NCBI GenBank assembly: GCA_019695305.1
Contig: JAIBAG010000019.1
Location: 1 to 50,118 of the forward strand
Reading direction: 5' to 3'
Source of the DNA: a bacterium
Lineage (GTDB): Bacteria; UBA10199; JAIBAG01
DNA length: 50,118 nucleotides
The translations under genes and the position numbers were made by a program. Below the pieces are notes generated by a model, which did not search any database, was not told the DNA's origin, and worked only from the letters and a program-made list of their open reading frames with translations. Positions 1-50,118 of this stretch are shown here, in pieces; the stretch's first letter is position 1; every line of letters starts with the position of its first letter.

Positions 1-1233
1 AGCGCGGGCCACACCAATTTGCTTGTCTAGTACGGCAAGCATGCTTTCTATTTCGCTTAAGCGCGTTCTCAAAGCTCCAAGAGGAACCTGCAGTTTTCTT
101 TCTTCTTCTCTTATTTTTTCCAGATAAACCCGCAATTTGGTATCGTTGGGCGTTAGTTCGGGATGTAAAAGATATACAGATACTCGCTCACCCATTTTTG
201 CCTGGCTGCGGCTTGCTACCGCCTGCTCCCAGCGGATTTCTTCGGTTTCTTTAAGCAGGGGCAAAAGTTGTTGTTCAATAGGTTTAAGATCAGACTCTAC
301 AACCGTTATTTTGTCTCCTAAAACATCGGCGTCGGCTTGTGCATAGGGTGGATGAGCAAAAAGCTCCTGTAGCTCTTGCCTATAGACGCTCACAGTATCG
401 CGCAAAGGGGCAGCTCTTGCTTCCAACGGCTTAATTGCTTGCTCAAGCTCTTTTAGTCTTGTGCCCTTGGCAAGCTGCGTTTGAAGAGCATCATAATATT
501 TCTGTACCGCTTTGCATTGCTCTAAGGCATTGTCTATCTCACCGTTGAGCAAGAGTATCAACACATTACGCCATACAGCACTGCTTTGTTTTGCCGCAAC
601 ACAACCGGACTCTTGCAAATCGCTCAGCTTTTGAGGCAAATCACTTATTATATTTGGCATCTCCGTAATTTTTAATCCAAGCACTTGTACCATGTCAGGA
701 TAACTGTGCATCTGATCGGAAGGATTGGATAAACAAAGCCAGGTATCCACAACGGTTTTTGCAAGCTCTTCATAAATGCTCTGAACTTGTTCCATATCTC
801 CAGACAAAATTGCCTGATAGATTTGATCAACATACGACTCATTGTTTGTTGTTGAGCGCATTCCAAAATAAACAGGAGCTAAAGAAGGTATTGATGGCTT
901 AGAAAGTGTAGAAGCTTGGGCGGGATATCCTTTTAAAACGGCCAACAAATCCTGCATATTTTTTATAGTATCTAAAAATGCAACTCCTTCTGGTGTAAGG
1001 GTTACCTGCTCTTGAGCCGACATATGAAGCTGTGGCTTAAGATGGAGAGGCAAAGAAAACTTTGAAGGTGGGGGTGTTAATGAAGGAAGCGTCTCGTTTG
1101 TAAAATATGCCCCTTTATTTTCAGGACGCCCCAAAACCTTGGGTGCTTTTTTGGGGTGTTTTTGAAATGCCCCCTCATTTTGGGCCGATAAAAAAGCCGC
1201 TTTATCGTGATAATTTTGACGTACTTTCCCCAT
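1..1233 (-). CDS. Partial coiled-coil protein of unknown function (C-terminus beyond left edge)
   Basis: One minus-strand frame is open from an ATG at 1233 to the window edge (411 codons without a stop). I do not recognise the family. Residues about 25-70 are Pro/Lys-rich and look disordered. The middle is amphipathic-helical, with a short Cys-containing stretch. From about residue 250 onward it is rich in Leu, Glu, Gln, Lys and Arg with heptad-like spacing (for example LKELEQAIKPLEARAAPLRD and, near the edge, RTRLSEIESMLAVLDKQIG), suggesting a long coiled coil. No signal peptide or membrane segment is seen, so it is probably cytoplasmic. An in-frame ATG at 1023 is the alternative start. Neither start has a clear Shine-Dalgarno sequence, so the N-terminal 70 residues are uncertain. 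It lies downstream of the LVIVD protein on the same strand, 222 bases away, with no feature seen in the gap. Confidence 0.7.
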   Translation of the reverse strand, partial: MGKVRQNYHDKAAFLSAQNEGAFQKHPKKAPKVLGRPENKGAYFTNETLPSLTPPPSKFSLPLHLKPQLHMSAQEQVTLTPEGVAFLDTIKNMQDLLAVLKGYPAQASTLSKPSIPSLAPVYFGMRSTTNNESYVDQIYQAILSGDMEQVQSIYEELAKTVVDTWLCLSNPSDQMHSYPDMVQVLGLKITEMPNIISDLPQKLSDLQESGCVAAKQSSAVWRNVLILLLNGEIDNALEQCKAVQKYYDALQTQLAKGTRLKELEQAIKPLEARAAPLRDTVSVYRQELQELFAHPPYAQADADVLGDKITVVESDLKPIEQQLLPLLKETEEIRWEQAVASRSQAKMGERVSVYLLHPELTPNDTKLRVYLEKIREEERKLQVPLGALRTRLSEIESMLAVLDKQIGVARA

Positions 1234-1455
1234 AAACAAATAATCCAAACCCCACTTTTATTATCGGCCAAAATAGAGCAAAAAATGCTCTTAAAACACT
1301 GAGTTATCATACAAATTGGCAACAAACTGTTATCGGGGAGCGCGAATTTAAGAAAAGATTACACCCGTGCTTTTAATAAAAATGTCTTTTAAAATTAGAT
1401 ATTTAACACAAGAGTCATCGGACAATTCAGATGCTATGAAATTGCTATTCTGACG

Positions 1456-3663
1456 CTAATGATGATGACGGTGTATGCCGTTGCCACTCGACCCCCGTTG
1501 GAACACCCGCAAAAAAATGAGGGCTAGAAAAAATATACTGAATAGCCCAAGCTCATAAAGAGATGTCAAATGAGCCGTGGTTTTTTGTAACTGGCATCCA
1601 CCACCACCTCCTCCACCAGCACCAGCAGGCGATGCAGCAGCAGGTGTTTCACCAGCAGGCGATGCAGCAGCAGGTGTTTCACCAACAGGCGATGCAGCAG
1701 CAGGTGTTTCACCAACAGGCGATGCAGCAGCAGGCGTTTCACCAGCAGGCGATGCAGCAGCAGGTGTTTCACCAGCAGGCGTTTCACCAGCAGGTGGGCC
1801 TGTTTCCGGTTCAAAATTGAGTATAAATAAGCCATAATCGCCAACGTAAACTTGATTATCTTGAACAGCAAGAGCTGAAGAATGTTCCATACCTCTAACA
1901 GAGCCTTGTGTTTGGGAGTCTAAAATTGGCGCTGCAGGATTAGAAATATTGAGAACTTCAATATTATTATTGTATTCTGCCAAAAAAGCATAATTACCAA
2001 GTATAGCAACGTCTTTTAAATATCCAACCGAGTTGTAAGACCCTGCCAGAGTAGGGCTGGCTGGGTTTGTTATATCAATAATTAGAAGGCCGGCACTACC
2101 ATCCGCTACAAAGGCATAATTGCTCTGGATAGCAACACTAACGGCAAAATGGGTCGGGTAAGACCCTGCCAGAGTGGGGCTGGCTGGATTTGTTATATCA
2201 ATAATTTCAAGGCCAGCACTACCATCCGCTACAAAGGCATAATTGCTCTGGATAGCAACACTAACGGCAAAATGGGTCGGGTAAGACCCGACCAGAGTGG
2301 GGCTAGACGGATTTGTTATATCAATAATTTGAAGGCCAGCAGTACCATCCGCTACAAAGGCATAGTGGCCCTCAACGATAACACCGTATGCCTGTCCGGG
2401 TGTGTCGTACCCCCCTACCAGAGTAGGGCTGGCTGGATTTGTTATATCAATAATTTCAAGGCCGCTATATTGCTCCGCTACAAAGGCATAATTGCCCTGG
2501 ATCGCAACACTGAGGGTATAATTGGTCGGGTAAGACCCGACCAGAGTGGGGCTAGACGGATTTGTTATATCAATAATTTTAAAATCGCCTATATAGTCCA
2601 CCGTAAAGGCATAGTGGCCGCTCAGAGCAACATCACGTACATTCCCCGACGTTCGAAACTGAGTTATAAGAGGATTATTATCTGGGTTTGCAAAACTGGA
2701 TAAACTTAAAATTGAAATGTCGGTATCAGAAACAAGATAAAGGTACGTACTATTAACAGCAGCATATTTTGCGTATCCAAGCGTGTTGTATCCCCTTGCC
2801 AGAGTGGGGCTAGACGGATTTGTTATATCAATAATTTGAAGGCCAGCAGTACCATCCGCTACAAAGACATAGTGGCCCTCAACGATAACACCGTATGCCA
2901 TTCCGGGTGTGTCGTACCCCCCTACCAGAGTGGGGCTAGCTGGGTTTGTTATATCAATAATTTGAAGGCCAGCAGTACCATCCGCTACAAAGGCATAATT
3001 GCCCTGGATAGCAACATCCTGAGCGAATCCGATGTTCGCTCTCTCTATGGAATTCTGGTAAGACCCTACCAGAATAGGGCTAGACGGATTTGTTATATCA
3101 ATAATTTGAAGGCCAGCAGTACCATCCGCTACAAAGGCATAGTGGCCCTCAACGATAACACCGTATGCCTGTCCGGGTGTGTCGTACCCCCCTACCAGAG
3201 TAGGGCTGGCTGGATTTGTTATATCAATAATTTCAAGGCCGCTATATTGCTCCGCTACAAAGGCATAATTGCCCTGGATCGCAACACTGAGGGTATAATT
3301 GGTCGGGTAAGACCCTGCCAGAGTGGGGCTGGCTGGATTTGTTATATCAATAATTTGAAGGCCAGCATGACCATCCGCTACAAAGGCATAGTTATTCTTA
3401 ATTTTGATATCAAGAGTTCTATCATGAATGTTATTTTCTACCGAAAAATTTCCAACAACGATAGGGTTGTTGATGTTGGCAATATCAACAACTCGGATTC
3501 CTGCATACCCATCTGCCACATAGGCGTAATGCCCCTTAAAAGCAATACTTTCTGCCAGACTGCTGGTAAAAAAATGACTTACATTGGTGAGACTTGCCTG
3601 CGCCGGCCCTGAGAATGCCACAAAAATAAATAACATCAAAAAGCGAATGAAAAAACGTATCAT
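1456..3663 (-). CDS. LVIVD-repeat (beta-propeller-like) surface protein with C-terminal Cys-TM-basic sorting tag
   Basis: A predicted secreted protein of 735 aa. The start chosen is the ATG at 3663, because GGAGG lies 5 bases upstream and a signal peptide follows directly (about residues 1-24, ending AQA). An ATG at 3744 would place a hydrophilic stretch before it. The body is about a dozen repeats of roughly 42 residues of the pattern GHYAFVADG.AGL.IIDITNP.SPTLVG.Y, the LVIVD family, which is thought to fold as beta-propeller blades. These proteins are usually extracellular; the ligand is unknown. A Pro/Ala/Gly/Thr-rich linker of five near-identical decapeptides follows, then Gly7-Cys, a hydrophobic segment (ELGLFSIFFLALIFL) and a basic tail. 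This layout resembles C-terminal sorting tags such as MYXO-CTERM. Neighbouring blades are nearly identical at DNA level, so copy number may vary or be misassembled. Confidence 0.85.
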   Translation of the reverse strand: MIRFFIRFLMLFIFVAFSGPAQASLTNVSHFFTSSLAESIAFKGHYAYVADGYAGIRVVDIANINNPIVVGNFSVENNIHDRTLDIKIKNNYAFVADGHAGLQIIDITNPASPTLAGSYPTNYTLSVAIQGNYAFVAEQYSGLEIIDITNPASPTLVGGYDTPGQAYGVIVEGHYAFVADGTAGLQIIDITNPSSPILVGSYQNSIERANIGFAQDVAIQGNYAFVADGTAGLQIIDITNPASPTLVGGYDTPGMAYGVIVEGHYVFVADGTAGLQIIDITNPSSPTLARGYNTLGYAKYAAVNSTYLYLVSDTDISILSLSSFANPDNNPLITQFRTSGNVRDVALSGHYAFTVDYIGDFKIIDITNPSSPTLVGSYPTNYTLSVAIQGNYAFVAEQYSGLEIIDITNPASPTLVGGYDTPGQAYGVIVEGHYAFVADGTAGLQIIDITNPSSPTLVGSYPTHFAVSVAIQSNYAFVADGSAGLEIIDITNPASPTLAGSYPTHFAVSVAIQSNYAFVADGSAGLLIIDITNPASPTLAGSYNSVGYLKDVAILGNYAFLAEYNNNIEVLNISNPAAPILDSQTQGSVRGMEHSSALAVQDNQVYVGDYGLFILNFEPETGPPAGETPAGETPAAASPAGETPAAASPVGETPAAASPVGETPAAASPAGETPAAASPAGAGGGGGGGCQLQKTTAHLTSLYELGLFSIFFLALIFLRVFQRGSSGNGIHRHHH
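1621..1795. repeat. 30-bp tandem repeat (five copies plus a partial one) in the LVIVD gene
   Basis: Five consecutive 30-bp units (1621-1770) and a partial unit encode the minus-strand decapeptide P(A/V)GETPAAAS. Only a few positions differ between copies. The unit length is a multiple of three, so copy changes keep the frame. It is a coding minisatellite that sets the length of the linker between propeller and membrane tag. Confidence 0.95.
2301..2538. repeat. Long direct repeat, copy 1 (about 238 bp, identical to 3078-3315)
   Basis: By base-by-base reading, 2301-2538 matches 3078-3315 exactly (offset 777 bp = 259 codons). Each copy covers nearly two LVIVD blades. Identity including third codon positions indicates a recent duplication or gene conversion. 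Copies this long are recombination substrates and can collapse in short-read assemblies. Confidence 0.9.
3078..3315. repeat. Long direct repeat, copy 2 (identical to 2301-2538)
   Basis: Second copy of the in-frame 238-bp repeat in the LVIVD gene. The flanking blades diverge, so the exact identity is confined to this block. Confidence 0.9.
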
Positions 3664-3907
3664 GTTTTCCTCCATTTTTAACAATTTCCCATTTGCCCGC
3701 TTGCTAATTTTATTTTTCAGCAAAAAATGCGCCACAACTTGCATCTAAATAACATTTTAAAGTTTAAGGAAATTAGCTATTTATAAATATTACAGTTGCT
3801 GGAGGCACAGGTGAGCCGTCAAAAAAGTGGTGGTAGCTCCCCAAAATGATAAAATTTAGAGAAGTGTGCACCGTAGATAGTCAGAACATATGTTACAGGG
3901 AGAGTTA

Positions 3908-4249
3908 TTAAGCTTTGCGCACAAACTCCGATTTTAAAGCCATAGCTCCAAAGCCTTCTATTTTACACGAAATATTGTGGCCATTACTACTTTCTACCAG
4001 ACGGATATTTTTAACCTTGGTGCCCACTTTAATGTCTTGAGAAGCGCCTTTTACAGGCAGATTTTTTATAACGGTCACCGAGTCACCATCTTTTAAAACA
4101 TTACCACTTGCATCTTTTACTACAAGGCCAGCCTCTGTTGTTTCATTCTTGTTTTCTGAACTCCATTCATGAGCACATTCAGGACAAATCCATAATTCAC
4201 CTTCGGCATAAACGTAACTGGAACTGCATTTGGGACATTGAGTATTCAT
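3908..4249 (-). CDS. phnA: PhnA/YjdM-type zinc-ribbon protein
   Basis: A 113-aa protein. It begins with a zinc ribbon ([10 protein letters not shown], then CPECAHEW; four Cys in two CxxC pairs within the first 30 residues) followed by the PhnA core ([26 protein letters not shown], then VKNIRLV and the ending [10 protein letters not shown]). This matches the E. coli YjdM/PhnA family in length and order. The family was named after a phosphonate operon, but its biochemical role is not established. It is presumably a small cytosolic zinc protein. The ATG at 4249 is chosen because the zinc ribbon follows at once; an upstream start (4312) would add an unrelated hydrophobic stretch. No obvious Shine-Dalgarno sequence. 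It is divergent from the hydrolase at 4367. Confidence 0.9.
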
Positions 4250-4322
4250 ATAAAAAAGGTTTAACCTTAAATTTTGGAAAAGTAAAATAAGACTCTTGTA
4301 TGATAATTTCAAGTTTCAAGAG

Positions 4323-4350
4323 TTGACCCCTTCAGCATGTGAGGTATGAT
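4323..4350 (+). promoter_or_regulatory. Sigma-70-type promoter for the 4367 hydrolase
   Basis: TTGACC (4323-4328), a 16-base spacer, then TATGAT (4345-4350). Transcription would start near 4357, only about ten bases before the ATG at 4367. This argues against the ATG at 4346, which lies inside the -10 box, and suggests a very short or absent leader. Confidence 0.55.
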
Positions 4351-4366
4351 AAAAACTCATAAAACT

Positions 4367-5038
4367 ATGAAAAAAACTCAACAAAAACGCCCTGTCATCC
4401 TCATCAATGGTCTTTTGGCACCTAAGATCAGTAACCTTCCTTTTAAGTGGATGCTTAATCGCGCTGGATTTAGCGCTCACCTTATCGATCTCCCTCCCCT
4501 TAATATTGCCGACGTCAGAAAAATTGCCGCACGCATAAAAAAAGGCGTAGATCAGGTTTTGAAAAATGAAAATGCGGATGAATGCGATATTTTAGCGCTG
4601 AGCTTGGGAGGTATTACGGGGCTTTATTATCTCAAAAAACTGGGGGGCCATTTAAATACTAAAAAGTTTATTGCCCTTGGAACTCCTTTTAAAGGGACAT
4701 GGGCAGCCATGCTTCTTACGCCCTTTATTGGTGCTATTTCCAGGTCGATTTGGCAGATTTTACCATCTAATAAATTATTGATCGATTTATGGAGCTCTCC
4801 TGTTACGCGTACACAGGTTTATTCCATTCATGCCCACAACGATTTGGTAGCCACTCAAAAAAGTGCAAGCCTTAACTGGACCGAAAACATTCAAATTAAA
4901 ACTTTGCCGTTCCCTTTAATTAGTCATCAAGCCCTGATGGGGTCTAAAAAGTCGATGGAAACAATTATCCAGATTTTATCTGGTAACGAGAATACAAAGA
5001 CTATTCAACCGTTTCTACCCGCACACGCTTACCCTTAA
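4367..5038 (+). CDS. Lipase-like alpha/beta hydrolase
   Basis: A 223-aa predicted esterase/lipase. It opens with a strand-loop typical of the fold (RPVILINGLLAP, oxyanion region). The nucleophile elbow is LALSLGGITGLYYL; the serine sits in A-L-S-L-G-G, so the first Gly of the usual GxSxG is replaced. A likely acid residue is the Asp in HAHNDLVA, and the likely catalytic His is in SHQALMGS near the C-terminus. TLGTPFKGT-like sequence (IALGTPFKGTW) is typical of triacylglycerol/PGAP1-like lipases. No signal peptide, so cytoplasmic or membrane-associated. The start at 4367 is preferred over 4346 because a promoter -10 box covers the latter. Its last 38 bases overlap the 3' end of dbpA on the other strand. 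Substrate unknown. Confidence 0.75.
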   Translation: MKKTQQKRPVILINGLLAPKISNLPFKWMLNRAGFSAHLIDLPPLNIADVRKIAARIKKGVDQVLKNENADECDILALSLGGITGLYYLKKLGGHLNTKKFIALGTPFKGTWAAMLLTPFIGAISRSIWQILPSNKLLIDLWSSPVTRTQVYSIHAHNDLVATQKSASLNWTENIQIKTLPFPLISHQALMGSKKSMETIIQILSGNENTKTIQPFLPAHAYP

Positions 5039-6398
5039 TGCGCCCGCTTTGCAGGCTTTTTAAGGCCTGTTTTGCTACTTTTTTAGATACCGCCACATAC
5101 GCAAAGCGATCGTGAATTTCTATTTTTCCAATATCCTTTCCATCAAGCCCGCCGGCTTCTCCCGTAAGAGCACCCAAAATATCCCCCGGCCTTATTTTTT
5201 CTTTACGTCCTCCTGAGATAAACAAGGTAGCCATTTTAGCTTGCTCAAAGTGGATACGCTTTATATTTTCCACACCATCCATTGTATAAAACTGTAATGC
5301 CGCTTTGGTATGGTTTTGAATCGCTGTGAGTTTTGATTCTTCACGTGGAGTAATAAAGGTAAAAGCAAGACCTGCTTTACCAGCACGCCCTGTACGGCCA
5401 ATGCGATGAGTGTAAATATCGGCGGAGAGAGGCAAATCAAAATTAACGACCATCGATAAATTTGTTACATCAATCCCACGGGCGGCTACATCGGTGGCAA
5501 TTAAAACGCGTATACTTTGGTTGCGAAATTTAGCCATCACCCGGTCGCGATCATTTTGTTCTAAATCGCCATGCAAACAATCGCTATCAACACCGGCATT
5601 TAAAAGAGCTTCATTCAATTCGGCAGTGGTAATTTTTTGATTACAAAAAATCAGGACAGATTCCGGCTGATGTTCCTCTAATAACGTCAAAAGTGTTTTT
5701 ACTTTAAGACGCTCTTCACCTTTATAAACCAGTTGTTTGATTTCTGTCTTTTCTTCTGGAATGTTTTCTACCGTAATCTCTACAGGGTTTTTTTGATATT
5801 TCCGGCTTAAGGCTTTAATGGAGCTTGGAAAAGTGGCCGAAAAAAATACCGTCTGACGTGCTTTGGGAACAGCTGCTAAAATAGCTTCCATGTCATCTTT
5901 AAAGCCCATATCCAGCATACGGTCGGCTTCATCTAAAATGAGTGTTTTAATATGCGCAAGATCAAGTGCTCCAATATTCAAATGATCAAGGAGGCGGCCT
6001 GGTGTGCCAACAACAATGTGCACGCCTTTTTGGAGCGCTTGTTTTTGCGGACCCTTGGGCATGCCGCCGGATAAGACAAGAACTTGAAGCCCCGGATGAT
6101 TGCGGCCAAATTTACGAATCTCGCGAGCCACTTGTGTGCACAGTTCGCGTGTTGGACACAACACCAAAAATTGGACGTATTTATCCTCCAGCTTAATTTG
6201 TTGAAGAATAGGCAACGCAAACGCCGCTGTTTTTCCGCTACCGGTTTTAGATTGGCCAATCAAATCTTTGCCCGCTAATAAGGCAGGAATACTTTGCTCT
6301 TGTATAAGTGTAGGTTTTAAAAAACCAAGCTCCTCCAGTACTTGTAAAATGGCAGGGTCTAAATCGAAAGAGGCAAAGCTTGTGTGTGGTTGTGTCAT
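5001..6398 (-). CDS. dbpA: ATP-dependent RNA helicase DbpA (DEAD-box)
   Basis: A 465-aa DEAD-box helicase with all core motifs in order: Q-motif (PTLIQEQSIPALL), motif I SKTGSGKTAA, Ia CPTRELCTQV, Ib TPGRLLD, motif II DEAD, motif III SAT, then LIFCN, LIATDVAARGIDV and HRIGRTGRAG. The C-terminal 75 residues (from about 390: ATLFISGGRKEKIRPGDILG, ending GRIKGKRVRV) match the DbpA RNA-binding domain, which in E. coli recognises hairpin 92 of 23S rRNA, so a role in late 50S ribosome assembly is expected. Length is usual for the family. The start ATG at 6398 lacks a strong Shine-Dalgarno sequence. The 3' end overlaps the convergent hydrolase gene by 38 bases. Confidence 0.95.
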   Translation of the reverse strand: MTQPHTSFASFDLDPAILQVLEELGFLKPTLIQEQSIPALLAGKDLIGQSKTGSGKTAAFALPILQQIKLEDKYVQFLVLCPTRELCTQVAREIRKFGRNHPGLQVLVLSGGMPKGPQKQALQKGVHIVVGTPGRLLDHLNIGALDLAHIKTLILDEADRMLDMGFKDDMEAILAAVPKARQTVFFSATFPSSIKALSRKYQKNPVEITVENIPEEKTEIKQLVYKGEERLKVKTLLTLLEEHQPESVLIFCNQKITTAELNEALLNAGVDSDCLHGDLEQNDRDRVMAKFRNQSIRVLIATDVAARGIDVTNLSMVVNFDLPLSADIYTHRIGRTGRAGKAGLAFTFITPREESKLTAIQNHTKAALQFYTMDGVENIKRIHFEQAKMATLFISGGRKEKIRPGDILGALTGEAGGLDGKDIGKIEIHDRFAYVAVSKKVAKQALKSLQSGRIKGKRVRVETVE

Positions 6399-6424
6399 GG
6401 CGCTAGAGTAAAAATTAAAAAAGC

Positions 6425-6934
6425 CTACTCAACAAGCCCTTGAAGTTGATCAAGTTGATTAGTAATGGGTGTGTTACATTTTACAAAAGTGGTTTGGCTA
6501 GTATCCTGCCCCGATTTTTGCACTTCTACCTGTACCCCCTTTTTAGACTCGGCTTTTCCGCTTTCCGATATGGTAGCGGCATAAAATGCGGATGTAACGG
6601 TATAGCTTGTGCTGTTAAAACTGCTATCAATAATAATAAACGACAAAAAATCTTCGTTAGTGGCAGGGTCCAGACGCCAATAATGTGAAAAATCAAAAGC
6701 ATCACTGGGTTTTGCATTATCGGCAGGATAAACCAGTTCCTTTTTTTGAGCTGTACCAAAACGGTATTGCAAAAAAGTAAGTGTTTCGCCTGCTTTTTTG
6801 CCGCAAACCGAAAGAGTTTTTCCACCTTTAACAGGACATGAAAAATAAGTAACTTCGGCTTTATCACACAATCCCATGGCCATAGTGTTAAAGGCCCATA
6901 AATACAAACCAAGGAAAGTAATAATTTTTTTCAT
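6425..6934 (-). CDS. Secreted/periplasmic protein of unknown function
   Basis: A 169-aa protein with a clear signal peptide (MKKIITFLGLYLWAFNTMAMG; cleavage probably near residue 20). Four Cys appear in the mature part, including the pair in YFSCPVKGGKTLSVCGKK and one in FVKCNTP near the C-terminus, suggesting disulfide bonds in the periplasm. The sequence is beta-rich with aromatic residues. I do not recognise the family. The ATG at 6934 is chosen because the signal peptide starts there; the upstream candidate at 6970 is a TTG that would add a non-signal leader. It sits between the sugar transferase and dbpA on the same strand, with short gaps. Confidence 0.7.
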   Translation of the reverse strand: MKKIITFLGLYLWAFNTMAMGLCDKAEVTYFSCPVKGGKTLSVCGKKAGETLTFLQYRFGTAQKKELVYPADNAKPSDAFDFSHYWRLDPATNEDFLSFIIIDSSFNSTSYTVTSAFYAATISESGKAESKKGVQVEVQKSGQDTSQTTFVKCNTPITNQLDQLQGLVE

Positions 6935-6986
6935 ATAAAGAGGGTGGATGAACCAAGAAAGAAAGTCCAATAAAAACCTGACTTTT

Positions 6987-7550
6987 TTAATGACTTATCC
7001 CCGTTCCATGAAGAACTTTAAAAAGCGTTATAAAAAGAATTTTGATATCAAAAAGAAAGGATCTTTTATGGAGATATTCTTCATCTAATTTTACTTTTTG
7101 CATAGGCGATAAATTATCCCTTCCATTAATCTGGGCCCAGCCTGTTAATCCCGGGAGTATTTGATCTACACCGGCTTTTTTTCTAAGCATAATGAGCTCT
7201 TCCTCATTAAAAAGAGGCGGCCTCGGCCCTACTAGGCTCATGTCTCCTTTTAAAATGCTGAATAACTGCGGCAGTTCATCCAGGCTTGTTTTGCGCAAAA
7301 ATTTACCAATAGACGTGATATAGGTGTTTGGGTTTGAGAGCAAGTGAGGGGCTAATGCCGGTGTCCCTAAATACATGGTGCGGAATTTTGGCATTTTAAA
7401 AAGATGACTATAACGGCCAATGCGCTGCGACCAATAAATGGCGGGGCCTTTGGAGGTGAGTTTAACAGCCAAAGCAACAAGCATCATGGGCAACATGAAA
7501 ACAACCAATAAAAAAAAGCCCATAATGATATCGAAAAATCTCTTAGTCAT
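6987..7550 (-). CDS. Undecaprenyl-phosphate sugar-phosphate transferase (initiating, PglC/WcaJ type)
   Basis: A 187-aa bacterial sugar transferase. It has one N-terminal hydrophobic segment (residues about 5-30, MTKRFFDIIMGFFLLVV...), then the conserved catalytic block: GPAIYWSQRIGR, FKMPKFRTM, SLDELPQLFSILKGDMSLVGPRPPL, and PGLTGWAQINGRD. Family members transfer a sugar-1-phosphate from a nucleotide sugar to undecaprenyl phosphate at the inner face of the cytoplasmic membrane, starting O-antigen, capsule or glycoprotein glycan synthesis. The size matches the minimal monotopic (PglC-like) catalytic form without the extra membrane domain of WbaP. The sugar cannot be told from sequence. It is divergent from the TPR membrane protein (65-base gap) and is the likely first enzyme of the polysaccharide locus. 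Confidence 0.92.
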   Translation of the reverse strand: MTKRFFDIIMGFFLLVVFMLPMMLVALAVKLTSKGPAIYWSQRIGRYSHLFKMPKFRTMYLGTPALAPHLLSNPNTYITSIGKFLRKTSLDELPQLFSILKGDMSLVGPRPPLFNEEELIMLRKKAGVDQILPGLTGWAQINGRDNLSPMQKVKLDEEYLHKRSFLFDIKILFITLFKVLHGTGISH

Positions 7551-7615
7551 ACGTGTTTTTTAAAATACAAAAAAATAGTCTTTGTTTTTTTTAAAAACCT
7601 GACTAACAGAAAGAG

Positions 7616-9547
7616 GTGGAAAAGAGAAATAGATTTAAAGCTTCAGTGCAGCAAGGGAGCTTGTTTTGGTTTCAGCGTAATATCGCCCCTCTTTGGTGCC
7701 TAACGCTAATTGCTTCCGCCATTTTTGCCGTTTATTGGCAAACGTTCAATAATCCCATTTTTTTTGATTCAGCCACAGCCTTAAGTGATGCCGAGTTGCG
7801 CCGGTATGCCGAAAACTTTAATCTTTTAAGCCCGCGGCTACTTTCTCTTATCACGTTTAATCTTACCGACATGTACTTGGGCACCGATTGGTTTTGTCAC
7901 AACGTTATTAACGTTATCTTGCACGTTCTCACAGCAGGCGTGTTGTATGTTTTTTTTCGCCTCGTTTTTATACACGCGTTTGAAGCTATCAAAGAAAATA
8001 ACAAAATAATTCATCCTACCTGGCTTGCATGTTTTGCGGCCTTGGCGTTTGCCTTAAGCCCCGCCACGGTTTACGGCCCCGCCTATCTCGCCCAGCGCAC
8101 CATTGTGATGGCAACATTATTCAGCATCGTGACGCTCATTTTTTATTTCAAAGGACTCGTAACGGGACGCAAACGTTGGTTTGCCTTGTCGGTACTCGCA
8201 TTTTACGTGGCCATTCATTGTAAAGAGCATTGTGTGGCCATTCCCGGCATTGCATTTCTGTTAACAATTTGGATGGAGGGATTTAATTTTAAAACTTTAA
8301 AACGCCACTCTTGGGTTTACGCCTTGTTTTTACTGGTGATTGCACAAATTCTTTTCCACAAAGATATGAGTGGTATTGCCACTTTAGAGCACGAGCCGGA
8401 AGGCGTGCAGATGATTGAACTGTTGCACAAACAGCAGGTTCTATCATCCCAGAATCTCAATTTGCCGCTTCTAAATTTTGTCACGCAATCTTACGCTTTT
8501 TTCCGTTATCTTTATTTGTGGCTTATCCCCGATGTGCGCCTTATGAGCATTGATACACAATTGCCGTTTGCAACATCATTTTGGTTTTGGCCGTATACAC
8601 TCACCTTTATTTTGTTTTTTGCTTTTATGGTAGTAAGTGCGCGCGTGTTTTTAAGCCGCAATAAAATTACCGCACTGGCAGGCTTGGGTTTTTTATTTCC
8701 GCTGGTTCTATTTGTTACAGAATTTTACGGCATACGTGTTTCGGAAGTTTTTGTTTTATACCGCGGTTATTTATGGATGAGTGCTTTGTTTTTATTTTTT
8801 CCGGCTCTTTTTCAAGCTCGCCTGGCAGGGTATGCGTGGCCGCGTGCCAAGGTGGGTTTGTTTGTTGCGTATCTAGCCATACTCATCATGTTAACGCATG
8901 AACGTCTTAATACTTTCGATTCGGAAAAAAAGGTATGGCAAGATGCCGTTAATAAAATTGATACTCACGATACTCGCACCGCTTATAAAAATTACCGCGC
9001 TTACAATAATTTGGCTTTTACGTTTGCTAACGAAGGAAATTTTGATGCGGCCATTCCTTATTACAATAAGGCGCTTCTTAGTAACCCCACTATGGTTGCG
9101 GCTCACACCAACCTGGGTTTTGCGTTCATCAACAAAAAACGGTACCAGGAGGCCTCACAGCATTTTAATACCGCACTCACAATTGTTTCCAAACACGACA
9201 ATGCCTATTTAGGCCTGGGCGTGTTAGCTACCGAGCAAGGACAGTTTGAAGGGTCTCTTGATTATTATAAAAAGGGTTTGGAGATAAATTCCAATAACGC
9301 CGATTTGTGGTACAACCTAGGCAACAGTTATTTAAATTTGAAACAGCCCGAAAATGCCGCGGAGGCCTATCAAAAATCTGTTGCCATTCGCCCGCAATTT
9401 ATAGGGGCTTGGTTCAACTTGGGCCTTGCTTACGGTAACATGGGCAAAATTCCCGAAGCCATTAACACCTTTAAGCAATGCCTCATTATCAATCCCAATG
9501 ACACCCAGGCTAAAGAGATTCTTGCCGCCTTATTGCAGCGGCACTGA
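7616..9547 (+). CDS. Polytopic membrane protein with C-terminal TPR repeats (TMTC/glycosyltransferase-like)
   Basis: 643 aa. The first ~430 residues hold about ten hydrophobic segments. An acidic motif after the first one (NPIFFDSATAL) resembles the luminal/periplasmic loop of TMTC-type and GT-C glycosyltransferases. Residues about 455-640 are five TPR units (YNNLAFTFANEGNFDAAIPYYNKAL, AHTNLGFAFINKKRYQEAS, AYLGLGVLATEQG, LWYNLGNSYLNLKQPENAAEAYQ, AWFNLGLAYGNMG). Known GT-C/TPR proteins transfer sugars to proteins or glycans, but that function is only inferred here. The start is a GTG directly after AAGAG; no better start is near. The last 18 bases overlap the convergent ligase gene. The neighbour has the same membrane+TPR layout. 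Confidence 0.75.
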   Translation: MEKRNRFKASVQQGSLFWFQRNIAPLWCLTLIASAIFAVYWQTFNNPIFFDSATALSDAELRRYAENFNLLSPRLLSLITFNLTDMYLGTDWFCHNVINVILHVLTAGVLYVFFRLVFIHAFEAIKENNKIIHPTWLACFAALAFALSPATVYGPAYLAQRTIVMATLFSIVTLIFYFKGLVTGRKRWFALSVLAFYVAIHCKEHCVAIPGIAFLLTIWMEGFNFKTLKRHSWVYALFLLVIAQILFHKDMSGIATLEHEPEGVQMIELLHKQQVLSSQNLNLPLLNFVTQSYAFFRYLYLWLIPDVRLMSIDTQLPFATSFWFWPYTLTFILFFAFMVVSARVFLSRNKITALAGLGFLFPLVLFVTEFYGIRVSEVFVLYRGYLWMSALFLFFPALFQARLAGYAWPRAKVGLFVAYLAILIMLTHERLNTFDSEKKVWQDAVNKIDTHDTRTAYKNYRAYNNLAFTFANEGNFDAAIPYYNKALLSNPTMVAAHTNLGFAFINKKRYQEASQHFNTALTIVSKHDNAYLGLGVLATEQGQFEGSLDYYKKGLEINSNNADLWYNLGNSYLNLKQPENAAEAYQKSVAIRPQFIGAWFNLGLAYGNMGKIPEAINTFKQCLIINPNDTQAKEILAALLQRH

Positions 9548-11338
9548 AATTAATTCGGAATTTAGTTTGATAGCCTTATCGTAAGCTACTTTTGCTTTAT
9601 CCATTTCGCCGCGCTTTCTGTAAAGGACAGCCAGGTAAAAATGAAAGCCTGCTTCGTCTGGCAAAACGGTAATGGCTCTTTTAAAATAAGATAAAGCGTT
9701 GTCAAGCTGGCCCAAGTCCATGTAGGTCATGCCGGCGTTCCACAAGTGATTGGGCGAATAAGGATAGTGCTTCAAACCTTCTTCGTAGAGAAGAACAGCT
9801 TTAGCCTTGTTGCCCGTGATTGTATTTGTCCATGCCGCTGTAAAGAGGATCAGTTTGTTGCCAGGATCAAGCTGATGTGCCGCTTCAATTTCGCTTAAAG
9901 CGCGCGGCCAATCTTGCTTTTCGCTGGCTCTAAAGGAGGCTGCCAGATGGCGATCGGCGGCAAGGCGTGTAATTCCCCAAGAGAGGGCTATCATGCAGAG
10001 AAGCACACAAGTAATTGCTATAGCACTCATCACCCGTGTATTTGGTTTCCATTCCCAACGTTTGTTGCGCATCAAAACGCCGTATACCAAAAAAACAAAA
10101 GGTGGTAGTGGCCCGCGATACAGGGGAAAATTCACCAGCGCATCTAAAACAAGCCCTATGCCGGCTAACCCCATGGCCATGCACCACGCTGCGTGGGGCG
10201 AGTTTAAGCCCGTCCATGCCTCTCTAAAAAATAAAAACAACAAGGCTACAAATAGAAAAGCGCCAATAGCCCCCAGTTCGGCCCAAAATTGCAAAAAGTC
10301 GTTGTGCGTTTCTTCAGGTTGAAAATCTAGAGTAAAATGTGGGTCAACCACGTTGCTTCTTGCATAGGCCGGATAAAGCGACTTAAAACTGCCCAGACCA
10401 AAACCTGCCACGGGCCTGTCTTTGGCCATCGCCCAGGTATTTTGATACAGCATGGTACGCTCATCTGGCAAAACTCCACCTTTTTCGTGAAAAAGCGGAG
10501 GTTTCATTTTCTCAGTTTCTTGCGCCGCCGATTTCCATCGCCACTCAAAACCATGAGATGTTAAATTGGACAAAATTAGAAAAACTGCCAGGCAGCAGGC
10601 AACAGCTAATGTGTGTAAGCGCGTCCAACCGGTGGGTAAAAGCAAGGCTCGCGTACGCTTTGCAATAAGAAATCCCACAAGTAGCAAGGCCTGAAAGACC
10701 GAAAATAAAATTCCTGTGCGGCTTAAGGTATAGGTAAAGAAAACACCGATGAGCGCACATCCCAAGCCGGAGAGTAAAATCTTAAATGGACAGCGCGCCT
10801 TTAAAAACAAAACCCAACCCAAAGGAAGTGTAAGCAACAGATACTCCACTGCCATGTTGCGGTTGCCAAACATGGCGGCAGGCCCCTTGGTAAGGGGGAT
10901 CCAGTCCATTTTGAGCGGCAGTAAAAATTGAAAAATTCCAACCGTTGCCACAAGCGCGCCCGATATAAAAAAAAGGGTGAGAATTTTTTGGGTAAATCCT
11001 TCAGTACTTTGGCATCTTCCGCAGGCTAAAGCCAGGCCAGTCGCTGCCAGCCATTGTGCCCAAAGATTTATCCCATGATTAGTATCTGGCGTCCATAAGA
11101 GCGATAATCCCATCCATATAATCCACGCGGCAACAGCAATATCAAAAAAACCAAACTGAAAAGCTTTGTCTCTAAAGCCATACAAGGAAAGCGCCAAGGC
11201 TAAGGCAGCCCCCACTTGCAACACAACTCCTTGGGGTAAATTGGCGTAATCGCTCAGTTGTGGCGCAAAAACAAGGCATGCGCCCAAGGCAAGAGCACAC
11301 AGTATCCACTGGGCAAGTAAACGAAATGAAAATGGCAT
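9530..11338 (-). CDS. O-antigen ligase/polymerase family membrane protein with C-terminal TPRs
   Basis: 602 aa with about ten transmembrane segments over residues 1-430, then three TPR units (LAASFRASEKQDWPRALSEIEAAHQLDP, FTAAWTNTITGNKAKAVLLYEEGL, LWNAGMTYMDLGQLDNALSYFKRAI, FYLAVLYRKRGEMDKA). The Wzy/WaaL signature is present: SRTGIL after a membrane segment, a large periplasmic loop with GFGLGSFKSLYPAYAR, and HNDFLQFWAELGAIGA. Family members move lipid-linked glycan to lipid A core (WaaL), to other glycan chains (Wzy), or to protein (PglL/PilO type oligosaccharyltransferases). TPR-carrying versions cannot be assigned further by eye. The start ATG at 11338 has AAGG seven bases upstream. A protein O-glycosylation role is possible because prepilins are encoded in the same window. 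Confidence 0.85.
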   Translation of the reverse strand: MPFSFRLLAQWILCALALGACLVFAPQLSDYANLPQGVVLQVGAALALALSLYGFRDKAFQFGFFDIAVAAWIIWMGLSLLWTPDTNHGINLWAQWLAATGLALACGRCQSTEGFTQKILTLFFISGALVATVGIFQFLLPLKMDWIPLTKGPAAMFGNRNMAVEYLLLTLPLGWVLFLKARCPFKILLSGLGCALIGVFFTYTLSRTGILFSVFQALLLVGFLIAKRTRALLLPTGWTRLHTLAVACCLAVFLILSNLTSHGFEWRWKSAAQETEKMKPPLFHEKGGVLPDERTMLYQNTWAMAKDRPVAGFGLGSFKSLYPAYARSNVVDPHFTLDFQPEETHNDFLQFWAELGAIGAFLFVALLFLFFREAWTGLNSPHAAWCMAMGLAGIGLVLDALVNFPLYRGPLPPFVFLVYGVLMRNKRWEWKPNTRVMSAIAITCVLLCMIALSWGITRLAADRHLAASFRASEKQDWPRALSEIEAAHQLDPGNKLILFTAAWTNTITGNKAKAVLLYEEGLKHYPYSPNHLWNAGMTYMDLGQLDNALSYFKRAITVLPDEAGFHFYLAVLYRKRGEMDKAKVAYDKAIKLNSELISVPLQ

Positions 11339-11431
11339 GGCGGAACCTTAAAGAAATCAATAGAAAAAGAAAGCTTTTTCCATTAACCTCTGATACTTAC
11401 AAAAAGTTAAAAAAATAATACTTTGTCACTC

Positions 11432-14400
11432 ATGAACATCAATAAACCTTTCACTTTTACCCGCTTTTTTTTGGTGTTTATTTTTTTAGCGTCCCTTTTT
11501 CTGCCCTCATCAGCGTTTGCTATTGTTGTTGCAAAATATGTTTCCTCCAGCGGCATTATTGTAAGCTCTAACATCAACGGCCTTGCCAAAGCAATGCGGG
11601 TTACATCCGATGGCTCAATTTATGTGCTTGGAACCAGCACCAGTACTTTTCTAAAAGTTACGTCCGATCTATCAACAGTCTCAAGTGTTTCTTATGATCA
11701 GGCCCCTTCAACCCATGCTAGTTCCGATTTCATTATAGATGGCAGCTCGTTTTACATCGCCATAAGCAACAGCAATTTTAAGCTCTACAAATACACCGTT
11801 AGTGGCAACGCGGCCACTTATGTTGCCGAAGCTGCAGCCACAAGCGGAACAACCAGCGTGACGCTGGGCTCCGATGGCTATGTTTACAACAATAGGGGCG
11901 CCACGGCCAACCGATACAATCCGGATTTAACGTCTGTGGGAACAACCTACAAATTTGTTGCAACACCTATCCGTATGGCCGTCGACGGGTCGTCGCTTTA
12001 TTATGTCTCAACAACGGGAACGCTCCGAAAGGTGACCGATTACACAACCGGGAGCGTTGGCGTTAACGGCAGCACGGATATTTCGCTTGCCACCAGTCTT
12101 AACAGCGGTGGTAGCCCCAATGGGCTTGCTGTTAGCAGCGGTGGTTATAGTTACGTTTCATCACCCTCCCGAGTTTATAAAGTCTCTCCAGCAGGTAGCA
12201 CCCTATGGGCCTTAACAACTGCCAATGTGGTGACTATGGGTTTTAACCAGTCAACAGGAGAGGTAAGTACCATCGATAATTCAGGTACTGCGCGTACCTA
12301 TTCACCTATTAGCGCCCCCACAACTTTTACGGCTAGCAGCATTGCCAGCACAAGCTTAACTTTAAATTGGACTGTCGATTCTAATGCCTCCGGCTCCGAC
12401 TTTGCCGGAGCCACCATCCGCAGCAGCACATCATCCTATCCCACATCGGCCACGGATGGCAGTGCTGTTACCTCCAGTAACACGGACACCAGCTTCGATG
12501 TGACGGGTTTATCGGCGGGTACAACGTATTACTACACCATTTTTAACAAAACGGCCGATGGGTTTAGCAGCGCCGGCGTGCAATTAAGCGTGGCTACAGC
12601 ACCTGCTGCCCCCAGCATTTCGGCCTCAAAACCTGCGCTTGATAGCAGTACCATTAATTTATCCTGGGATGTCCCCACTGGTACCGACCACTTTATTTTA
12701 AAACGAAACGACGGTACTTCTGATGTTAACATCAACACCAACATCGACGACGCCATCACCTCATACTCCGACACAGGATTATCCGATGGCACTTACACGT
12801 ATAAAATTTATGCAGTCAATTCAAACGGCGACAGTTCTGGTGTAGGAACTTCTTCGGCGCTTACCATTGATACCACAGCCCCCAGCGCGCCCAACTTAAC
12901 GGCAAATAAAGCCACTCTCAATGGCAATATTATCAATTTAACTTGGGATACCCCTTCAGGAACCAACACGTTTACCTTGCAACGCAGTACAGACGGTGGC
13001 GGTTATGTCAATGTGCAAACGGGCATTGCCAGTTCTACTACAACGTATAACGATACCAGTCTTTCAGATGGCACGTATGCCTATAAAATATTTTCTGTAG
13101 ATGCCTACGGCAATATTTCCAATGCTGGCACGTCTTCTACGCTTACTATTGATACCACAGCGCCTAGTGCACCAAGTATTACGGCCGAACTTAATTTGCC
13201 CAATGGAAACACCATTAACTTAACCTGGAATGTGCCCAGTGGTACCAGCACTTTTACTTTAAAGCGCAGTGTGGATGCCGGCGTTGAAACAACGGTTGCT
13301 TCCAGTATTCCTAACTCAACCACAAGCTATCAACAAACGGGGCTTGCCGATGGAGGTTATGAGTACACGCTGTATGCTGTGGATGCTTACGGCAATACTT
13401 CCTCCGCCGGATATTCTTCTGTACTCTTGGTAGATACCACACCGCCCAGCGCTCCCACATCGGTTGCGGCAGAAGTATCGGATGATGGAACTGTAACCTT
13501 AACCTGGGTTAATCCCGTTAGCGATTTTGATTCTATTACCATTCTCAGAGACACCACCGCTTTTCCGGCAAATTTGGATGAAGGCGATTTAGTAGCTCAA
13601 AATTTAACTGTTACCACCTACGACGATGAAGATTTAGAACATGGAACCTATTATTACAGCCTGTTTGCCTTGGATACCGTAGGTAATGTGTCGCTTGCGG
13701 CCAATGTGACGGTTGTTTACGAAGGAACCACTCCAACAGTTGTTACAGACGAAGCGGTAGATGTTGATGACAGCAGCGCTCTGTTAGCAGGAACCATTAC
13801 CGATGCCGGTACCAGCGATATTGCTACCCGTGGTTTTGAATTTGGCACCACAACCGATTACGGTGACAGTGTAGAAGAAACGGGTGCATTTGGTGCCGAA
13901 GAGTTTGAGTTGGCAGCCGAAGATTTAGACTGTGGCACCACGTATCATTATCGTGCTTTTGCTACTAATGAGACGGGTACAGCATATGGTGAAGATATCA
14001 CGTTTGCTACATCCAGCTGCTCTGGATCAAGCCTGGAAATTACCATTGAATCCCCATCGTCTATAGTTGTTAACAAGCAAGCCGTGTTTGTGGTTACCAT
14101 TACCAATACAGCAGACAGCGACAGTACCGATACCACCATCGAATTTACTTTATCGGATAGCCTGGAGTTTGTTTCGGCCGAAGTGGAAATAAGCGATGCC
14201 TCTGTCAATGCTGCTGTGTCAAGATCCACAACTCCCGTTACCTGCACCGGCACTAATCCTGTTGTTTGTAATATTGGCACCATTCCCGCTGGTCAGTCGG
14301 CCACGTTAAACGTTACCACCCGCGTTGTTTCTACAGGAACAGTTACTTTTGGTGCCAGAAGTGAAGGGGATGATGAAGGAGACGGAGGTACAATTATTAC

Positions 14401-14530
14401 CGGAAGTGCGGCCGATGCCGATTTTGTGAGCGGGTGCAGGCTTAACCCGGCAGCCCAGTTTTCTAAAAGTCTTTTTGTTTTTGTGGGGATGTTTTTACTG
14501 TTTCTTTACGCCAGGCGTTTGTACAGTTGA
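11432..14530 (+). CDS. Large secreted fibronectin-III surface protein with C-terminal Cys-TM-basic tag
   Basis: 1032 aa. A signal peptide (about residues 1-28, ending SSAFA) is followed by a beta-rich, propeller-like N-terminal region (residues 30-290). Four or five fibronectin type III domains follow (about 290-765; repeated boundaries such as VDTTPPSAPT and IDTTAPSAPS, with inner motifs INLTWDVPSG and SLSDGTYTYKIYAVD). A further Ig-like module (GFEFGTTTDYGDS) and a DUF11-like domain (VFVVTITNTADSDSTDTTIEFTL region) come next. The C-terminus is GCRLNP, a hydrophobic segment (SLFVFVGMFLLFLY) and ARRLYS, the same layout as in the LVIVD protein. This predicts secretion and envelope or surface anchoring, perhaps adhesion. 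The ATG at 11432 is chosen because the signal peptide begins there; a TTG three codons upstream is possible. The last 25 bases overlap the convergent glycosyltransferase. Confidence 0.85.
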   Translation: MNINKPFTFTRFFLVFIFLASLFLPSSAFAIVVAKYVSSSGIIVSSNINGLAKAMRVTSDGSIYVLGTSTSTFLKVTSDLSTVSSVSYDQAPSTHASSDFIIDGSSFYIAISNSNFKLYKYTVSGNAATYVAEAAATSGTTSVTLGSDGYVYNNRGATANRYNPDLTSVGTTYKFVATPIRMAVDGSSLYYVSTTGTLRKVTDYTTGSVGVNGSTDISLATSLNSGGSPNGLAVSSGGYSYVSSPSRVYKVSPAGSTLWALTTANVVTMGFNQSTGEVSTIDNSGTARTYSPISAPTTFTASSIASTSLTLNWTVDSNASGSDFAGATIRSSTSSYPTSATDGSAVTSSNTDTSFDVTGLSAGTTYYYTIFNKTADGFSSAGVQLSVATAPAAPSISASKPALDSSTINLSWDVPTGTDHFILKRNDGTSDVNINTNIDDAITSYSDTGLSDGTYTYKIYAVNSNGDSSGVGTSSALTIDTTAPSAPNLTANKATLNGNIINLTWDTPSGTNTFTLQRSTDGGGYVNVQTGIASSTTTYNDTSLSDGTYAYKIFSVDAYGNISNAGTSSTLTIDTTAPSAPSITAELNLPNGNTINLTWNVPSGTSTFTLKRSVDAGVETTVASSIPNSTTSYQQTGLADGGYEYTLYAVDAYGNTSSAGYSSVLLVDTTPPSAPTSVAAEVSDDGTVTLTWVNPVSDFDSITILRDTTAFPANLDEGDLVAQNLTVTTYDDEDLEHGTYYYSLFALDTVGNVSLAANVTVVYEGTTPTVVTDEAVDVDDSSALLAGTITDAGTSDIATRGFEFGTTTDYGDSVEETGAFGAEEFELAAEDLDCGTTYHYRAFATNETGTAYGEDITFATSSCSGSSLEITIESPSSIVVNKQAVFVVTITNTADSDSTDTTIEFTLSDSLEFVSAEVEISDASVNAAVSRSTTPVTCTGTNPVVCNIGTIPAGQSATLNVTTRVVSTGTVTFGARSEGDDEGDGGTIITGSAADADFVSGCRLNPAAQFSKSLFVFVGMFLLFLYARRLYS

Positions 14531-15621
14531 ATTAAACTGGCCATAAATTTATCTTTAGAAAAATAATTTTCAAATCGTTTCAAACAATTCAATTTAAATT
14601 TTTCATACAGTTCAGCATTATTTAATATTTGTTCTATGGCACTGGCTAAATCTTTGGCATTGTTAGGCTCTACATTTAGCCCTGTTTCGTTATGCTGATT
14701 CACCCAATCCACCCCCGAGCCTAAAATTTTTGTAGCTACAAGCGGTTTTCCTTTACTCATGGCCTCCAGCAACACCAAGCCAAAGGCCTCGGTTTTTTGG
14801 GTGGAACTTAAACAAAACAAATCGCAGGCCTCATAATAACTACCTAAATCGGCCTCGGGAATTTTGCCTAACAAAATTACTTTGTTATCTAATTTTAAAT
14901 TTTTAATCTGCGTTTCTAAATCTTGTTTAAGCGGCCCATCACCGCCAATAAGCACCACATAAGAATCATCCAAATACGTGGCCGCATCTATAAGGTAATT
15001 ATACCCTTTGTTATAAGCAAGCCTGCCCAAGCTATAAATAATTTTGCGGCCTTTAAACCTTTGTTTAATTTCTTGTACTATTTGCGGGTTAACAACTAAA
15101 CGCTTGGTATCAATTGTTAGAGGAATAGAAATTACTTTTTCTTTGTAGCGCAATAAATACGGAGATTCGGCGGCATATTTGGGGCTAGTGGCAATGATGG
15201 CATTGGCTCTTTTAAGCAAATATTCTTGGAGGGGTTCATACAGCTTGAGTAAGTTTTTCTGTTTTACAATATCACTATGCCAATGGAGGACTACTTTTAC
15301 ATTTTTGGGTACAAAGAGCAGAGCTAAATTGGCCAGAGGATTGGGCGCGTGGATGTGAAGGATATCGTAATTAGGCGTAAGAGATTTTAGTTTTTTTATA
15401 TAAGGAAGAGATAAAACAACAGAAGCAACCATCCCTAAAGAAGCGGAGCGATAGACGGTATGAGAGTGGTGCTCTTCTTGAACGGATTTATTGTTATCGT
15501 TCGTACACAGCACATCACATTTAATTCCTGCCTCGTTAAGCCACTCTGCAATATATTGAGTAGTCACCTCGATGCCACCAATATGAGGAGGATAAAACTG
15601 GCCACATTGTAAGATTTTCAC
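14506..15621 (-). CDS. Glycosyltransferase family 4
   Basis: A 371-aa GT-B fold enzyme. The N-terminal acceptor domain opens with KILQCGQFYPPHIGGIEV, typical of GT4. The C-terminal nucleotide-sugar domain has IIYSLGRLAYNKGYNYLIDA, VVLIGGDGPLKQDLE and the ExxxxE-type motif region KTEAFGLVLLEAMSKGKPLVATK. It probably adds a hexose from a UDP- or GDP-sugar to a growing lipid-linked glycan at the cytoplasmic face of the inner membrane. The start is a GTG at 15621 that overlaps the stop of the preceding ribbon-helix-helix gene (GTGA), with GGAGAG just upstream, so the two are probably translationally coupled. That coupling is odd because the upstream pair looks like an accessory toxin-antitoxin module. 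Confidence 0.9.
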   Translation of the reverse strand: MKILQCGQFYPPHIGGIEVTTQYIAEWLNEAGIKCDVLCTNDNNKSVQEEHHSHTVYRSASLGMVASVVLSLPYIKKLKSLTPNYDILHIHAPNPLANLALLFVPKNVKVVLHWHSDIVKQKNLLKLYEPLQEYLLKRANAIIATSPKYAAESPYLLRYKEKVISIPLTIDTKRLVVNPQIVQEIKQRFKGRKIIYSLGRLAYNKGYNYLIDAATYLDDSYVVLIGGDGPLKQDLETQIKNLKLDNKVILLGKIPEADLGSYYEACDLFCLSSTQKTEAFGLVLLEAMSKGKPLVATKILGSGVDWVNQHNETGLNVEPNNAKDLASAIEQILNNAELYEKFKLNCLKRFENYFSKDKFMASLIQLYKRLA

Positions 15622-16109
15622 AGGCTCTCCGGGGTAGCATTTGGATACATTTCAATAAATTTTCTAATGAGTGCTGAGTATCCTCCGCCTGTTTTTTTAC
15701 TTAACAAGGTAAGTTTGTTGTAGTCGTCCGGGCTTAGGCGTAGTGTAATGGTGCGTGATTTTTGTTTTTGTGTTTTGGCCTTTAGAAAATTTTTATAAAT
15801 AAGGGCTGCTTTAACGCAATCGGCAACAGGAATACCTAAAAAATCTTTGGGGCGTTTTTTTTCGTCGAATAACACAGCAAGGAGTTGAACAAGTTTTTGG
15901 TGATGCGGTAAATCGCGTTTTAGTTTGTAAACAACGCTTGGTTTGTAAAGTAAAAGCCCGGGAAGGGCTTGTGCAATGCGTGGTTCGTAGGGGGTGGCAT
16001 GAAATATATCTTCTAAAGTAATGCGAACCCGTTTGGGTGTAATGCCGCTTGCCATAAGAAGTTTTTCGTAACAAAAACGTTCCAGTACTTTTTGTGTGAT
16101 GGGGTCCAT
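15618..16109 (-). CDS. Protein with C-terminal ribbon-helix-helix-like domain (possible antitoxin)
   Basis: 163 aa. The last ~45 residues (SRTITLRLSPDDYNKLTLLS, then KKTGGGYSALIRKFIEMYP) fit a ribbon-helix-helix DNA-binding domain: a basic/hydrophobic strand followed by two helices with a conserved turn. The N-terminal ~105 residues are helical and basic, contain a Cys-Tyr motif early on (RFCYEKLLMASG) and match nothing I recognise. The gene starts one base after the stop of the nucleotidyltransferase-like gene, and its own stop overlaps the GT4 start. The tight pairing suggests a regulator or antitoxin that neutralises or represses the upstream partner. Classic RHH antitoxins are smaller and carry the domain at the N-terminus, so this arrangement is unusual. 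Confidence 0.6.
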   Translation of the reverse strand: MDPITQKVLERFCYEKLLMASGITPKRVRITLEDIFHATPYEPRIAQALPGLLLYKPSVVYKLKRDLPHHQKLVQLLAVLFDEKKRPKDFLGIPVADCVKAALIYKNFLKAKTQKQKSRTITLRLSPDDYNKLTLLSKKTGGGYSALIRKFIEMYPNATPESL

Positions 16110-16110
16110 A

Positions 16111-16587
16111 TTAAATTCCGGCCAGTTTTTTAATAACGTCCTTTTTATCGGGAAAACTTTCCAAATAATCTTTAATAAGCTTTTGGTCTTTAGGGCGTTT
16201 AAATTTAAACTTTGAAGCCACTACAAATTCGGGCTTGGCTTTTTCTACTTCTACATAGGGCAGTTTAAAAAGAGTGTCGTATTCTGTTTGAGATGGCATC
16301 CATATTAAATGACCATCTTTTTCCAGTTGCAAACCTTTTTCTACAAGTAACGCCTCCAACTTTTTTGAAACCGTATAATCGAGTGTAGAAATAACATCTA
16401 AATCCATACTGGAGGCAACACTAAAAGGGAGCGGTGTAAGGAGTAAAGCTGTTTGCCCTACAATACGAATTGTTTGAGTTGGAATAAGAGCCAAACCTTC
16501 ACTACGGGCCTGAGCATTGCATGTTTCAATAAAAGAATTGAGTTCGGTAAAAACATCCAAAAACTCATTGGCAAGGGGCGTATCCAC
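16111..16587 (-). CDS. Nucleotidyltransferase-like protein (AbiEii/DUF6036-like, possible toxin)
   Basis: 158 aa. The centre reads IRIVGQTALLL...SMDLDVIST, resembling the hG[G/S]x(n)DxD catalytic signature of minimal and AbiEii/DUF6036-like nucleotidyltransferases, with Gln replacing the second Gly/Ser. The C-terminal part (FVVASKFKFKRPKDQKLIKD) resembles the A-K-h-x-A-x-R-x-K-D block found after the DxD in such families. Known relatives add nucleotides to tRNA or proteins and often act as toxins beside a DNA-binding antitoxin. Here the partner one base downstream has a C-terminal RHH domain, not the AbiEi winged helix. Assignment is by motif only. About 160 AT-rich bases separate it from the KAP gene. 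Confidence 0.55.
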   Translation of the reverse strand: MDTPLANEFLDVFTELNSFIETCNAQARSEGLALIPTQTIRIVGQTALLLTPLPFSVASSMDLDVISTLDYTVSKKLEALLVEKGLQLEKDGHLIWMPSQTEYDTLFKLPYVEVEKAKPEFVVASKFKFKRPKDQKLIKDYLESFPDKKDVIKKLAGI

Positions 16588-16670
16588 AAATAGAGGATAT
16601 ATAATAAGATTTATAATGTAAATACAAATTATTTTATTAATAATTACATATATTTATAGTTTTTTAAATT

Positions 16671-16681
16671 GTACCTGGTAC
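16671..16681. repeat. Short palindrome GTACCTGGTAC
   Basis: A perfect 11-base palindrome in the AT-rich gap between the KAP gene and the nucleotidyltransferase-like gene. It is the G-to-A variant of the GTGCCTGGCAC core found about 100 bases away at 16773-16783. It could be a decayed relative of that repeat or an operator for the 16587 gene; nothing decides between them. Confidence 0.3.
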
Positions 16682-16745
16682 TTAATTCTCCTTGATGAGG
16701 CTGTTTTCAAACATTGGGCATAATGAAACAAAAATGGGAGTAATT

Positions 16746-19478
16746 CTATTTATTTTTCGTGGGGGTTTGTGCGTGCCTGGCACCGGGACTATGACTAGGC
16801 GTATAGTTCTTTACAAAGAAAGCTGAAGCCGATGACTTTTCTTTTTCAAAAGACTTTATATGCTCTTTAGCCAAAGAGTAAAGAGTGTCACCGTCAAATC
16901 TCTCCAGAGATTCCATGTTTAAAACAATTTTTAATTTGCCGTTGTCTTCAATTTCGCTACTATGCTCACTATGAAATGCTAAAAATTGTTCAATATTTTC
17001 TTTATTGAGATTCTTTTTAAGACACTCCTTGAATCTAGGATCAGTCGAGAATTTGGATATTATGCTAAACGCCACAGGAAGATTGGTTCCTGTAAAATCA
17101 GAAAAGATTTTTAGGTCATTTCCTAAAATTTTTTCGGCTATGTCTTTGGTAAGAATATCAATCAACCTTTTTAAATCTAATGCTTTCTTGATTTTATAGT
17201 AGTTGCCATGGGCATCATTTTTTAAAATTTTAAGAACAAACAATTTAAAATCGTAAGATGTAAGCTGAAAAGTGCTATCGAAAATATTTTGTATAGCTTT
17301 CTCTGACGTGTCTGTTTTTTCTAAAATTTTTAGAAATTCATAAGCCAAGGTATGATTTTCTTCTTTCCCTTGAAGTGCATTCCAGTTTTCTGAGGGTTGC
17401 AATTGGCAATAAACCACCCCCATGTCCTCTCCAAGTGCCTTAATTTTTAAATGGGATTGATAGATGCGACTCAATGTATGTTTAATCCCATATTCGTCTA
17501 CTAATCTACAAAGATCTGAAAAAATCATCCCCCTTCTATTTTCTTTTACTTCTGTCCATCTATCAAGCATTGGGTAAATCTGAGCATTGGTCAGAGTTAG
17601 AGGTTTGACTTCTTTTGTAAAATAACGATGAAATGCTGAGGGGTGTGAAATACGAGAAAATTTATCTTCAAACACATCATCTTCATATCTCTTGTTAAAA
17701 ACCTCAGCTACTTTAGGAAAGATTGAGGCTAACAAAGTAATTAAGGGCTCTTCAAGATTTTTATCATTTATTATTTTTTTTATTCTATCAGAATCTATTT
17801 TTTTTATCTTTTCTTGATCTTCTAGTCTAAATTTTGCTGAGTCTGAAAAATCAAATTCAAAAAATCCTGTATCCATATAATTAGAACGGTTGTTAAAAAT
17901 ATCTTGGCGGATTGAATTGTTGGCGATCGAAATAATTTCAAGGATTACCAAGTCAAAAATATTTATTTCTTCTTCAATTTGTAAGGATAAAAAAATGCGA
18001 TTAAATAGACGATTTATATCCCTTACAGATCTAATTATTTTTCGGATACTTAAGCTATAAAGTTCTCTTACAAGTTTTGAGTATTTTTCTCTGTCCTGAA
18101 CTTCCCTAATTTTTGAAGCAGGAATATGTTTTTGGAATTCTAAAAACCAATTTAGATCAGAATTTTTTTTGATATAGTCTTTTTTTGTTTCATCCAATTT
18201 ATAATAGCCTTCTTCAACTTCTAAGAAAATTTTATCCTCAAAAGAATCAAATCCTAATTGTAGTATAAAATGATGGGTAAAAAGACCGGTCAGTAAAAAT
18301 ATGAGGTACCCATTTATAAATGGCTCATTAATTCTTGGGAGATCTAATTCTATTTGGATTATTTTTTGAAGATAGGTTGGGGGTATTTTTTCTAGTGTCA
18401 ACAGGCCCTCAATTTGAGCTCTGTCATAAAAAAGGATATAGGTGATATTTTTAAAGTCTGTCAGATTTTTAATTAATCCAAGAATAGCTAAGATTTCCTG
18501 GCCGCTGATCCTATCTAAATCATCTATAAAAATTACCTTTTGGCTCGCTAATTCTTCTAAAAATTCTCCTATAGCGCCTTTTATGTCATCAGGTGTTTGA
18601 TTGTCATTCCGGAATTCTAAATCTGTTATTTTTCCCATGGAAGTACGTAATAAATTGTTGCAGTAACTCTTCAAATTATTAAGCACTGACAAGGGAATTC
18701 GTGCATCGCTTCTGAATACAGAAAAAAGCGATCTTAAAAATTTTTCATACAGGTCTTTGACGTCAAAAACAGGCCACGGATTGAATCGAATACTTTTTGT
18801 TTTGTGTTTGATAAGAAGTTCTTTTTCTAAGTAATTTAAAAAAGATGTCTTTCCCGAGCCCCAAGGACTTTGAATACCAATAACTCTCGAATTATGAGAG
18901 CTTTGAATTATTGTTTTAATTTTAAATGTCAAATCTTCGACTTTTGATGCGCTTTTAACTCTAATAAAGTCAGAGTAGCTTAATGGGTGATCATCAAATG
19001 GATTTAATAAAGCGTTTCCTTTTGGGGTTAAATCATCAGCACAAGGCTCCAAAAATAAAAAAATTAACCTAATTGATATGGCAAAAGCAATAAATACAAT
19101 GGCTACATCGTATAGTTGATTTACCTTTTGAAGGGTATTGATTTTAAGTATTTCTTCTTTTGATAGAATCAGAAAAAATAAAGCTATAATTAAAAGCAAT
19201 TCGATATTTCGAAAAGAACTCCCCAAGCCAAATCTTTTTTTAAAAGATTTTAATTTTCCTTTTCTGGGCCATAATCCCTCCAGATATAATAACAATTTTA
19301 TAAGAACGACAAGGGCCACAATAGTAAGTATCGGGGTAGAAAAATCCTCTATTAGTAAAATACATTGAGTAAAGACATGAATGACTTTTGCGCTTGCAAG
19401 GCCGATAAGCGTTAAAATACTTATGGAAAAGATTTTTGATGGTAATTTTTCTAAGATTCTATAGATATAATTTTTCAT
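16746..19478 (-). CDS. Membrane-anchored KAP-family P-loop NTPase
   Basis: 910 aa from the ATG at 19478. Four hydrophobic segments lie at about residues 16-42, 49-70, 91-106 and 122-143, before the NTPase domain. Walker A is GIQSPWGSGKTS (about residues 201-212), followed by IRFNPW, a KAP hallmark. Walker B is VIFIDDLDRI (about residue 320) followed by ILFYDRAQIEGLL. The family (Kidins220/ARMS, PifA) is defined by such membrane insertions; bacterial members are often sporadic, plasmid- or phage-linked, and some limit phage growth. The C-terminal ~450 residues are unassigned and helical. Composition is visibly more AT-rich than the neighbouring polysaccharide genes, suggesting transfer. The gene fits between two inverted copies of the CCCGGTGCC repeat; the last ~14 codons (PGARHAQTPTKNK) are encoded by the repeat itself. 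Start uncertain: an ORF extension to 19574 would lie in the repeat. Confidence 0.85.
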   Translation of the reverse strand: MKNYIYRILEKLPSKIFSISILTLIGLASAKVIHVFTQCILLIEDFSTPILTIVALVVLIKLLLYLEGLWPRKGKLKSFKKRFGLGSSFRNIELLLIIALFFLILSKEEILKINTLQKVNQLYDVAIVFIAFAISIRLIFLFLEPCADDLTPKGNALLNPFDDHPLSYSDFIRVKSASKVEDLTFKIKTIIQSSHNSRVIGIQSPWGSGKTSFLNYLEKELLIKHKTKSIRFNPWPVFDVKDLYEKFLRSLFSVFRSDARIPLSVLNNLKSYCNNLLRTSMGKITDLEFRNDNQTPDDIKGAIGEFLEELASQKVIFIDDLDRISGQEILAILGLIKNLTDFKNITYILFYDRAQIEGLLTLEKIPPTYLQKIIQIELDLPRINEPFINGYLIFLLTGLFTHHFILQLGFDSFEDKIFLEVEEGYYKLDETKKDYIKKNSDLNWFLEFQKHIPASKIREVQDREKYSKLVRELYSLSIRKIIRSVRDINRLFNRIFLSLQIEEEINIFDLVILEIISIANNSIRQDIFNNRSNYMDTGFFEFDFSDSAKFRLEDQEKIKKIDSDRIKKIINDKNLEEPLITLLASIFPKVAEVFNKRYEDDVFEDKFSRISHPSAFHRYFTKEVKPLTLTNAQIYPMLDRWTEVKENRRGMIFSDLCRLVDEYGIKHTLSRIYQSHLKIKALGEDMGVVYCQLQPSENWNALQGKEENHTLAYEFLKILEKTDTSEKAIQNIFDSTFQLTSYDFKLFVLKILKNDAHGNYYKIKKALDLKRLIDILTKDIAEKILGNDLKIFSDFTGTNLPVAFSIISKFSTDPRFKECLKKNLNKENIEQFLAFHSEHSSEIEDNGKLKIVLNMESLERFDGDTLYSLAKEHIKSFEKEKSSASAFFVKNYTPSHSPGARHAQTPTKNK
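16771..16787 (-). repeat. CCCGGTGCCAGGCACGC repeat, copy 1 (minus orientation)
   Basis: Reads CCCGGTGCCAGGCACGC on the minus strand. The core GTGCCAGGCAC is a palindrome, so a small hairpin is possible, as in REP elements. This copy encodes the PGARHA tail of the KAP protein. Other copies start at 19489, 20677 and 23756. Confidence 0.85.
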
Positions 19479-19488
19479 TTTAAATAAC

Positions 19489-19647
19489 CCCGGTGCCAGG
19501 CATGTGTAAAAACGCAGCGAAAAATAAAAAACAAACAACCCCAAATTCCTACTCACCCTCCACAAGCAGATCAAGAAAAAATCACCGCATTCTTCAAATT
19601 TTATCGCTTATTTTGATGCGTGAATTGGATATGAATTTATCCTTGGG
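19489..19647 (+). repeat. Long direct repeat A with CCCGGTGCCAGGCATG at its left end (copy 2)
   Basis: Begins 11 bases upstream of the KAP start codon. After the palindromic core, about 110 bases (from AAACAACCCC to CCTTGGG) are nearly identical to 20695-20823, with only a few substitutions; the bases between core and this block differ in length. It lies outside any convincing gene. Short frames inside it are shared by both copies but have no ribosome-binding site or recognisable product. Together with the 20677 copy it encloses the wHTH-MNT/HEPN pair as a unit of about 1.19 kb. Confidence 0.85.
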
Positions 19648-19661
19648 CCGGGCAAAAGTAT

Positions 19662-19701
19662 ATGTTGTAATTAAATACAACATATGTTGTAATTTATTAC
19701 A
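19662..19701 (+). promoter_or_regulatory. Multi-palindrome operator in front of the wHTH-MNT gene
   Basis: ATGTTGTA (19662-19669) and TACAACAT (19676-19683) form an inverted repeat with a 6-base spacer. TACAACATATGTTGTA (19676-19691) is a perfect 16-base palindrome. TGTAAT..ATTACA (19688-19701) is a third inverted repeat that runs into the start codon. Alternating half-sites directly before a winged-helix protein gene suggest cooperative autoregulation. Confidence 0.65.
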
Positions 19702-20246
19702 TGGATATTTTGGGGTCAAAGTCGTGTTTGCGTATTTTGAGGTATTTTATGGAAAATCCTCAAAGTGCTCATCATGTTCGTGAGCTGGCTACACATTTAG
19801 AGGTGGATGCCGGTAATTTATCGCGTGATCTTAACAAGTTACAGCAATTGGGGCTTTTAAATGTGGTTGTGCAGGGGCGTAATAAGGTTCTCTCACTTAA
19901 TCATAATCATGCCCTTACCCCTATTGTTACCAGCTACTTTAAAGCCACTCAAAGCATAGACCAGCTTATTAAAAATAAACTGCAAACTTTGCCCGATATT
20001 GAGCAGGCTTTTATTTATGGCTCTTACGCCAAAAATAAAATGGATCAACATAGCGATATTGATGTTTTGATTATTGGGGGTGTGTCGGCACTTAAAGTGC
20101 AAAAATGCCTTAAACCTGTTGAACTGCAAACAGGGCGCGAAATCCATGCCCGTATTTTAAGTTCCAAAGAATTTGCCAATCGTAAAAAGAAAAAAGATGC
20201 TTTTATTCAGGATGTTTTTGGGGGTAATATCGTGCCCGTTATATGA
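19701..20246 (+). CDS. Winged-helix + minimal nucleotidyltransferase (MNT) antitoxin-like protein
   Basis: 181 aa. Residues about 1-65 form a winged helix-turn-helix (ILRYFMENPQSAHHVRELAT, then NLSRDLNKLQQLGLL and a wing). Residues 100-165 form a minimal nucleotidyltransferase: GSYAKNKMDQHSDIDVLII with G107-S108 and D119/D121. In MNT-HEPN systems the MNT protein AMPylates and silences the HEPN toxin; here DNA binding and the transferase are fused in one protein. The downstream HEPN gene overlaps by 4 bases (ATGA). The start at 19701 keeps the first wHTH helix; an ATG at 19749 has a better Shine-Dalgarno (GAGG) but would truncate it. The operator upstream supports autoregulation. Confidence 0.85.
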   Translation: MDILGSKSCLRILRYFMENPQSAHHVRELATHLEVDAGNLSRDLNKLQQLGLLNVVVQGRNKVLSLNHNHALTPIVTSYFKATQSIDQLIKNKLQTLPDIEQAFIYGSYAKNKMDQHSDIDVLIIGGVSALKVQKCLKPVELQTGREIHARILSSKEFANRKKKKDAFIQDVFGGNIVPVI

Positions 20247-20665
20247 CCTCATCGGCACCACAAAATTTTAAGCCTGTTAATATCGATAAAAAGCAAATCG
20301 CTTTGTTTTATAAGTTGGCCCTCGAAAAACTGGGGGTTGCTCAAGATTTGGCTTCTAAAAATCCTGATATTGCCTACGAAATTTTGTACGAATCGGCTTT
20401 GCAGGCCTGCTTAGCCTTGCTTCATGCACATGGCTTGCGCCCGCGCGCGCAACCAGGGCATCACATTGCCATTATTGAAAAATCGAAAGAATTGCTCAAA
20501 CAGGAAGTAGATGATGATTTTTTTGAAGTGATGCAACTGATGCGAAAAACCCGAAACACTATGCTTTATGATGCTGTACTACCGGTAAGTCATGATGAAT
20601 TTAAAGAAATGCGGGCACAGGTGAAAATATTTTTAGAGCTTATCTGCAAGAAATTACCAAAGTAA
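20243..20665 (+). CDS. HEPN-domain protein (toxin partner of the MNT gene)
   Basis: 140 aa, all-helical. It starts in the ATGA overlap with the MNT gene, so translation is coupled. HEPN features: helix with LALEKLGVAQDLASKNPDIAYEILYESALQACLALLHAHGLRP, and near residue 104 the motif region RKTRNTMLYD. The usual catalytic R-x(4-6)-H of HEPN RNases reads R104-N-T-M-L-Y109, with Tyr in place of His, so it may be a non-canonical or inactive HEPN. Known HEPN toxins cleave RNA in the cytoplasm and are neutralised by MNT partners. A repeat copy begins 12 bases after the stop codon. Confidence 0.82.
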   Translation: MTSSAPQNFKPVNIDKKQIALFYKLALEKLGVAQDLASKNPDIAYEILYESALQACLALLHAHGLRPRAQPGHHIAIIEKSKELLKQEVDDDFFEVMQLMRKTRNTMLYDAVLPVSHDEFKEMRAQVKIFLELICKKLPK

Positions 20666-20676
20666 CTTATTCACAT

Positions 20677-20823
20677 CCCGGTGCCGGCCACGCGCAAAAC
20701 CCAAAATCAAACAACCCCAAATCCCTACTCACCCTCCACAAGCAGATCAAGCAAAAATCACCGCATTCTTCAAATTTTATCGCTTATTTTGATGAGCGAA
20801 TTGGATATGAATTTATCCTTGGG
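20677..20823 (+). repeat. Long direct repeat B with CCCGGTGCCGGCCACG at its left end (copy 3)
   Basis: Second copy of the long repeat, starting 12 bases after the HEPN stop. The core carries two changes that break the palindrome (GTGCCGGCCAC). From AAACAACCCC to CCTTGGG it is nearly identical to repeat A. Downstream of it, 70 bases lead into the BRO-N gene. Confidence 0.85.
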
Positions 20824-20892
20824 GAAAAAGTTGTTTTTTCGTTGCAATGTGAACGCAGGCTCCAGTAGCGTTCAAAAATACAAAGGACTTTT

Positions 20893-21717
20893 ATGAAAGA
20901 CAATTTAGCTATTTTTGAAGGTTACAAAATTAGGCGTAGTTATGATGAAGAAAGCGATACTTGGCTTTTTTCGGTTGTGGATGTTGTGCAGGCTTTAATC
21001 CAACAGAGCGATTATCAAGCGGCTCGAAACTATTGGAAAGTACTTAAAAATCGGCTTATTAAGGAAGGAAGTGAAGTGGTTACAAAATGTAACCAGTTGA
21101 AAATGCTAGCTGAAGACGGCAAGTTACGCCTTACCGACGTAGCTAATCCCGAAACTCTTTTGCGCCTCATCCAATCCGTCCCCAGCCCCAAGGCCGAACC
21201 TATCAAGCTGTGGCTTGCAAAAGTGGGCTATGAGCGTATGCAAGAAATGGCCGATCCATCTCGTTCACTCGATCGGGCGCGTGATACCTGGAAAAAACAT
21301 GGTCGAAGTGAAAAGTGGATTCAGCAACGCATGATGGGGCAGGAAACCCGCAACAAACTGACCGATTATTGGAAAGATCATGATATTAAAGAAGGAGATG
21401 AATTTGCCATTCTCACTAATATCATTCATCAGGAGTGGGCGGATGTTTCGGTTAAAGAACATAAAGCTCTTAAGGGATTAAAATCTCAAAACCTGCGAGA
21501 CCACATGAGTGAAGCCGAACTTATTTTTACGGCTCTTGCCGAACTATCCACACGGCAAATTGCCGAAAGTGTTACAGCAACGGGAATGGATGAAAATAAA
21601 GTGGCAGGTGCTAAAGGTGGCCGTATTGCCAAAAATGCCAGGCTAGAACTAGAAGCAAAAACAGGACGGAAAGTTATATCGGCCGGAAATTATTTAGCTA
21701 AAAAAAATAAAAAATAG
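20893..21717 (+). CDS. BRO-N/DinD-like protein (phage antirepressor-type domain)
   Basis: 274 aa. The N-terminal ~110 residues fit the BRO-N fold: FEGYKIRRSYDEESDTWLFS, VVDVVQALIQQSDYQAARNYW, then LKNRLIKEGSE and LRLTDVANPETLLRLIQSVPSPKAEPIKLWLAKVG. The C-terminal part (SLDRARDTWKKHGRSEKWIQ, LTNIIHQEWADVSVKEHKAL, AGAKGGRIAKNARLELEAKTG) matches the E. coli DinD type, also close in length. DinD interacts with RecA in E. coli; many relatives sit on mobile elements. The DNA or protein target here is unknown. AAGGA lies six bases before the ATG. It follows repeat B and is the right-hand gene of the accessory island. Confidence 0.85.
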   Translation: MKDNLAIFEGYKIRRSYDEESDTWLFSVVDVVQALIQQSDYQAARNYWKVLKNRLIKEGSEVVTKCNQLKMLAEDGKLRLTDVANPETLLRLIQSVPSPKAEPIKLWLAKVGYERMQEMADPSRSLDRARDTWKKHGRSEKWIQQRMMGQETRNKLTDYWKDHDIKEGDEFAILTNIIHQEWADVSVKEHKALKGLKSQNLRDHMSEAELIFTALAELSTRQIAESVTATGMDENKVAGAKGGRIAKNARLELEAKTGRKVISAGNYLAKKNKK

Positions 21718-21729
21718 CCATAAACTGAC

Positions 21730-22842
21730 TTACGCACTGATCAAAGTCTCCAGCAAAACACCGGCCGATTTTTCCCACGAAAAACGCCCCAGGTTTTCTT
21801 GTCCGCGCTTGATTAAGGCGGGCACATCAATTTCTTGATTTACTATCGATGAAATAGCCTTGGCAATGGCTTGCATATCTTTTGGATCTACTAAAAGAGC
21901 GCCAGCCCCAGCTACCTCGGGTAGGCTTGTTGTGTTACTGGTAATGAGGGGGCAGTTTAACCGTTGAGCTTCTAAAACCGGTAAACCAAAACCTTCATAC
22001 AACGATGGAAACAACATGAGAGCGGCATTACGAATAAGCACTACTTTTTCTTCATTAGAAATTTTCCCTATAAACTTTACCTGCGGTAATGGTTGAGTAA
22101 CTTTATCTAAATTGTAGTTGCCTGCTAACACAAACTGCCATTCTTCTTGCTGCCTCGTTTTACAAAACTCATCAAAAGCCGCCATCATGCCCTTTATATT
22201 TTTACGTTCATTTAAACTGCCTACATAGAATAAATAACGCTTTGGTTTAAGTTGATACTTTTGCAACAGAGTATCGTCTTGTAGCTCAGTTACCTCAGGC
22301 AGTTGTGGGGCCGCATTGCCAATGACAACGATTTTATTGCCGGAGAAACTATATTTTGAAATGAGTTCAGTTTTAGAAAAATCCGAAACGGTGATGACGC
22401 GCTTGCATAGCCAGTGCGATAAATAAATGGAAGTTTGAATATACCATTTGGATAAAATATTACGAAACTCTTTAAACTGTGCGTAAGCGGCATCGTGTAT
22501 AGTATTAATTTTTTGGCAGGGCGCTAAAAAACTAAAAAAGGGTGCGGTGCTGTATAAAATATTTAATTTATGCCGCAGCGCAAGTAATGGCAGCAATAAC
22601 TGCTGCGTTAACATAACCCCAAGCGCATGGCGCCCGTGTTTAAAATTGATTACTTTAAATTCTGTGGCTGAATACTTTTTGGCCAAATCATCTAAAAATA
22701 AAAACTGATTATACCCTTTAAATATAACCACGGTATGTCCGGCTTTGATGGCTTTGGGAACAAAGTGCGCCATCAGGTTTTCGGTAAAAACCTCGGTTCC
22801 CTGGTAAGTTCTAAAAATTGTTAAATCGATACCTAGTTTCAT
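21730..22842 (-). CDS. Glycosyltransferase family 4
   Basis: 370 aa, GT-B fold. The N-terminal half begins KLGIDLTIFRTYQGTEVFTENL. The C-terminal half has KIVVIGNAAP, FYVGSLNERKNIKGMMAAFDEF, FIGKISNEEKVVLIRNAALMLFPSLYEGFGLPVLEAQ with the conserved E-x7-E spacing, and TSLPEVAGAGALLVDPKD. It would transfer a sugar from a nucleotide donor to a lipid-linked glycan in the cytoplasm; donor and linkage cannot be read from sequence. It overlaps the FkbM gene by 4 bases (ATGA), so the two are an operon. Confidence 0.92.
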   Translation of the reverse strand: MKLGIDLTIFRTYQGTEVFTENLMAHFVPKAIKAGHTVVIFKGYNQFLFLDDLAKKYSATEFKVINFKHGRHALGVMLTQQLLLPLLALRHKLNILYSTAPFFSFLAPCQKINTIHDAAYAQFKEFRNILSKWYIQTSIYLSHWLCKRVITVSDFSKTELISKYSFSGNKIVVIGNAAPQLPEVTELQDDTLLQKYQLKPKRYLFYVGSLNERKNIKGMMAAFDEFCKTRQQEEWQFVLAGNYNLDKVTQPLPQVKFIGKISNEEKVVLIRNAALMLFPSLYEGFGLPVLEAQRLNCPLITSNTTSLPEVAGAGALLVDPKDMQAIAKAISSIVNQEIDVPALIKRGQENLGRFSWEKSAGVLLETLISA

Positions 22843-23753
22843 ACAAGAGCAATTATATTTTCTATTTTACTCACCTGTTTAAACCACGTGTTTAAATTAA
22901 TTAAATGCGTTTGGCCAAACTCATCTAAACCATAAAGCGTATAACCCAAATTATTGAGCAAGTAAGCCGCTTGTTGATGCTGCTTGTTATTGGGATGAGG
23001 CCAAACTTCCATCAGCACACGGGGCTTGGCTTTTTGTAAAACGTGCTGGGCTCCCAGCAACGCATCCAGTTCGGCATTTTCAATGTCTAATTTAATGAGT
23101 GTGGGCCAAATGTTGTGCTGTTTGCAAAATTCATCCATGGTTTGGATGGGCACGCTTAATGGGAAGGTGGTATTGTGCACAGGGTCTTGCAAAAAAAACG
23201 AGTTAGAACCGCGCTTGCTGCCGGCTGCATAAATATTTAGGGGGCGCTCTCCATTGTGCTGGCCCAAAGCTGTTTTAACAAGTTGGGCATGTTTACAAAC
23301 GTGTAAATTTTTTTGTAATACCGCTTGGGTTGTGGGCGTGGGTTCAAAAGCATAAATGGAATGGGGCTTATTGTTTAGCAAAGTGGCTACCACCAAACTG
23401 TAATAACCATAATGGGCCCCTACATCAAAAAACACTTCGGATTTTTGTCCCACATTCTGCAAAAGCCATTTTGTTAACGCGCGTTCATTATCTTCGCCTA
23501 TGATGCCGCACAGATAATAATCCATAAAGTAAGCTTCGGTATAAAATGTATTGCCGGTGAAGAGGCTGTTTTTAACCAGCCAATGGCGTTCGGCACCGGG
23601 GCAAAGCTTAAATAACAGCTTAAAGAACAGCACGTGGAGTGGATAAGCTTTAAGCTTACCCCAAAGGGGGCCTCTAAAAATTGGGTGAAGTTCTTTTGCT
23701 TTGGCTTCACATTCATTAAATCTTTGCAAAAGTTGTTGTAATATTAGAGCCAT
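22839..23753 (-). CDS. FkbM-family SAM-dependent methyltransferase
   Basis: 304 aa from the ATG at 23753. The SAM-binding motif I is VFFDVGAHYGYYSLVVA (about residues 115-131). Motif II region is SIYAFEPTPTTQAVLQKNL, and the FkbM hallmark IKLDIENAELDALLGA follows. Family members O-methylate sugars or polyketides; within a polysaccharide locus a sugar O-methyltransferase is likely, perhaps capping a chain. An open frame continues upstream to 23894, but that part is repeat- and tRNA-flank-derived sequence and is unlikely to be translated. A CCCGGTGCC repeat copy lies only two bases upstream of this ATG, so the native promoter/RBS may have been displaced. No strong Shine-Dalgarno. Confidence 0.88.
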   Translation of the reverse strand: MALILQQLLQRFNECEAKAKELHPIFRGPLWGKLKAYPLHVLFFKLLFKLCPGAERHWLVKNSLFTGNTFYTEAYFMDYYLCGIIGEDNERALTKWLLQNVGQKSEVFFDVGAHYGYYSLVVATLLNNKPHSIYAFEPTPTTQAVLQKNLHVCKHAQLVKTALGQHNGERPLNIYAAGSKRGSNSFFLQDPVHNTTFPLSVPIQTMDEFCKQHNIWPTLIKLDIENAELDALLGAQHVLQKAKPRVLMEVWPHPNNKQHQQAAYLLNNLGYTLYGLDEFGQTHLINLNTWFKQVSKIENIIALV

Positions 23754-23755
23754 AT

Positions 23756-23772
23756 CCCGGTGCCAGGCACGC
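23756..23772 (+). repeat. CCCGGTGCCAGGCACGC repeat, copy 4
   Basis: A perfect copy of the core, two bases upstream of the FkbM methyltransferase start codon. The long ~110-bp extension of repeats A and B is absent here, although an A-rich tract follows in all plus-strand copies. Confidence 0.85.
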
Positions 23773-23937
23773 TTGCAAACACTTGAAAAACAATCAACTA
23801 AAAAAGCCCTCAAAAATAATGGCTTTCGTTTGCTCCACCTGCTGGAATCTAGCTTCGCTACGAAACTTCCTCGGGCTGATTTCGCTTCGCTCATCTTTGC
23901 GCCCTCGGTCGTCGAACATGGTTCTCGCCAGAGTCAA

Positions 23938-23981
23938 AACAAAAAAAATCCCCGATCTCTGATGAGACCGAGGATTTTTTT
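23938..23981 (-). terminator. Rho-independent terminator of tRNA-Asn
   Basis: On the minus strand ATCCTCGGTCTC - ATCA - GAGATCGGGGAT is followed by seven or more T. The 12-base stem has two G-U pairs. It lies directly downstream of the tRNA; an A-run on the other side makes it potentially bidirectional. Confidence 0.85.
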
Positions 23982-23982
23982 G

Positions 23983-24055
23983 CTCCGACTGCTGGACTCG
24001 AACCAGCGACCTAGCGGTTAACAGCCGCTTGCTCTACCGACTGAGCTAAGTCGGA
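23983..24055 (-). tRNA. tRNA-Asn (anticodon GTT)
   Basis: A complete cloverleaf on the minus strand: acceptor arms TCCGACT/AGTCGGA, D-arm with AGCTCAGTCGGTAGAGC, anticodon stem AGCGG/CCGCT around loop CTGTTAA (anticodon GTT), and T-arm with GGTTCGAGTCC. Discriminator base G. The following bases are CA, not CCA, so the CCA end is probably added by the tRNA nucleotidyltransferase. A terminator follows and a promoter precedes it. Confidence 0.97.
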
Positions 24056-24096
24056 ATCTACGTCATTTGCTTGTGGCAAAATGAGGTAAGTTCCCT

Positions 24097-24125
24097 TTTT
24101 TATTGGAAGATGGTCTTGGTGTCAA
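24097..24125 (-). promoter_or_regulatory. Promoter of tRNA-Asn
   Basis: On the minus strand: TTGACA (24125-24120), a 17-base spacer, then TAAAAA (24102-24097). The start would fall near 24090, about 35 bases before the tRNA 5' end. Confidence 0.5.
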
Positions 24126-24348
24126 TCTGATTCTCCTAAGCTTTTTTGAGGTCAAAAAGTCTCCTGTTTTACCCACACATTTGTCCCTTTTCTTACCCCT
24201 GCCCCTCTGTAATTATAAGCATTTAAAGAACTTAAAATACAAAGTACATATCACAACCATCTCATACAATTAAATACTCGTATGCAGGGACTAATTTTTA
24301 TCCACTATCCAGTTATTATTACGGATTTTATAAAAACTACACTTTAAG

Positions 24349-24377
24349 TTGACAAAATCATTCATTTTTACAATGAA
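24349..24377 (+). promoter_or_regulatory. Possible promoter of the response regulator
   Basis: A perfect -35 box TTGACA (24349-24354) with AATGAA 17 bases downstream. The -10 match is poor; TACAAT at 24369 fits better but leaves only a 14-base spacer. Confidence 0.35.
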
Positions 24378-24415
24378 TAGTGCTAGTCTGTTTAAGCATG
24401 CAGGGGGAATTTTTT

Positions 24416-24820
24416 ATGCATCTCCAAACAGTTTCAAATACTCCAAAAAAAATACTGCTGGTTGAAGACTCCGAAAACCTGTGTCAAGTTATCACCAAGC
24501 GCGCTCAAAAAAAATTTGGTTACTCCTGCAGAGTAGATAATACGGGAGAAAATTGCATCCAGCTATGCCGTGAAGAAAAACCCGATGTTCTTATTTTAGA
24601 TATGGGACTTCCCAAGGTAAGTGGTTTAAGCCTGCTCCGCATGATTAAACAAGATAGCGAATTACAAAACATCCCGGTAATTGCCTACACCGCTTATAGC
24701 TACCACGATTTAGTAGCCGAATGTGCCGATTTAGGAATAGATGCCTACTTCACCAAATCGGAACCTATTTCCGAACTCTTCGATCTTATTCAAAATCAAA
24801 TCAATAAAACCCAACATTAA
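24416..24820 (+). CDS. Single-domain response regulator (CheY-like receiver)
   Basis: 134 aa: one receiver domain and no output domain. The acidic pocket is VEDSEN (E17, D18), the phosphoacceptor is D62 in PDVLILDMGLPK, the switch Thr is in VIAYTAYSY, and the conserved Lys is in YFTKSEP. It probably takes phosphate from the facing histidine kinase and signals by protein contact, as CheY or Spo0F do. The ATG at 24416 is chosen because AGGGGG lies about eight bases upstream; an upstream GTG at 24380 would add a nonconserved leader. It ends in a 4-base overlap with the convergent kinase gene, an unusually tight tail-to-tail pairing. Confidence 0.9.
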   Translation: MHLQTVSNTPKKILLVEDSENLCQVITKRAQKKFGYSCRVDNTGENCIQLCREEKPDVLILDMGLPKVSGLSLLRMIKQDSELQNIPVIAYTAYSYHDLVAECADLGIDAYFTKSEPISELFDLIQNQINKTQH

Positions 24821-26238
24821 GCAATTGGGAACGCCAAATGAATACTGCATCCATTTTGGTTTTCAACCCAAATTTTTCCATTTTGCGATGCCATCATTTC
24901 AATACACAATGGAAGCCCTAAACCTAATCCGTCGTGCTCGTTTACAGATAAATGCATTTTTTGAGTGGGCTGATGAAAAATTTCTTTCATACTTTTTTCA
25001 GACATCCCAGGGCCATCATCGTGCATGGTTATACATACCTTAGAAGTATCATTTTGCATTACACACGCTTTTAACACGATACTTTTTTGCGCATGCCGTA
25101 ACGCATTAGAAAACAAATTATAAATAACTTCTTTTAACAACGCCATATCACAAATAACCGCTGGCAAAGCTTCTGGCACATCCACAATCACGTTTAAATC
25201 TTGTGCCTGGCCCAACCTAAAAAAACCAAGACCAATACGCTTTAACAGCTGAACCAAATCATTTTTTTGCAACTTCACTTTATAATTACCTTTATCAAAA
25301 CGCCTCATCATCAAAAGATGATTAATAATATCATGCAAACTATCTAAATTATCTTTGGCAATACCAATAATTTGTTTTTGACTTTCGCTAACAGGGCCTT
25401 CCATTCCATCGTTTAGGTTATCTATAATACCCGATACAACCGCCAGCGGCGTGCGCAGCTCGTGCGCTAAAATACCCGAAAAATGGTCACGAATTTCATC
25501 AAGTTTTTTTCTATCGGTAATATCAATAATAGAAGCTAAAATATAGAGAGTGTTATTGATGTAAAGAGGATTAAGCCCAATTTCAACCGGAAACTCTGTT
25601 CCATCCGATCGCAATCCCTTTAAATCTCTCCCAACACCCATACGCCTTGTTTCTGGCTTATTTAAATAACCTTGCACACCTTGGTGATGGCTAGAATGAA
25701 AACGAGCCGGGATAAGACTATTTATTTTGAGACCCACCAGTGTGTGCTGAGGATAAAGAAACATTTTTTTAGCCTGGTTATTAGCAATAATAATACGTGT
25801 ATCCTGATTTACTAAAATAAGGGCATTAGGCGTAGATTCAAAAATAATTTGAAATCGCTGTTCCAGCAAGTTTGCTTCTTCCTGAATACGTATATTAAAA
25901 AAACCAAGCCATGCTACCGTCCATGCTACAGCCACTAAAACAACTCTACGTAAAAACGCATCCTGATTAAATACGTAGCCATGATGAATAAAGTAGCCCG
26001 CTATCATCAAAAAAGTAATGAGGGCTGTAATATAAATAATACTTCTTTTATTGGCATGAATGATGATGATGGCTACACAAATAAGGATATAAAACCCGTT
26101 GGTAAAATTGACTATTTTAATAAGACAATCAATCATGAATAAAACCAGAGACAGAAGCGTAAAAAACAACAGAATAAATACCACAAGCCAAGTATCTTGG
26201 TTTTTTGCATCCTTATTACTGTGTGAAAGCATAGCCAT
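24817..26238 (-). CDS. Membrane PAS sensor histidine kinase
   Basis: 473 aa. Four hydrophobic segments lie in residues about 15-115 (WLVVFILLFFTLLSLVLFM and following). A PAS domain is at about 128-250 (FQIIFESTPNALILVNQDTR, ending IIDITDRKK). A HisKA domain contains the phosphorylated His in LAHELRTPLAVVSG. The HATPase_c domain has the N-box NLFSNALRHA, G1 DDGPGMS and G2 GLGLGLPL. All catalytic motifs are present, so it should be active. Its gene starts six bases after the stop of the ethylene-receptor-like protein and so is in one operon with it. The likely phosphate acceptor is the receiver protein encoded convergently. What the PAS domain senses is unknown. Confidence 0.93.
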   Translation of the reverse strand: MAMLSHSNKDAKNQDTWLVVFILLFFTLLSLVLFMIDCLIKIVNFTNGFYILICVAIIIIHANKRSIIYITALITFLMIAGYFIHHGYVFNQDAFLRRVVLVAVAWTVAWLGFFNIRIQEEANLLEQRFQIIFESTPNALILVNQDTRIIIANNQAKKMFLYPQHTLVGLKINSLIPARFHSSHHQGVQGYLNKPETRRMGVGRDLKGLRSDGTEFPVEIGLNPLYINNTLYILASIIDITDRKKLDEIRDHFSGILAHELRTPLAVVSGIIDNLNDGMEGPVSESQKQIIGIAKDNLDSLHDIINHLLMMRRFDKGNYKVKLQKNDLVQLLKRIGLGFFRLGQAQDLNVIVDVPEALPAVICDMALLKEVIYNLFSNALRHAQKSIVLKACVMQNDTSKVCITMHDDGPGMSEKSMKEIFHQPTQKMHLSVNEHDGLGLGLPLCIEMMASQNGKIWVENQNGCSIHLAFPIA

Positions 26239-26244
26239 AACTTA

Positions 26245-26700
26245 TTATTGGTTATTTTTTTTCATCCATTCCTCTTTTTCCTTTCGCAGCCTATCTACCT
26301 CTTCTACCAACTCGTTGTACGACATAAACAAAAGCCCTTTGTTATCCATTGTTAAAATTTTAGGAACAATTCTAATCATACACACAACTGTAGCCAGCGA
26401 AACAATGGCTGTGATTAATTTAATAATGCCAGAAAGCGTGTAGTAGGCTTCCCACACATTAATGATTTCCATCAAATGGGTAGTGCCGCAGGCTAATATA
26501 AAAAGAGCAAACATAATAAACAGCCAATTAAAGGGAATTTTCTTTTTGTTTAAAATAAAAACAACCAGCAAAAAAGGAATAGAATAATAACACAGCATAA
26601 TGATCACATCGGATATGACATGCAGGCCAATCAGTTCAGGTTTCCATAAATAACAATGGCCGTGGGGCATAAACCCCTGCATATTAAAAAAACTGGACAT
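26245..26700 (-). CDS. Stand-alone ethylene-receptor-type (ETR1 N-terminal) copper-binding membrane protein
   Basis: 151 aa with three or four hydrophobic helices and a short coiled-coil tail (ELVEEVDRLRKEKEEWMKK). The first three helices match the ethylene-binding domain of plant ETR1 and cyanobacterial relatives: CYLWKPELIGLHVISDVII, YYSIPFLLVVFIL and FALFILACGTTHL. D31, Y38, I41, P42, C71 and H75 correspond one-for-one, at a constant offset of six, to ETR1 D25, Y32, I35, P36, C65 and H69; Cys and His bind the copper cofactor. In plants this domain is fused to a kinase; here it is separate and encoded six bases upstream of a membrane histidine kinase. A good Shine-Dalgarno (GGAGGG) precedes the ATG. 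Ethylene or another copper ligand as signal is inference. Confidence 0.85.
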   Translation of the reverse strand: MSSFFNMQGFMPHGHCYLWKPELIGLHVISDVIIMLCYYSIPFLLVVFILNKKKIPFNWLFIMFALFILACGTTHLMEIINVWEAYYTLSGIIKLITAIVSLATVVCMIRIVPKILTMDNKGLLFMSYNELVEEVDRLRKEKEEWMKKNNQ

Positions 26701-26862
26701 ACACCCTCCTCATTTATAAACACCATCTCATACTGAACCCGTCTTAGGCATTTGCAAGATTTTTTTTTAAAAACAGTAAAAATACCGGATAACTTCTTAT
26801 CCTTTGTGTTTACACTTTACTGTTATAAAGAAGCCCGTTACACCTACTGATAGGGAGACAAT

Positions 26863-27660
26863 ATGACACCATCATGGGCTTTAGTTACCGGATCCAGTAG
26901 TGGAATTGGAGTATGCTTCGCTTGGGAGCTGGCTCAAAAAGGATATTCGTTGGTGCTGGTTGCCCGCAGGCGAGAACGCATGCTGGAGTTAGCCGCTCAA
27001 ATCTCAAAAAAATATCTCGTAAGCGTAGAAGTAATTGCGTGCGACCTCTCAGAATCCAGTGCTATACCGCTCATTGTTGCCGAGCTAAACAATAAAAAAA
27101 TTGAAATTGAGGTTCTAGTCAATAATGCCGGCTATGGAAAACTAGAGTCATTTTTAACCAGCGATAAAGCTATCAATACCAACATGATTGATCTTAATAT
27201 TAAGGCGCTTACCGACTTAACACATGCGTTAGCCAAACCCATGGTGCAAAACAAAAAGGGGTTTATTTTAATGGTAGCTTCTGTTGGTGCTTTTCAGCCC
27301 GACCCCTATTTTGCTGTATATGGCGCCACCAAGGCCTATGTGTTGTCGTTTGGTGAAGCTTTATATCATGAATTAAAACCTTATGGGGTTACCGTCAGCA
27401 CATTTGCTCCAGGCCCCACCGCCACCGAATTTTTAGACACAGCCAACGTGCCTAAAAGTCCGCTTACTCTTAAATTTTTGGTACCGGCCAATACCGTAGC
27501 CGCCATTGGTTTAAAAGGTTTGTTTAAAAAACAGCGTCTGATAGTCCCGGGTTTTTCTAATAAAATCATGGTATTTTTGGTTCAACTTTTACCACGGGCT
27601 ATTGTGCTGGCCATGGCTGCCTTAACAGCCAAAATGATGATGGGCAAAAACAATACATAA
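26863..27660 (+). CDS. Short-chain dehydrogenase/reductase (SDR)
   Basis: A 265-aa classical SDR. The NAD(P)-binding motif is TGSSSGIG (residues 9-16), followed by VLVARRRERM whose Arg residues suggest NADPH preference. NNAGYG is the family's structural motif, and the catalytic Ser/Tyr/Lys are in MVASVGAF and YGATKAYV. APGPTATEF follows as the usual PG motif. The C-terminus is hydrophobic (IMVFLVQLLPRAIVLAMAALTA), suggesting membrane association, as in DltE/YqjQ-like SDRs. AGGGAG precedes the ATG. Substrate unknown. It is divergent from the ethylene-receptor-like operon. Confidence 0.9.
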   Translation: MTPSWALVTGSSSGIGVCFAWELAQKGYSLVLVARRRERMLELAAQISKKYLVSVEVIACDLSESSAIPLIVAELNNKKIEIEVLVNNAGYGKLESFLTSDKAINTNMIDLNIKALTDLTHALAKPMVQNKKGFILMVASVGAFQPDPYFAVYGATKAYVLSFGEALYHELKPYGVTVSTFAPGPTATEFLDTANVPKSPLTLKFLVPANTVAAIGLKGLFKKQRLIVPGFSNKIMVFLVQLLPRAIVLAMAALTAKMMMGKNNT

Positions 27661-27723
27661 TGACATTGCCTTTTAAACTTATATTCATTAAGGTTTTACA
27701 AAAAGGGGCTCCTTGGAGGGAGC

Positions 27724-28874
27724 ATGGGCAATCCTTTCGGTGTTCCAGATTACAATTTAAAGTTTGATGACAGGGTTTTAGAATGCCCTGTAGATTTTGG
27801 CACGCCCGCAACATCTAACGAGGCCGTTACTCCGCCGCTTGCTCATCCACCCGCACAAGGTCCTTCACCACTTTCCCTTGGCGTGTTAGTCAGCCTACTA
27901 ATCTTTCGTTTTATATAGCCGTTTCTCCCGGCCTACATAGTATTGCAGGGTTACCCCATGGGGTTGAAGTCCAAACACTTCAACAAATAGACGACGATAC
28001 TTACCGCATGTCCGTATCGGGCCCTCTTACCGGCGACCACACCATGCCTACTATTAGCTTGGGCCTACAGTTTAGACGCCTCATTCCACAAGCTAATCCC
28101 CTTAAACCAGATCAACCGCTTACTTATAGGCTCATGGGGCAACCTCCTATTTCTTTAAATTTTGAATTTGGAAGTTTTAACACCACTCGTTATTCGGCCT
28201 ACGCCCAGCTTGATACCGAGCAACTACAAGAAGTTTTTGGTATCTCCGACGACGAATTGGATGACATTACAGGCGACATTGCCAAAGGAGATTTTAAAAA
28301 ACTGTTTAGTTTTATCGACAGTCTCACAGGACTTTTTTCTGATTACGATTTTAGCAACGATGTTCAAACCGACATTGCCCAAACCACCCAAAAAGAATTT
28401 TATTTTAGATTTGGCCCTACCATTTGGCTTGCCAGCGGCAACGTTTATAACCCGCAAAAGCGATTTCAGTTTTCACCGGCGGGGGGGTTGGGCTTAAGCA
28501 TAAACGGGCTTGTATTAGGCAAAGATTTTTACTTTGGCGGCGGACTTGTATTTGATTGGACTGCAGTAAGAGTAAACGCGGGCCCCACACATATTGAACT
28601 AGCCGGATTTGCCAGCAGTAATTACAATCACGAAGTTCATACAGGTGAAGATGCAAAAAAGCATGGTGCCTGGGGCGATGGCCAGCTCATCGATTTTCAA
28701 ACCTGGCTTACGGCACGTGTCTGGTTTGATGTTCGCGTACGCGACAATAAATTTGAACAAAGATTTAACCAACACCTGGAAGACGGCCTTAATCAATTAA
28801 TAGACCGCGCCCGAGAACTACCCGAAGAACTTGAAAACAACCCTATTATAAAACCGGAAGACATGCCCTTTTAA
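27724..28874 (+). pseudogene. Envelope-type protein of unknown function, apparently frameshifted near its 5' end
   Basis: A start with a strong Shine-Dalgarno (GGAGGGAGC before ATG at 27724; the GGAG can pair with CTCC just upstream) opens a frame that stops at 27918. A second frame, one base back, is open from after 27818 to 28874 and reads coherently (for example FYIAVSPGLHSIAGLPHGVEV) before its first ATG at 28008, which has no ribosome-binding site. The likely original is one protein of about 383 aa with a single-base change between about 27850 and 27900. The 288-aa remainder is rich in alternating aromatic/Gly segments (FYFGGGLVFDW, GGLGLSINGLVLG), as in beta-rich envelope proteins, and ends in an acidic helix. 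I do not recognise the family. It could still be a real gene if the shift is a sequencing error or programmed. Confidence 0.55.
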
Positions 28875-28899
28875 ATTAATTTTAAAACAAAATTAGACG

Positions 28900-30429
28900 T
28901 TAACGCCTTTGTACAAAATAAGATGAAAGTTTAAGCCACAAAGCATCCACAATTTTTTTATCATCTTTGTCGAGCCCCAAAATAAAAATAAGAATAACAT
29001 ACAAAACAAGCCCCGCTACACTTAACAATAAATACATAACAAAACTTGGCTCTACAAATGTTCTTAATCCATGAACAAGAACTAGAGATAAAATACCCGA
29101 TACAAAAAGTTTAATAAGCGACAAAGAAAAAGCATGCATGTGCAAATAAATTTTAACCTGCACCATTTGCAAAATTCGTAATAGTAGTCGCGATATTGTT
29201 GTTGCCACAGCCGAACCCATCATGCCCCATTTGGGAATAAATAAAACATTAAGAATGAGGTTAACAATAAAAACAACAATATTGTTTATTAAATCCAGCC
29301 GCGACCTGCCCGAAATAACAACAGGCCACTGGTGCAAGCCAAAAACGGCATTAAACAAATGTCCAAAAGCCAAAAACACCAAAGCCCCGTAAGCTTGCAC
29401 ATAACTTTGCCCCCACAGCATTAAAATTTGATCGCCCATGGTAGACATCACCATATAAAACGGCAAAGCCAAAAAACTTACCCAACGCACCATGCGTTTT
29501 AAATTTTCTTCCAAACGGGCCAAATTACCGGTTTCAATACTTTCAGAGACGATAGGACTTAAAACCGGATCAAACGCATAGCGTACCGAACTAATGCTGT
29601 TAGATAAGAGAATGATGGCACCATAATTGGCAATAATAAGAGGATCTCTAATGTAAAACCCCAGTAAAATAACATCAAGCCGGGCTAAAGCCTGATTTAA
29701 CAACTCGGCAAAACCAATGGGCACACTGTAGCGCACCAAATGCCAATTTGTTTTCATCTTAAAAAAGTGATGTCCTACCTCTTTTAAATTAAAACACTTT
29801 CCAAAAATATAAACCGACAACACCAGCACACAAAACCCGGCCAATACATGCGCATAAATAATGCCATACTCTTGCACATCATAAAATTGTGATACCCCAA
29901 CAAGAACACCCAATCCTAAAAGCATGGCAAGCGGGTTAATAATGCCGCGTATCACTAAACTATAACGCATGGTACGCGTAGCCATGGTGGCACTGGCTAT
30001 GGCCATCATCCCCGCCCAACATAAAACTAACGGCGACAACAGTTTAAGCGAGGTAGCCATGGAGGCATCCTGATTAAAACGGGCAATAGGCTCGGCAAAC
30101 AAAAGAAGAATACCAATAATAATGAAGGAGCTGCCTAAAACACATTTAAACGATGTGATCAGCGCCTGTAGCTCTCCCATTTTATTATTTTTAATACGCT
30201 CGGCCGCTACCGATTTAAGCAAACTTTTATCAAAACCCAAAAGCCCCACCTTGGCCAAAAGCTCAATGATGGAAAAAGCAAAAATATAGGCCCCGTAAGC
30301 CAGCTTGCCAAAAAAGCGACTTGCCAAAATATGAAAAACAAACACACCCAGCTCAAGAAGCGCCGACAAATAATTGGTAAGCGTCGACTTGGAGGTAACC
30401 TGCGTATCGTTTTTGTGTTCGGCACTCAT
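28900..30429 (-). CDS. Wzx-type oligosaccharide flippase (MOP superfamily)
   Basis: 509 aa with about fourteen predicted transmembrane segments and short loops, as in the polysaccharide-transport branch of the MOP superfamily. Typical features are the early FFGKLAYGAYIFAFSIIELLAKVGLLGFDK region, a central KTNWHLVRYSVPIGFAELLNQ, and VVFIVNLILNVLFIPKWGMMGSAVATTIS. Wzx proteins flip undecaprenyl-pyrophosphate-linked glycan units across the inner membrane. This fits the initiating transferase and ligase/polymerase encoded about 20 kb to the left. It overlaps the GMC oxidoreductase gene by 4 bases (ATGA), so the two are co-translated. Confidence 0.9.
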   Translation of the reverse strand: MSAEHKNDTQVTSKSTLTNYLSALLELGVFVFHILASRFFGKLAYGAYIFAFSIIELLAKVGLLGFDKSLLKSVAAERIKNNKMGELQALITSFKCVLGSSFIIIGILLLFAEPIARFNQDASMATSLKLLSPLVLCWAGMMAIASATMATRTMRYSLVIRGIINPLAMLLGLGVLVGVSQFYDVQEYGIIYAHVLAGFCVLVLSVYIFGKCFNLKEVGHHFFKMKTNWHLVRYSVPIGFAELLNQALARLDVILLGFYIRDPLIIANYGAIILLSNSISSVRYAFDPVLSPIVSESIETGNLARLEENLKRMVRWVSFLALPFYMVMSTMGDQILMLWGQSYVQAYGALVFLAFGHLFNAVFGLHQWPVVISGRSRLDLINNIVVFIVNLILNVLFIPKWGMMGSAVATTISRLLLRILQMVQVKIYLHMHAFSLSLIKLFVSGILSLVLVHGLRTFVEPSFVMYLLLSVAGLVLYVILIFILGLDKDDKKIVDALWLKLSSYFVQRR

Positions 30430-31886
30430 GATTGAAAATTATCCTTAATATGTTTGGCTACTCTTAAAGCATTTGCCGTAATGGTAAGGCTGGGGTTAAC
30501 CCCTCCCGATGTTGGCATAAAACTTCCATCTACCACAAAAAGATTGTTTAAGGCATGAAAGCGGCAATATGGATTTAACACCGATTGATTTGGATGATTT
30601 CCAAAACGCGCCGTTCCCAAGGCATGCGAAAAACTATCAATTTTTTTTACGTTATGAAAAAGACCGCCGGCTTTGCGTAAAATAGTTTTAGCCTTACCCA
30701 CCAAATAATTTAAACGTTCATCATCACGCGCGCTGTACTGGTGATGCACAACAAAGCCATTATCTTTAAGGCTAACAGCATTGGTATATTGTGCGTCATC
30801 CTCGGCAATACAAATAAAGCCCTGAATATGTTCCGAAATGGCAGCGGCAACACGGCCAATAATTCCTGGATAATGATAACGGGTAGATTCGGGCGGTGGC
30901 ATACACATATCTTGAATAACACCCACGGCACCTTCTGTTTGAGGTAAATCGTGATAAAAAGAGGTAATGGCAATTTGCTTGTGGTTAAGATGAGTGGGGT
31001 TGGTTTTAAACGGAAATACGGATGCCACAACCGCATTATCGTGCCGCATTAAATAATGACCCAACGCTTTAGACGCATCAAGCTCACCTAAGCCCGAACG
31101 CAATAACAGAACCGGGCTAAAAAGCGCCCCACCGCTCACAATAAAAGTATTGGCGCTAATTGTAAAAGATGTGCCATCGCGAGTACATTCTACAGCCGTT
31201 ATTTTTTGATGATCATGCACTAAACTGAGCGCCTCGGTGCCTTCAAGAATTGTTAAAAATTGAGGATTGGCTTTTTCAAGCAGCGTTGTGGTTACATCAT
31301 TTTTAGCACTTATCTTGCAAGGGAAACCATCACATGTAAAACAGCTCATACAAGTAGGCCTGGTTTTATTATGGCTATTAATAGCCACCGGAAGAGAGAA
31401 TGGCCTATACCCTAGTTTTTTTGCAGCCTCATACATCCGCTGTGCCGGTGGGGTAAGTGGAATAGACTGGAACGGATAAGGTCTGCGATTAGGCCCCGTG
31501 GGATCGGGCTCGTTACTACCATGAACCTCCAGTAAATTTTCGGCCTCGTTATAGTAAGGTTCAAAATCGGCATACGATACCGGCCATGTTTTAAAATCAG
31601 ATTCTCGTAAACGAAAAGCCGCTCCTCCGTAAAAAATGGACATACCCCCTAATACTTCGTTAAAATAGGCCGGCAATTCCTTACGCCCCAGCTGAACAAC
31701 CGAAAAAGGATTTTTTGTACGGTAACGCCCCTCTATTAAAATACTTTTAGAATCCCAATCACGCTCATCGCGAGCCACTCTTTTGCCACGCTCAATGAGC
31801 ACCGTTTTAAGCCCCGCACGCGATAAGGCATAGGCCGCGGCTCCACCGCCAAAACCAGAACCAATGATGGCCACATCATAGTGCAT
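30426..31886 (-). CDS. GMC-family FAD-dependent oxidoreductase
   Basis: 486 aa. The FAD-binding Rossmann motif is at the N-terminus (VAIIGSGFGGGAAAYALSRA, then VLIERGKR). GMC features follow: EVLGGMSIFYGGAAFRLRESDF and the C-terminal block NNLFVVDGSFMPTSGGVNPSLTITANALR, with the active-site His/Asn expected there. A Cys cluster (CMSCFTCDGFPC) lies at about residues 178-190, as in several bacterial members, and might bind a metal. Family enzymes oxidise alcohols or sugars; a role in oxidising a glycan precursor is possible from context but not shown. It lies between the flippase (4-base overlap) and a glycosyltransferase (11-base overlap) in one operon. Confidence 0.9.
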   Translation of the reverse strand: MHYDVAIIGSGFGGGAAAYALSRAGLKTVLIERGKRVARDERDWDSKSILIEGRYRTKNPFSVVQLGRKELPAYFNEVLGGMSIFYGGAAFRLRESDFKTWPVSYADFEPYYNEAENLLEVHGSNEPDPTGPNRRPYPFQSIPLTPPAQRMYEAAKKLGYRPFSLPVAINSHNKTRPTCMSCFTCDGFPCKISAKNDVTTTLLEKANPQFLTILEGTEALSLVHDHQKITAVECTRDGTSFTISANTFIVSGGALFSPVLLLRSGLGELDASKALGHYLMRHDNAVVASVFPFKTNPTHLNHKQIAITSFYHDLPQTEGAVGVIQDMCMPPPESTRYHYPGIIGRVAAAISEHIQGFICIAEDDAQYTNAVSLKDNGFVVHHQYSARDDERLNYLVGKAKTILRKAGGLFHNVKKIDSFSHALGTARFGNHPNQSVLNPYCRFHALNNLFVVDGSFMPTSGGVNPSLTITANALRVAKHIKDNFQS

Positions 31887-33024
31887 GCGCGTTTTTCTCC
31901 AAAAATTCCTGGTAAATTTTTACAGTTTCTTCAATGGCAAAAGTGGGCGTGGGTGCAAAACGGGCTTTTACATGCTCGCGTCCCAAACGTCCCATTTCTT
32001 CACGTTCTTCAGGAGTAAGGGCACACATCTTTTTAATAGCACCTGCTAAACCCGAAAGGGATAATGTGGGAACTTCAAAACCCATTTTTCCATTTTCAAT
32101 AATACCATCCATATTAACAGCATACGAAAAAATACCGGGTAAACCGCAGCACACACCCTCCAGCGCCGCATTGGATAAACCTTCAAAGAGAGACGGCATG
32201 ATAATTACATCAGAAGCATGGTAAAGTGAGAGCATATCTTTTTGCGCATCTAAAAAACGTACATGCTTTTGAAGCGCATCATTTTTAAGCATTTGATCCA
32301 CAATCCACGAGGTCACTTTATCACGCTTGCGGCCAACAAGTAAGAGAACAAAGTTTTTGGGTAATTCCCCTTTTTTAAGAAGCCGCTTTAAAGCCCACAA
32401 TAAAAAAATCTGGTTTTTCTGAATACCCACACGCCCCGGCAGCATAAACACAATTTCATCGGGCTTTATATTCCAGCGCGCTCTTTCAGTTTCATTTTGT
32501 TCACGCGTGGGCGGGCTAAAAAAATTAACGTCAATATAATTGTAAATCACCCTAATTTTTTGCGGCGACACCCGCGCTTTCCACATCAGTTCTTTTTTTA
32601 CACCTACAGAATTAGTGAGGATGGCCGCCTGTCGTTTAGAAAAATATTTTTCAAAGAGAACATAACGCAGCTCAATCATCCGGTTGCGACAAGAAGAAAT
32701 GATGATGGGCACACCAGCGCGAAGCGCCGCAAAGCGCGCCCAAAAATTGGATTTGTCGCGAAAGCTGTGGAGTATGGTAGGCTTTTCTTTTTTAAGAATG
32801 TCGACGAGTTTTCGATACCCTTTAAATCCCATTTTTTCGTAACCCAAAATATAACGCGGCTGATCGGCCGGTTTTTCGCGCGTGAAAAAAATATTATCGT
32901 GATACAAACACAACACCGGTTCAAATTGGGGCGGGAGATGATTGATGAGCTCCAAAAGCTGCCGCTCGGGGCCTCCCTGCGCCAAGTTGGGGATGAAATA
33001 AAATATTTTAATCTTTTGTGCCAT
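31876..33024 (-). CDS. Glycosyltransferase family 4
   Basis: 382 aa, GT-B fold. The N-terminus has KIFYFIPNLAQGGPERQLLELINHLP, the Gly-rich GGPE loop typical of GT4. The C-terminal domain has VFMLPGRVGIQKNQIFLLWAL, VLLLVGRKRDK, FLDAQKDMLSLYHASDVIIMPSLFEGLSNAALEG and PGIFSYAVNMDGIIENG. It is the first gene of the three-gene minus-strand operon (GT4 - GMC oxidoreductase - flippase). Donor sugar unknown. No strong Shine-Dalgarno before the ATG at 33024. Confidence 0.9.
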   Translation of the reverse strand: MAQKIKIFYFIPNLAQGGPERQLLELINHLPPQFEPVLCLYHDNIFFTREKPADQPRYILGYEKMGFKGYRKLVDILKKEKPTILHSFRDKSNFWARFAALRAGVPIIISSCRNRMIELRYVLFEKYFSKRQAAILTNSVGVKKELMWKARVSPQKIRVIYNYIDVNFFSPPTREQNETERARWNIKPDEIVFMLPGRVGIQKNQIFLLWALKRLLKKGELPKNFVLLLVGRKRDKVTSWIVDQMLKNDALQKHVRFLDAQKDMLSLYHASDVIIMPSLFEGLSNAALEGVCCGLPGIFSYAVNMDGIIENGKMGFEVPTLSLSGLAGAIKKMCALTPEEREEMGRLGREHVKARFAPTPTFAIEETVKIYQEFLEKNAHAL

Positions 33025-33099
33025 GAAAAGTAACGAATAAACAAATTATTGCACTTTGTCTAGAGAGTAGCTTTAAAAAAGCGTTGCGACTTTCAATTT

Positions 33100-33127
33100 T
33101 ATAGTATACACTATTATGTATACTATA
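33100..33127 (+). promoter_or_regulatory. Palindromic operator of the Phd/RelE-type operon
   Basis: TATAGTATACA (33100-33110), six bases, then TGTATACTATA (33117-33127): a perfect 11-base inverted repeat ending 11 bases before the antitoxin ATG. A possible -35 (TTGCGA, 33084) and -10 (TACACT, 33107) place the operator over the promoter, fitting repression by the antitoxin-toxin complex. AGGAG follows as ribosome-binding site. Confidence 0.85.
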
Positions 33128-33137
33128 GGAGCTTATT

Positions 33138-33410
33138 ATGTACAATCACATTACCCTTAAAGACCTTCGCCCCCAGCTGCCCAAAGTAATCGAAAAAGTC
33201 GATTCCGAATTAGGCCGCTATATCATTTCTAAACATGGCGAACCGGTAGCCATTCTGCTTTCGGTAGATGATTATGAGAGCATGATTGAAACTTTGAATG
33301 AAACAACCGACAAGGAAAATCTGAAAAACATCAAACAGGGAATGAAAGAAGCCAAATCCGGCAAAACGATTAACTGGAATCAGGTAAAGCGCAAATACCG
33401 CTTGGAATAA
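33138..33410 (+). CDS. Phd/YefM-type antitoxin
   Basis: A 90-aa type II antitoxin. The Phd/YefM N-terminal DNA-binding fold is visible: ITLKDLRPQLPKVIEKVDSE, RYIISKHGEPVAILLSVDDYESMIETL. The C-terminal ~35 residues (KENLKNIKQGMKEAKSGKTI and on) form the expected toxin-binding helix. It should bind the palindrome just upstream and neutralise the toxin four bases downstream. AGGAG with nine-base spacing precedes the ATG. Length is normal. Confidence 0.92.
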   Translation: MYNHITLKDLRPQLPKVIEKVDSELGRYIISKHGEPVAILLSVDDYESMIETLNETTDKENLKNIKQGMKEAKSGKTINWNQVKRKYRLE

Positions 33411-33414
33411 AACC

Positions 33415-33675
33415 ATGTATCAGGTTGAATTAACCCGCCAAGCCGAAAAAAGTTTTGCCACACTCATAAAAGCGCATGCCGGAATGGGGAAAAGAGTGGC
33501 ACACGCTATCGATTTACTGGCACAAGATCCATCCATCGGCATTCCTTTAAAAGCCGAGCTTAAAGGTCTTTTTAAATATCGCATTGGTTCTTATCGTATT
33601 ATTTATGAAATCAAAAAAACAAAACTCATCATCACCATCATCGACATTGGCCACCGCAGAGAAATCTACCGTTAA
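33415..33675 (+). CDS. RelE/ParE-family toxin
   Basis: 86 aa with the RelE/ParE fold: YQVELTRQAEKSFATL at the N-terminus, helix LLAQDPSIGIPLKAELKGLF, then the strands FKYRIGSYRIIYEIKKTKLIITIIDIGHRREIYR. The Arg residues in YRIGSYRIIY and the C-terminal GHRREIYR are the conserved basic/catalytic positions of mRNA interferases of the RelE/YafQ side of the family. It starts four bases after the antitoxin stop. The target (ribosome-bound mRNA versus gyrase) is not decided by sequence alone, though RelE-like is favoured. Confidence 0.9.
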   Translation: MYQVELTRQAEKSFATLIKAHAGMGKRVAHAIDLLAQDPSIGIPLKAELKGLFKYRIGSYRIIYEIKKTKLIITIIDIGHRREIYR

Positions 33676-34348
33676 GCTCAACTTACTAAAAGCCTTATTC
33701 GATGAATTACGCCTTCCTTTTCACATGGCTTATTTAGGATTTAAGTGGTCTGCCCTTTTAAAATTCAGACAGGGAAAATCTCAACTCATTTACGTTATTC
33801 CCGGCTATCTCACTTCCGATCGCTCCACTCATATTCTTCGGCATTTTTTATTGGCACATGGATACGATGTACATGGATGGGGTTTAGGAACTAACAATAA
33901 AAGTGTTGTTTCTCTGTTACCGCAAATTACCGAAAAACTTAAAACCTTAACAAATCAAAAAAAGAAAAAAGTAATTTTAATTGGCTGGAGTTTAGGGGGT
34001 TACCTTGCACGCGAAGTGGCTCGTGACAATCCGCAAATCATTGACCGTGTTATCACCATGGGAACCCCCAACCGCGGCGGACCAAAAATGACCGCTTACG
34101 AGGAAAAAAACAAAAAAGGCCCCGAAGAAGAAAAACGAATTGAAAAAATTATTGCCGAACGCGAAAAAACACCCATTACGGTTCCACTGTACAGCATCTA
34201 TAGCAAATCGGATAAAACGGTGTGGTGGGAGGCAAGCGTGGATAACGATAAAAGACACCAGGTTATCCATCACGAAGTACATGCTTCGCATGGAGGCTTA
34301 GGGTTTCATCCGGATGTTTATCAATTAATTTTAAAATGCCTCTCTTAA
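33605..34348 (+). CDS. Alpha/beta hydrolase (lipase-like)
   Basis: About 247 aa if started at 33605. The nucleophile elbow is LIGWSLGGYLAREVARDNP (GxSxG, Ser in GWSLG). ITMGTPNRGG after it is typical of the lipase/PGAP1 side of the fold. Possible Asp and His are in YSIYSKSDKTVWWEAS and the His-rich stretch VIHHEVHASHGGLGFHP. No signal peptide. The start is unclear: ATGs at 33584 and 33605 overlap the toxin gene by 70-90 bases and have no Shine-Dalgarno, and the next ATG (33725) would remove a helix that looks conserved. An overlap this long is unusual, so the frame may originally have had its own upstream region before the toxin-antitoxin pair arrived. Substrate unknown. Confidence 0.72.
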   Translation: MKSKKQNSSSPSSTLATAEKSTVKLNLLKALFDELRLPFHMAYLGFKWSALLKFRQGKSQLIYVIPGYLTSDRSTHILRHFLLAHGYDVHGWGLGTNNKSVVSLLPQITEKLKTLTNQKKKKVILIGWSLGGYLAREVARDNPQIIDRVITMGTPNRGGPKMTAYEEKNKKGPEEEKRIEKIIAEREKTPITVPLYSIYSKSDKTVWWEASVDNDKRHQVIHHEVHASHGGLGFHPDVYQLILKCLS

Positions 34349-34390
34349 GGACTTTGAAGGAATGTACTTGTTCTACTAAAAACATTGAGA

Positions 34391-34579
34391 ATGGCCGTAT
34401 TACTTCTGCTTTTAACAACACCGGGAGCTGCATCTACTGCAACCTGTGCCAGCATGCCAAAAAAACCGTTTGAGCGACTACTCTATAAACTACTTTATAA
34501 CGCGGGGGGCTACTCCCTTGAAGTATTCATAAATAATGCCCTTTCTGAGTTGGATCCGGACTTGCCCAAGCCGGCTTAA
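34391..34579 (+). CDS. Doubtful small ORF with signal-peptide-like start
   Basis: A 62-aa ORF whose first ~20 residues are hydrophobic (MAVLLLLLTTPGAASTATCAS) and could be a signal peptide. It has no clear Shine-Dalgarno and no family I recognise. It fills the otherwise empty ~300-base gap between the hydrolase and the lipoprotein and could equally be chance. Confidence 0.22.
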   Translation: MAVLLLLLTTPGAASTATCASMPKKPFERLLYKLLYNAGGYSLEVFINNALSELDPDLPKPA

Positions 34580-34634
34580 AAAGTTTATCGGCCTAAGCGA
34601 TAAAAAGTTGCTTACTCTATTCAATAAATCGCTA

Positions 34635-34640
34635 TATAAT
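34635..34640 (+). promoter_or_regulatory. -10 box (TATAAT) 7 bases before the GH114-like gene
   Basis: A perfect TATAAT ends seven bases before the ATG at 34648, and there is no Shine-Dalgarno. If used, the mRNA would be leaderless. No good -35 box is placed 16-18 bases upstream. Confidence 0.35.
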
Positions 34641-34647
34641 TTCATCT

Positions 34648-35565
34648 ATGAAAACAATTAGAAAAGCGCTTCTCATATCTATTTTTAGCCTTTTTATTGC
34701 CTGTGGCGGCTCCTCGGGCGGTAGTGGTGGAGGAATAAACTTTCCTTCCACAGGGCGCGTTGTAGGCGTTTCCAGTTGGGGATATCAGCTGCAAGATATT
34801 GATTTAGACGAAGTGGGAGCATCCGATTTTGATTTGGTAGTTGTGGATTATTCGGCCGATGGTTCGGATGAAGAGGCTTTTAGTGAGGATGATGTTAACA
34901 CCATGCGGGGCAACAATAACAAGCTGGTGATTTCCTATTTTTCTATTGGGGAGGCCGAAGACTACCGTTATTATTTTGATGCGGGCGCTTCCTATGTAGA
35001 TGCCGAAAACCCTGACTTTCCGGGAAACTTTAAAGTATTTTACTGGGAAGACGAATGGCAGGAATTAATGGAGGGATATTTAGATAAAATAATTGCCGCC
35101 GGTTTTGATGGGGCTTATTTGGATATTATTGACGCCTACGAATATTACGGACCCGGAGGTGATAGCGGATTAGATCGCGATAGCGCAGCCGACGACATGA
35201 CTAATTTTGTAATCAGGCTTGCAAATTACGCACGGGCTCAAAACGAAGATTTTATTATTATTCCACAAAACGGTTCTGGCATTATTAATGATGCCTCCAA
35301 TGCCGATGATTACTTATCGATGATTGATGCCATTGGCGTAGAAGATACTTTTTATTTTGGCGATGCAGAAAATGATAATGACTTAGATCAACAGGATGAG
35401 GTGATTGATAATTTACTCACCTATCAAGATAACGATATTGTGGTGTTGTCGGTAGATTACGTTACCGACGCCGATAAAGTAGACAACTTTTATAACTTAG
35501 CCAGCGATGCGGGTTATATCCCCTATGCTACAATAAGGGCTTTAGATGCTCTAACCATGAATTAA
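34648..35565 (+). CDS. GH114-like lipoprotein (endo-alpha-1,4-polygalactosaminidase family)
   Basis: 305 aa. A lipoprotein signal (ISIFSLFIAC, Cys at residue 19) is followed by a Gly/Ser linker. The GH114/TM1410-like barrel begins VVGVSSWGYQLQDIDLDEV, with DLVVVDYSADGSDE, LVISYFSIGEAEDYRYYF, FYWEDEWQELM and GAYLDIIDAYEYYG; the Asp and Glu in these strands are the expected acid residues. Relatives cut galactosaminogalactan-type or Pel-like glycans. It would act in the periplasm or on the cell surface, anchored by lipid, perhaps on the glycan of the neighbouring locus (inference). A perfect -10 box lies seven bases upstream of the ATG. Convergent with pilT, seven bases apart. Confidence 0.85.
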   Translation: MKTIRKALLISIFSLFIACGGSSGGSGGGINFPSTGRVVGVSSWGYQLQDIDLDEVGASDFDLVVVDYSADGSDEEAFSEDDVNTMRGNNNKLVISYFSIGEAEDYRYYFDAGASYVDAENPDFPGNFKVFYWEDEWQELMEGYLDKIIAAGFDGAYLDIIDAYEYYGPGGDSGLDRDSAADDMTNFVIRLANYARAQNEDFIIIPQNGSGIINDASNADDYLSMIDAIGVEDTFYFGDAENDNDLDQQDEVIDNLLTYQDNDIVVLSVDYVTDADKVDNFYNLASDAGYIPYATIRALDALTMN

Positions 35566-35572
35566 TATTATT

Positions 35573-36643
35573 TTACATCCCCAGCATCTTCTTTAATTCT
35601 TCGTATTCGGTAGCATATTCAAGCGCACGTTCTTTGGTGATGGAACCATCATTTACAAGGTTAGTAAGTGATTGAGTCATGGTGTGCATACCCGTTTTAT
35701 CGCGGCCAATTTGCATGGCAGAGTATAATTGGTGAATTTTATCTTCACGAATTAAATTACGAATAGCGGGATTAGGAATTAAAATTTCAGTAGCTAACGC
35801 TCGCCCCCCGTTTTTTTTAGGGATGAGTTGTTGCGAAATTACACCTTCCAAAATAAAGGAAAGCTGCGTGCGTATTTGCGGCTGCTGATGTGGGGGGAAC
35901 ACGTCAATCACACGGTTAATGGTTTGCACGGCCGTGTTGGTATGTAACGTTGCAAAAACCAAGTGACCCGTTTCAGAAATAGTAATGGCTGCCGCTATCG
36001 TTTCTAAATCTCTCATTTCGCCCACCAGCACCACATCGGGATCTTGACGTAAAATGCGTTTAAGCGAAGCGCCAAAACTGTGCGTATCTTTTTCAACTTC
36101 ACGCTGAACAACAAGTGCTTTTTTGGATGAGTGCACAAATTCGATAGGATCTTCTACAGTGATAATATGAACCGGTTCGGTTTTATTGATAGCATCTACC
36201 ATGGCCGCAAGCGTTGTTGATTTACCACTACCCGTAGGGCCTGTTACCAAAACCAAACCACGGGGCTTTTTGCAAAGGTCCATTACCGTTTGCGGCACAC
36301 CAATTTTTTTGTAATCAGGAATTTCGGTAGGAATGTGACGAAACGCGCCCGATACCGAATTGAGCTGCATAAACAAATTCACACGAAAGCGCGCAATACC
36401 TTTGTGCTCAATGGCAATATCAAGCTCCCAATCCTGCTCAAATTGTTTGATACGTTCGGGAGGCGTTTTTTCGTAACACAATCTTTTTGCATCTTCGGGC
36501 GTTAAATTAAAATCTTCAAGGGGAGCTAAATCACCATCCACTCTAATTTGAGGAGGCGAACCTGCAGAAATATGCAAATCGGATGACTTTTGCTCAAGCA
36601 TGCGGTCGAGCAAATTTTCGAGAGTAAGCGTGGCTCCTGACAT
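35573..36643 (-). CDS. pilT: Type IV pilus retraction ATPase PilT
   Basis: A 356-aa hexameric retraction motor. The N-terminal PAS-like domain opens DRMLEQKSSDLHISAGSPPQIRVDG. The ATPase core has Walker A GPTGSGKSTTLAA, the Asp box (ITVEDPIEFVH), Walker B region (DPDVVLVGEMRDLETI) and the His box (GHLVFATLHTNTA). The PilT-specific AIRNLIREDKIHQLYSAMQ (AIRNLIRE) and the C-terminal LTNLVNDGSITKERAL are present. It powers pilus retraction at the inner membrane with the platform protein. The gene diverges from the pilus assembly operon and is separated by a 509-base regulatory region. Confidence 0.96.
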   Translation of the reverse strand: MSGATLTLENLLDRMLEQKSSDLHISAGSPPQIRVDGDLAPLEDFNLTPEDAKRLCYEKTPPERIKQFEQDWELDIAIEHKGIARFRVNLFMQLNSVSGAFRHIPTEIPDYKKIGVPQTVMDLCKKPRGLVLVTGPTGSGKSTTLAAMVDAINKTEPVHIITVEDPIEFVHSSKKALVVQREVEKDTHSFGASLKRILRQDPDVVLVGEMRDLETIAAAITISETGHLVFATLHTNTAVQTINRVIDVFPPHQQPQIRTQLSFILEGVISQQLIPKKNGGRALATEILIPNPAIRNLIREDKIHQLYSAMQIGRDKTGMHTMTQSLTNLVNDGSITKERALEYATEYEELKKMLGM

Positions 36644-36690
36644 AGTTATAAATTGTACAGGTGAGTTTGTAATACGGGCAAGCTGTTTTT

Positions 36691-36780
36691 CGCTATTCGC
36701 TATTCGCTGATCGCTGATCGCAAGGTAAAAACTCTTATAATCTTGTTATTCACGATTAGCGATAAGCGATGGACGATAAG
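36691..36780. repeat. CGCTATT/CGCTGAT short tandem repeats with inverted counterpart
   Basis: CGCTATT is repeated twice, then CGCTGAT twice (36691-36721). About 30 bases on, GATTAGCGATAAGCGAT (36754-36770) is the approximate reverse complement. A cruciform or hairpin is possible. A TATAAT lies between the arms (36737-36742 area) but has no matching -35. Confidence 0.6.
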
Positions 36781-36915
36781 CCCACTTCTTCCTACCCCTC
36801 CATTTTTTTGACGCTTTTTATTCACTTTTTGAGCACGCGCCCCCTCAAAGCACAACTAAACCAAGCTTTTTCAAACACTTAAATAATACAGGTTTTTTTA
36901 AACCCCAATTAACTC

Positions 36916-36931
36916 TGGCACAGCCCTTGCT
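36916..36931 (+). promoter_or_regulatory. Perfect sigma-54 (-24/-12) promoter motif
   Basis: TGGCACAGCCCTTGCT matches the consensus TGGCACRNNNNTTGCW at every fixed position; GG and GC are 12 bases apart. Transcription would start near 36943 and read toward the 22-codon ORF and the pilus operon. Confidence 0.85.
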
Positions 36932-37011
36932 CCTAATTAGGAAATAAATACATGTAAAAAAATACCCTATTTGTAGAGTTTTTACACACCCTCAAAAAAG
37001 GACACAGAGCC

Positions 37012-37080
37012 ATGAAAAAAATAAAGAAAGAAAAAGTAAAAATTATCGTTAAAAAACAAATACTTATAACAATTCATTAG
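37012..37080 (+). CDS. Possible 22-residue basic peptide upstream of the pilus operon
   Basis: ATG at 37012 preceded by AAAGGA; the frame encodes 22 residues, nearly half Lys (begins MKKIKKEKVKIIV), and stops at 37080. It lies about 70 bases downstream of the predicted sigma-54 start, so it would be the first ORF of that transcript. It may be a leader peptide, or chance in an A-rich stretch. Confidence 0.25.
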   Translation: MKKIKKEKVKIIVKKQILITIH

Positions 37081-37103
37081 TCTTGGTACTTTAAGCAGGC
37101 TTT

Positions 37104-37119
37104 TGGCATGTCTCATGCT
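37104..37119 (+). promoter_or_regulatory. Sigma-54-like promoter just before the extension ATPase gene
   Basis: TGGCATGTCTCATGCT has the invariant GG and GC with the right 12-base spacing and two mismatches to consensus. The start would fall near 37130, giving a short leader that includes AGGAG before the ATG at 37153. Confidence 0.5.
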
Positions 37120-37152
37120 TAATAAGCCCCTATTAGGAGTTTATACTATTAT

Positions 37153-38856
37153 ATGTACTCAGCCGAGAAACAGGTTTTTCAAGGTAGCGAATCCATCAGC
37201 CAATACCAAAACGAATTGGTATCTGAAGGTCTTGTTACGCGCGATCAGTTAGCCATTGCTAAAATTAGCATGGAAAACCTGGGTCTCGATTTAGGCTCGG
37301 TACTTATTAAAAAGGGTTTTGTTAAAGAAGAGCAGCTCCTTAAGTTTTTAGCGAAACGCTACAACATCGAATACATCACCCTCAAAGATTTTCAAATTAA
37401 CCCGGAACTTTTTCACAAATTACCCCTTCACTTAAGCCGCCAGCACAAAGTGGTTCCTCTGTACATGAAAGACGACAAAATTGTGGTGGCCATGGCCAAT
37501 CCCTTCGATTCGTTCGCTCAAGACGATATTCGTGAAGCGTTAAAAATGGACCTTGAGCCCATGCTTGCAAGCCTCCGCGAAATTGAGGACTGCTTCCGCA
37601 ATATTGGCGATAGTACCGCCACCAACGATGATAAGGGTTTAACCCTGGAGGTTTCTTCCGACAACACACAAAACGAAACCGAAACGCGCAAGATGCAGGA
37701 AATGGCTTTGGGGCCCAAAGTGGTATCGGCGGTAAACAGCATTATTGCCCGTGCCCACGCCGAACGCGCCAGCGATATTCATATTGAACCATACCGTAAC
37801 AACACACACATACGCTTTCGCATAGACGGCATGCTTCGCGAACGCGGCACCTTGGCTAAAAACATGCATTTGCCCGTTGTATCGCGCGTTAAAATTTTAG
37901 CAGGGCTTGACATTGCCGAACGGCGCGTACCACAAGACGGACGCGTCCGTGTGCTGCTTGTGGGAAATCCGCTGGATCTCCGTATTTCAACCTGTCCCAC
38001 ACAACACGGCGAAAAGGTGGTGATTCGCTTGCTCTCAAAAGATGCTGTAAAAGGCATTGAAGGCTTGGGGTTTGATGAAGACCAACGTAAAACATTTTCG
38101 GATATTATCACGCGCTCTCACGGTATTTTTCTTATTACAGGCCCCACAGGCTCAGGAAAATCAACAACGCTGTATGCGGCATTACAACGCATCAATTCAC
38201 CCGAGAAAAATATTATTTCTATTGAAGACCCTGTTGAAAACGAAATTGAAGGAGTTAATCAGGTAGCTGTTAACACCAAAACAGGGCTCACCTTTGCCAC
38301 CGTACTGCGCTCGGTATTACGCCAAGATCCCGATGTCATTATGCTGGGCGAAATTCGTGACGGTGAAACTGCTCTCATTTCTGTGCGTGCTGCTATTACC
38401 GGCCACTTGGTGCTTTCTACACTACACACCAACACAGCCGCCGGCGCCATTTCGCGCCTCATGGATTTAGGCATTGAACCGTTCATGCTGTCGAGCGCTT
38501 TAAAAGGTGTGATGGCCCAACGCTTGGTACGCAAAATTTGCGATCACTGCCGTGATGAAATTAATTTGGCCGAATGTGAATTTCCCCACTTAGCCAGCCG
38601 TGTGAAAAAAGCTTTTAAAGGAAAAGGTTGTAAATCTTGCCACTACACCGGTTACGCCGGCCGTATGGGCATTTTTGAATTAGCCGCCATCGACGAAGAC
38701 GTACGCACTCTTATGTATAAAAACTCCGGTGAAGGCGAAATTGTGGCCTGCCTGCGCAAAAAAGGCGTGAAGTCCATCGTGCAAGACGGCCTGGATAAAA
38801 TTGAGATGGGGCAAACAACTTTTGAAGAAGTGGTGAGAGTAACTGAGGAAGATTAA
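37153..38856 (+). CDS. pilB: Type IV pilus/MSHA extension ATPase (PilB/MshE/GspE)
   Basis: A 567-aa assembly motor. Residues about 15-165 form an MshEN-type N-terminal domain (SEGLVTRDQLAIAK, LGSVLIKKGFVKEEQLLKFL, LPLHLSRQHKVVPLY), which binds cyclic di-GMP in MshE; binding is not certain here. The core has RASDIHIEPY, Walker A GPTGSGKSTTLYA, ISIEDPVENEIEG, DPDVIMLGEIRDGETA and the His box GHLVLSTLHTN. A tetracysteine zinc site follows (CDHC, then CKSCHYTGYAGRMGIFE). It drives pilin polymerisation at the cytoplasmic face of the inner membrane. First gene of the plus-strand pilus series, followed by the platform protein after 94 bases. Confidence 0.93.
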   Translation: MYSAEKQVFQGSESISQYQNELVSEGLVTRDQLAIAKISMENLGLDLGSVLIKKGFVKEEQLLKFLAKRYNIEYITLKDFQINPELFHKLPLHLSRQHKVVPLYMKDDKIVVAMANPFDSFAQDDIREALKMDLEPMLASLREIEDCFRNIGDSTATNDDKGLTLEVSSDNTQNETETRKMQEMALGPKVVSAVNSIIARAHAERASDIHIEPYRNNTHIRFRIDGMLRERGTLAKNMHLPVVSRVKILAGLDIAERRVPQDGRVRVLLVGNPLDLRISTCPTQHGEKVVIRLLSKDAVKGIEGLGFDEDQRKTFSDIITRSHGIFLITGPTGSGKSTTLYAALQRINSPEKNIISIEDPVENEIEGVNQVAVNTKTGLTFATVLRSVLRQDPDVIMLGEIRDGETALISVRAAITGHLVLSTLHTNTAAGAISRLMDLGIEPFMLSSALKGVMAQRLVRKICDHCRDEINLAECEFPHLASRVKKAFKGKGCKSCHYTGYAGRMGIFELAAIDEDVRTLMYKNSGEGEIVACLRKKGVKSIVQDGLDKIEMGQTTFEEVVRVTEED

Positions 38857-38860
38857 AGAA

Positions 38861-38935
38861 CTACCCCCTGTTGTCCCCCTTACAAAGGAGGACAAAGAGT
38901 TCCCTCCCTTTGTAAGGGAGGGCCAGGGAGGGTAG
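38861..38935. repeat. 75-bp imperfect inverted repeat between the ATPase and platform genes
   Basis: Arms CTACCCCCTG..CCCCTTACAAAGGAGG and CCTCCCTTTGTAAGGGAGGG..AGGGTAG face each other across about ten bases. The transcript could form a long hairpin. The size and G-run ends look like a small mobile palindrome (MITE/REP-like). It does not end in a T-run, so it is not a classical terminator. Confidence 0.75.
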
Positions 38936-38950
38936 AGACGATAAAAAACT

Positions 38951-40165
38951 ATGACGATGTATTCTTACAAAGCGCGCGATATGAACGGCCTCCTTGTAAT
39001 GGGCCAGATGGAAGCTCCATCGATGGATCCTATTCGCGAAATGCTCTCCGATCAGGGGCTTATTCCTATTGCCGTGTTTCAGGGTTCTAGCCGTGTAGCC
39101 CAAGAATCGCTCGCCATTTTTAACCATGTTTCCAGCGAAGAACTCATGCTTTTTACGCGCCAGTTTCACACCTTGTTTAAAGCCGGCATGGACATGGACA
39201 CCTTGCTGCACACCATGGCGCAGCAAACCAAAAACAAATTTTTTAAAGATGCCATTTTGCGCATTAAAAGCGACGTTGCTTCAGGCTCCTCTCTCTCACG
39301 CGCGTTTGGCCAACATCCAAAAATTTTTAACGAATTATATTTGAGCATGCTCAATGCCGGTGAAGAAGCTGGTATTTTGGAAGATGTACTGGGTCAACTC
39401 TCCACGGTAATTGAAAAAGAAACGGCACTCAAATCGGCCGTATCATCGGCCACTCTGTATCCCAAAATTGTTATCTTTGTTCTTATTGTAGCCTTCTGCG
39501 TGTTGATGACATACGTGGTGCCCAAATTTTCGGTATTCTTTGCACACTACGATGCCGAACTCCCTCTTCCCACCCGCATGATGATGGGCATGAGCGATTT
39601 CATGCGCAATCAATGGTACATCCTAATTTTTATGGTGGTGGCCGGTATTTTTGCGTTTAGAAAATGGCAGTCTACCGCCAAAGGTCGTTTTGCCTGGGAC
39701 CGCATTAAATGGAAATTACCTGTGTTTGGTCCGCTGGGGCAAAAAGTGGGCAATGCCCGTTTTGCTCACATTTTAGGAGCCCTCTACAAAGCCGGCCTTC
39801 CCATCACCCGCGGGCTTGAAATTACCGCCTCCACCGTAGGTAACGAAGTATTTGTTCGCGAAGCTTTGGGAGTAAAAGCCGAAGTAGAAAAAGGCGGCAG
39901 TATTTCGCAGGCCATGCGCCAAACCAAATATTTTAGCCCATTACTCATTGAAGCCACCGCCATCGGCGAAAAATCGGGTGCCTTGGACGACATGTATAAA
40001 TCCGTTGGCTCGCACTACGACTTAGAAGTGGCGCACACGCTTAAAAATTTAACAACACTTTTGGAACCCATCCTGCTCTTTTTTGTGTTCGGGTTCATCG
40101 TGCTTTTTGCCCTGGGCATTTTCTTGCCCATGTGGGGCATCTCGCGCGCGGTGTTGCATCATTAG
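38951..40165 (+). CDS. pilC: Pilus inner-membrane platform protein (PilC/MshG/GspF)
   Basis: 404 aa with two homologous GspF domains. The first has LMLFTRQFHTLFKAGMDMDTLLHTM and the second FAHILGALYKAGLPITRGLEI. Three transmembrane segments lie at about 170-195 (IVIFVLIVAFCVLMTYVV), 215-240 (WYILIFMVVAGIFAF) and the C-terminus (LLFFVFGFIVLFALGIFLPM). It anchors the extension and retraction ATPases and couples them to pilin insertion. YSYKARDMNGLLVMGQMEA at the N-terminus is typical of the family. The ATG at 38951 is followed by another at 38957; neither has a close Shine-Dalgarno because the inverted repeat lies upstream. Confidence 0.94.
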   Translation: MTMYSYKARDMNGLLVMGQMEAPSMDPIREMLSDQGLIPIAVFQGSSRVAQESLAIFNHVSSEELMLFTRQFHTLFKAGMDMDTLLHTMAQQTKNKFFKDAILRIKSDVASGSSLSRAFGQHPKIFNELYLSMLNAGEEAGILEDVLGQLSTVIEKETALKSAVSSATLYPKIVIFVLIVAFCVLMTYVVPKFSVFFAHYDAELPLPTRMMMGMSDFMRNQWYILIFMVVAGIFAFRKWQSTAKGRFAWDRIKWKLPVFGPLGQKVGNARFAHILGALYKAGLPITRGLEITASTVGNEVFVREALGVKAEVEKGGSISQAMRQTKYFSPLLIEATAIGEKSGALDDMYKSVGSHYDLEVAHTLKNLTTLLEPILLFFVFGFIVLFALGIFLPMWGISRAVLHH

Positions 40166-40185
40166 TAAACAGCGCCAAGGGCGCG

Positions 40186-40285
40186 TTGAGGGGGAGGCTC
40201 CAGCCGGCTTTGCCGGTGGAGGGGGCGACGTGAGCCCCTCAAAAAACAGACTTTTTACATGTCAAACGGGGTTGTCCTGTTTGAC
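40186..40285 (+). other. Structured leader upstream of the major pilin
   Basis: TTGAGGGG (40186-40193) pairs with CCCCTCAA (40235-40242) around an inner hairpin (CTCCAGCCGGC - TTT - GCCGGTGGAG, 40198-40221). A second hairpin follows (GTCAAACGGG 40261-40270, CCTGTTTGAC 40276-40285, one G-U pair). Neither is followed by a T-run. They may protect or process the pilin mRNA 3' of the platform gene so that pilin is made in excess. Confidence 0.6.
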
Positions 40286-40356
40286 CAAATTAAAACCGTC
40301 CCTTAAGGGGCAAAACGTTCAGAAGGAAAATTCCTTTTGAATGGGAGGATAAAACA

Positions 40357-40755
40357 ATGAAACAACTTAAAAACCAAAAAGGTTTCACCTTAATCGAATT
40401 GATTTTGGTGATTGTAGTATTAGGCATTTTAGCCGTGGCTGCTTTACCCACGTTTATCGACGTGTCAACAGACGCTGCTACCTCGTCTATGCAAGGTGTT
40501 GTAGCTTCGGTACGTGAAGGTATTTCGCTGTATCGCGCTAACGACCTTGTAGGCGGCGGTACTGGTATCTATCCTGCCGATTTGGGCGGAGCTGATGCCA
40601 CCGCTTGTGATACTACCGCTTGCTTTGGTACCGTTTTGGAACAAGCTGTTAACGATAGTCGTTGGAGCAGAGTTGATTCCACTCATTACAATTATTCAAG
40701 TAATGGAGTAACAGGCAACTTTACCTACGACCCTGTTGCCGGAACCTTTCAATAA
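40357..40755 (+). CDS. Major type IV prepilin (PilA/MshA-like)
   Basis: 132 aa. A type III (prepilin) signal: short basic leader MKQLKNQKG, cleavage before Phe (G^FTLIELILVIVVLGILAVAALP), Glu at +5 of the mature protein. The mature pilin is about 123 residues. The globular part has two Cys (CDTTACFG, five apart), a small disulfide loop unlike the large C-terminal D-region of PilA. A strong GGGAGG precedes the ATG, and a terminator follows the gene, so it can be made at high level. It would be cleaved and methylated by a prepilin peptidase not present in the window. I judge it the major subunit from position and its own terminator. Confidence 0.88.
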   Translation: MKQLKNQKGFTLIELILVIVVLGILAVAALPTFIDVSTDAATSSMQGVVASVREGISLYRANDLVGGGTGIYPADLGGADATACDTTACFGTVLEQAVNDSRWSRVDSTHYNYSSNGVTGNFTYDPVAGTFQ

Positions 40756-40778
40756 GCAGTAGTTTAGAATTGCAGTTT

Positions 40779-40813
40779 AAAAAAGGCGCTTCCCGTAAGG
40801 GGGCGCCTTTTTT
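40779..40813 (+). terminator. Rho-independent terminator after the major pilin
   Basis: Stem GGCGCTTCCC/GGGGGCGCC around GTAA, flanked by A6 on the left and T6 on the right, ending 58 bases after the pilin stop. It separates the pilin from the minor-prepilin transcript. Confidence 0.92.
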
Positions 40814-40984
40814 ATTAATCTTTTCCTATATTTTCCAAGCTCCAACCTATAAATAGTATCTTTTTTTCCCCTTGTGTCATTTCAACACATATTGAGCGTT
40901 AACAAGCATTAATCTAGCCCTTTAGATGGCTAATATATACAATAATTTCATATACTTAAATAATAAAATTACTTCTAAACACTT

Positions 40985-41000
40985 TGGCACACCCTATGCA
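40985..41000 (+). promoter_or_regulatory. Sigma-54-type promoter for the minor-prepilin operon
   Basis: TGGCACACCCTATGCA differs from the -24/-12 consensus at one position (A for T at the start of the -12 element); GG and GC are 12 bases apart. It ends 15 bases before the ATG at 41016, so the leader would be only a few bases long and overlap AGTAGC rather than a full Shine-Dalgarno. Confidence 0.65.
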
Positions 41001-41015
41001 CTATAGTAGCCTTGT

Positions 41016-41447
41016 ATGAAAGGATTATTGAAAAAATTACACAATCAGAAAGGCTTCACTTTTATAGAAGCCATCTTAACGGCCGTACTCTTGGCCGTAG
41101 GATTAACGGGCGGTTATGCCATGATGCAAAACTCCATCGATCACAGCCTCGATAACGACCACCTGGTGATTGGGTCGCAATTAGCTAACGAAAAACTACA
41201 GATGATCATCGCCGATAAAACCTTTGTAGGCTATTCCAGCATTACCCAAAACAATTATCAGCAAGAAACCTTAAGCGGAAGCTACAGAGGTTTTACCCGT
41301 TCTACGTCGGTTACCGAAGTAAGCTCTAGCGATTTAAGCACCCCACAAGCCGGCAGTGGTTATAAAAAAGTGGAAGTAACCGTCCGTTGGGGAAACGATA
41401 CAGGGCAGCAGGTAAAAGTATCTACCATGCTGGCCAACCATACTTAA
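41016..41447 (+). CDS. Minor prepilin (PilV/GspI-like)
   Basis: 143 aa. Prepilin leader MKGLLKKLHNQKG, cleaved before FTFIEAILTAVLLAVGLTGGYAMM with the +5 Glu. The pattern FIEAILTAVLLAVGL and the SQLANEKLQMI helix are typical of PilV/GspI-type minor pilins. C-terminal strands include KKVEVTVRWGNDTGQQVKVSTML, as expected for this class. It is probably part of the tip/priming complex in the inner membrane. First gene after the terminator and a sigma-54-like promoter; the next prepilin starts one base after its stop. Confidence 0.85.
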   Translation: MKGLLKKLHNQKGFTFIEAILTAVLLAVGLTGGYAMMQNSIDHSLDNDHLVIGSQLANEKLQMIIADKTFVGYSSITQNNYQQETLSGSYRGFTRSTSVTEVSSSDLSTPQAGSGYKKVEVTVRWGNDTGQQVKVSTMLANHT

Positions 41448-41448
41448 T

Positions 41449-41973
41449 ATGAAAAATGTGTTTCACATTTTAAAGACGAACAAAGGCTTTTCCATCATTG
41501 AAGCCGTGTTAACCATTTCCATCATGTCACTCATGTTTGGGGTAGCAAGCCAGGCCATGATTTCTAACTTAAGCACCTATGCCTTTATTTCTAACCGTCA
41601 GGCTGCTTTATCAGACATGCGTTATGCCATGAATTTGGTCACCAACGAATTAACCCGTTTAAGTAGCGCCAATATTCAATCTATTTCGGCTACCAGCATT
41701 ACCTTTAGAGATATTAATGGCAATAACGCAACCTACAGCTCCAGCACTCAAAACGGTGTTACCTCGCTCATGAAAAACAACGAAAAACTGGCTAGCCCCA
41801 TCAGCGGTTTTACTTTGGCCTATTTAGACCAAAACGGAAACACCACCGCTGCCATCAGCTCGGTAAGAAAAATTAAAGTGACCATGACATCGGCCCAAAA
41901 AGATAATGAAGGGAATATTTCGCTTACTACCATGATTATTCCCCGTAACTTTTTATATAGTAACTATCAATAA
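41449..41973 (+). CDS. Minor prepilin (PilW/GspJ/MshO-like)
   Basis: 174 aa. Leader MKNVFHILKTNKG, cleaved before FSIIEAVLTISIMSLMFGVASQAM, with the +5 Glu. The region RQAALSDMRYAMNLVTNELTRLSSA corresponds to the DMRYAMN..ELR helix of MshO/PilW proteins. The C-terminal half is beta-rich (ITFRDINGNNATY, VRKIKVTMTSAQ). Likely another component of the priming complex. One-base gaps on both sides indicate a single operon. Confidence 0.85.
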   Translation: MKNVFHILKTNKGFSIIEAVLTISIMSLMFGVASQAMISNLSTYAFISNRQAALSDMRYAMNLVTNELTRLSSANIQSISATSITFRDINGNNATYSSSTQNGVTSLMKNNEKLASPISGFTLAYLDQNGNTTAAISSVRKIKVTMTSAQKDNEGNISLTTMIIPRNFLYSNYQ

Positions 41974-41974
41974 T

Positions 41975-42454
41975 ATGAAGACGCTTTTAAAAAAATCTGC
42001 CGGCAACCAAAAAGGTTTTACCCTTATAGAACTGGTACTCACCATTGTGGTTGTTTCTATTTTATCGGTTGTGGCCATGCCCAATTTTGATACCAGCGCT
42101 ATCACGCTTGATTCGGCCTCGCGTAAAATTTTAACCGATATCCGTTACGCCCAAAATTTATCTACCACAACACTGGATGCCTACGGCTTTAGAGTAACAG
42201 GCGCCACTACCTATCAAATTTACAAACAATCTACAGGCGCTGTTGCTACCAATCCCATCACCAACAAGCCCATGCAATACGATTTATCTACCAATTTTTC
42301 CGGTGCGCGCTTTACCAATCAAAACATCAATGTTATTTTTAACGCATACGGTAACCCCACGTCAGGAGGAGGCACTAACATTACCCTGTCGGTTTCGGGC
42401 ACACAAAAAACAATTAGTGTGTCCAGCACATCAGGCTATGTTGGCTTGCTTTAA
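41975..42454 (+). CDS. Minor prepilin (GspH/FimT/MshC-like)
   Basis: 159 aa. Leader MKTLLKKSAGNQKG, cleaved before FTLIELVLTIVVVSILSVVAMPNF, with the +5 Glu. DSASRKILTDIRYAQNLSTTT matches the helix of GspH/FimT/MshC minor pilins (typically DIRYAQ..A). The C-terminal part is beta-rich and polar. It starts one base after the previous stop; the next gene begins four bases after its own stop. Confidence 0.87.
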   Translation: MKTLLKKSAGNQKGFTLIELVLTIVVVSILSVVAMPNFDTSAITLDSASRKILTDIRYAQNLSTTTLDAYGFRVTGATTYQIYKQSTGAVATNPITNKPMQYDLSTNFSGARFTNQNINVIFNAYGNPTSGGGTNITLSVSGTQKTISVSSTSGYVGLL

Positions 42455-42458
42455 GCTT

Positions 42459-44636
42459 ATGAACCCAGTGTCCATACATCCTTTAAAAAATGATCGAGGG
42501 TCAACACTCATAGGAGCGCTTATTGTTATTTCCATGCTGGGGCTTTTTGGCATGGCCGTTACCGAAATGACTGTGGGTGAAAAAACTTCCAGTGTAAACG
42601 AAATGCAAACCGTTCAGGCTCAAGGTGTGCTTGATGCTGGTATGCAATATGCCCGTATTCGTGTGGATCAGGGTTATAGCCCTGTAGTAAACAATAAATC
42701 TTTTGGACCTGGTTCTTTTACCGTTACCGCCAATCCCTCAACCGGACTTGTAACGGTAACAGCCACCGTAGGAAACGCTAAAAAAACAGGGAGCTTTACC
42801 ACCTCGTTTGCCAGCCAGTGCGTTACTTTAGATACTTCGCTCGCACAAAGTAATGGAAATGTATTAAGTGGTATTCGCCTTATTAAAAGTTGCAGCAATG
42901 CAGCCGTGATTATGACACGCACCCAAATGGATTGGGATGTGAGCTGCACACCCGACTACACGCAAGTGGCCGATCCCGACCATGCCAACAAAGTACTCAT
43001 TTGCCATTGCGGTGGTAACGGCAATGCCTGCGACGGCAACGGTGCCGATAACGGTTGTAACACGCTTTCGGTAGCTACATCCGCCTGGGAAAACGGACAC
43101 CGCGACCAGCATGAATTAGATTATTTGGGCGCTTGCGATGGCGAATACATTTGCTTGCGCGACACAGGTCACCGCGACCGCGCCGGTAACACCATTGAAG
43201 GATGGACAGTAGCCTCCAGCACTTTTTACAGTACGGCTAGCCACATTGGTACGCCTGTTAACGGGGCTGCCGGCGGCGACTGGATTGACGGTGCCGATAC
43301 CTCGCTTACCGGTACCGGTAATTTTAATTTTCCAGCTATTACCTATCACAACACCTTGGCCGATCAAGCCAGCTACGAAATTTCGGTTGAATTTGCTGAC
43401 GGCAGCGTGCTGTACGACCAGTTTGCTCTTAATAACGGTACCAGCCAAACGCCTGGAGTTACTCCGGGTGTAGATGTGAATGCTTCTAACCAAGTAGTGG
43501 TAGACCCTTATAAACAAGTGACCGTTCAAATTTTGGGAACCTCCATCACTTATGGCGCCGGAGGCCCCACTATTCCCATTACCACCAAGCTGGGCAAAGT
43601 AGCGTCTAACGGAACAATAACCTATACTGATTTATTTAACGGCGCCGCTGTACACGGTGGCGAAACCTATGTAATGAACACCTACGATACCTCCGCCAGC
43701 TATACCTTAAAAGGCAGCGGTTCTTACAGCAGTTTCTCGGCTTCCTACGACAGCTCGGTAAACTCGCCGCAGGTAAAAGTACTGATGAATGGCGATAGCG
43801 TGCCCAATATCACCCCCTTTGCTAACCAAAGTACTATTGAATCATACCTAAGAAATTATATTGTAAATCGCAAAGTAGTGCTTAATCCAAATCAGGTTAT
43901 CTTCTTGTTTGAAATTGGCATGAACGTAACCTCTAGCCCCAACAGCTCGGCCGTTGACTATCAAGACTTGGTGGCTTTAATGACCGTTGCCGATGGAGAT
44001 CCCTGTGCTACACCTCCTGTGGATCCTGGTTTTACCATTGAAAACGATCACACCATCACCATTGATGCCGATCATCAAATGAAAGTGAAAGTGTTGGGAA
44101 CCGCTATTACCTACGGCGTAGGCGGCCCTACAATTCCTGTTACCCTCAGCATGGGTAAGAAAAGCGGTAACCATATGAACTACACCAATCTCTTTAGCGG
44201 CAATGCGGTTGTAGCGGGTAACTTGTATACCGAAAATAGTGATAACAACGGTGATACCTATTCGTTTAAAGCCTCGGGTAAATACAAACAGGGCAATAAA
44301 ACCCTGTTTAGCGCAGCCTACGATAACTCGCAGGATAGCAGCCAGGTGTTAACATTAGTGAACGGTGACTCCGTACCCAGTACCGCAGCCTTTAACAGCC
44401 AAATCCGTCAGTTTTTGGCTCCTTATGTGGTGAACGGAAAAATTACACTAGATGCCAACCAGGTCATCCTGCTGTACGAAATTGGCAACAACGCAACCCG
44501 TTATCCTAATGATCCGGCCACCGACTTCCAGGACCTGGTGCTGCTGGTACAGTCTAAAGACTTAACCGATGTCAATGCCCCCGCTGGTCAGGGATCAAAT
44601 TACGGCAATAACCAAATCAGTATCAAGAAGAAGTAA
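42459..44636 (+). CDS. Giant PilX-like prepilin with duplicated C-terminal domain (possible tip adhesin)
   Basis: 725 aa from the ATG at 42459; an upstream ATG at 42243 in the same frame lies within the previous gene. The N-terminus is prepilin-like (KNDRG^STLIGALIVISMLGLFGMAV) with no Glu at +5, as in PilX/GspK/MshP. Residues about 160-230 contain a Cys/His-rich segment (VLICHCGGNGNACDGNGADN and HELDYLGAC) that resembles the ICHxPPGN..HGDxLGxC motif of secreted proteins. Two related domains of about 165 residues follow (about 345-520 and 535-710): QVTVQILGTSITYGAGGPTIP versus MKVKVLGTAITYGVGGPTIP, and NGDSVPNITPFANQ versus NGDSVPSTAAFNSQ. Typical PilX/MshP proteins are under 220 residues, so this looks like a pilin carrying an adhesive or sensing tip. 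Last of the prepilin operon. Confidence 0.82.
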   Translation: MNPVSIHPLKNDRGSTLIGALIVISMLGLFGMAVTEMTVGEKTSSVNEMQTVQAQGVLDAGMQYARIRVDQGYSPVVNNKSFGPGSFTVTANPSTGLVTVTATVGNAKKTGSFTTSFASQCVTLDTSLAQSNGNVLSGIRLIKSCSNAAVIMTRTQMDWDVSCTPDYTQVADPDHANKVLICHCGGNGNACDGNGADNGCNTLSVATSAWENGHRDQHELDYLGACDGEYICLRDTGHRDRAGNTIEGWTVASSTFYSTASHIGTPVNGAAGGDWIDGADTSLTGTGNFNFPAITYHNTLADQASYEISVEFADGSVLYDQFALNNGTSQTPGVTPGVDVNASNQVVVDPYKQVTVQILGTSITYGAGGPTIPITTKLGKVASNGTITYTDLFNGAAVHGGETYVMNTYDTSASYTLKGSGSYSSFSASYDSSVNSPQVKVLMNGDSVPNITPFANQSTIESYLRNYIVNRKVVLNPNQVIFLFEIGMNVTSSPNSSAVDYQDLVALMTVADGDPCATPPVDPGFTIENDHTITIDADHQMKVKVLGTAITYGVGGPTIPVTLSMGKKSGNHMNYTNLFSGNAVVAGNLYTENSDNNGDTYSFKASGKYKQGNKTLFSAAYDNSQDSSQVLTLVNGDSVPSTAAFNSQIRQFLAPYVVNGKITLDANQVILLYEIGNNATRYPNDPATDFQDLVLLVQSKDLTDVNAPAGQGSNYGNNQISIKKK

Positions 44637-44679
44637 TCTGTTGCCCGACTTTAAAAAAAATGATAAATTTCAACAACCT

Positions 44680-44712
44680 AAATCGGCTCTCACGAGCCGG
44701 TTTGGGTTTGTT
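44680..44712 (+). terminator. Likely terminator after the prepilin operon
   Basis: AAATCGGCTC - TCAC - GAGCCGGTTT, ten base pairs with one G-U, followed by TGGGTTTGTTT. The T-run is interrupted, so termination may be partial. Confidence 0.6.
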
Positions 44713-44765
44713 TGAAGAAGCCTATCGTCTATCTGCCATTTTTTAAGCTTCTTTAAGGGGGTTTT

Positions 44766-45584
44766 GTGTACCAGAGCTTTTTCGGTCTTGTGGAAAGACC
44801 TTTTAATTTAACACCCGATACCCATTTTATTTATCCCTCTCCGCAACATGAAGGGATTTTAAAAACATTGGAGTATGGGATTAATGAACGTAAGGGGTTT
44901 TTATTGCTTACTGGAGAAGTAGGCACTGGTAAAACAACCCTCTTGCGCGCGCTTTTAAACCGCCTCCCCATCAACGTTTCCACAAGTCTCATTTTAAATC
45001 CCTTACTCTCCACCGAAGAACTCTTAAAAAGCATCTTAAAAGATTTTGGCTGCAAAACCCAAGCTCAAACCACGCACGACATGCTGGATGCCTTAAATCA
45101 TTTTGTTTTGGAAAAAAACAGGGCCGGCGAAAATGCCGTAGTGTTTATTGATGAGGCGCAAAATTTATCCTTTGAATCGCTAGAAATGACCCGTCTTTTA
45201 TCTAATTTAGAAACCGAACGTGAAAAATTGTTGCAGATTGTTTTAGTGGGTCAACCCGAACTGGAAGAAAAACTGGCCGAACCCAGGCTGCGCCAGTTAG
45301 CCCAACGCATTCAAATTTTTTGCAAATTGCAGCCACTCGACCGTACCAATTTAGAACGTTACGTGCATTATCGATTGGAACGTGCCGGGCACAGGCCCAT
45401 GGTAGAATTTGAAAAATCGGCCTTTAAAGAATTGTATAGGGCCAGTGGTGGCGTACCCCGTGTGGTAAACAGCATTTGTGAAAACGCGCTCTTGGCCGCT
45501 TACTCTTTAGACACACGGGTTATCAGCGGAAATTTGGTTAAAAAAGCGGCACAGGAGGTGCCTTATCATGTCCATCATTCTTGA
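44766..45584 (+). CDS. ExeA/MshM-like AAA ATPase
   Basis: 272 aa. N-terminal YQSFFGLVERPFNLTPDTHFIYPSPQHEGIL is the ExeA/GspA/MshM signature. Walker A GEVGTGKTTLLRA, Walker B VVFIDEAQNL, sensor region VLVGQPELEEKL, and the C-terminal winged lid GGVPRVVNSICENALLAAY follow. ExeA and MshM pair with a GspB/ExeB-type protein and help the secretin pass or bind peptidoglycan. Start is a GTG with AGGGGG five bases upstream. The downstream gene overlaps it by 17 bases. ExeA has a C-terminal peptidoglycan-binding domain; this protein ends without it, as in MshM. Confidence 0.9.
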   Translation: MYQSFFGLVERPFNLTPDTHFIYPSPQHEGILKTLEYGINERKGFLLLTGEVGTGKTTLLRALLNRLPINVSTSLILNPLLSTEELLKSILKDFGCKTQAQTTHDMLDALNHFVLEKNRAGENAVVFIDEAQNLSFESLEMTRLLSNLETEREKLLQIVLVGQPELEEKLAEPRLRQLAQRIQIFCKLQPLDRTNLERYVHYRLERAGHRPMVEFEKSAFKELYRASGGVPRVVNSICENALLAAYSLDTRVISGNLVKKAAQEVPYHVHHS

Positions 45585-46305
45585 TGCCTTAAAAAAAGCC
45601 GAAAAAGAACGCCAAGACCAAACCTCACCCGAACAGCCAGCACAAGCACCAACACCAGGCCCCAAAAAAACATCGTCTGTGCTCATGGGTATTGTGGTGA
45701 TGATGGGACTTTTTGGTGCGGGCTTTTTAATTTATAACCACTTTTTAAAAGATCGTTTTTTTACGCAGCAGGTAGCCACTCCCGTTTTGCAGCCTAAAAC
45801 CATTGCCGCCCCCTCACCCGACGAAGAAGCTGCAAAATTAAAAGATGAAGCGCTCACTCTTTTTTACAGCGAAGATTACAAAAAAAGCGAACGTAAATGG
45901 CAGCAAGTGGTAGAAACTACCCCCAACGACGCCGATGCCTACAACAGTTTGGGATTAACACAAAAAAAGATGGGTGATGCCAACAGCGCTTACCACTCCT
46001 ACGAAAAAGCACTGGAGTTAAAACCCGATTTCCCCGAAGCCTTAAACAACATGGCCGCCCTGTATTTGGAACGCAACCAAACCGATAAAGCCAAAGACCT
46101 GCTGGATCGCGCCATTGGCCTAAAAAATGATTATGCCGAGGCTTATTTTCACCGTGCCGTAGCAAGCGAACGTTTGGGCGAACTAGCTAAAGCAACCACC
46201 GATTATAAAAAGTTTTTGGATTTAACTCCCAATATTGAACCGGGACTGGAAGGCCAAATAAAAATGCGTTTGGCTCTTATGGAAGCACAAAAAGAAAAGA
46301 AATAA
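45568..46305 (+). CDS. GspB/MshN-like inner-membrane TPR protein
   Basis: 245 aa. The N-terminal cytoplasmic helix SIILDALKKAEKERQ is the GspB/ExeB/MshN signature. One transmembrane segment at about 37-59 (SVLMGIVVMMGLFGAGFLIYNHF) is followed by a Pro-rich stretch and three to four TPR units in the periplasm (AYNSLGLTQKKMGDANSAYHSYEKALELKP, ALNNMAALYLERNQTDKAKDLLDRA, AYFHRAVASERLGELAKATTDY). It overlaps the ATPase gene by 17 bases, supporting complex formation. The TPR C-terminal half is the MshN layout; GspB would carry a different periplasmic domain. Confidence 0.88.
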   Translation: MSIILDALKKAEKERQDQTSPEQPAQAPTPGPKKTSSVLMGIVVMMGLFGAGFLIYNHFLKDRFFTQQVATPVLQPKTIAAPSPDEEAAKLKDEALTLFYSEDYKKSERKWQQVVETTPNDADAYNSLGLTQKKMGDANSAYHSYEKALELKPDFPEALNNMAALYLERNQTDKAKDLLDRAIGLKNDYAEAYFHRAVASERLGELAKATTDYKKFLDLTPNIEPGLEGQIKMRLALMEAQKEKK

Positions 46306-46311
46306 ATATTC

Positions 46312-47280
46312 ATGGATCTTAAAACCAACCTCACGCTCGACATGTTTAAGCCGCGTCTTCCCTCGCGTAAAACCAATACGCTGGGTGTAGATATTGGCAC
46401 ACAATCGGTTAAAGTGGTGCGTTTATCGGTAAAAGAAAGTCAAAAACCAAAATTTGAGTTTGCAGGCATTCTTGAATCTAGTCCGTCAGACCCACAGTTT
46501 GCCAATAAATTTAAAGATTTTATTTCCAAAAATAAACTCTCTGACCTTAATGCCGCCGTATCTATTGAAGACAAAAGTTTAAAAATTCGCAAACTGGAAT
46601 TGCCCAAAATGCCCGATGCCGATTTAAAAGAAGCCGTTAAATGGAAAATGCGCGATGTAGTAGAAGGCAATATTGAAGATTTTGTGGTGCGCTCATCTAT
46701 TGTGAGCGGTAACGAACCCGACTCTAAAAAACTAACTTTAGTAGGATACGCCATTAAAAAAGCCTCCGTTACGCATGCCATGAAGCATTTATCGGATGCG
46801 GGGCTGCGTCCGGTTTTTGTAGAGCCTTCGGCCGTAAGCTTGGCTTCCAGCATCGATAATTTTTACCCGTCGGATGACATGTGGCTGGCAGGGCTAGATT
46901 TGGGATATTCCAAATCCACCATGATTATTATTGGGCGCGGTAAATATTATTTTTCACGTCCACTTCCGGGCATTAGCATTCAAAATAGTGAGCAAGATGC
47001 CGAAAATTTTAACCCCAAACTTGCTGCCGAAATTCAAAACACGCTGGATACCTTTGCCGTAACCTTTCAGGTGGAACAAATTAACCAAATGTTTTTATCG
47101 GGCGGCGGATCTAATCGCGACGGGTTATTGGATTACCTCACAAAAAATTTAGGTCTTAAATCCACACTGCTTGATCCTTTTTCATTTGTGGATATTAGCC
47201 CAGATAAATACGAAAAAATTGAAGGCCGGCATTTGTATGCCCCGGCCGTGGCATTAGCGATGATTACGCAATATGATTGA
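46312..47280 (+). CDS. pilM: PilM, cytoplasmic actin-like alignment-complex protein
   Basis: 322 aa with an actin/FtsA-like fold. The first phosphate loop is LGVDIGTQSVKVVRLS; further motifs are AAVSIEDKSLKIRKLELPKMPDADLKEAVKWKM, WLAGLDLGYSKSTMIII and MFLSGGGSNRDGLLDYL. PilM binds the N-terminal tail of PilN and assembles the inner-membrane alignment complex. Six bases after the TPR gene and overlapping the next gene by eight bases. Slightly shorter than the usual ~350 residues. The Asn-Leu-Phe-type PilN partner sequence is seen in the next gene. Confidence 0.92.
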   Translation: MDLKTNLTLDMFKPRLPSRKTNTLGVDIGTQSVKVVRLSVKESQKPKFEFAGILESSPSDPQFANKFKDFISKNKLSDLNAAVSIEDKSLKIRKLELPKMPDADLKEAVKWKMRDVVEGNIEDFVVRSSIVSGNEPDSKKLTLVGYAIKKASVTHAMKHLSDAGLRPVFVEPSAVSLASSIDNFYPSDDMWLAGLDLGYSKSTMIIIGRGKYYFSRPLPGISIQNSEQDAENFNPKLAAEIQNTLDTFAVTFQVEQINQMFLSGGGSNRDGLLDYLTKNLGLKSTLLDPFSFVDISPDKYEKIEGRHLYAPAVALAMITQYD

Positions 47281-47881
47281 ACGTATAAATTTTATAGAAA
47301 AGAAGCCGTTTGACTTTACCTACCAAAAAATTTTGGCGATTGTAGGGGTGTTTATGGCCGTAGCGGCTCTTTTATTTGGCTATCAAACCGTGCGTTTTAA
47401 AATACACGAAAAAAAGATGGCCTCGCTCAATGAATCCATTCAGCAATTGCAGCACGAACGCGACCGCTTGCTAAAAGCCGCCCCGCCCAAAATAGGCGGC
47501 GGGCGTCATGCCGATTTAACCAATATTTTTAACACCACGCCCATATGGAATGAACTGGTGGATGATATTACCGGACGCCTTCCCAGCACGGTATGGCTTA
47601 CCGAATTTACCGGATCGGTGCGTACCAATACGCCGGCCCCTTCCAAAAAAGATAAAAAAGAATCAAAGCCCGAAAACCCCATGGAAGAAACAGCGGCTCC
47701 CAGTGTAACCCGCTCGCTGGAGCTAAAAGGGAATGCCAAAGAATTTGACAATATCGCACTTTTTTTAAGCCAGCTGAGTGCCTCGCCCTTTATAAAAGGG
47801 GCTACCCTCACCGATTCTAAAAAAACACAGGATATTTATACTTTTTCTATTGAATGCGATTTGGCAACAGGAAGCTTGTAA
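47273..47881 (+). CDS. pilN: PilN, inner-membrane alignment-complex protein
   Basis: 202 aa. The cytoplasmic N-terminus is IERINFIEKKPFDFTYQK, corresponding to the INLLP-type motif that docks in PilM. One transmembrane segment (ILAIVGVFMAVAALLFGYQ, about 17-36), a periplasmic coiled coil (HEKKMASLNESIQQLQHERDRL), and a ferredoxin-like domain (IWNELVDDITGRLPSTVWLTEF, LELKGNAKEFDNIALFLSQLSASPF) follow. A Lys/Pro-rich insertion (about 120-145) lies between strands. It overlaps pilM by eight bases and is two bases from pilO. Confidence 0.9.
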   Translation: MIERINFIEKKPFDFTYQKILAIVGVFMAVAALLFGYQTVRFKIHEKKMASLNESIQQLQHERDRLLKAAPPKIGGGRHADLTNIFNTTPIWNELVDDITGRLPSTVWLTEFTGSVRTNTPAPSKKDKKESKPENPMEETAAPSVTRSLELKGNAKEFDNIALFLSQLSASPFIKGATLTDSKKTQDIYTFSIECDLATGSL

Positions 47882-47882
47882 T

Positions 47883-48476
47883 ATGGACAGCACACTTAAA
47901 AAATCGGCAACCCCGCGTGAACTGGTGATGATTATTGTGGCCACCATCGCCCTTTTTATGATTTTTATCCGCATGGTTTATAAACCCAACGCGCAAAAAA
48001 TGGCCGATTTAAGTACGCAAATGGAAAGTGTATTGGCCGAACAAAAATCGCTGTCTCAACAGGTAGAATTGTTAACGCAGCAAAAACAAAAAAAGCAGGA
48101 AAGCGAACCTCCGGTAGTGGGTAACTCCAAAATACAAATTTTAAATGGCGCCTTAAAACCCGATATTTCGGAAACGCCCGAACTTATCAAAACTCTTTCC
48201 GACCCTGCTTTTGTAAACGGGCTAGTTATTGATTCCATTTCTTACAAACCCGAAAAGCCATCAGGAGCCCACAAAGAAATACCTATTACCATACGAGCTC
48301 ATGGTACCTTCAACAAGCTCAATGGTTTTTTAAAAAACCTGGATGAATTAAACGTGCTTTTTTCGGTTGATTCTGTCACCATTACTACCGACTCCATAGT
48401 ACAAGGCGAGATGTCGGTGGATATGAGTGCCACCTTTTATTTAATTGAGGGGATTCATGCTGAACAACATTCGTAA
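47883..48476 (+). CDS. pilO: PilO, inner-membrane alignment-complex protein
   Basis: 197 aa from the ATG at 47883, two bases after the pilN stop; an ATG at 47850 lies inside pilN. One transmembrane segment (ELVMIIVATIALFMIFIRMVY) is followed by a coiled coil (MADLSTQMESVLAEQKSLSQQVELLTQQKQKK, 32 residues) and a ferredoxin-like domain with HGTFNKLNGFLKNLDELNVLFSVDSVTI. PilO dimerises with PilN and links PilM to PilP and the secretin. It overlaps the secretin gene by 20 bases. Confidence 0.88.
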   Translation: MDSTLKKSATPRELVMIIVATIALFMIFIRMVYKPNAQKMADLSTQMESVLAEQKSLSQQVELLTQQKQKKQESEPPVVGNSKIQILNGALKPDISETPELIKTLSDPAFVNGLVIDSISYKPEKPSGAHKEIPITIRAHGTFNKLNGFLKNLDELNVLFSVDSVTITTDSIVQGEMSVDMSATFYLIEGIHAEQHS

Positions 48477-50118
48477 TCTACTTTTTACCGTTATCTTAGG
48501 CTTGTCGTGCGCCGCCCATGCAGCGGACGAGGCCAAAAAAACAGAACCCTTGTCGGATTTGTCGCTCAATGCTTTTGAAAGCAAAAAAATGACCGACGGC
48601 CCGCGTGATCCGTTTTCGCCGGGGGCTAAAGAAGGAACTGTTGATCCCTCTACCTTAAGTTTGGAAGGCATTATTTCCAGCACCAACCTGCATTTGGCTT
48701 TAGTATCGGGAAAAATTGTGCGCGAAGGCGATTCTGTTGGTTCGTTTTTGGTTAAAGAAATTGATACGGGCAGCATCACGGTACAATCTGTAGCAGGACT
48801 GCATAAACTTGAAACCAGCGCCTTTTTAGGTAATCGCTCTTCGGGCGGCCAGTACGATATTGTATTTCAAAATGCCGAATTAAAAGACGCCGTTAATATG
48901 ATTGGCGCCGCCGGTAAGTTTAATATTATTGCGCCTCAAGATTTGGCCGGAAAAGTATCGGTTATTTTTGAGCAAACCACTTTAAAAGATGCTTTGGCTT
49001 CCATTTTACGCGTGAACAAACTGGAATTTGCTGAAGAAAATAATATTTTGCGTGTAGGTGCTGGTGATTCTTTTCCAGAAGGCACCAATCTTGAAACTCA
49101 AACTTTTAATTTACGCTATGCTGCTGCCAAAGATTTGGTGGAAACCATCAAAGAGCATGTATCCGATAAAGGCTCTGTAGCCGCCGATGACCGCACCAAT
49201 TCACTCATCATTCAAGATAATGAAGCTTCCATGGCCCGCATTGCCGAGCTTATTAGGCAGCTGGATAAACAGGATACACAGGTGCATATTGAAGCTAAAA
49301 TTGTGGACGTAACGCGCAACTTTAGCCAAAGCATGGGTATTCAATGGGGCTTTACGCGTGATACAGGCCGTGTGCAAGGTTTTAGCTCGGATGGCGCCGG
49401 CGGTTATAACGTAAATTTACCAGCCGATAACCCTACCAGTGGTGTAGGTTTACTTGTAGGCAACGTGGTAAAAAATACCAATCTTTCGGCTGAGCTAACC
49501 ATGGCCGAAGGCCGCGGCGATGCGCACATTATTTCGCAGCCTTCCATTTCAACACTTAATAACGTACCCGCTAAAATTAGAAGTGGTGTTAAATTTTATG
49601 TGAAAAGCACTTCTACTATTGCTGTAGGCGGTTCCAGCGGCACTTCTAGCGGTTCGGAAAGTAATTTGGAAGAAATAGACACCGGCATTGAACTTTCGGT
49701 AACTCCACAAATTACACCCGACAGCACGGTAAAACTTAAAATTGCCGCCACCGAATCGGAAGCCGATTTTACCCGTGCGGTAGACGGAATTCCGGCCGTG
49801 GTTGATAACGTGGCCACCACCACCATTATTGTGAATAACGGCGAAACCGCCGTAATTGGCGGTTTAATGAAAGTCAATAAATCCAAAACCACCAATGGAG
49901 TTCCTGTTTTTTCTACCATCCCTATTTTTGGAGCTTTATTTAAATCGAAAGTTAAAAATAAAACCGATAATGAATTACTTATTTTTATTACACCCCGCAT
50001 TATGGGCAAGGAAGTTTACGTTTCTCCGGCTGACATTTCGAGCTCTACCAATAACGCTGTAGAAAAAGAAATTATTAACACATCTACTACCAACAAAAAA
50101 GCCTCCCACAAATACGAT
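48457..50118 (+). CDS. pilQ: Pilus secretin (PilQ/MshL) with N-terminal PilP-like region; runs off the right edge
   Basis: 554 codons without a stop to the edge. A signal peptide (MLNNIRNLLFTVILGLSCAAHA) starts 4 bases after GAGGGG. Residues about 48-125 (GPRDPFSPG, LEGIISSTNLHLALVSGKIVREGDSVGSFLV) resemble PilP/GspC homology regions. Then come secretin N0/STN (YDIVFQNAELKDAVNMIGAA, about 135-205), an N1 domain (FNLRYAAAKDLVETIKEHV, SLIIQDNEASMARIAELI) and the C-terminal secretin barrel (about 290-530) with VPVFSTIPIFGALFKSK and ELLIFITPRIM. It would form the outer-membrane pilus channel. No separate pilP lies between pilO and this gene, so the two may be fused. The 3' end is cut; most of the barrel is present. 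Confidence 0.9.
   Translation, partial: MLNNIRNLLFTVILGLSCAAHAADEAKKTEPLSDLSLNAFESKKMTDGPRDPFSPGAKEGTVDPSTLSLEGIISSTNLHLALVSGKIVREGDSVGSFLVKEIDTGSITVQSVAGLHKLETSAFLGNRSSGGQYDIVFQNAELKDAVNMIGAAGKFNIIAPQDLAGKVSVIFEQTTLKDALASILRVNKLEFAEENNILRVGAGDSFPEGTNLETQTFNLRYAAAKDLVETIKEHVSDKGSVAADDRTNSLIIQDNEASMARIAELIRQLDKQDTQVHIEAKIVDVTRNFSQSMGIQWGFTRDTGRVQGFSSDGAGGYNVNLPADNPTSGVGLLVGNVVKNTNLSAELTMAEGRGDAHIISQPSISTLNNVPAKIRSGVKFYVKSTSTIAVGGSSGTSSGSESNLEEIDTGIELSVTPQITPDSTVKLKIAATESEADFTRAVDGIPAVVDNVATTTIIVNNGETAVIGGLMKVNKSKTTNGVPVFSTIPIFGALFKSKVKNKTDNELLIFITPRIMGKEVYVSPADISSSTNNAVEKEIINTSTTNKKASHKYD

Follow-up and report, generated by a model that had tools for sequence, protein, structure and literature searches.

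How ligand binding by an ethylene-binding domain (EBD) reaches a histidine kinase is a long-standing question. It is posed anew by a bacterial locus in which an EBD, a membrane histidine kinase and a receiver are encoded by three separate genes: can such an EBD regulate the kinase in trans? The locus was analyzed within a stretch of 50,118 nucleotides, referred to here as the window.

The gene at 26245..26700 on the minus strand encodes a membrane protein of 151 aa. Comparison with the Pfam family ETR1_N (PF25487) gave a match of 119 bits (E = 9.3e-35) covering profile positions 2-96 of 97, with the curated cut-off of the family being 27 bits. By its sequence, the protein belongs to the ETR1_N family and comprises a full EBD; the likeness to ethylene-binding domains claimed in a preliminary description of this DNA is borne out by the profile match. 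Seven sites are needed by Arabidopsis ETR1 for ethylene binding, among them the copper ligands C65 and H69. The ETR1 residues D25, Y32, I35, P36, I62, C65, and H69 correspond to D31, Y38, I41, P42, I68, C71, and H75 of the window EBD, with a constant offset of +6, in a core located at 26350..26634 (minus strand). Six of these residues had been named before and were all found at this one offset; the seventh, I62 (here I68), is also present. In an alignment of 83 EBDs, five of the seven sites were invariant; a single row departs at D25, and two rows differ at P36.

A structural model was obtained with AlphaFold2 from 52 aligned EBDs (mean pLDDT 86). It contains the three membrane helices expected for an EBD (residues 21-51, 58-83, and 87-117), with the metal ligands C71 and H75 in the second, followed by a C-terminal helix (residues 120-149; 26254..26343, minus strand) which, judging from the model, is a possible coupling element. 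The protein is probably dimeric. Sequence, profile and fold searches revealed no significant relative in a copy of the Protein Data Bank. The window EBD is the sole EBD of its genome.

The EBD gene is followed on the same strand, after 6 bases, by a gene for a membrane PAS histidine kinase of 473 aa (24817..26238, minus strand) with Pfam matches to HisKA (1.1e-11), HATPase_c (1.9e-15), and PAS_9 (3.7e-9). Its phosphoacceptor H259 belongs to the motif HELRTPL, and its PAS domain is encoded at 25513..25857 (minus strand). Hydrophobicity furthermore revealed a membrane region of four helices (residues about 13-118; 25885..26202, minus strand), which is common to the EBD-linked kinase of locus L035 described below. 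This region matched no named Pfam family at cut-off and nothing elsewhere in the 46 genomes of the phylum, and the kinase N-terminus as a query against plasmids gave no match. Convergent with the kinase gene lies a gene for a single-domain receiver of 134 aa (24416..24820, plus strand; PF00072, 2.7e-21) with D62, T92, and K114 intact; the 3′ ends of both genes overlap by 4 bases. The hallmarks of a two-component system are present, namely HisKA and HATPase_c with the phosphoacceptor H259 and a receiver with the phosphoacceptor D62. Coordinates and strands of the three genes, the 6-base gap, the 4-base overlap, and the four hydrophobic helices and PAS domain of the kinase had all been described correctly.

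The EBD and kinase genes share one reading frame and are parted solely by TAA TAA GTT, a tandem stop plus three bases (26239..26247, minus strand). A strong Shine-Dalgarno region GAGGAGGGTGT (AGGAGG; 26701..26714, minus strand) precedes the EBD gene and none is visible ahead of the kinase gene, an arrangement suggesting that translation of the kinase is likely coupled to that of the EBD. Both genes are probably located on the same transcript. A tRNA-Asn (GTT) gene, a possible integration site, was found just outside the unit near the receiver gene (23982-24055, minus strand). Elsewhere in the window, inspection by eye revealed an HTH-nucleotidyltransferase-like gene (GSYAKNKMDQHSDIDVL) overlapping a subsequent HEPN-like gene (19701-20665); by sequence, this is a probable MNT/HEPN toxin-antitoxin pair. 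It is adjoined by a BRO/antirepressor-like open reading frame (20893-21717, also recognized by eye), possibly phage-derived. The genome encodes copper P-type ATPases and flagellins; the photosynthetic reaction-centre family is absent from it, which supports the earlier assignment to a non-photosynthetic host.

Is the separation of EBD and kinase peculiar to this locus? In a set of 46 genomes from 21 families of the phylum, an EBD above cut-off was detected in only three, and in all three it is a stand-alone protein followed by a kinase gene on the same strand and a convergent receiver gene. Genome G045, belonging to the same order as the window organism, shows an EBD-kinase gap of 2 bases and a receiver overlap of 35 bases; in G019, which belongs to the same class but another order, the respective values are 17 and 50 bases. 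Identity between G045 and G019 amounts to 66% for the EBDs, 53% for the receivers and 57% for the catalytic parts of the kinases. The N-termini of the kinases differ: two membrane helices and a PAS domain in G045, a large loop between two helices in G019, and, unlike both, four helices and a PAS domain in the window kinase. When all kinases of the 46 genomes are compared with it, the EBD-linked kinase of G045 matches the window kinase best. A match in G007 was rejected, since its E-value of 5e-4 is below cut-off and the short membrane protein lacks the motif as judged by eye.

A scan of genomes with the window EBD as a single protein gave no relative. Outside the phylum, an alignment query of a collection with one genome per species yielded the 80 best EBD loci, which are the top matches to the query and not a random sample. 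In 78 of them the open reading frame extends roughly 150 residues or more, so that the EBD is part of a longer protein; of the remaining two, L102 is cut by a contig end and L035, from the Bdellovibrionaceae bacterium UBA1609, is stand-alone. The latter is the closest EBD found, being 56-60% identical to the window EBD. Its kinase gene overlaps the EBD gene in another frame, and the kinase aligns with that of the window over nearly its full length including the four-helix region (27% identity, E = 1e-41). L035 contains a divergent double receiver and no convergent one; the neighboring position of kinase and receiver is hence repeated in G045 and in G019 but is missing from L035. The preliminary description had called the unit heterotrimeric; this is unsupported, as there is no sign that the receiver belongs to a stable complex, and L035 lacks a convergent receiver. 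Plasmid-borne EBDs were rejected as split relatives: all six that were read extend into longer proteins, five of them with a kinase output recognizable by eye.

The split of EBD and kinase was seen in only four genomes, which form two well-supported pairs; the arrangement is real and conserved. C71 and H75 have not been lost in any stand-alone relative, and the neighborhood with a kinase recurs in three other genomes (G045, G019, and L035), both as the earlier proposal demands. In Bdellovibrio locus L060, an EBD and a PAS-kinase of the same PAS type are fused in one chain, which argues, in the manner of a Rosetta stone, that the separate proteins work together. Additionally, 14 matches to the window kinase were counted in the 2.8 Mb of the window genome; from this, the chance that a same-strand kinase directly follows a given gene is estimated at about 1 in 100-200, and two to four independent EBD-kinase pairings by chance are unlikely.

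In a phylogenetic tree of EBDs, L035 and the window EBD were sisters with a support of 99/96. The EBDs of G045 and G019 formed the second stand-alone pair (100/97), with fused EBD kinases from Bdellovibrionota close by. A single clade for all four stand-alone EBDs was not rejected (AU test, P = 0.31), and the split may have arisen once or more than once.

The EBDs of G045 and G019 end in a tail, ERFN..MxGREERIxELKxEVN, which is absent from the window EBD although a C-terminal helix is present there. The C-terminal motif ERFNxAMxGREERIxELKxEVNxL was also observed at L005:8385-8966, L006:13169-13750, and L108-L115. Its carriers are sensors lacking a kinase (with EBD, PAS, POCR-PAS, 7TM-PAS or receiver domains), and once it occurs inside a kinase. 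Several kinase-less PAS, POCR and receiver proteins of the phylum have this tail in common with the EBDs of G045 and G019, not with that of the window. From the sequences, it is possibly a docking helix for partner kinases, maybe a generic one. As a plasmid query, the tail gave no match.

EBD proteins without a kinase output were additionally observed on five IMG/VR virus contigs (49-121 bits; L118:3746-4555, L119:3968-4387, L120:3938-4462, L122:3746-4357, and L123:3998-4342), of which L119 may be host DNA, its viral origin not being certain. The EBD gene of L118 adjoins RusA-like and MazG-like genes; in L120 and L123, tail-like genes and genes for small membrane proteins lie close to it. Comparison of four of the virus-contig EBD proteins with PHROGs gave no family match. 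Two cultured Maribacter phages likewise encode EBDs (ETR1_N, 60 bits): Molly_1 gp065 (L124:3950-4819) and its counterpart in Colly_1 (L125:1950-2819). The phage EBDs retain C65 and H69; D25 is replaced by N in L120, L123, Molly and Colly, and P36 by S in the latter two. Molly gp065 lies directly upstream of the amidase endolysin gene with a gap of 3 bases, i.e. in holin position. Since an amidase alone is listed among the lysis genes of Molly (PMC8776804), gp065 is a holin candidate.

From the observed domain identity, residue conservation and recurring gene order we infer a split unit resembling an ethylene receptor, in which an EBD that binds Cu(I) and ethylene regulates its partner membrane kinase in trans; we consider this reading fairly probable. 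An EBD dimer would bind copper via C71 and H75 together with a small ligand, most likely ethylene, and would most likely touch the kinase within the membrane and through the C-terminal helix. Loss or gain of the ligand would cause a conformational change which, passed on to the kinase, would alter autophosphorylation at H259. The receiver encoded in convergent orientation would then take up the phosphate at D62, and its output may be of the CheY/DivK type, exerted by protein contact and, as the genome has flagellins, perhaps directed at motility. The copper P-type ATPases of the genome and the precedent of AzoEtr1, a fused bacterial EBD kinase that binds ethylene (PMC11819568), also favor this reading. 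Against it, the kinase has membrane and PAS input of its own, so the EBD may provide just a part of the input or no input at all; in addition, the window EBD lacks the tail motif of G045 and G019, and the split was seen in no more than four genomes, grouped in two pairs.

Alternatively, the EBD could act on the kinase in trans as a sensor of copper, redox state or another small ligand, with ethylene not being the natural signal. The invariance of the two ETR1 copper ligands in the stand-alone EBDs, the copper exporters of the genome and an organism with neither the reaction-centre family nor an obvious ethylene source all agree with such a sensor. However, the non-metal residues of ethylene binding (D, Y, I, P, and I) are retained as well, and ethylene binding has been found in those bacterial EBD proteins that were assayed to date (PMC11819568, PMC6682694); we regard this explanation as rather unlikely, if worth serious attention. 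A lower probability still is assigned to the idea that EBD and kinase merely share an operon, the EBD being an orphan or relic and the kinase sensing by its own membrane and PAS domains. Phage contigs do hold stand-alone EBDs with no kinase beside them, and the kinase is equipped with a four-helix region and a PAS domain; such independence is nevertheless difficult to reconcile with a pairing that recurs, each time with a different kinase, in both EBD clades, with fully conserved binding residues and with the fused EBD-PAS-kinase forms of Bdellovibrionota.

The common frame of both genes, with TAA TAA GTT as the sole separator, might finally suggest that a fused receptor gene was broken recently by a stop codon or by a sequencing error. 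Two consecutive stops cannot result from one base error, however, and the four membrane helices at the start of the kinase have no counterpart in the fused EBD-PAS-kinases read. Furthermore, the genes of L035 overlap in different frames, and G045 and G019 are also split; an artefact or recent fission is hardly credible and is refuted by these comparative data.

Regulation of the kinase by the EBD in trans can be extended to a stronger claim, for which we see about an even chance: a hetero-oligomeric ethylene receptor, conserved in an obscure phylum and in Bdellovibrionota, in which the stand-alone copper/ethylene EBD binds to a separate membrane histidine kinase with several inputs and controls it. 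If this is true, the EBD is a portable gas-sensing subunit that is paired with different kinases and carried by phages too. Ethylene sensing would extend to non-photosynthetic bacteria in a modular, subunit form if the EBD works in trans. A stand-alone EBD of 129-151 aa acting in this way would also be a small native structural target, with binding and output separable for tests.

A review describes the output domains of bacterial EBD proteins as ranging widely, 'from simple to complex' (PMC7700396). A stand-alone EBD with a separate kinase was not mentioned in the open literature searched, and priority is uncertain. The bacterial receptors SynEtr1 (slr1212) and AzoEtr1 combine the EBD and a PAS-type kinase in a single chain, a response regulator being encoded nearby (PMC6682694, PMC11819568); ethylene binding was reported for AzoEtr1, which has a neighboring receiver gene (PMC11819568). 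Whereas EBD and kinase are one polypeptide in these receptors, they are two in the window, and the kinase has four membrane helices of its own; furthermore, the receiver gene is convergent in the window and located downstream in SynEtr1 and AzoEtr1. The plant receptors ETR1 and ERS1 share with the window EBD a three-helix copper/ethylene-binding domain, N-terminal in the plant proteins, and all seven residues. In these receptors, however, one chain unites the EBD with GAF and kinase domains, and output proceeds via CTR1, in contrast to the separate EBD, bacterial kinase and receiver of the window. The fusion of EBD and output which characterizes a one-chain ethylene receptor is replaced by separate genes in the window and its three relatives. 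In layout, an analogy is offered by H-NOX, a stand-alone NO sensor which acts on the separate histidine kinase HnoK and has homologues elsewhere that are fused to their output. The likeness consists in a stand-alone gas-sensor domain with a separate kinase and does not extend to homology: H-NOX proteins are soluble and contain haem, whereas the EBD is a copper domain in the membrane. If our inference holds, the window unit would, by analogy, work like a one-chain ethylene receptor and be laid out like H-NOX/HnoK.
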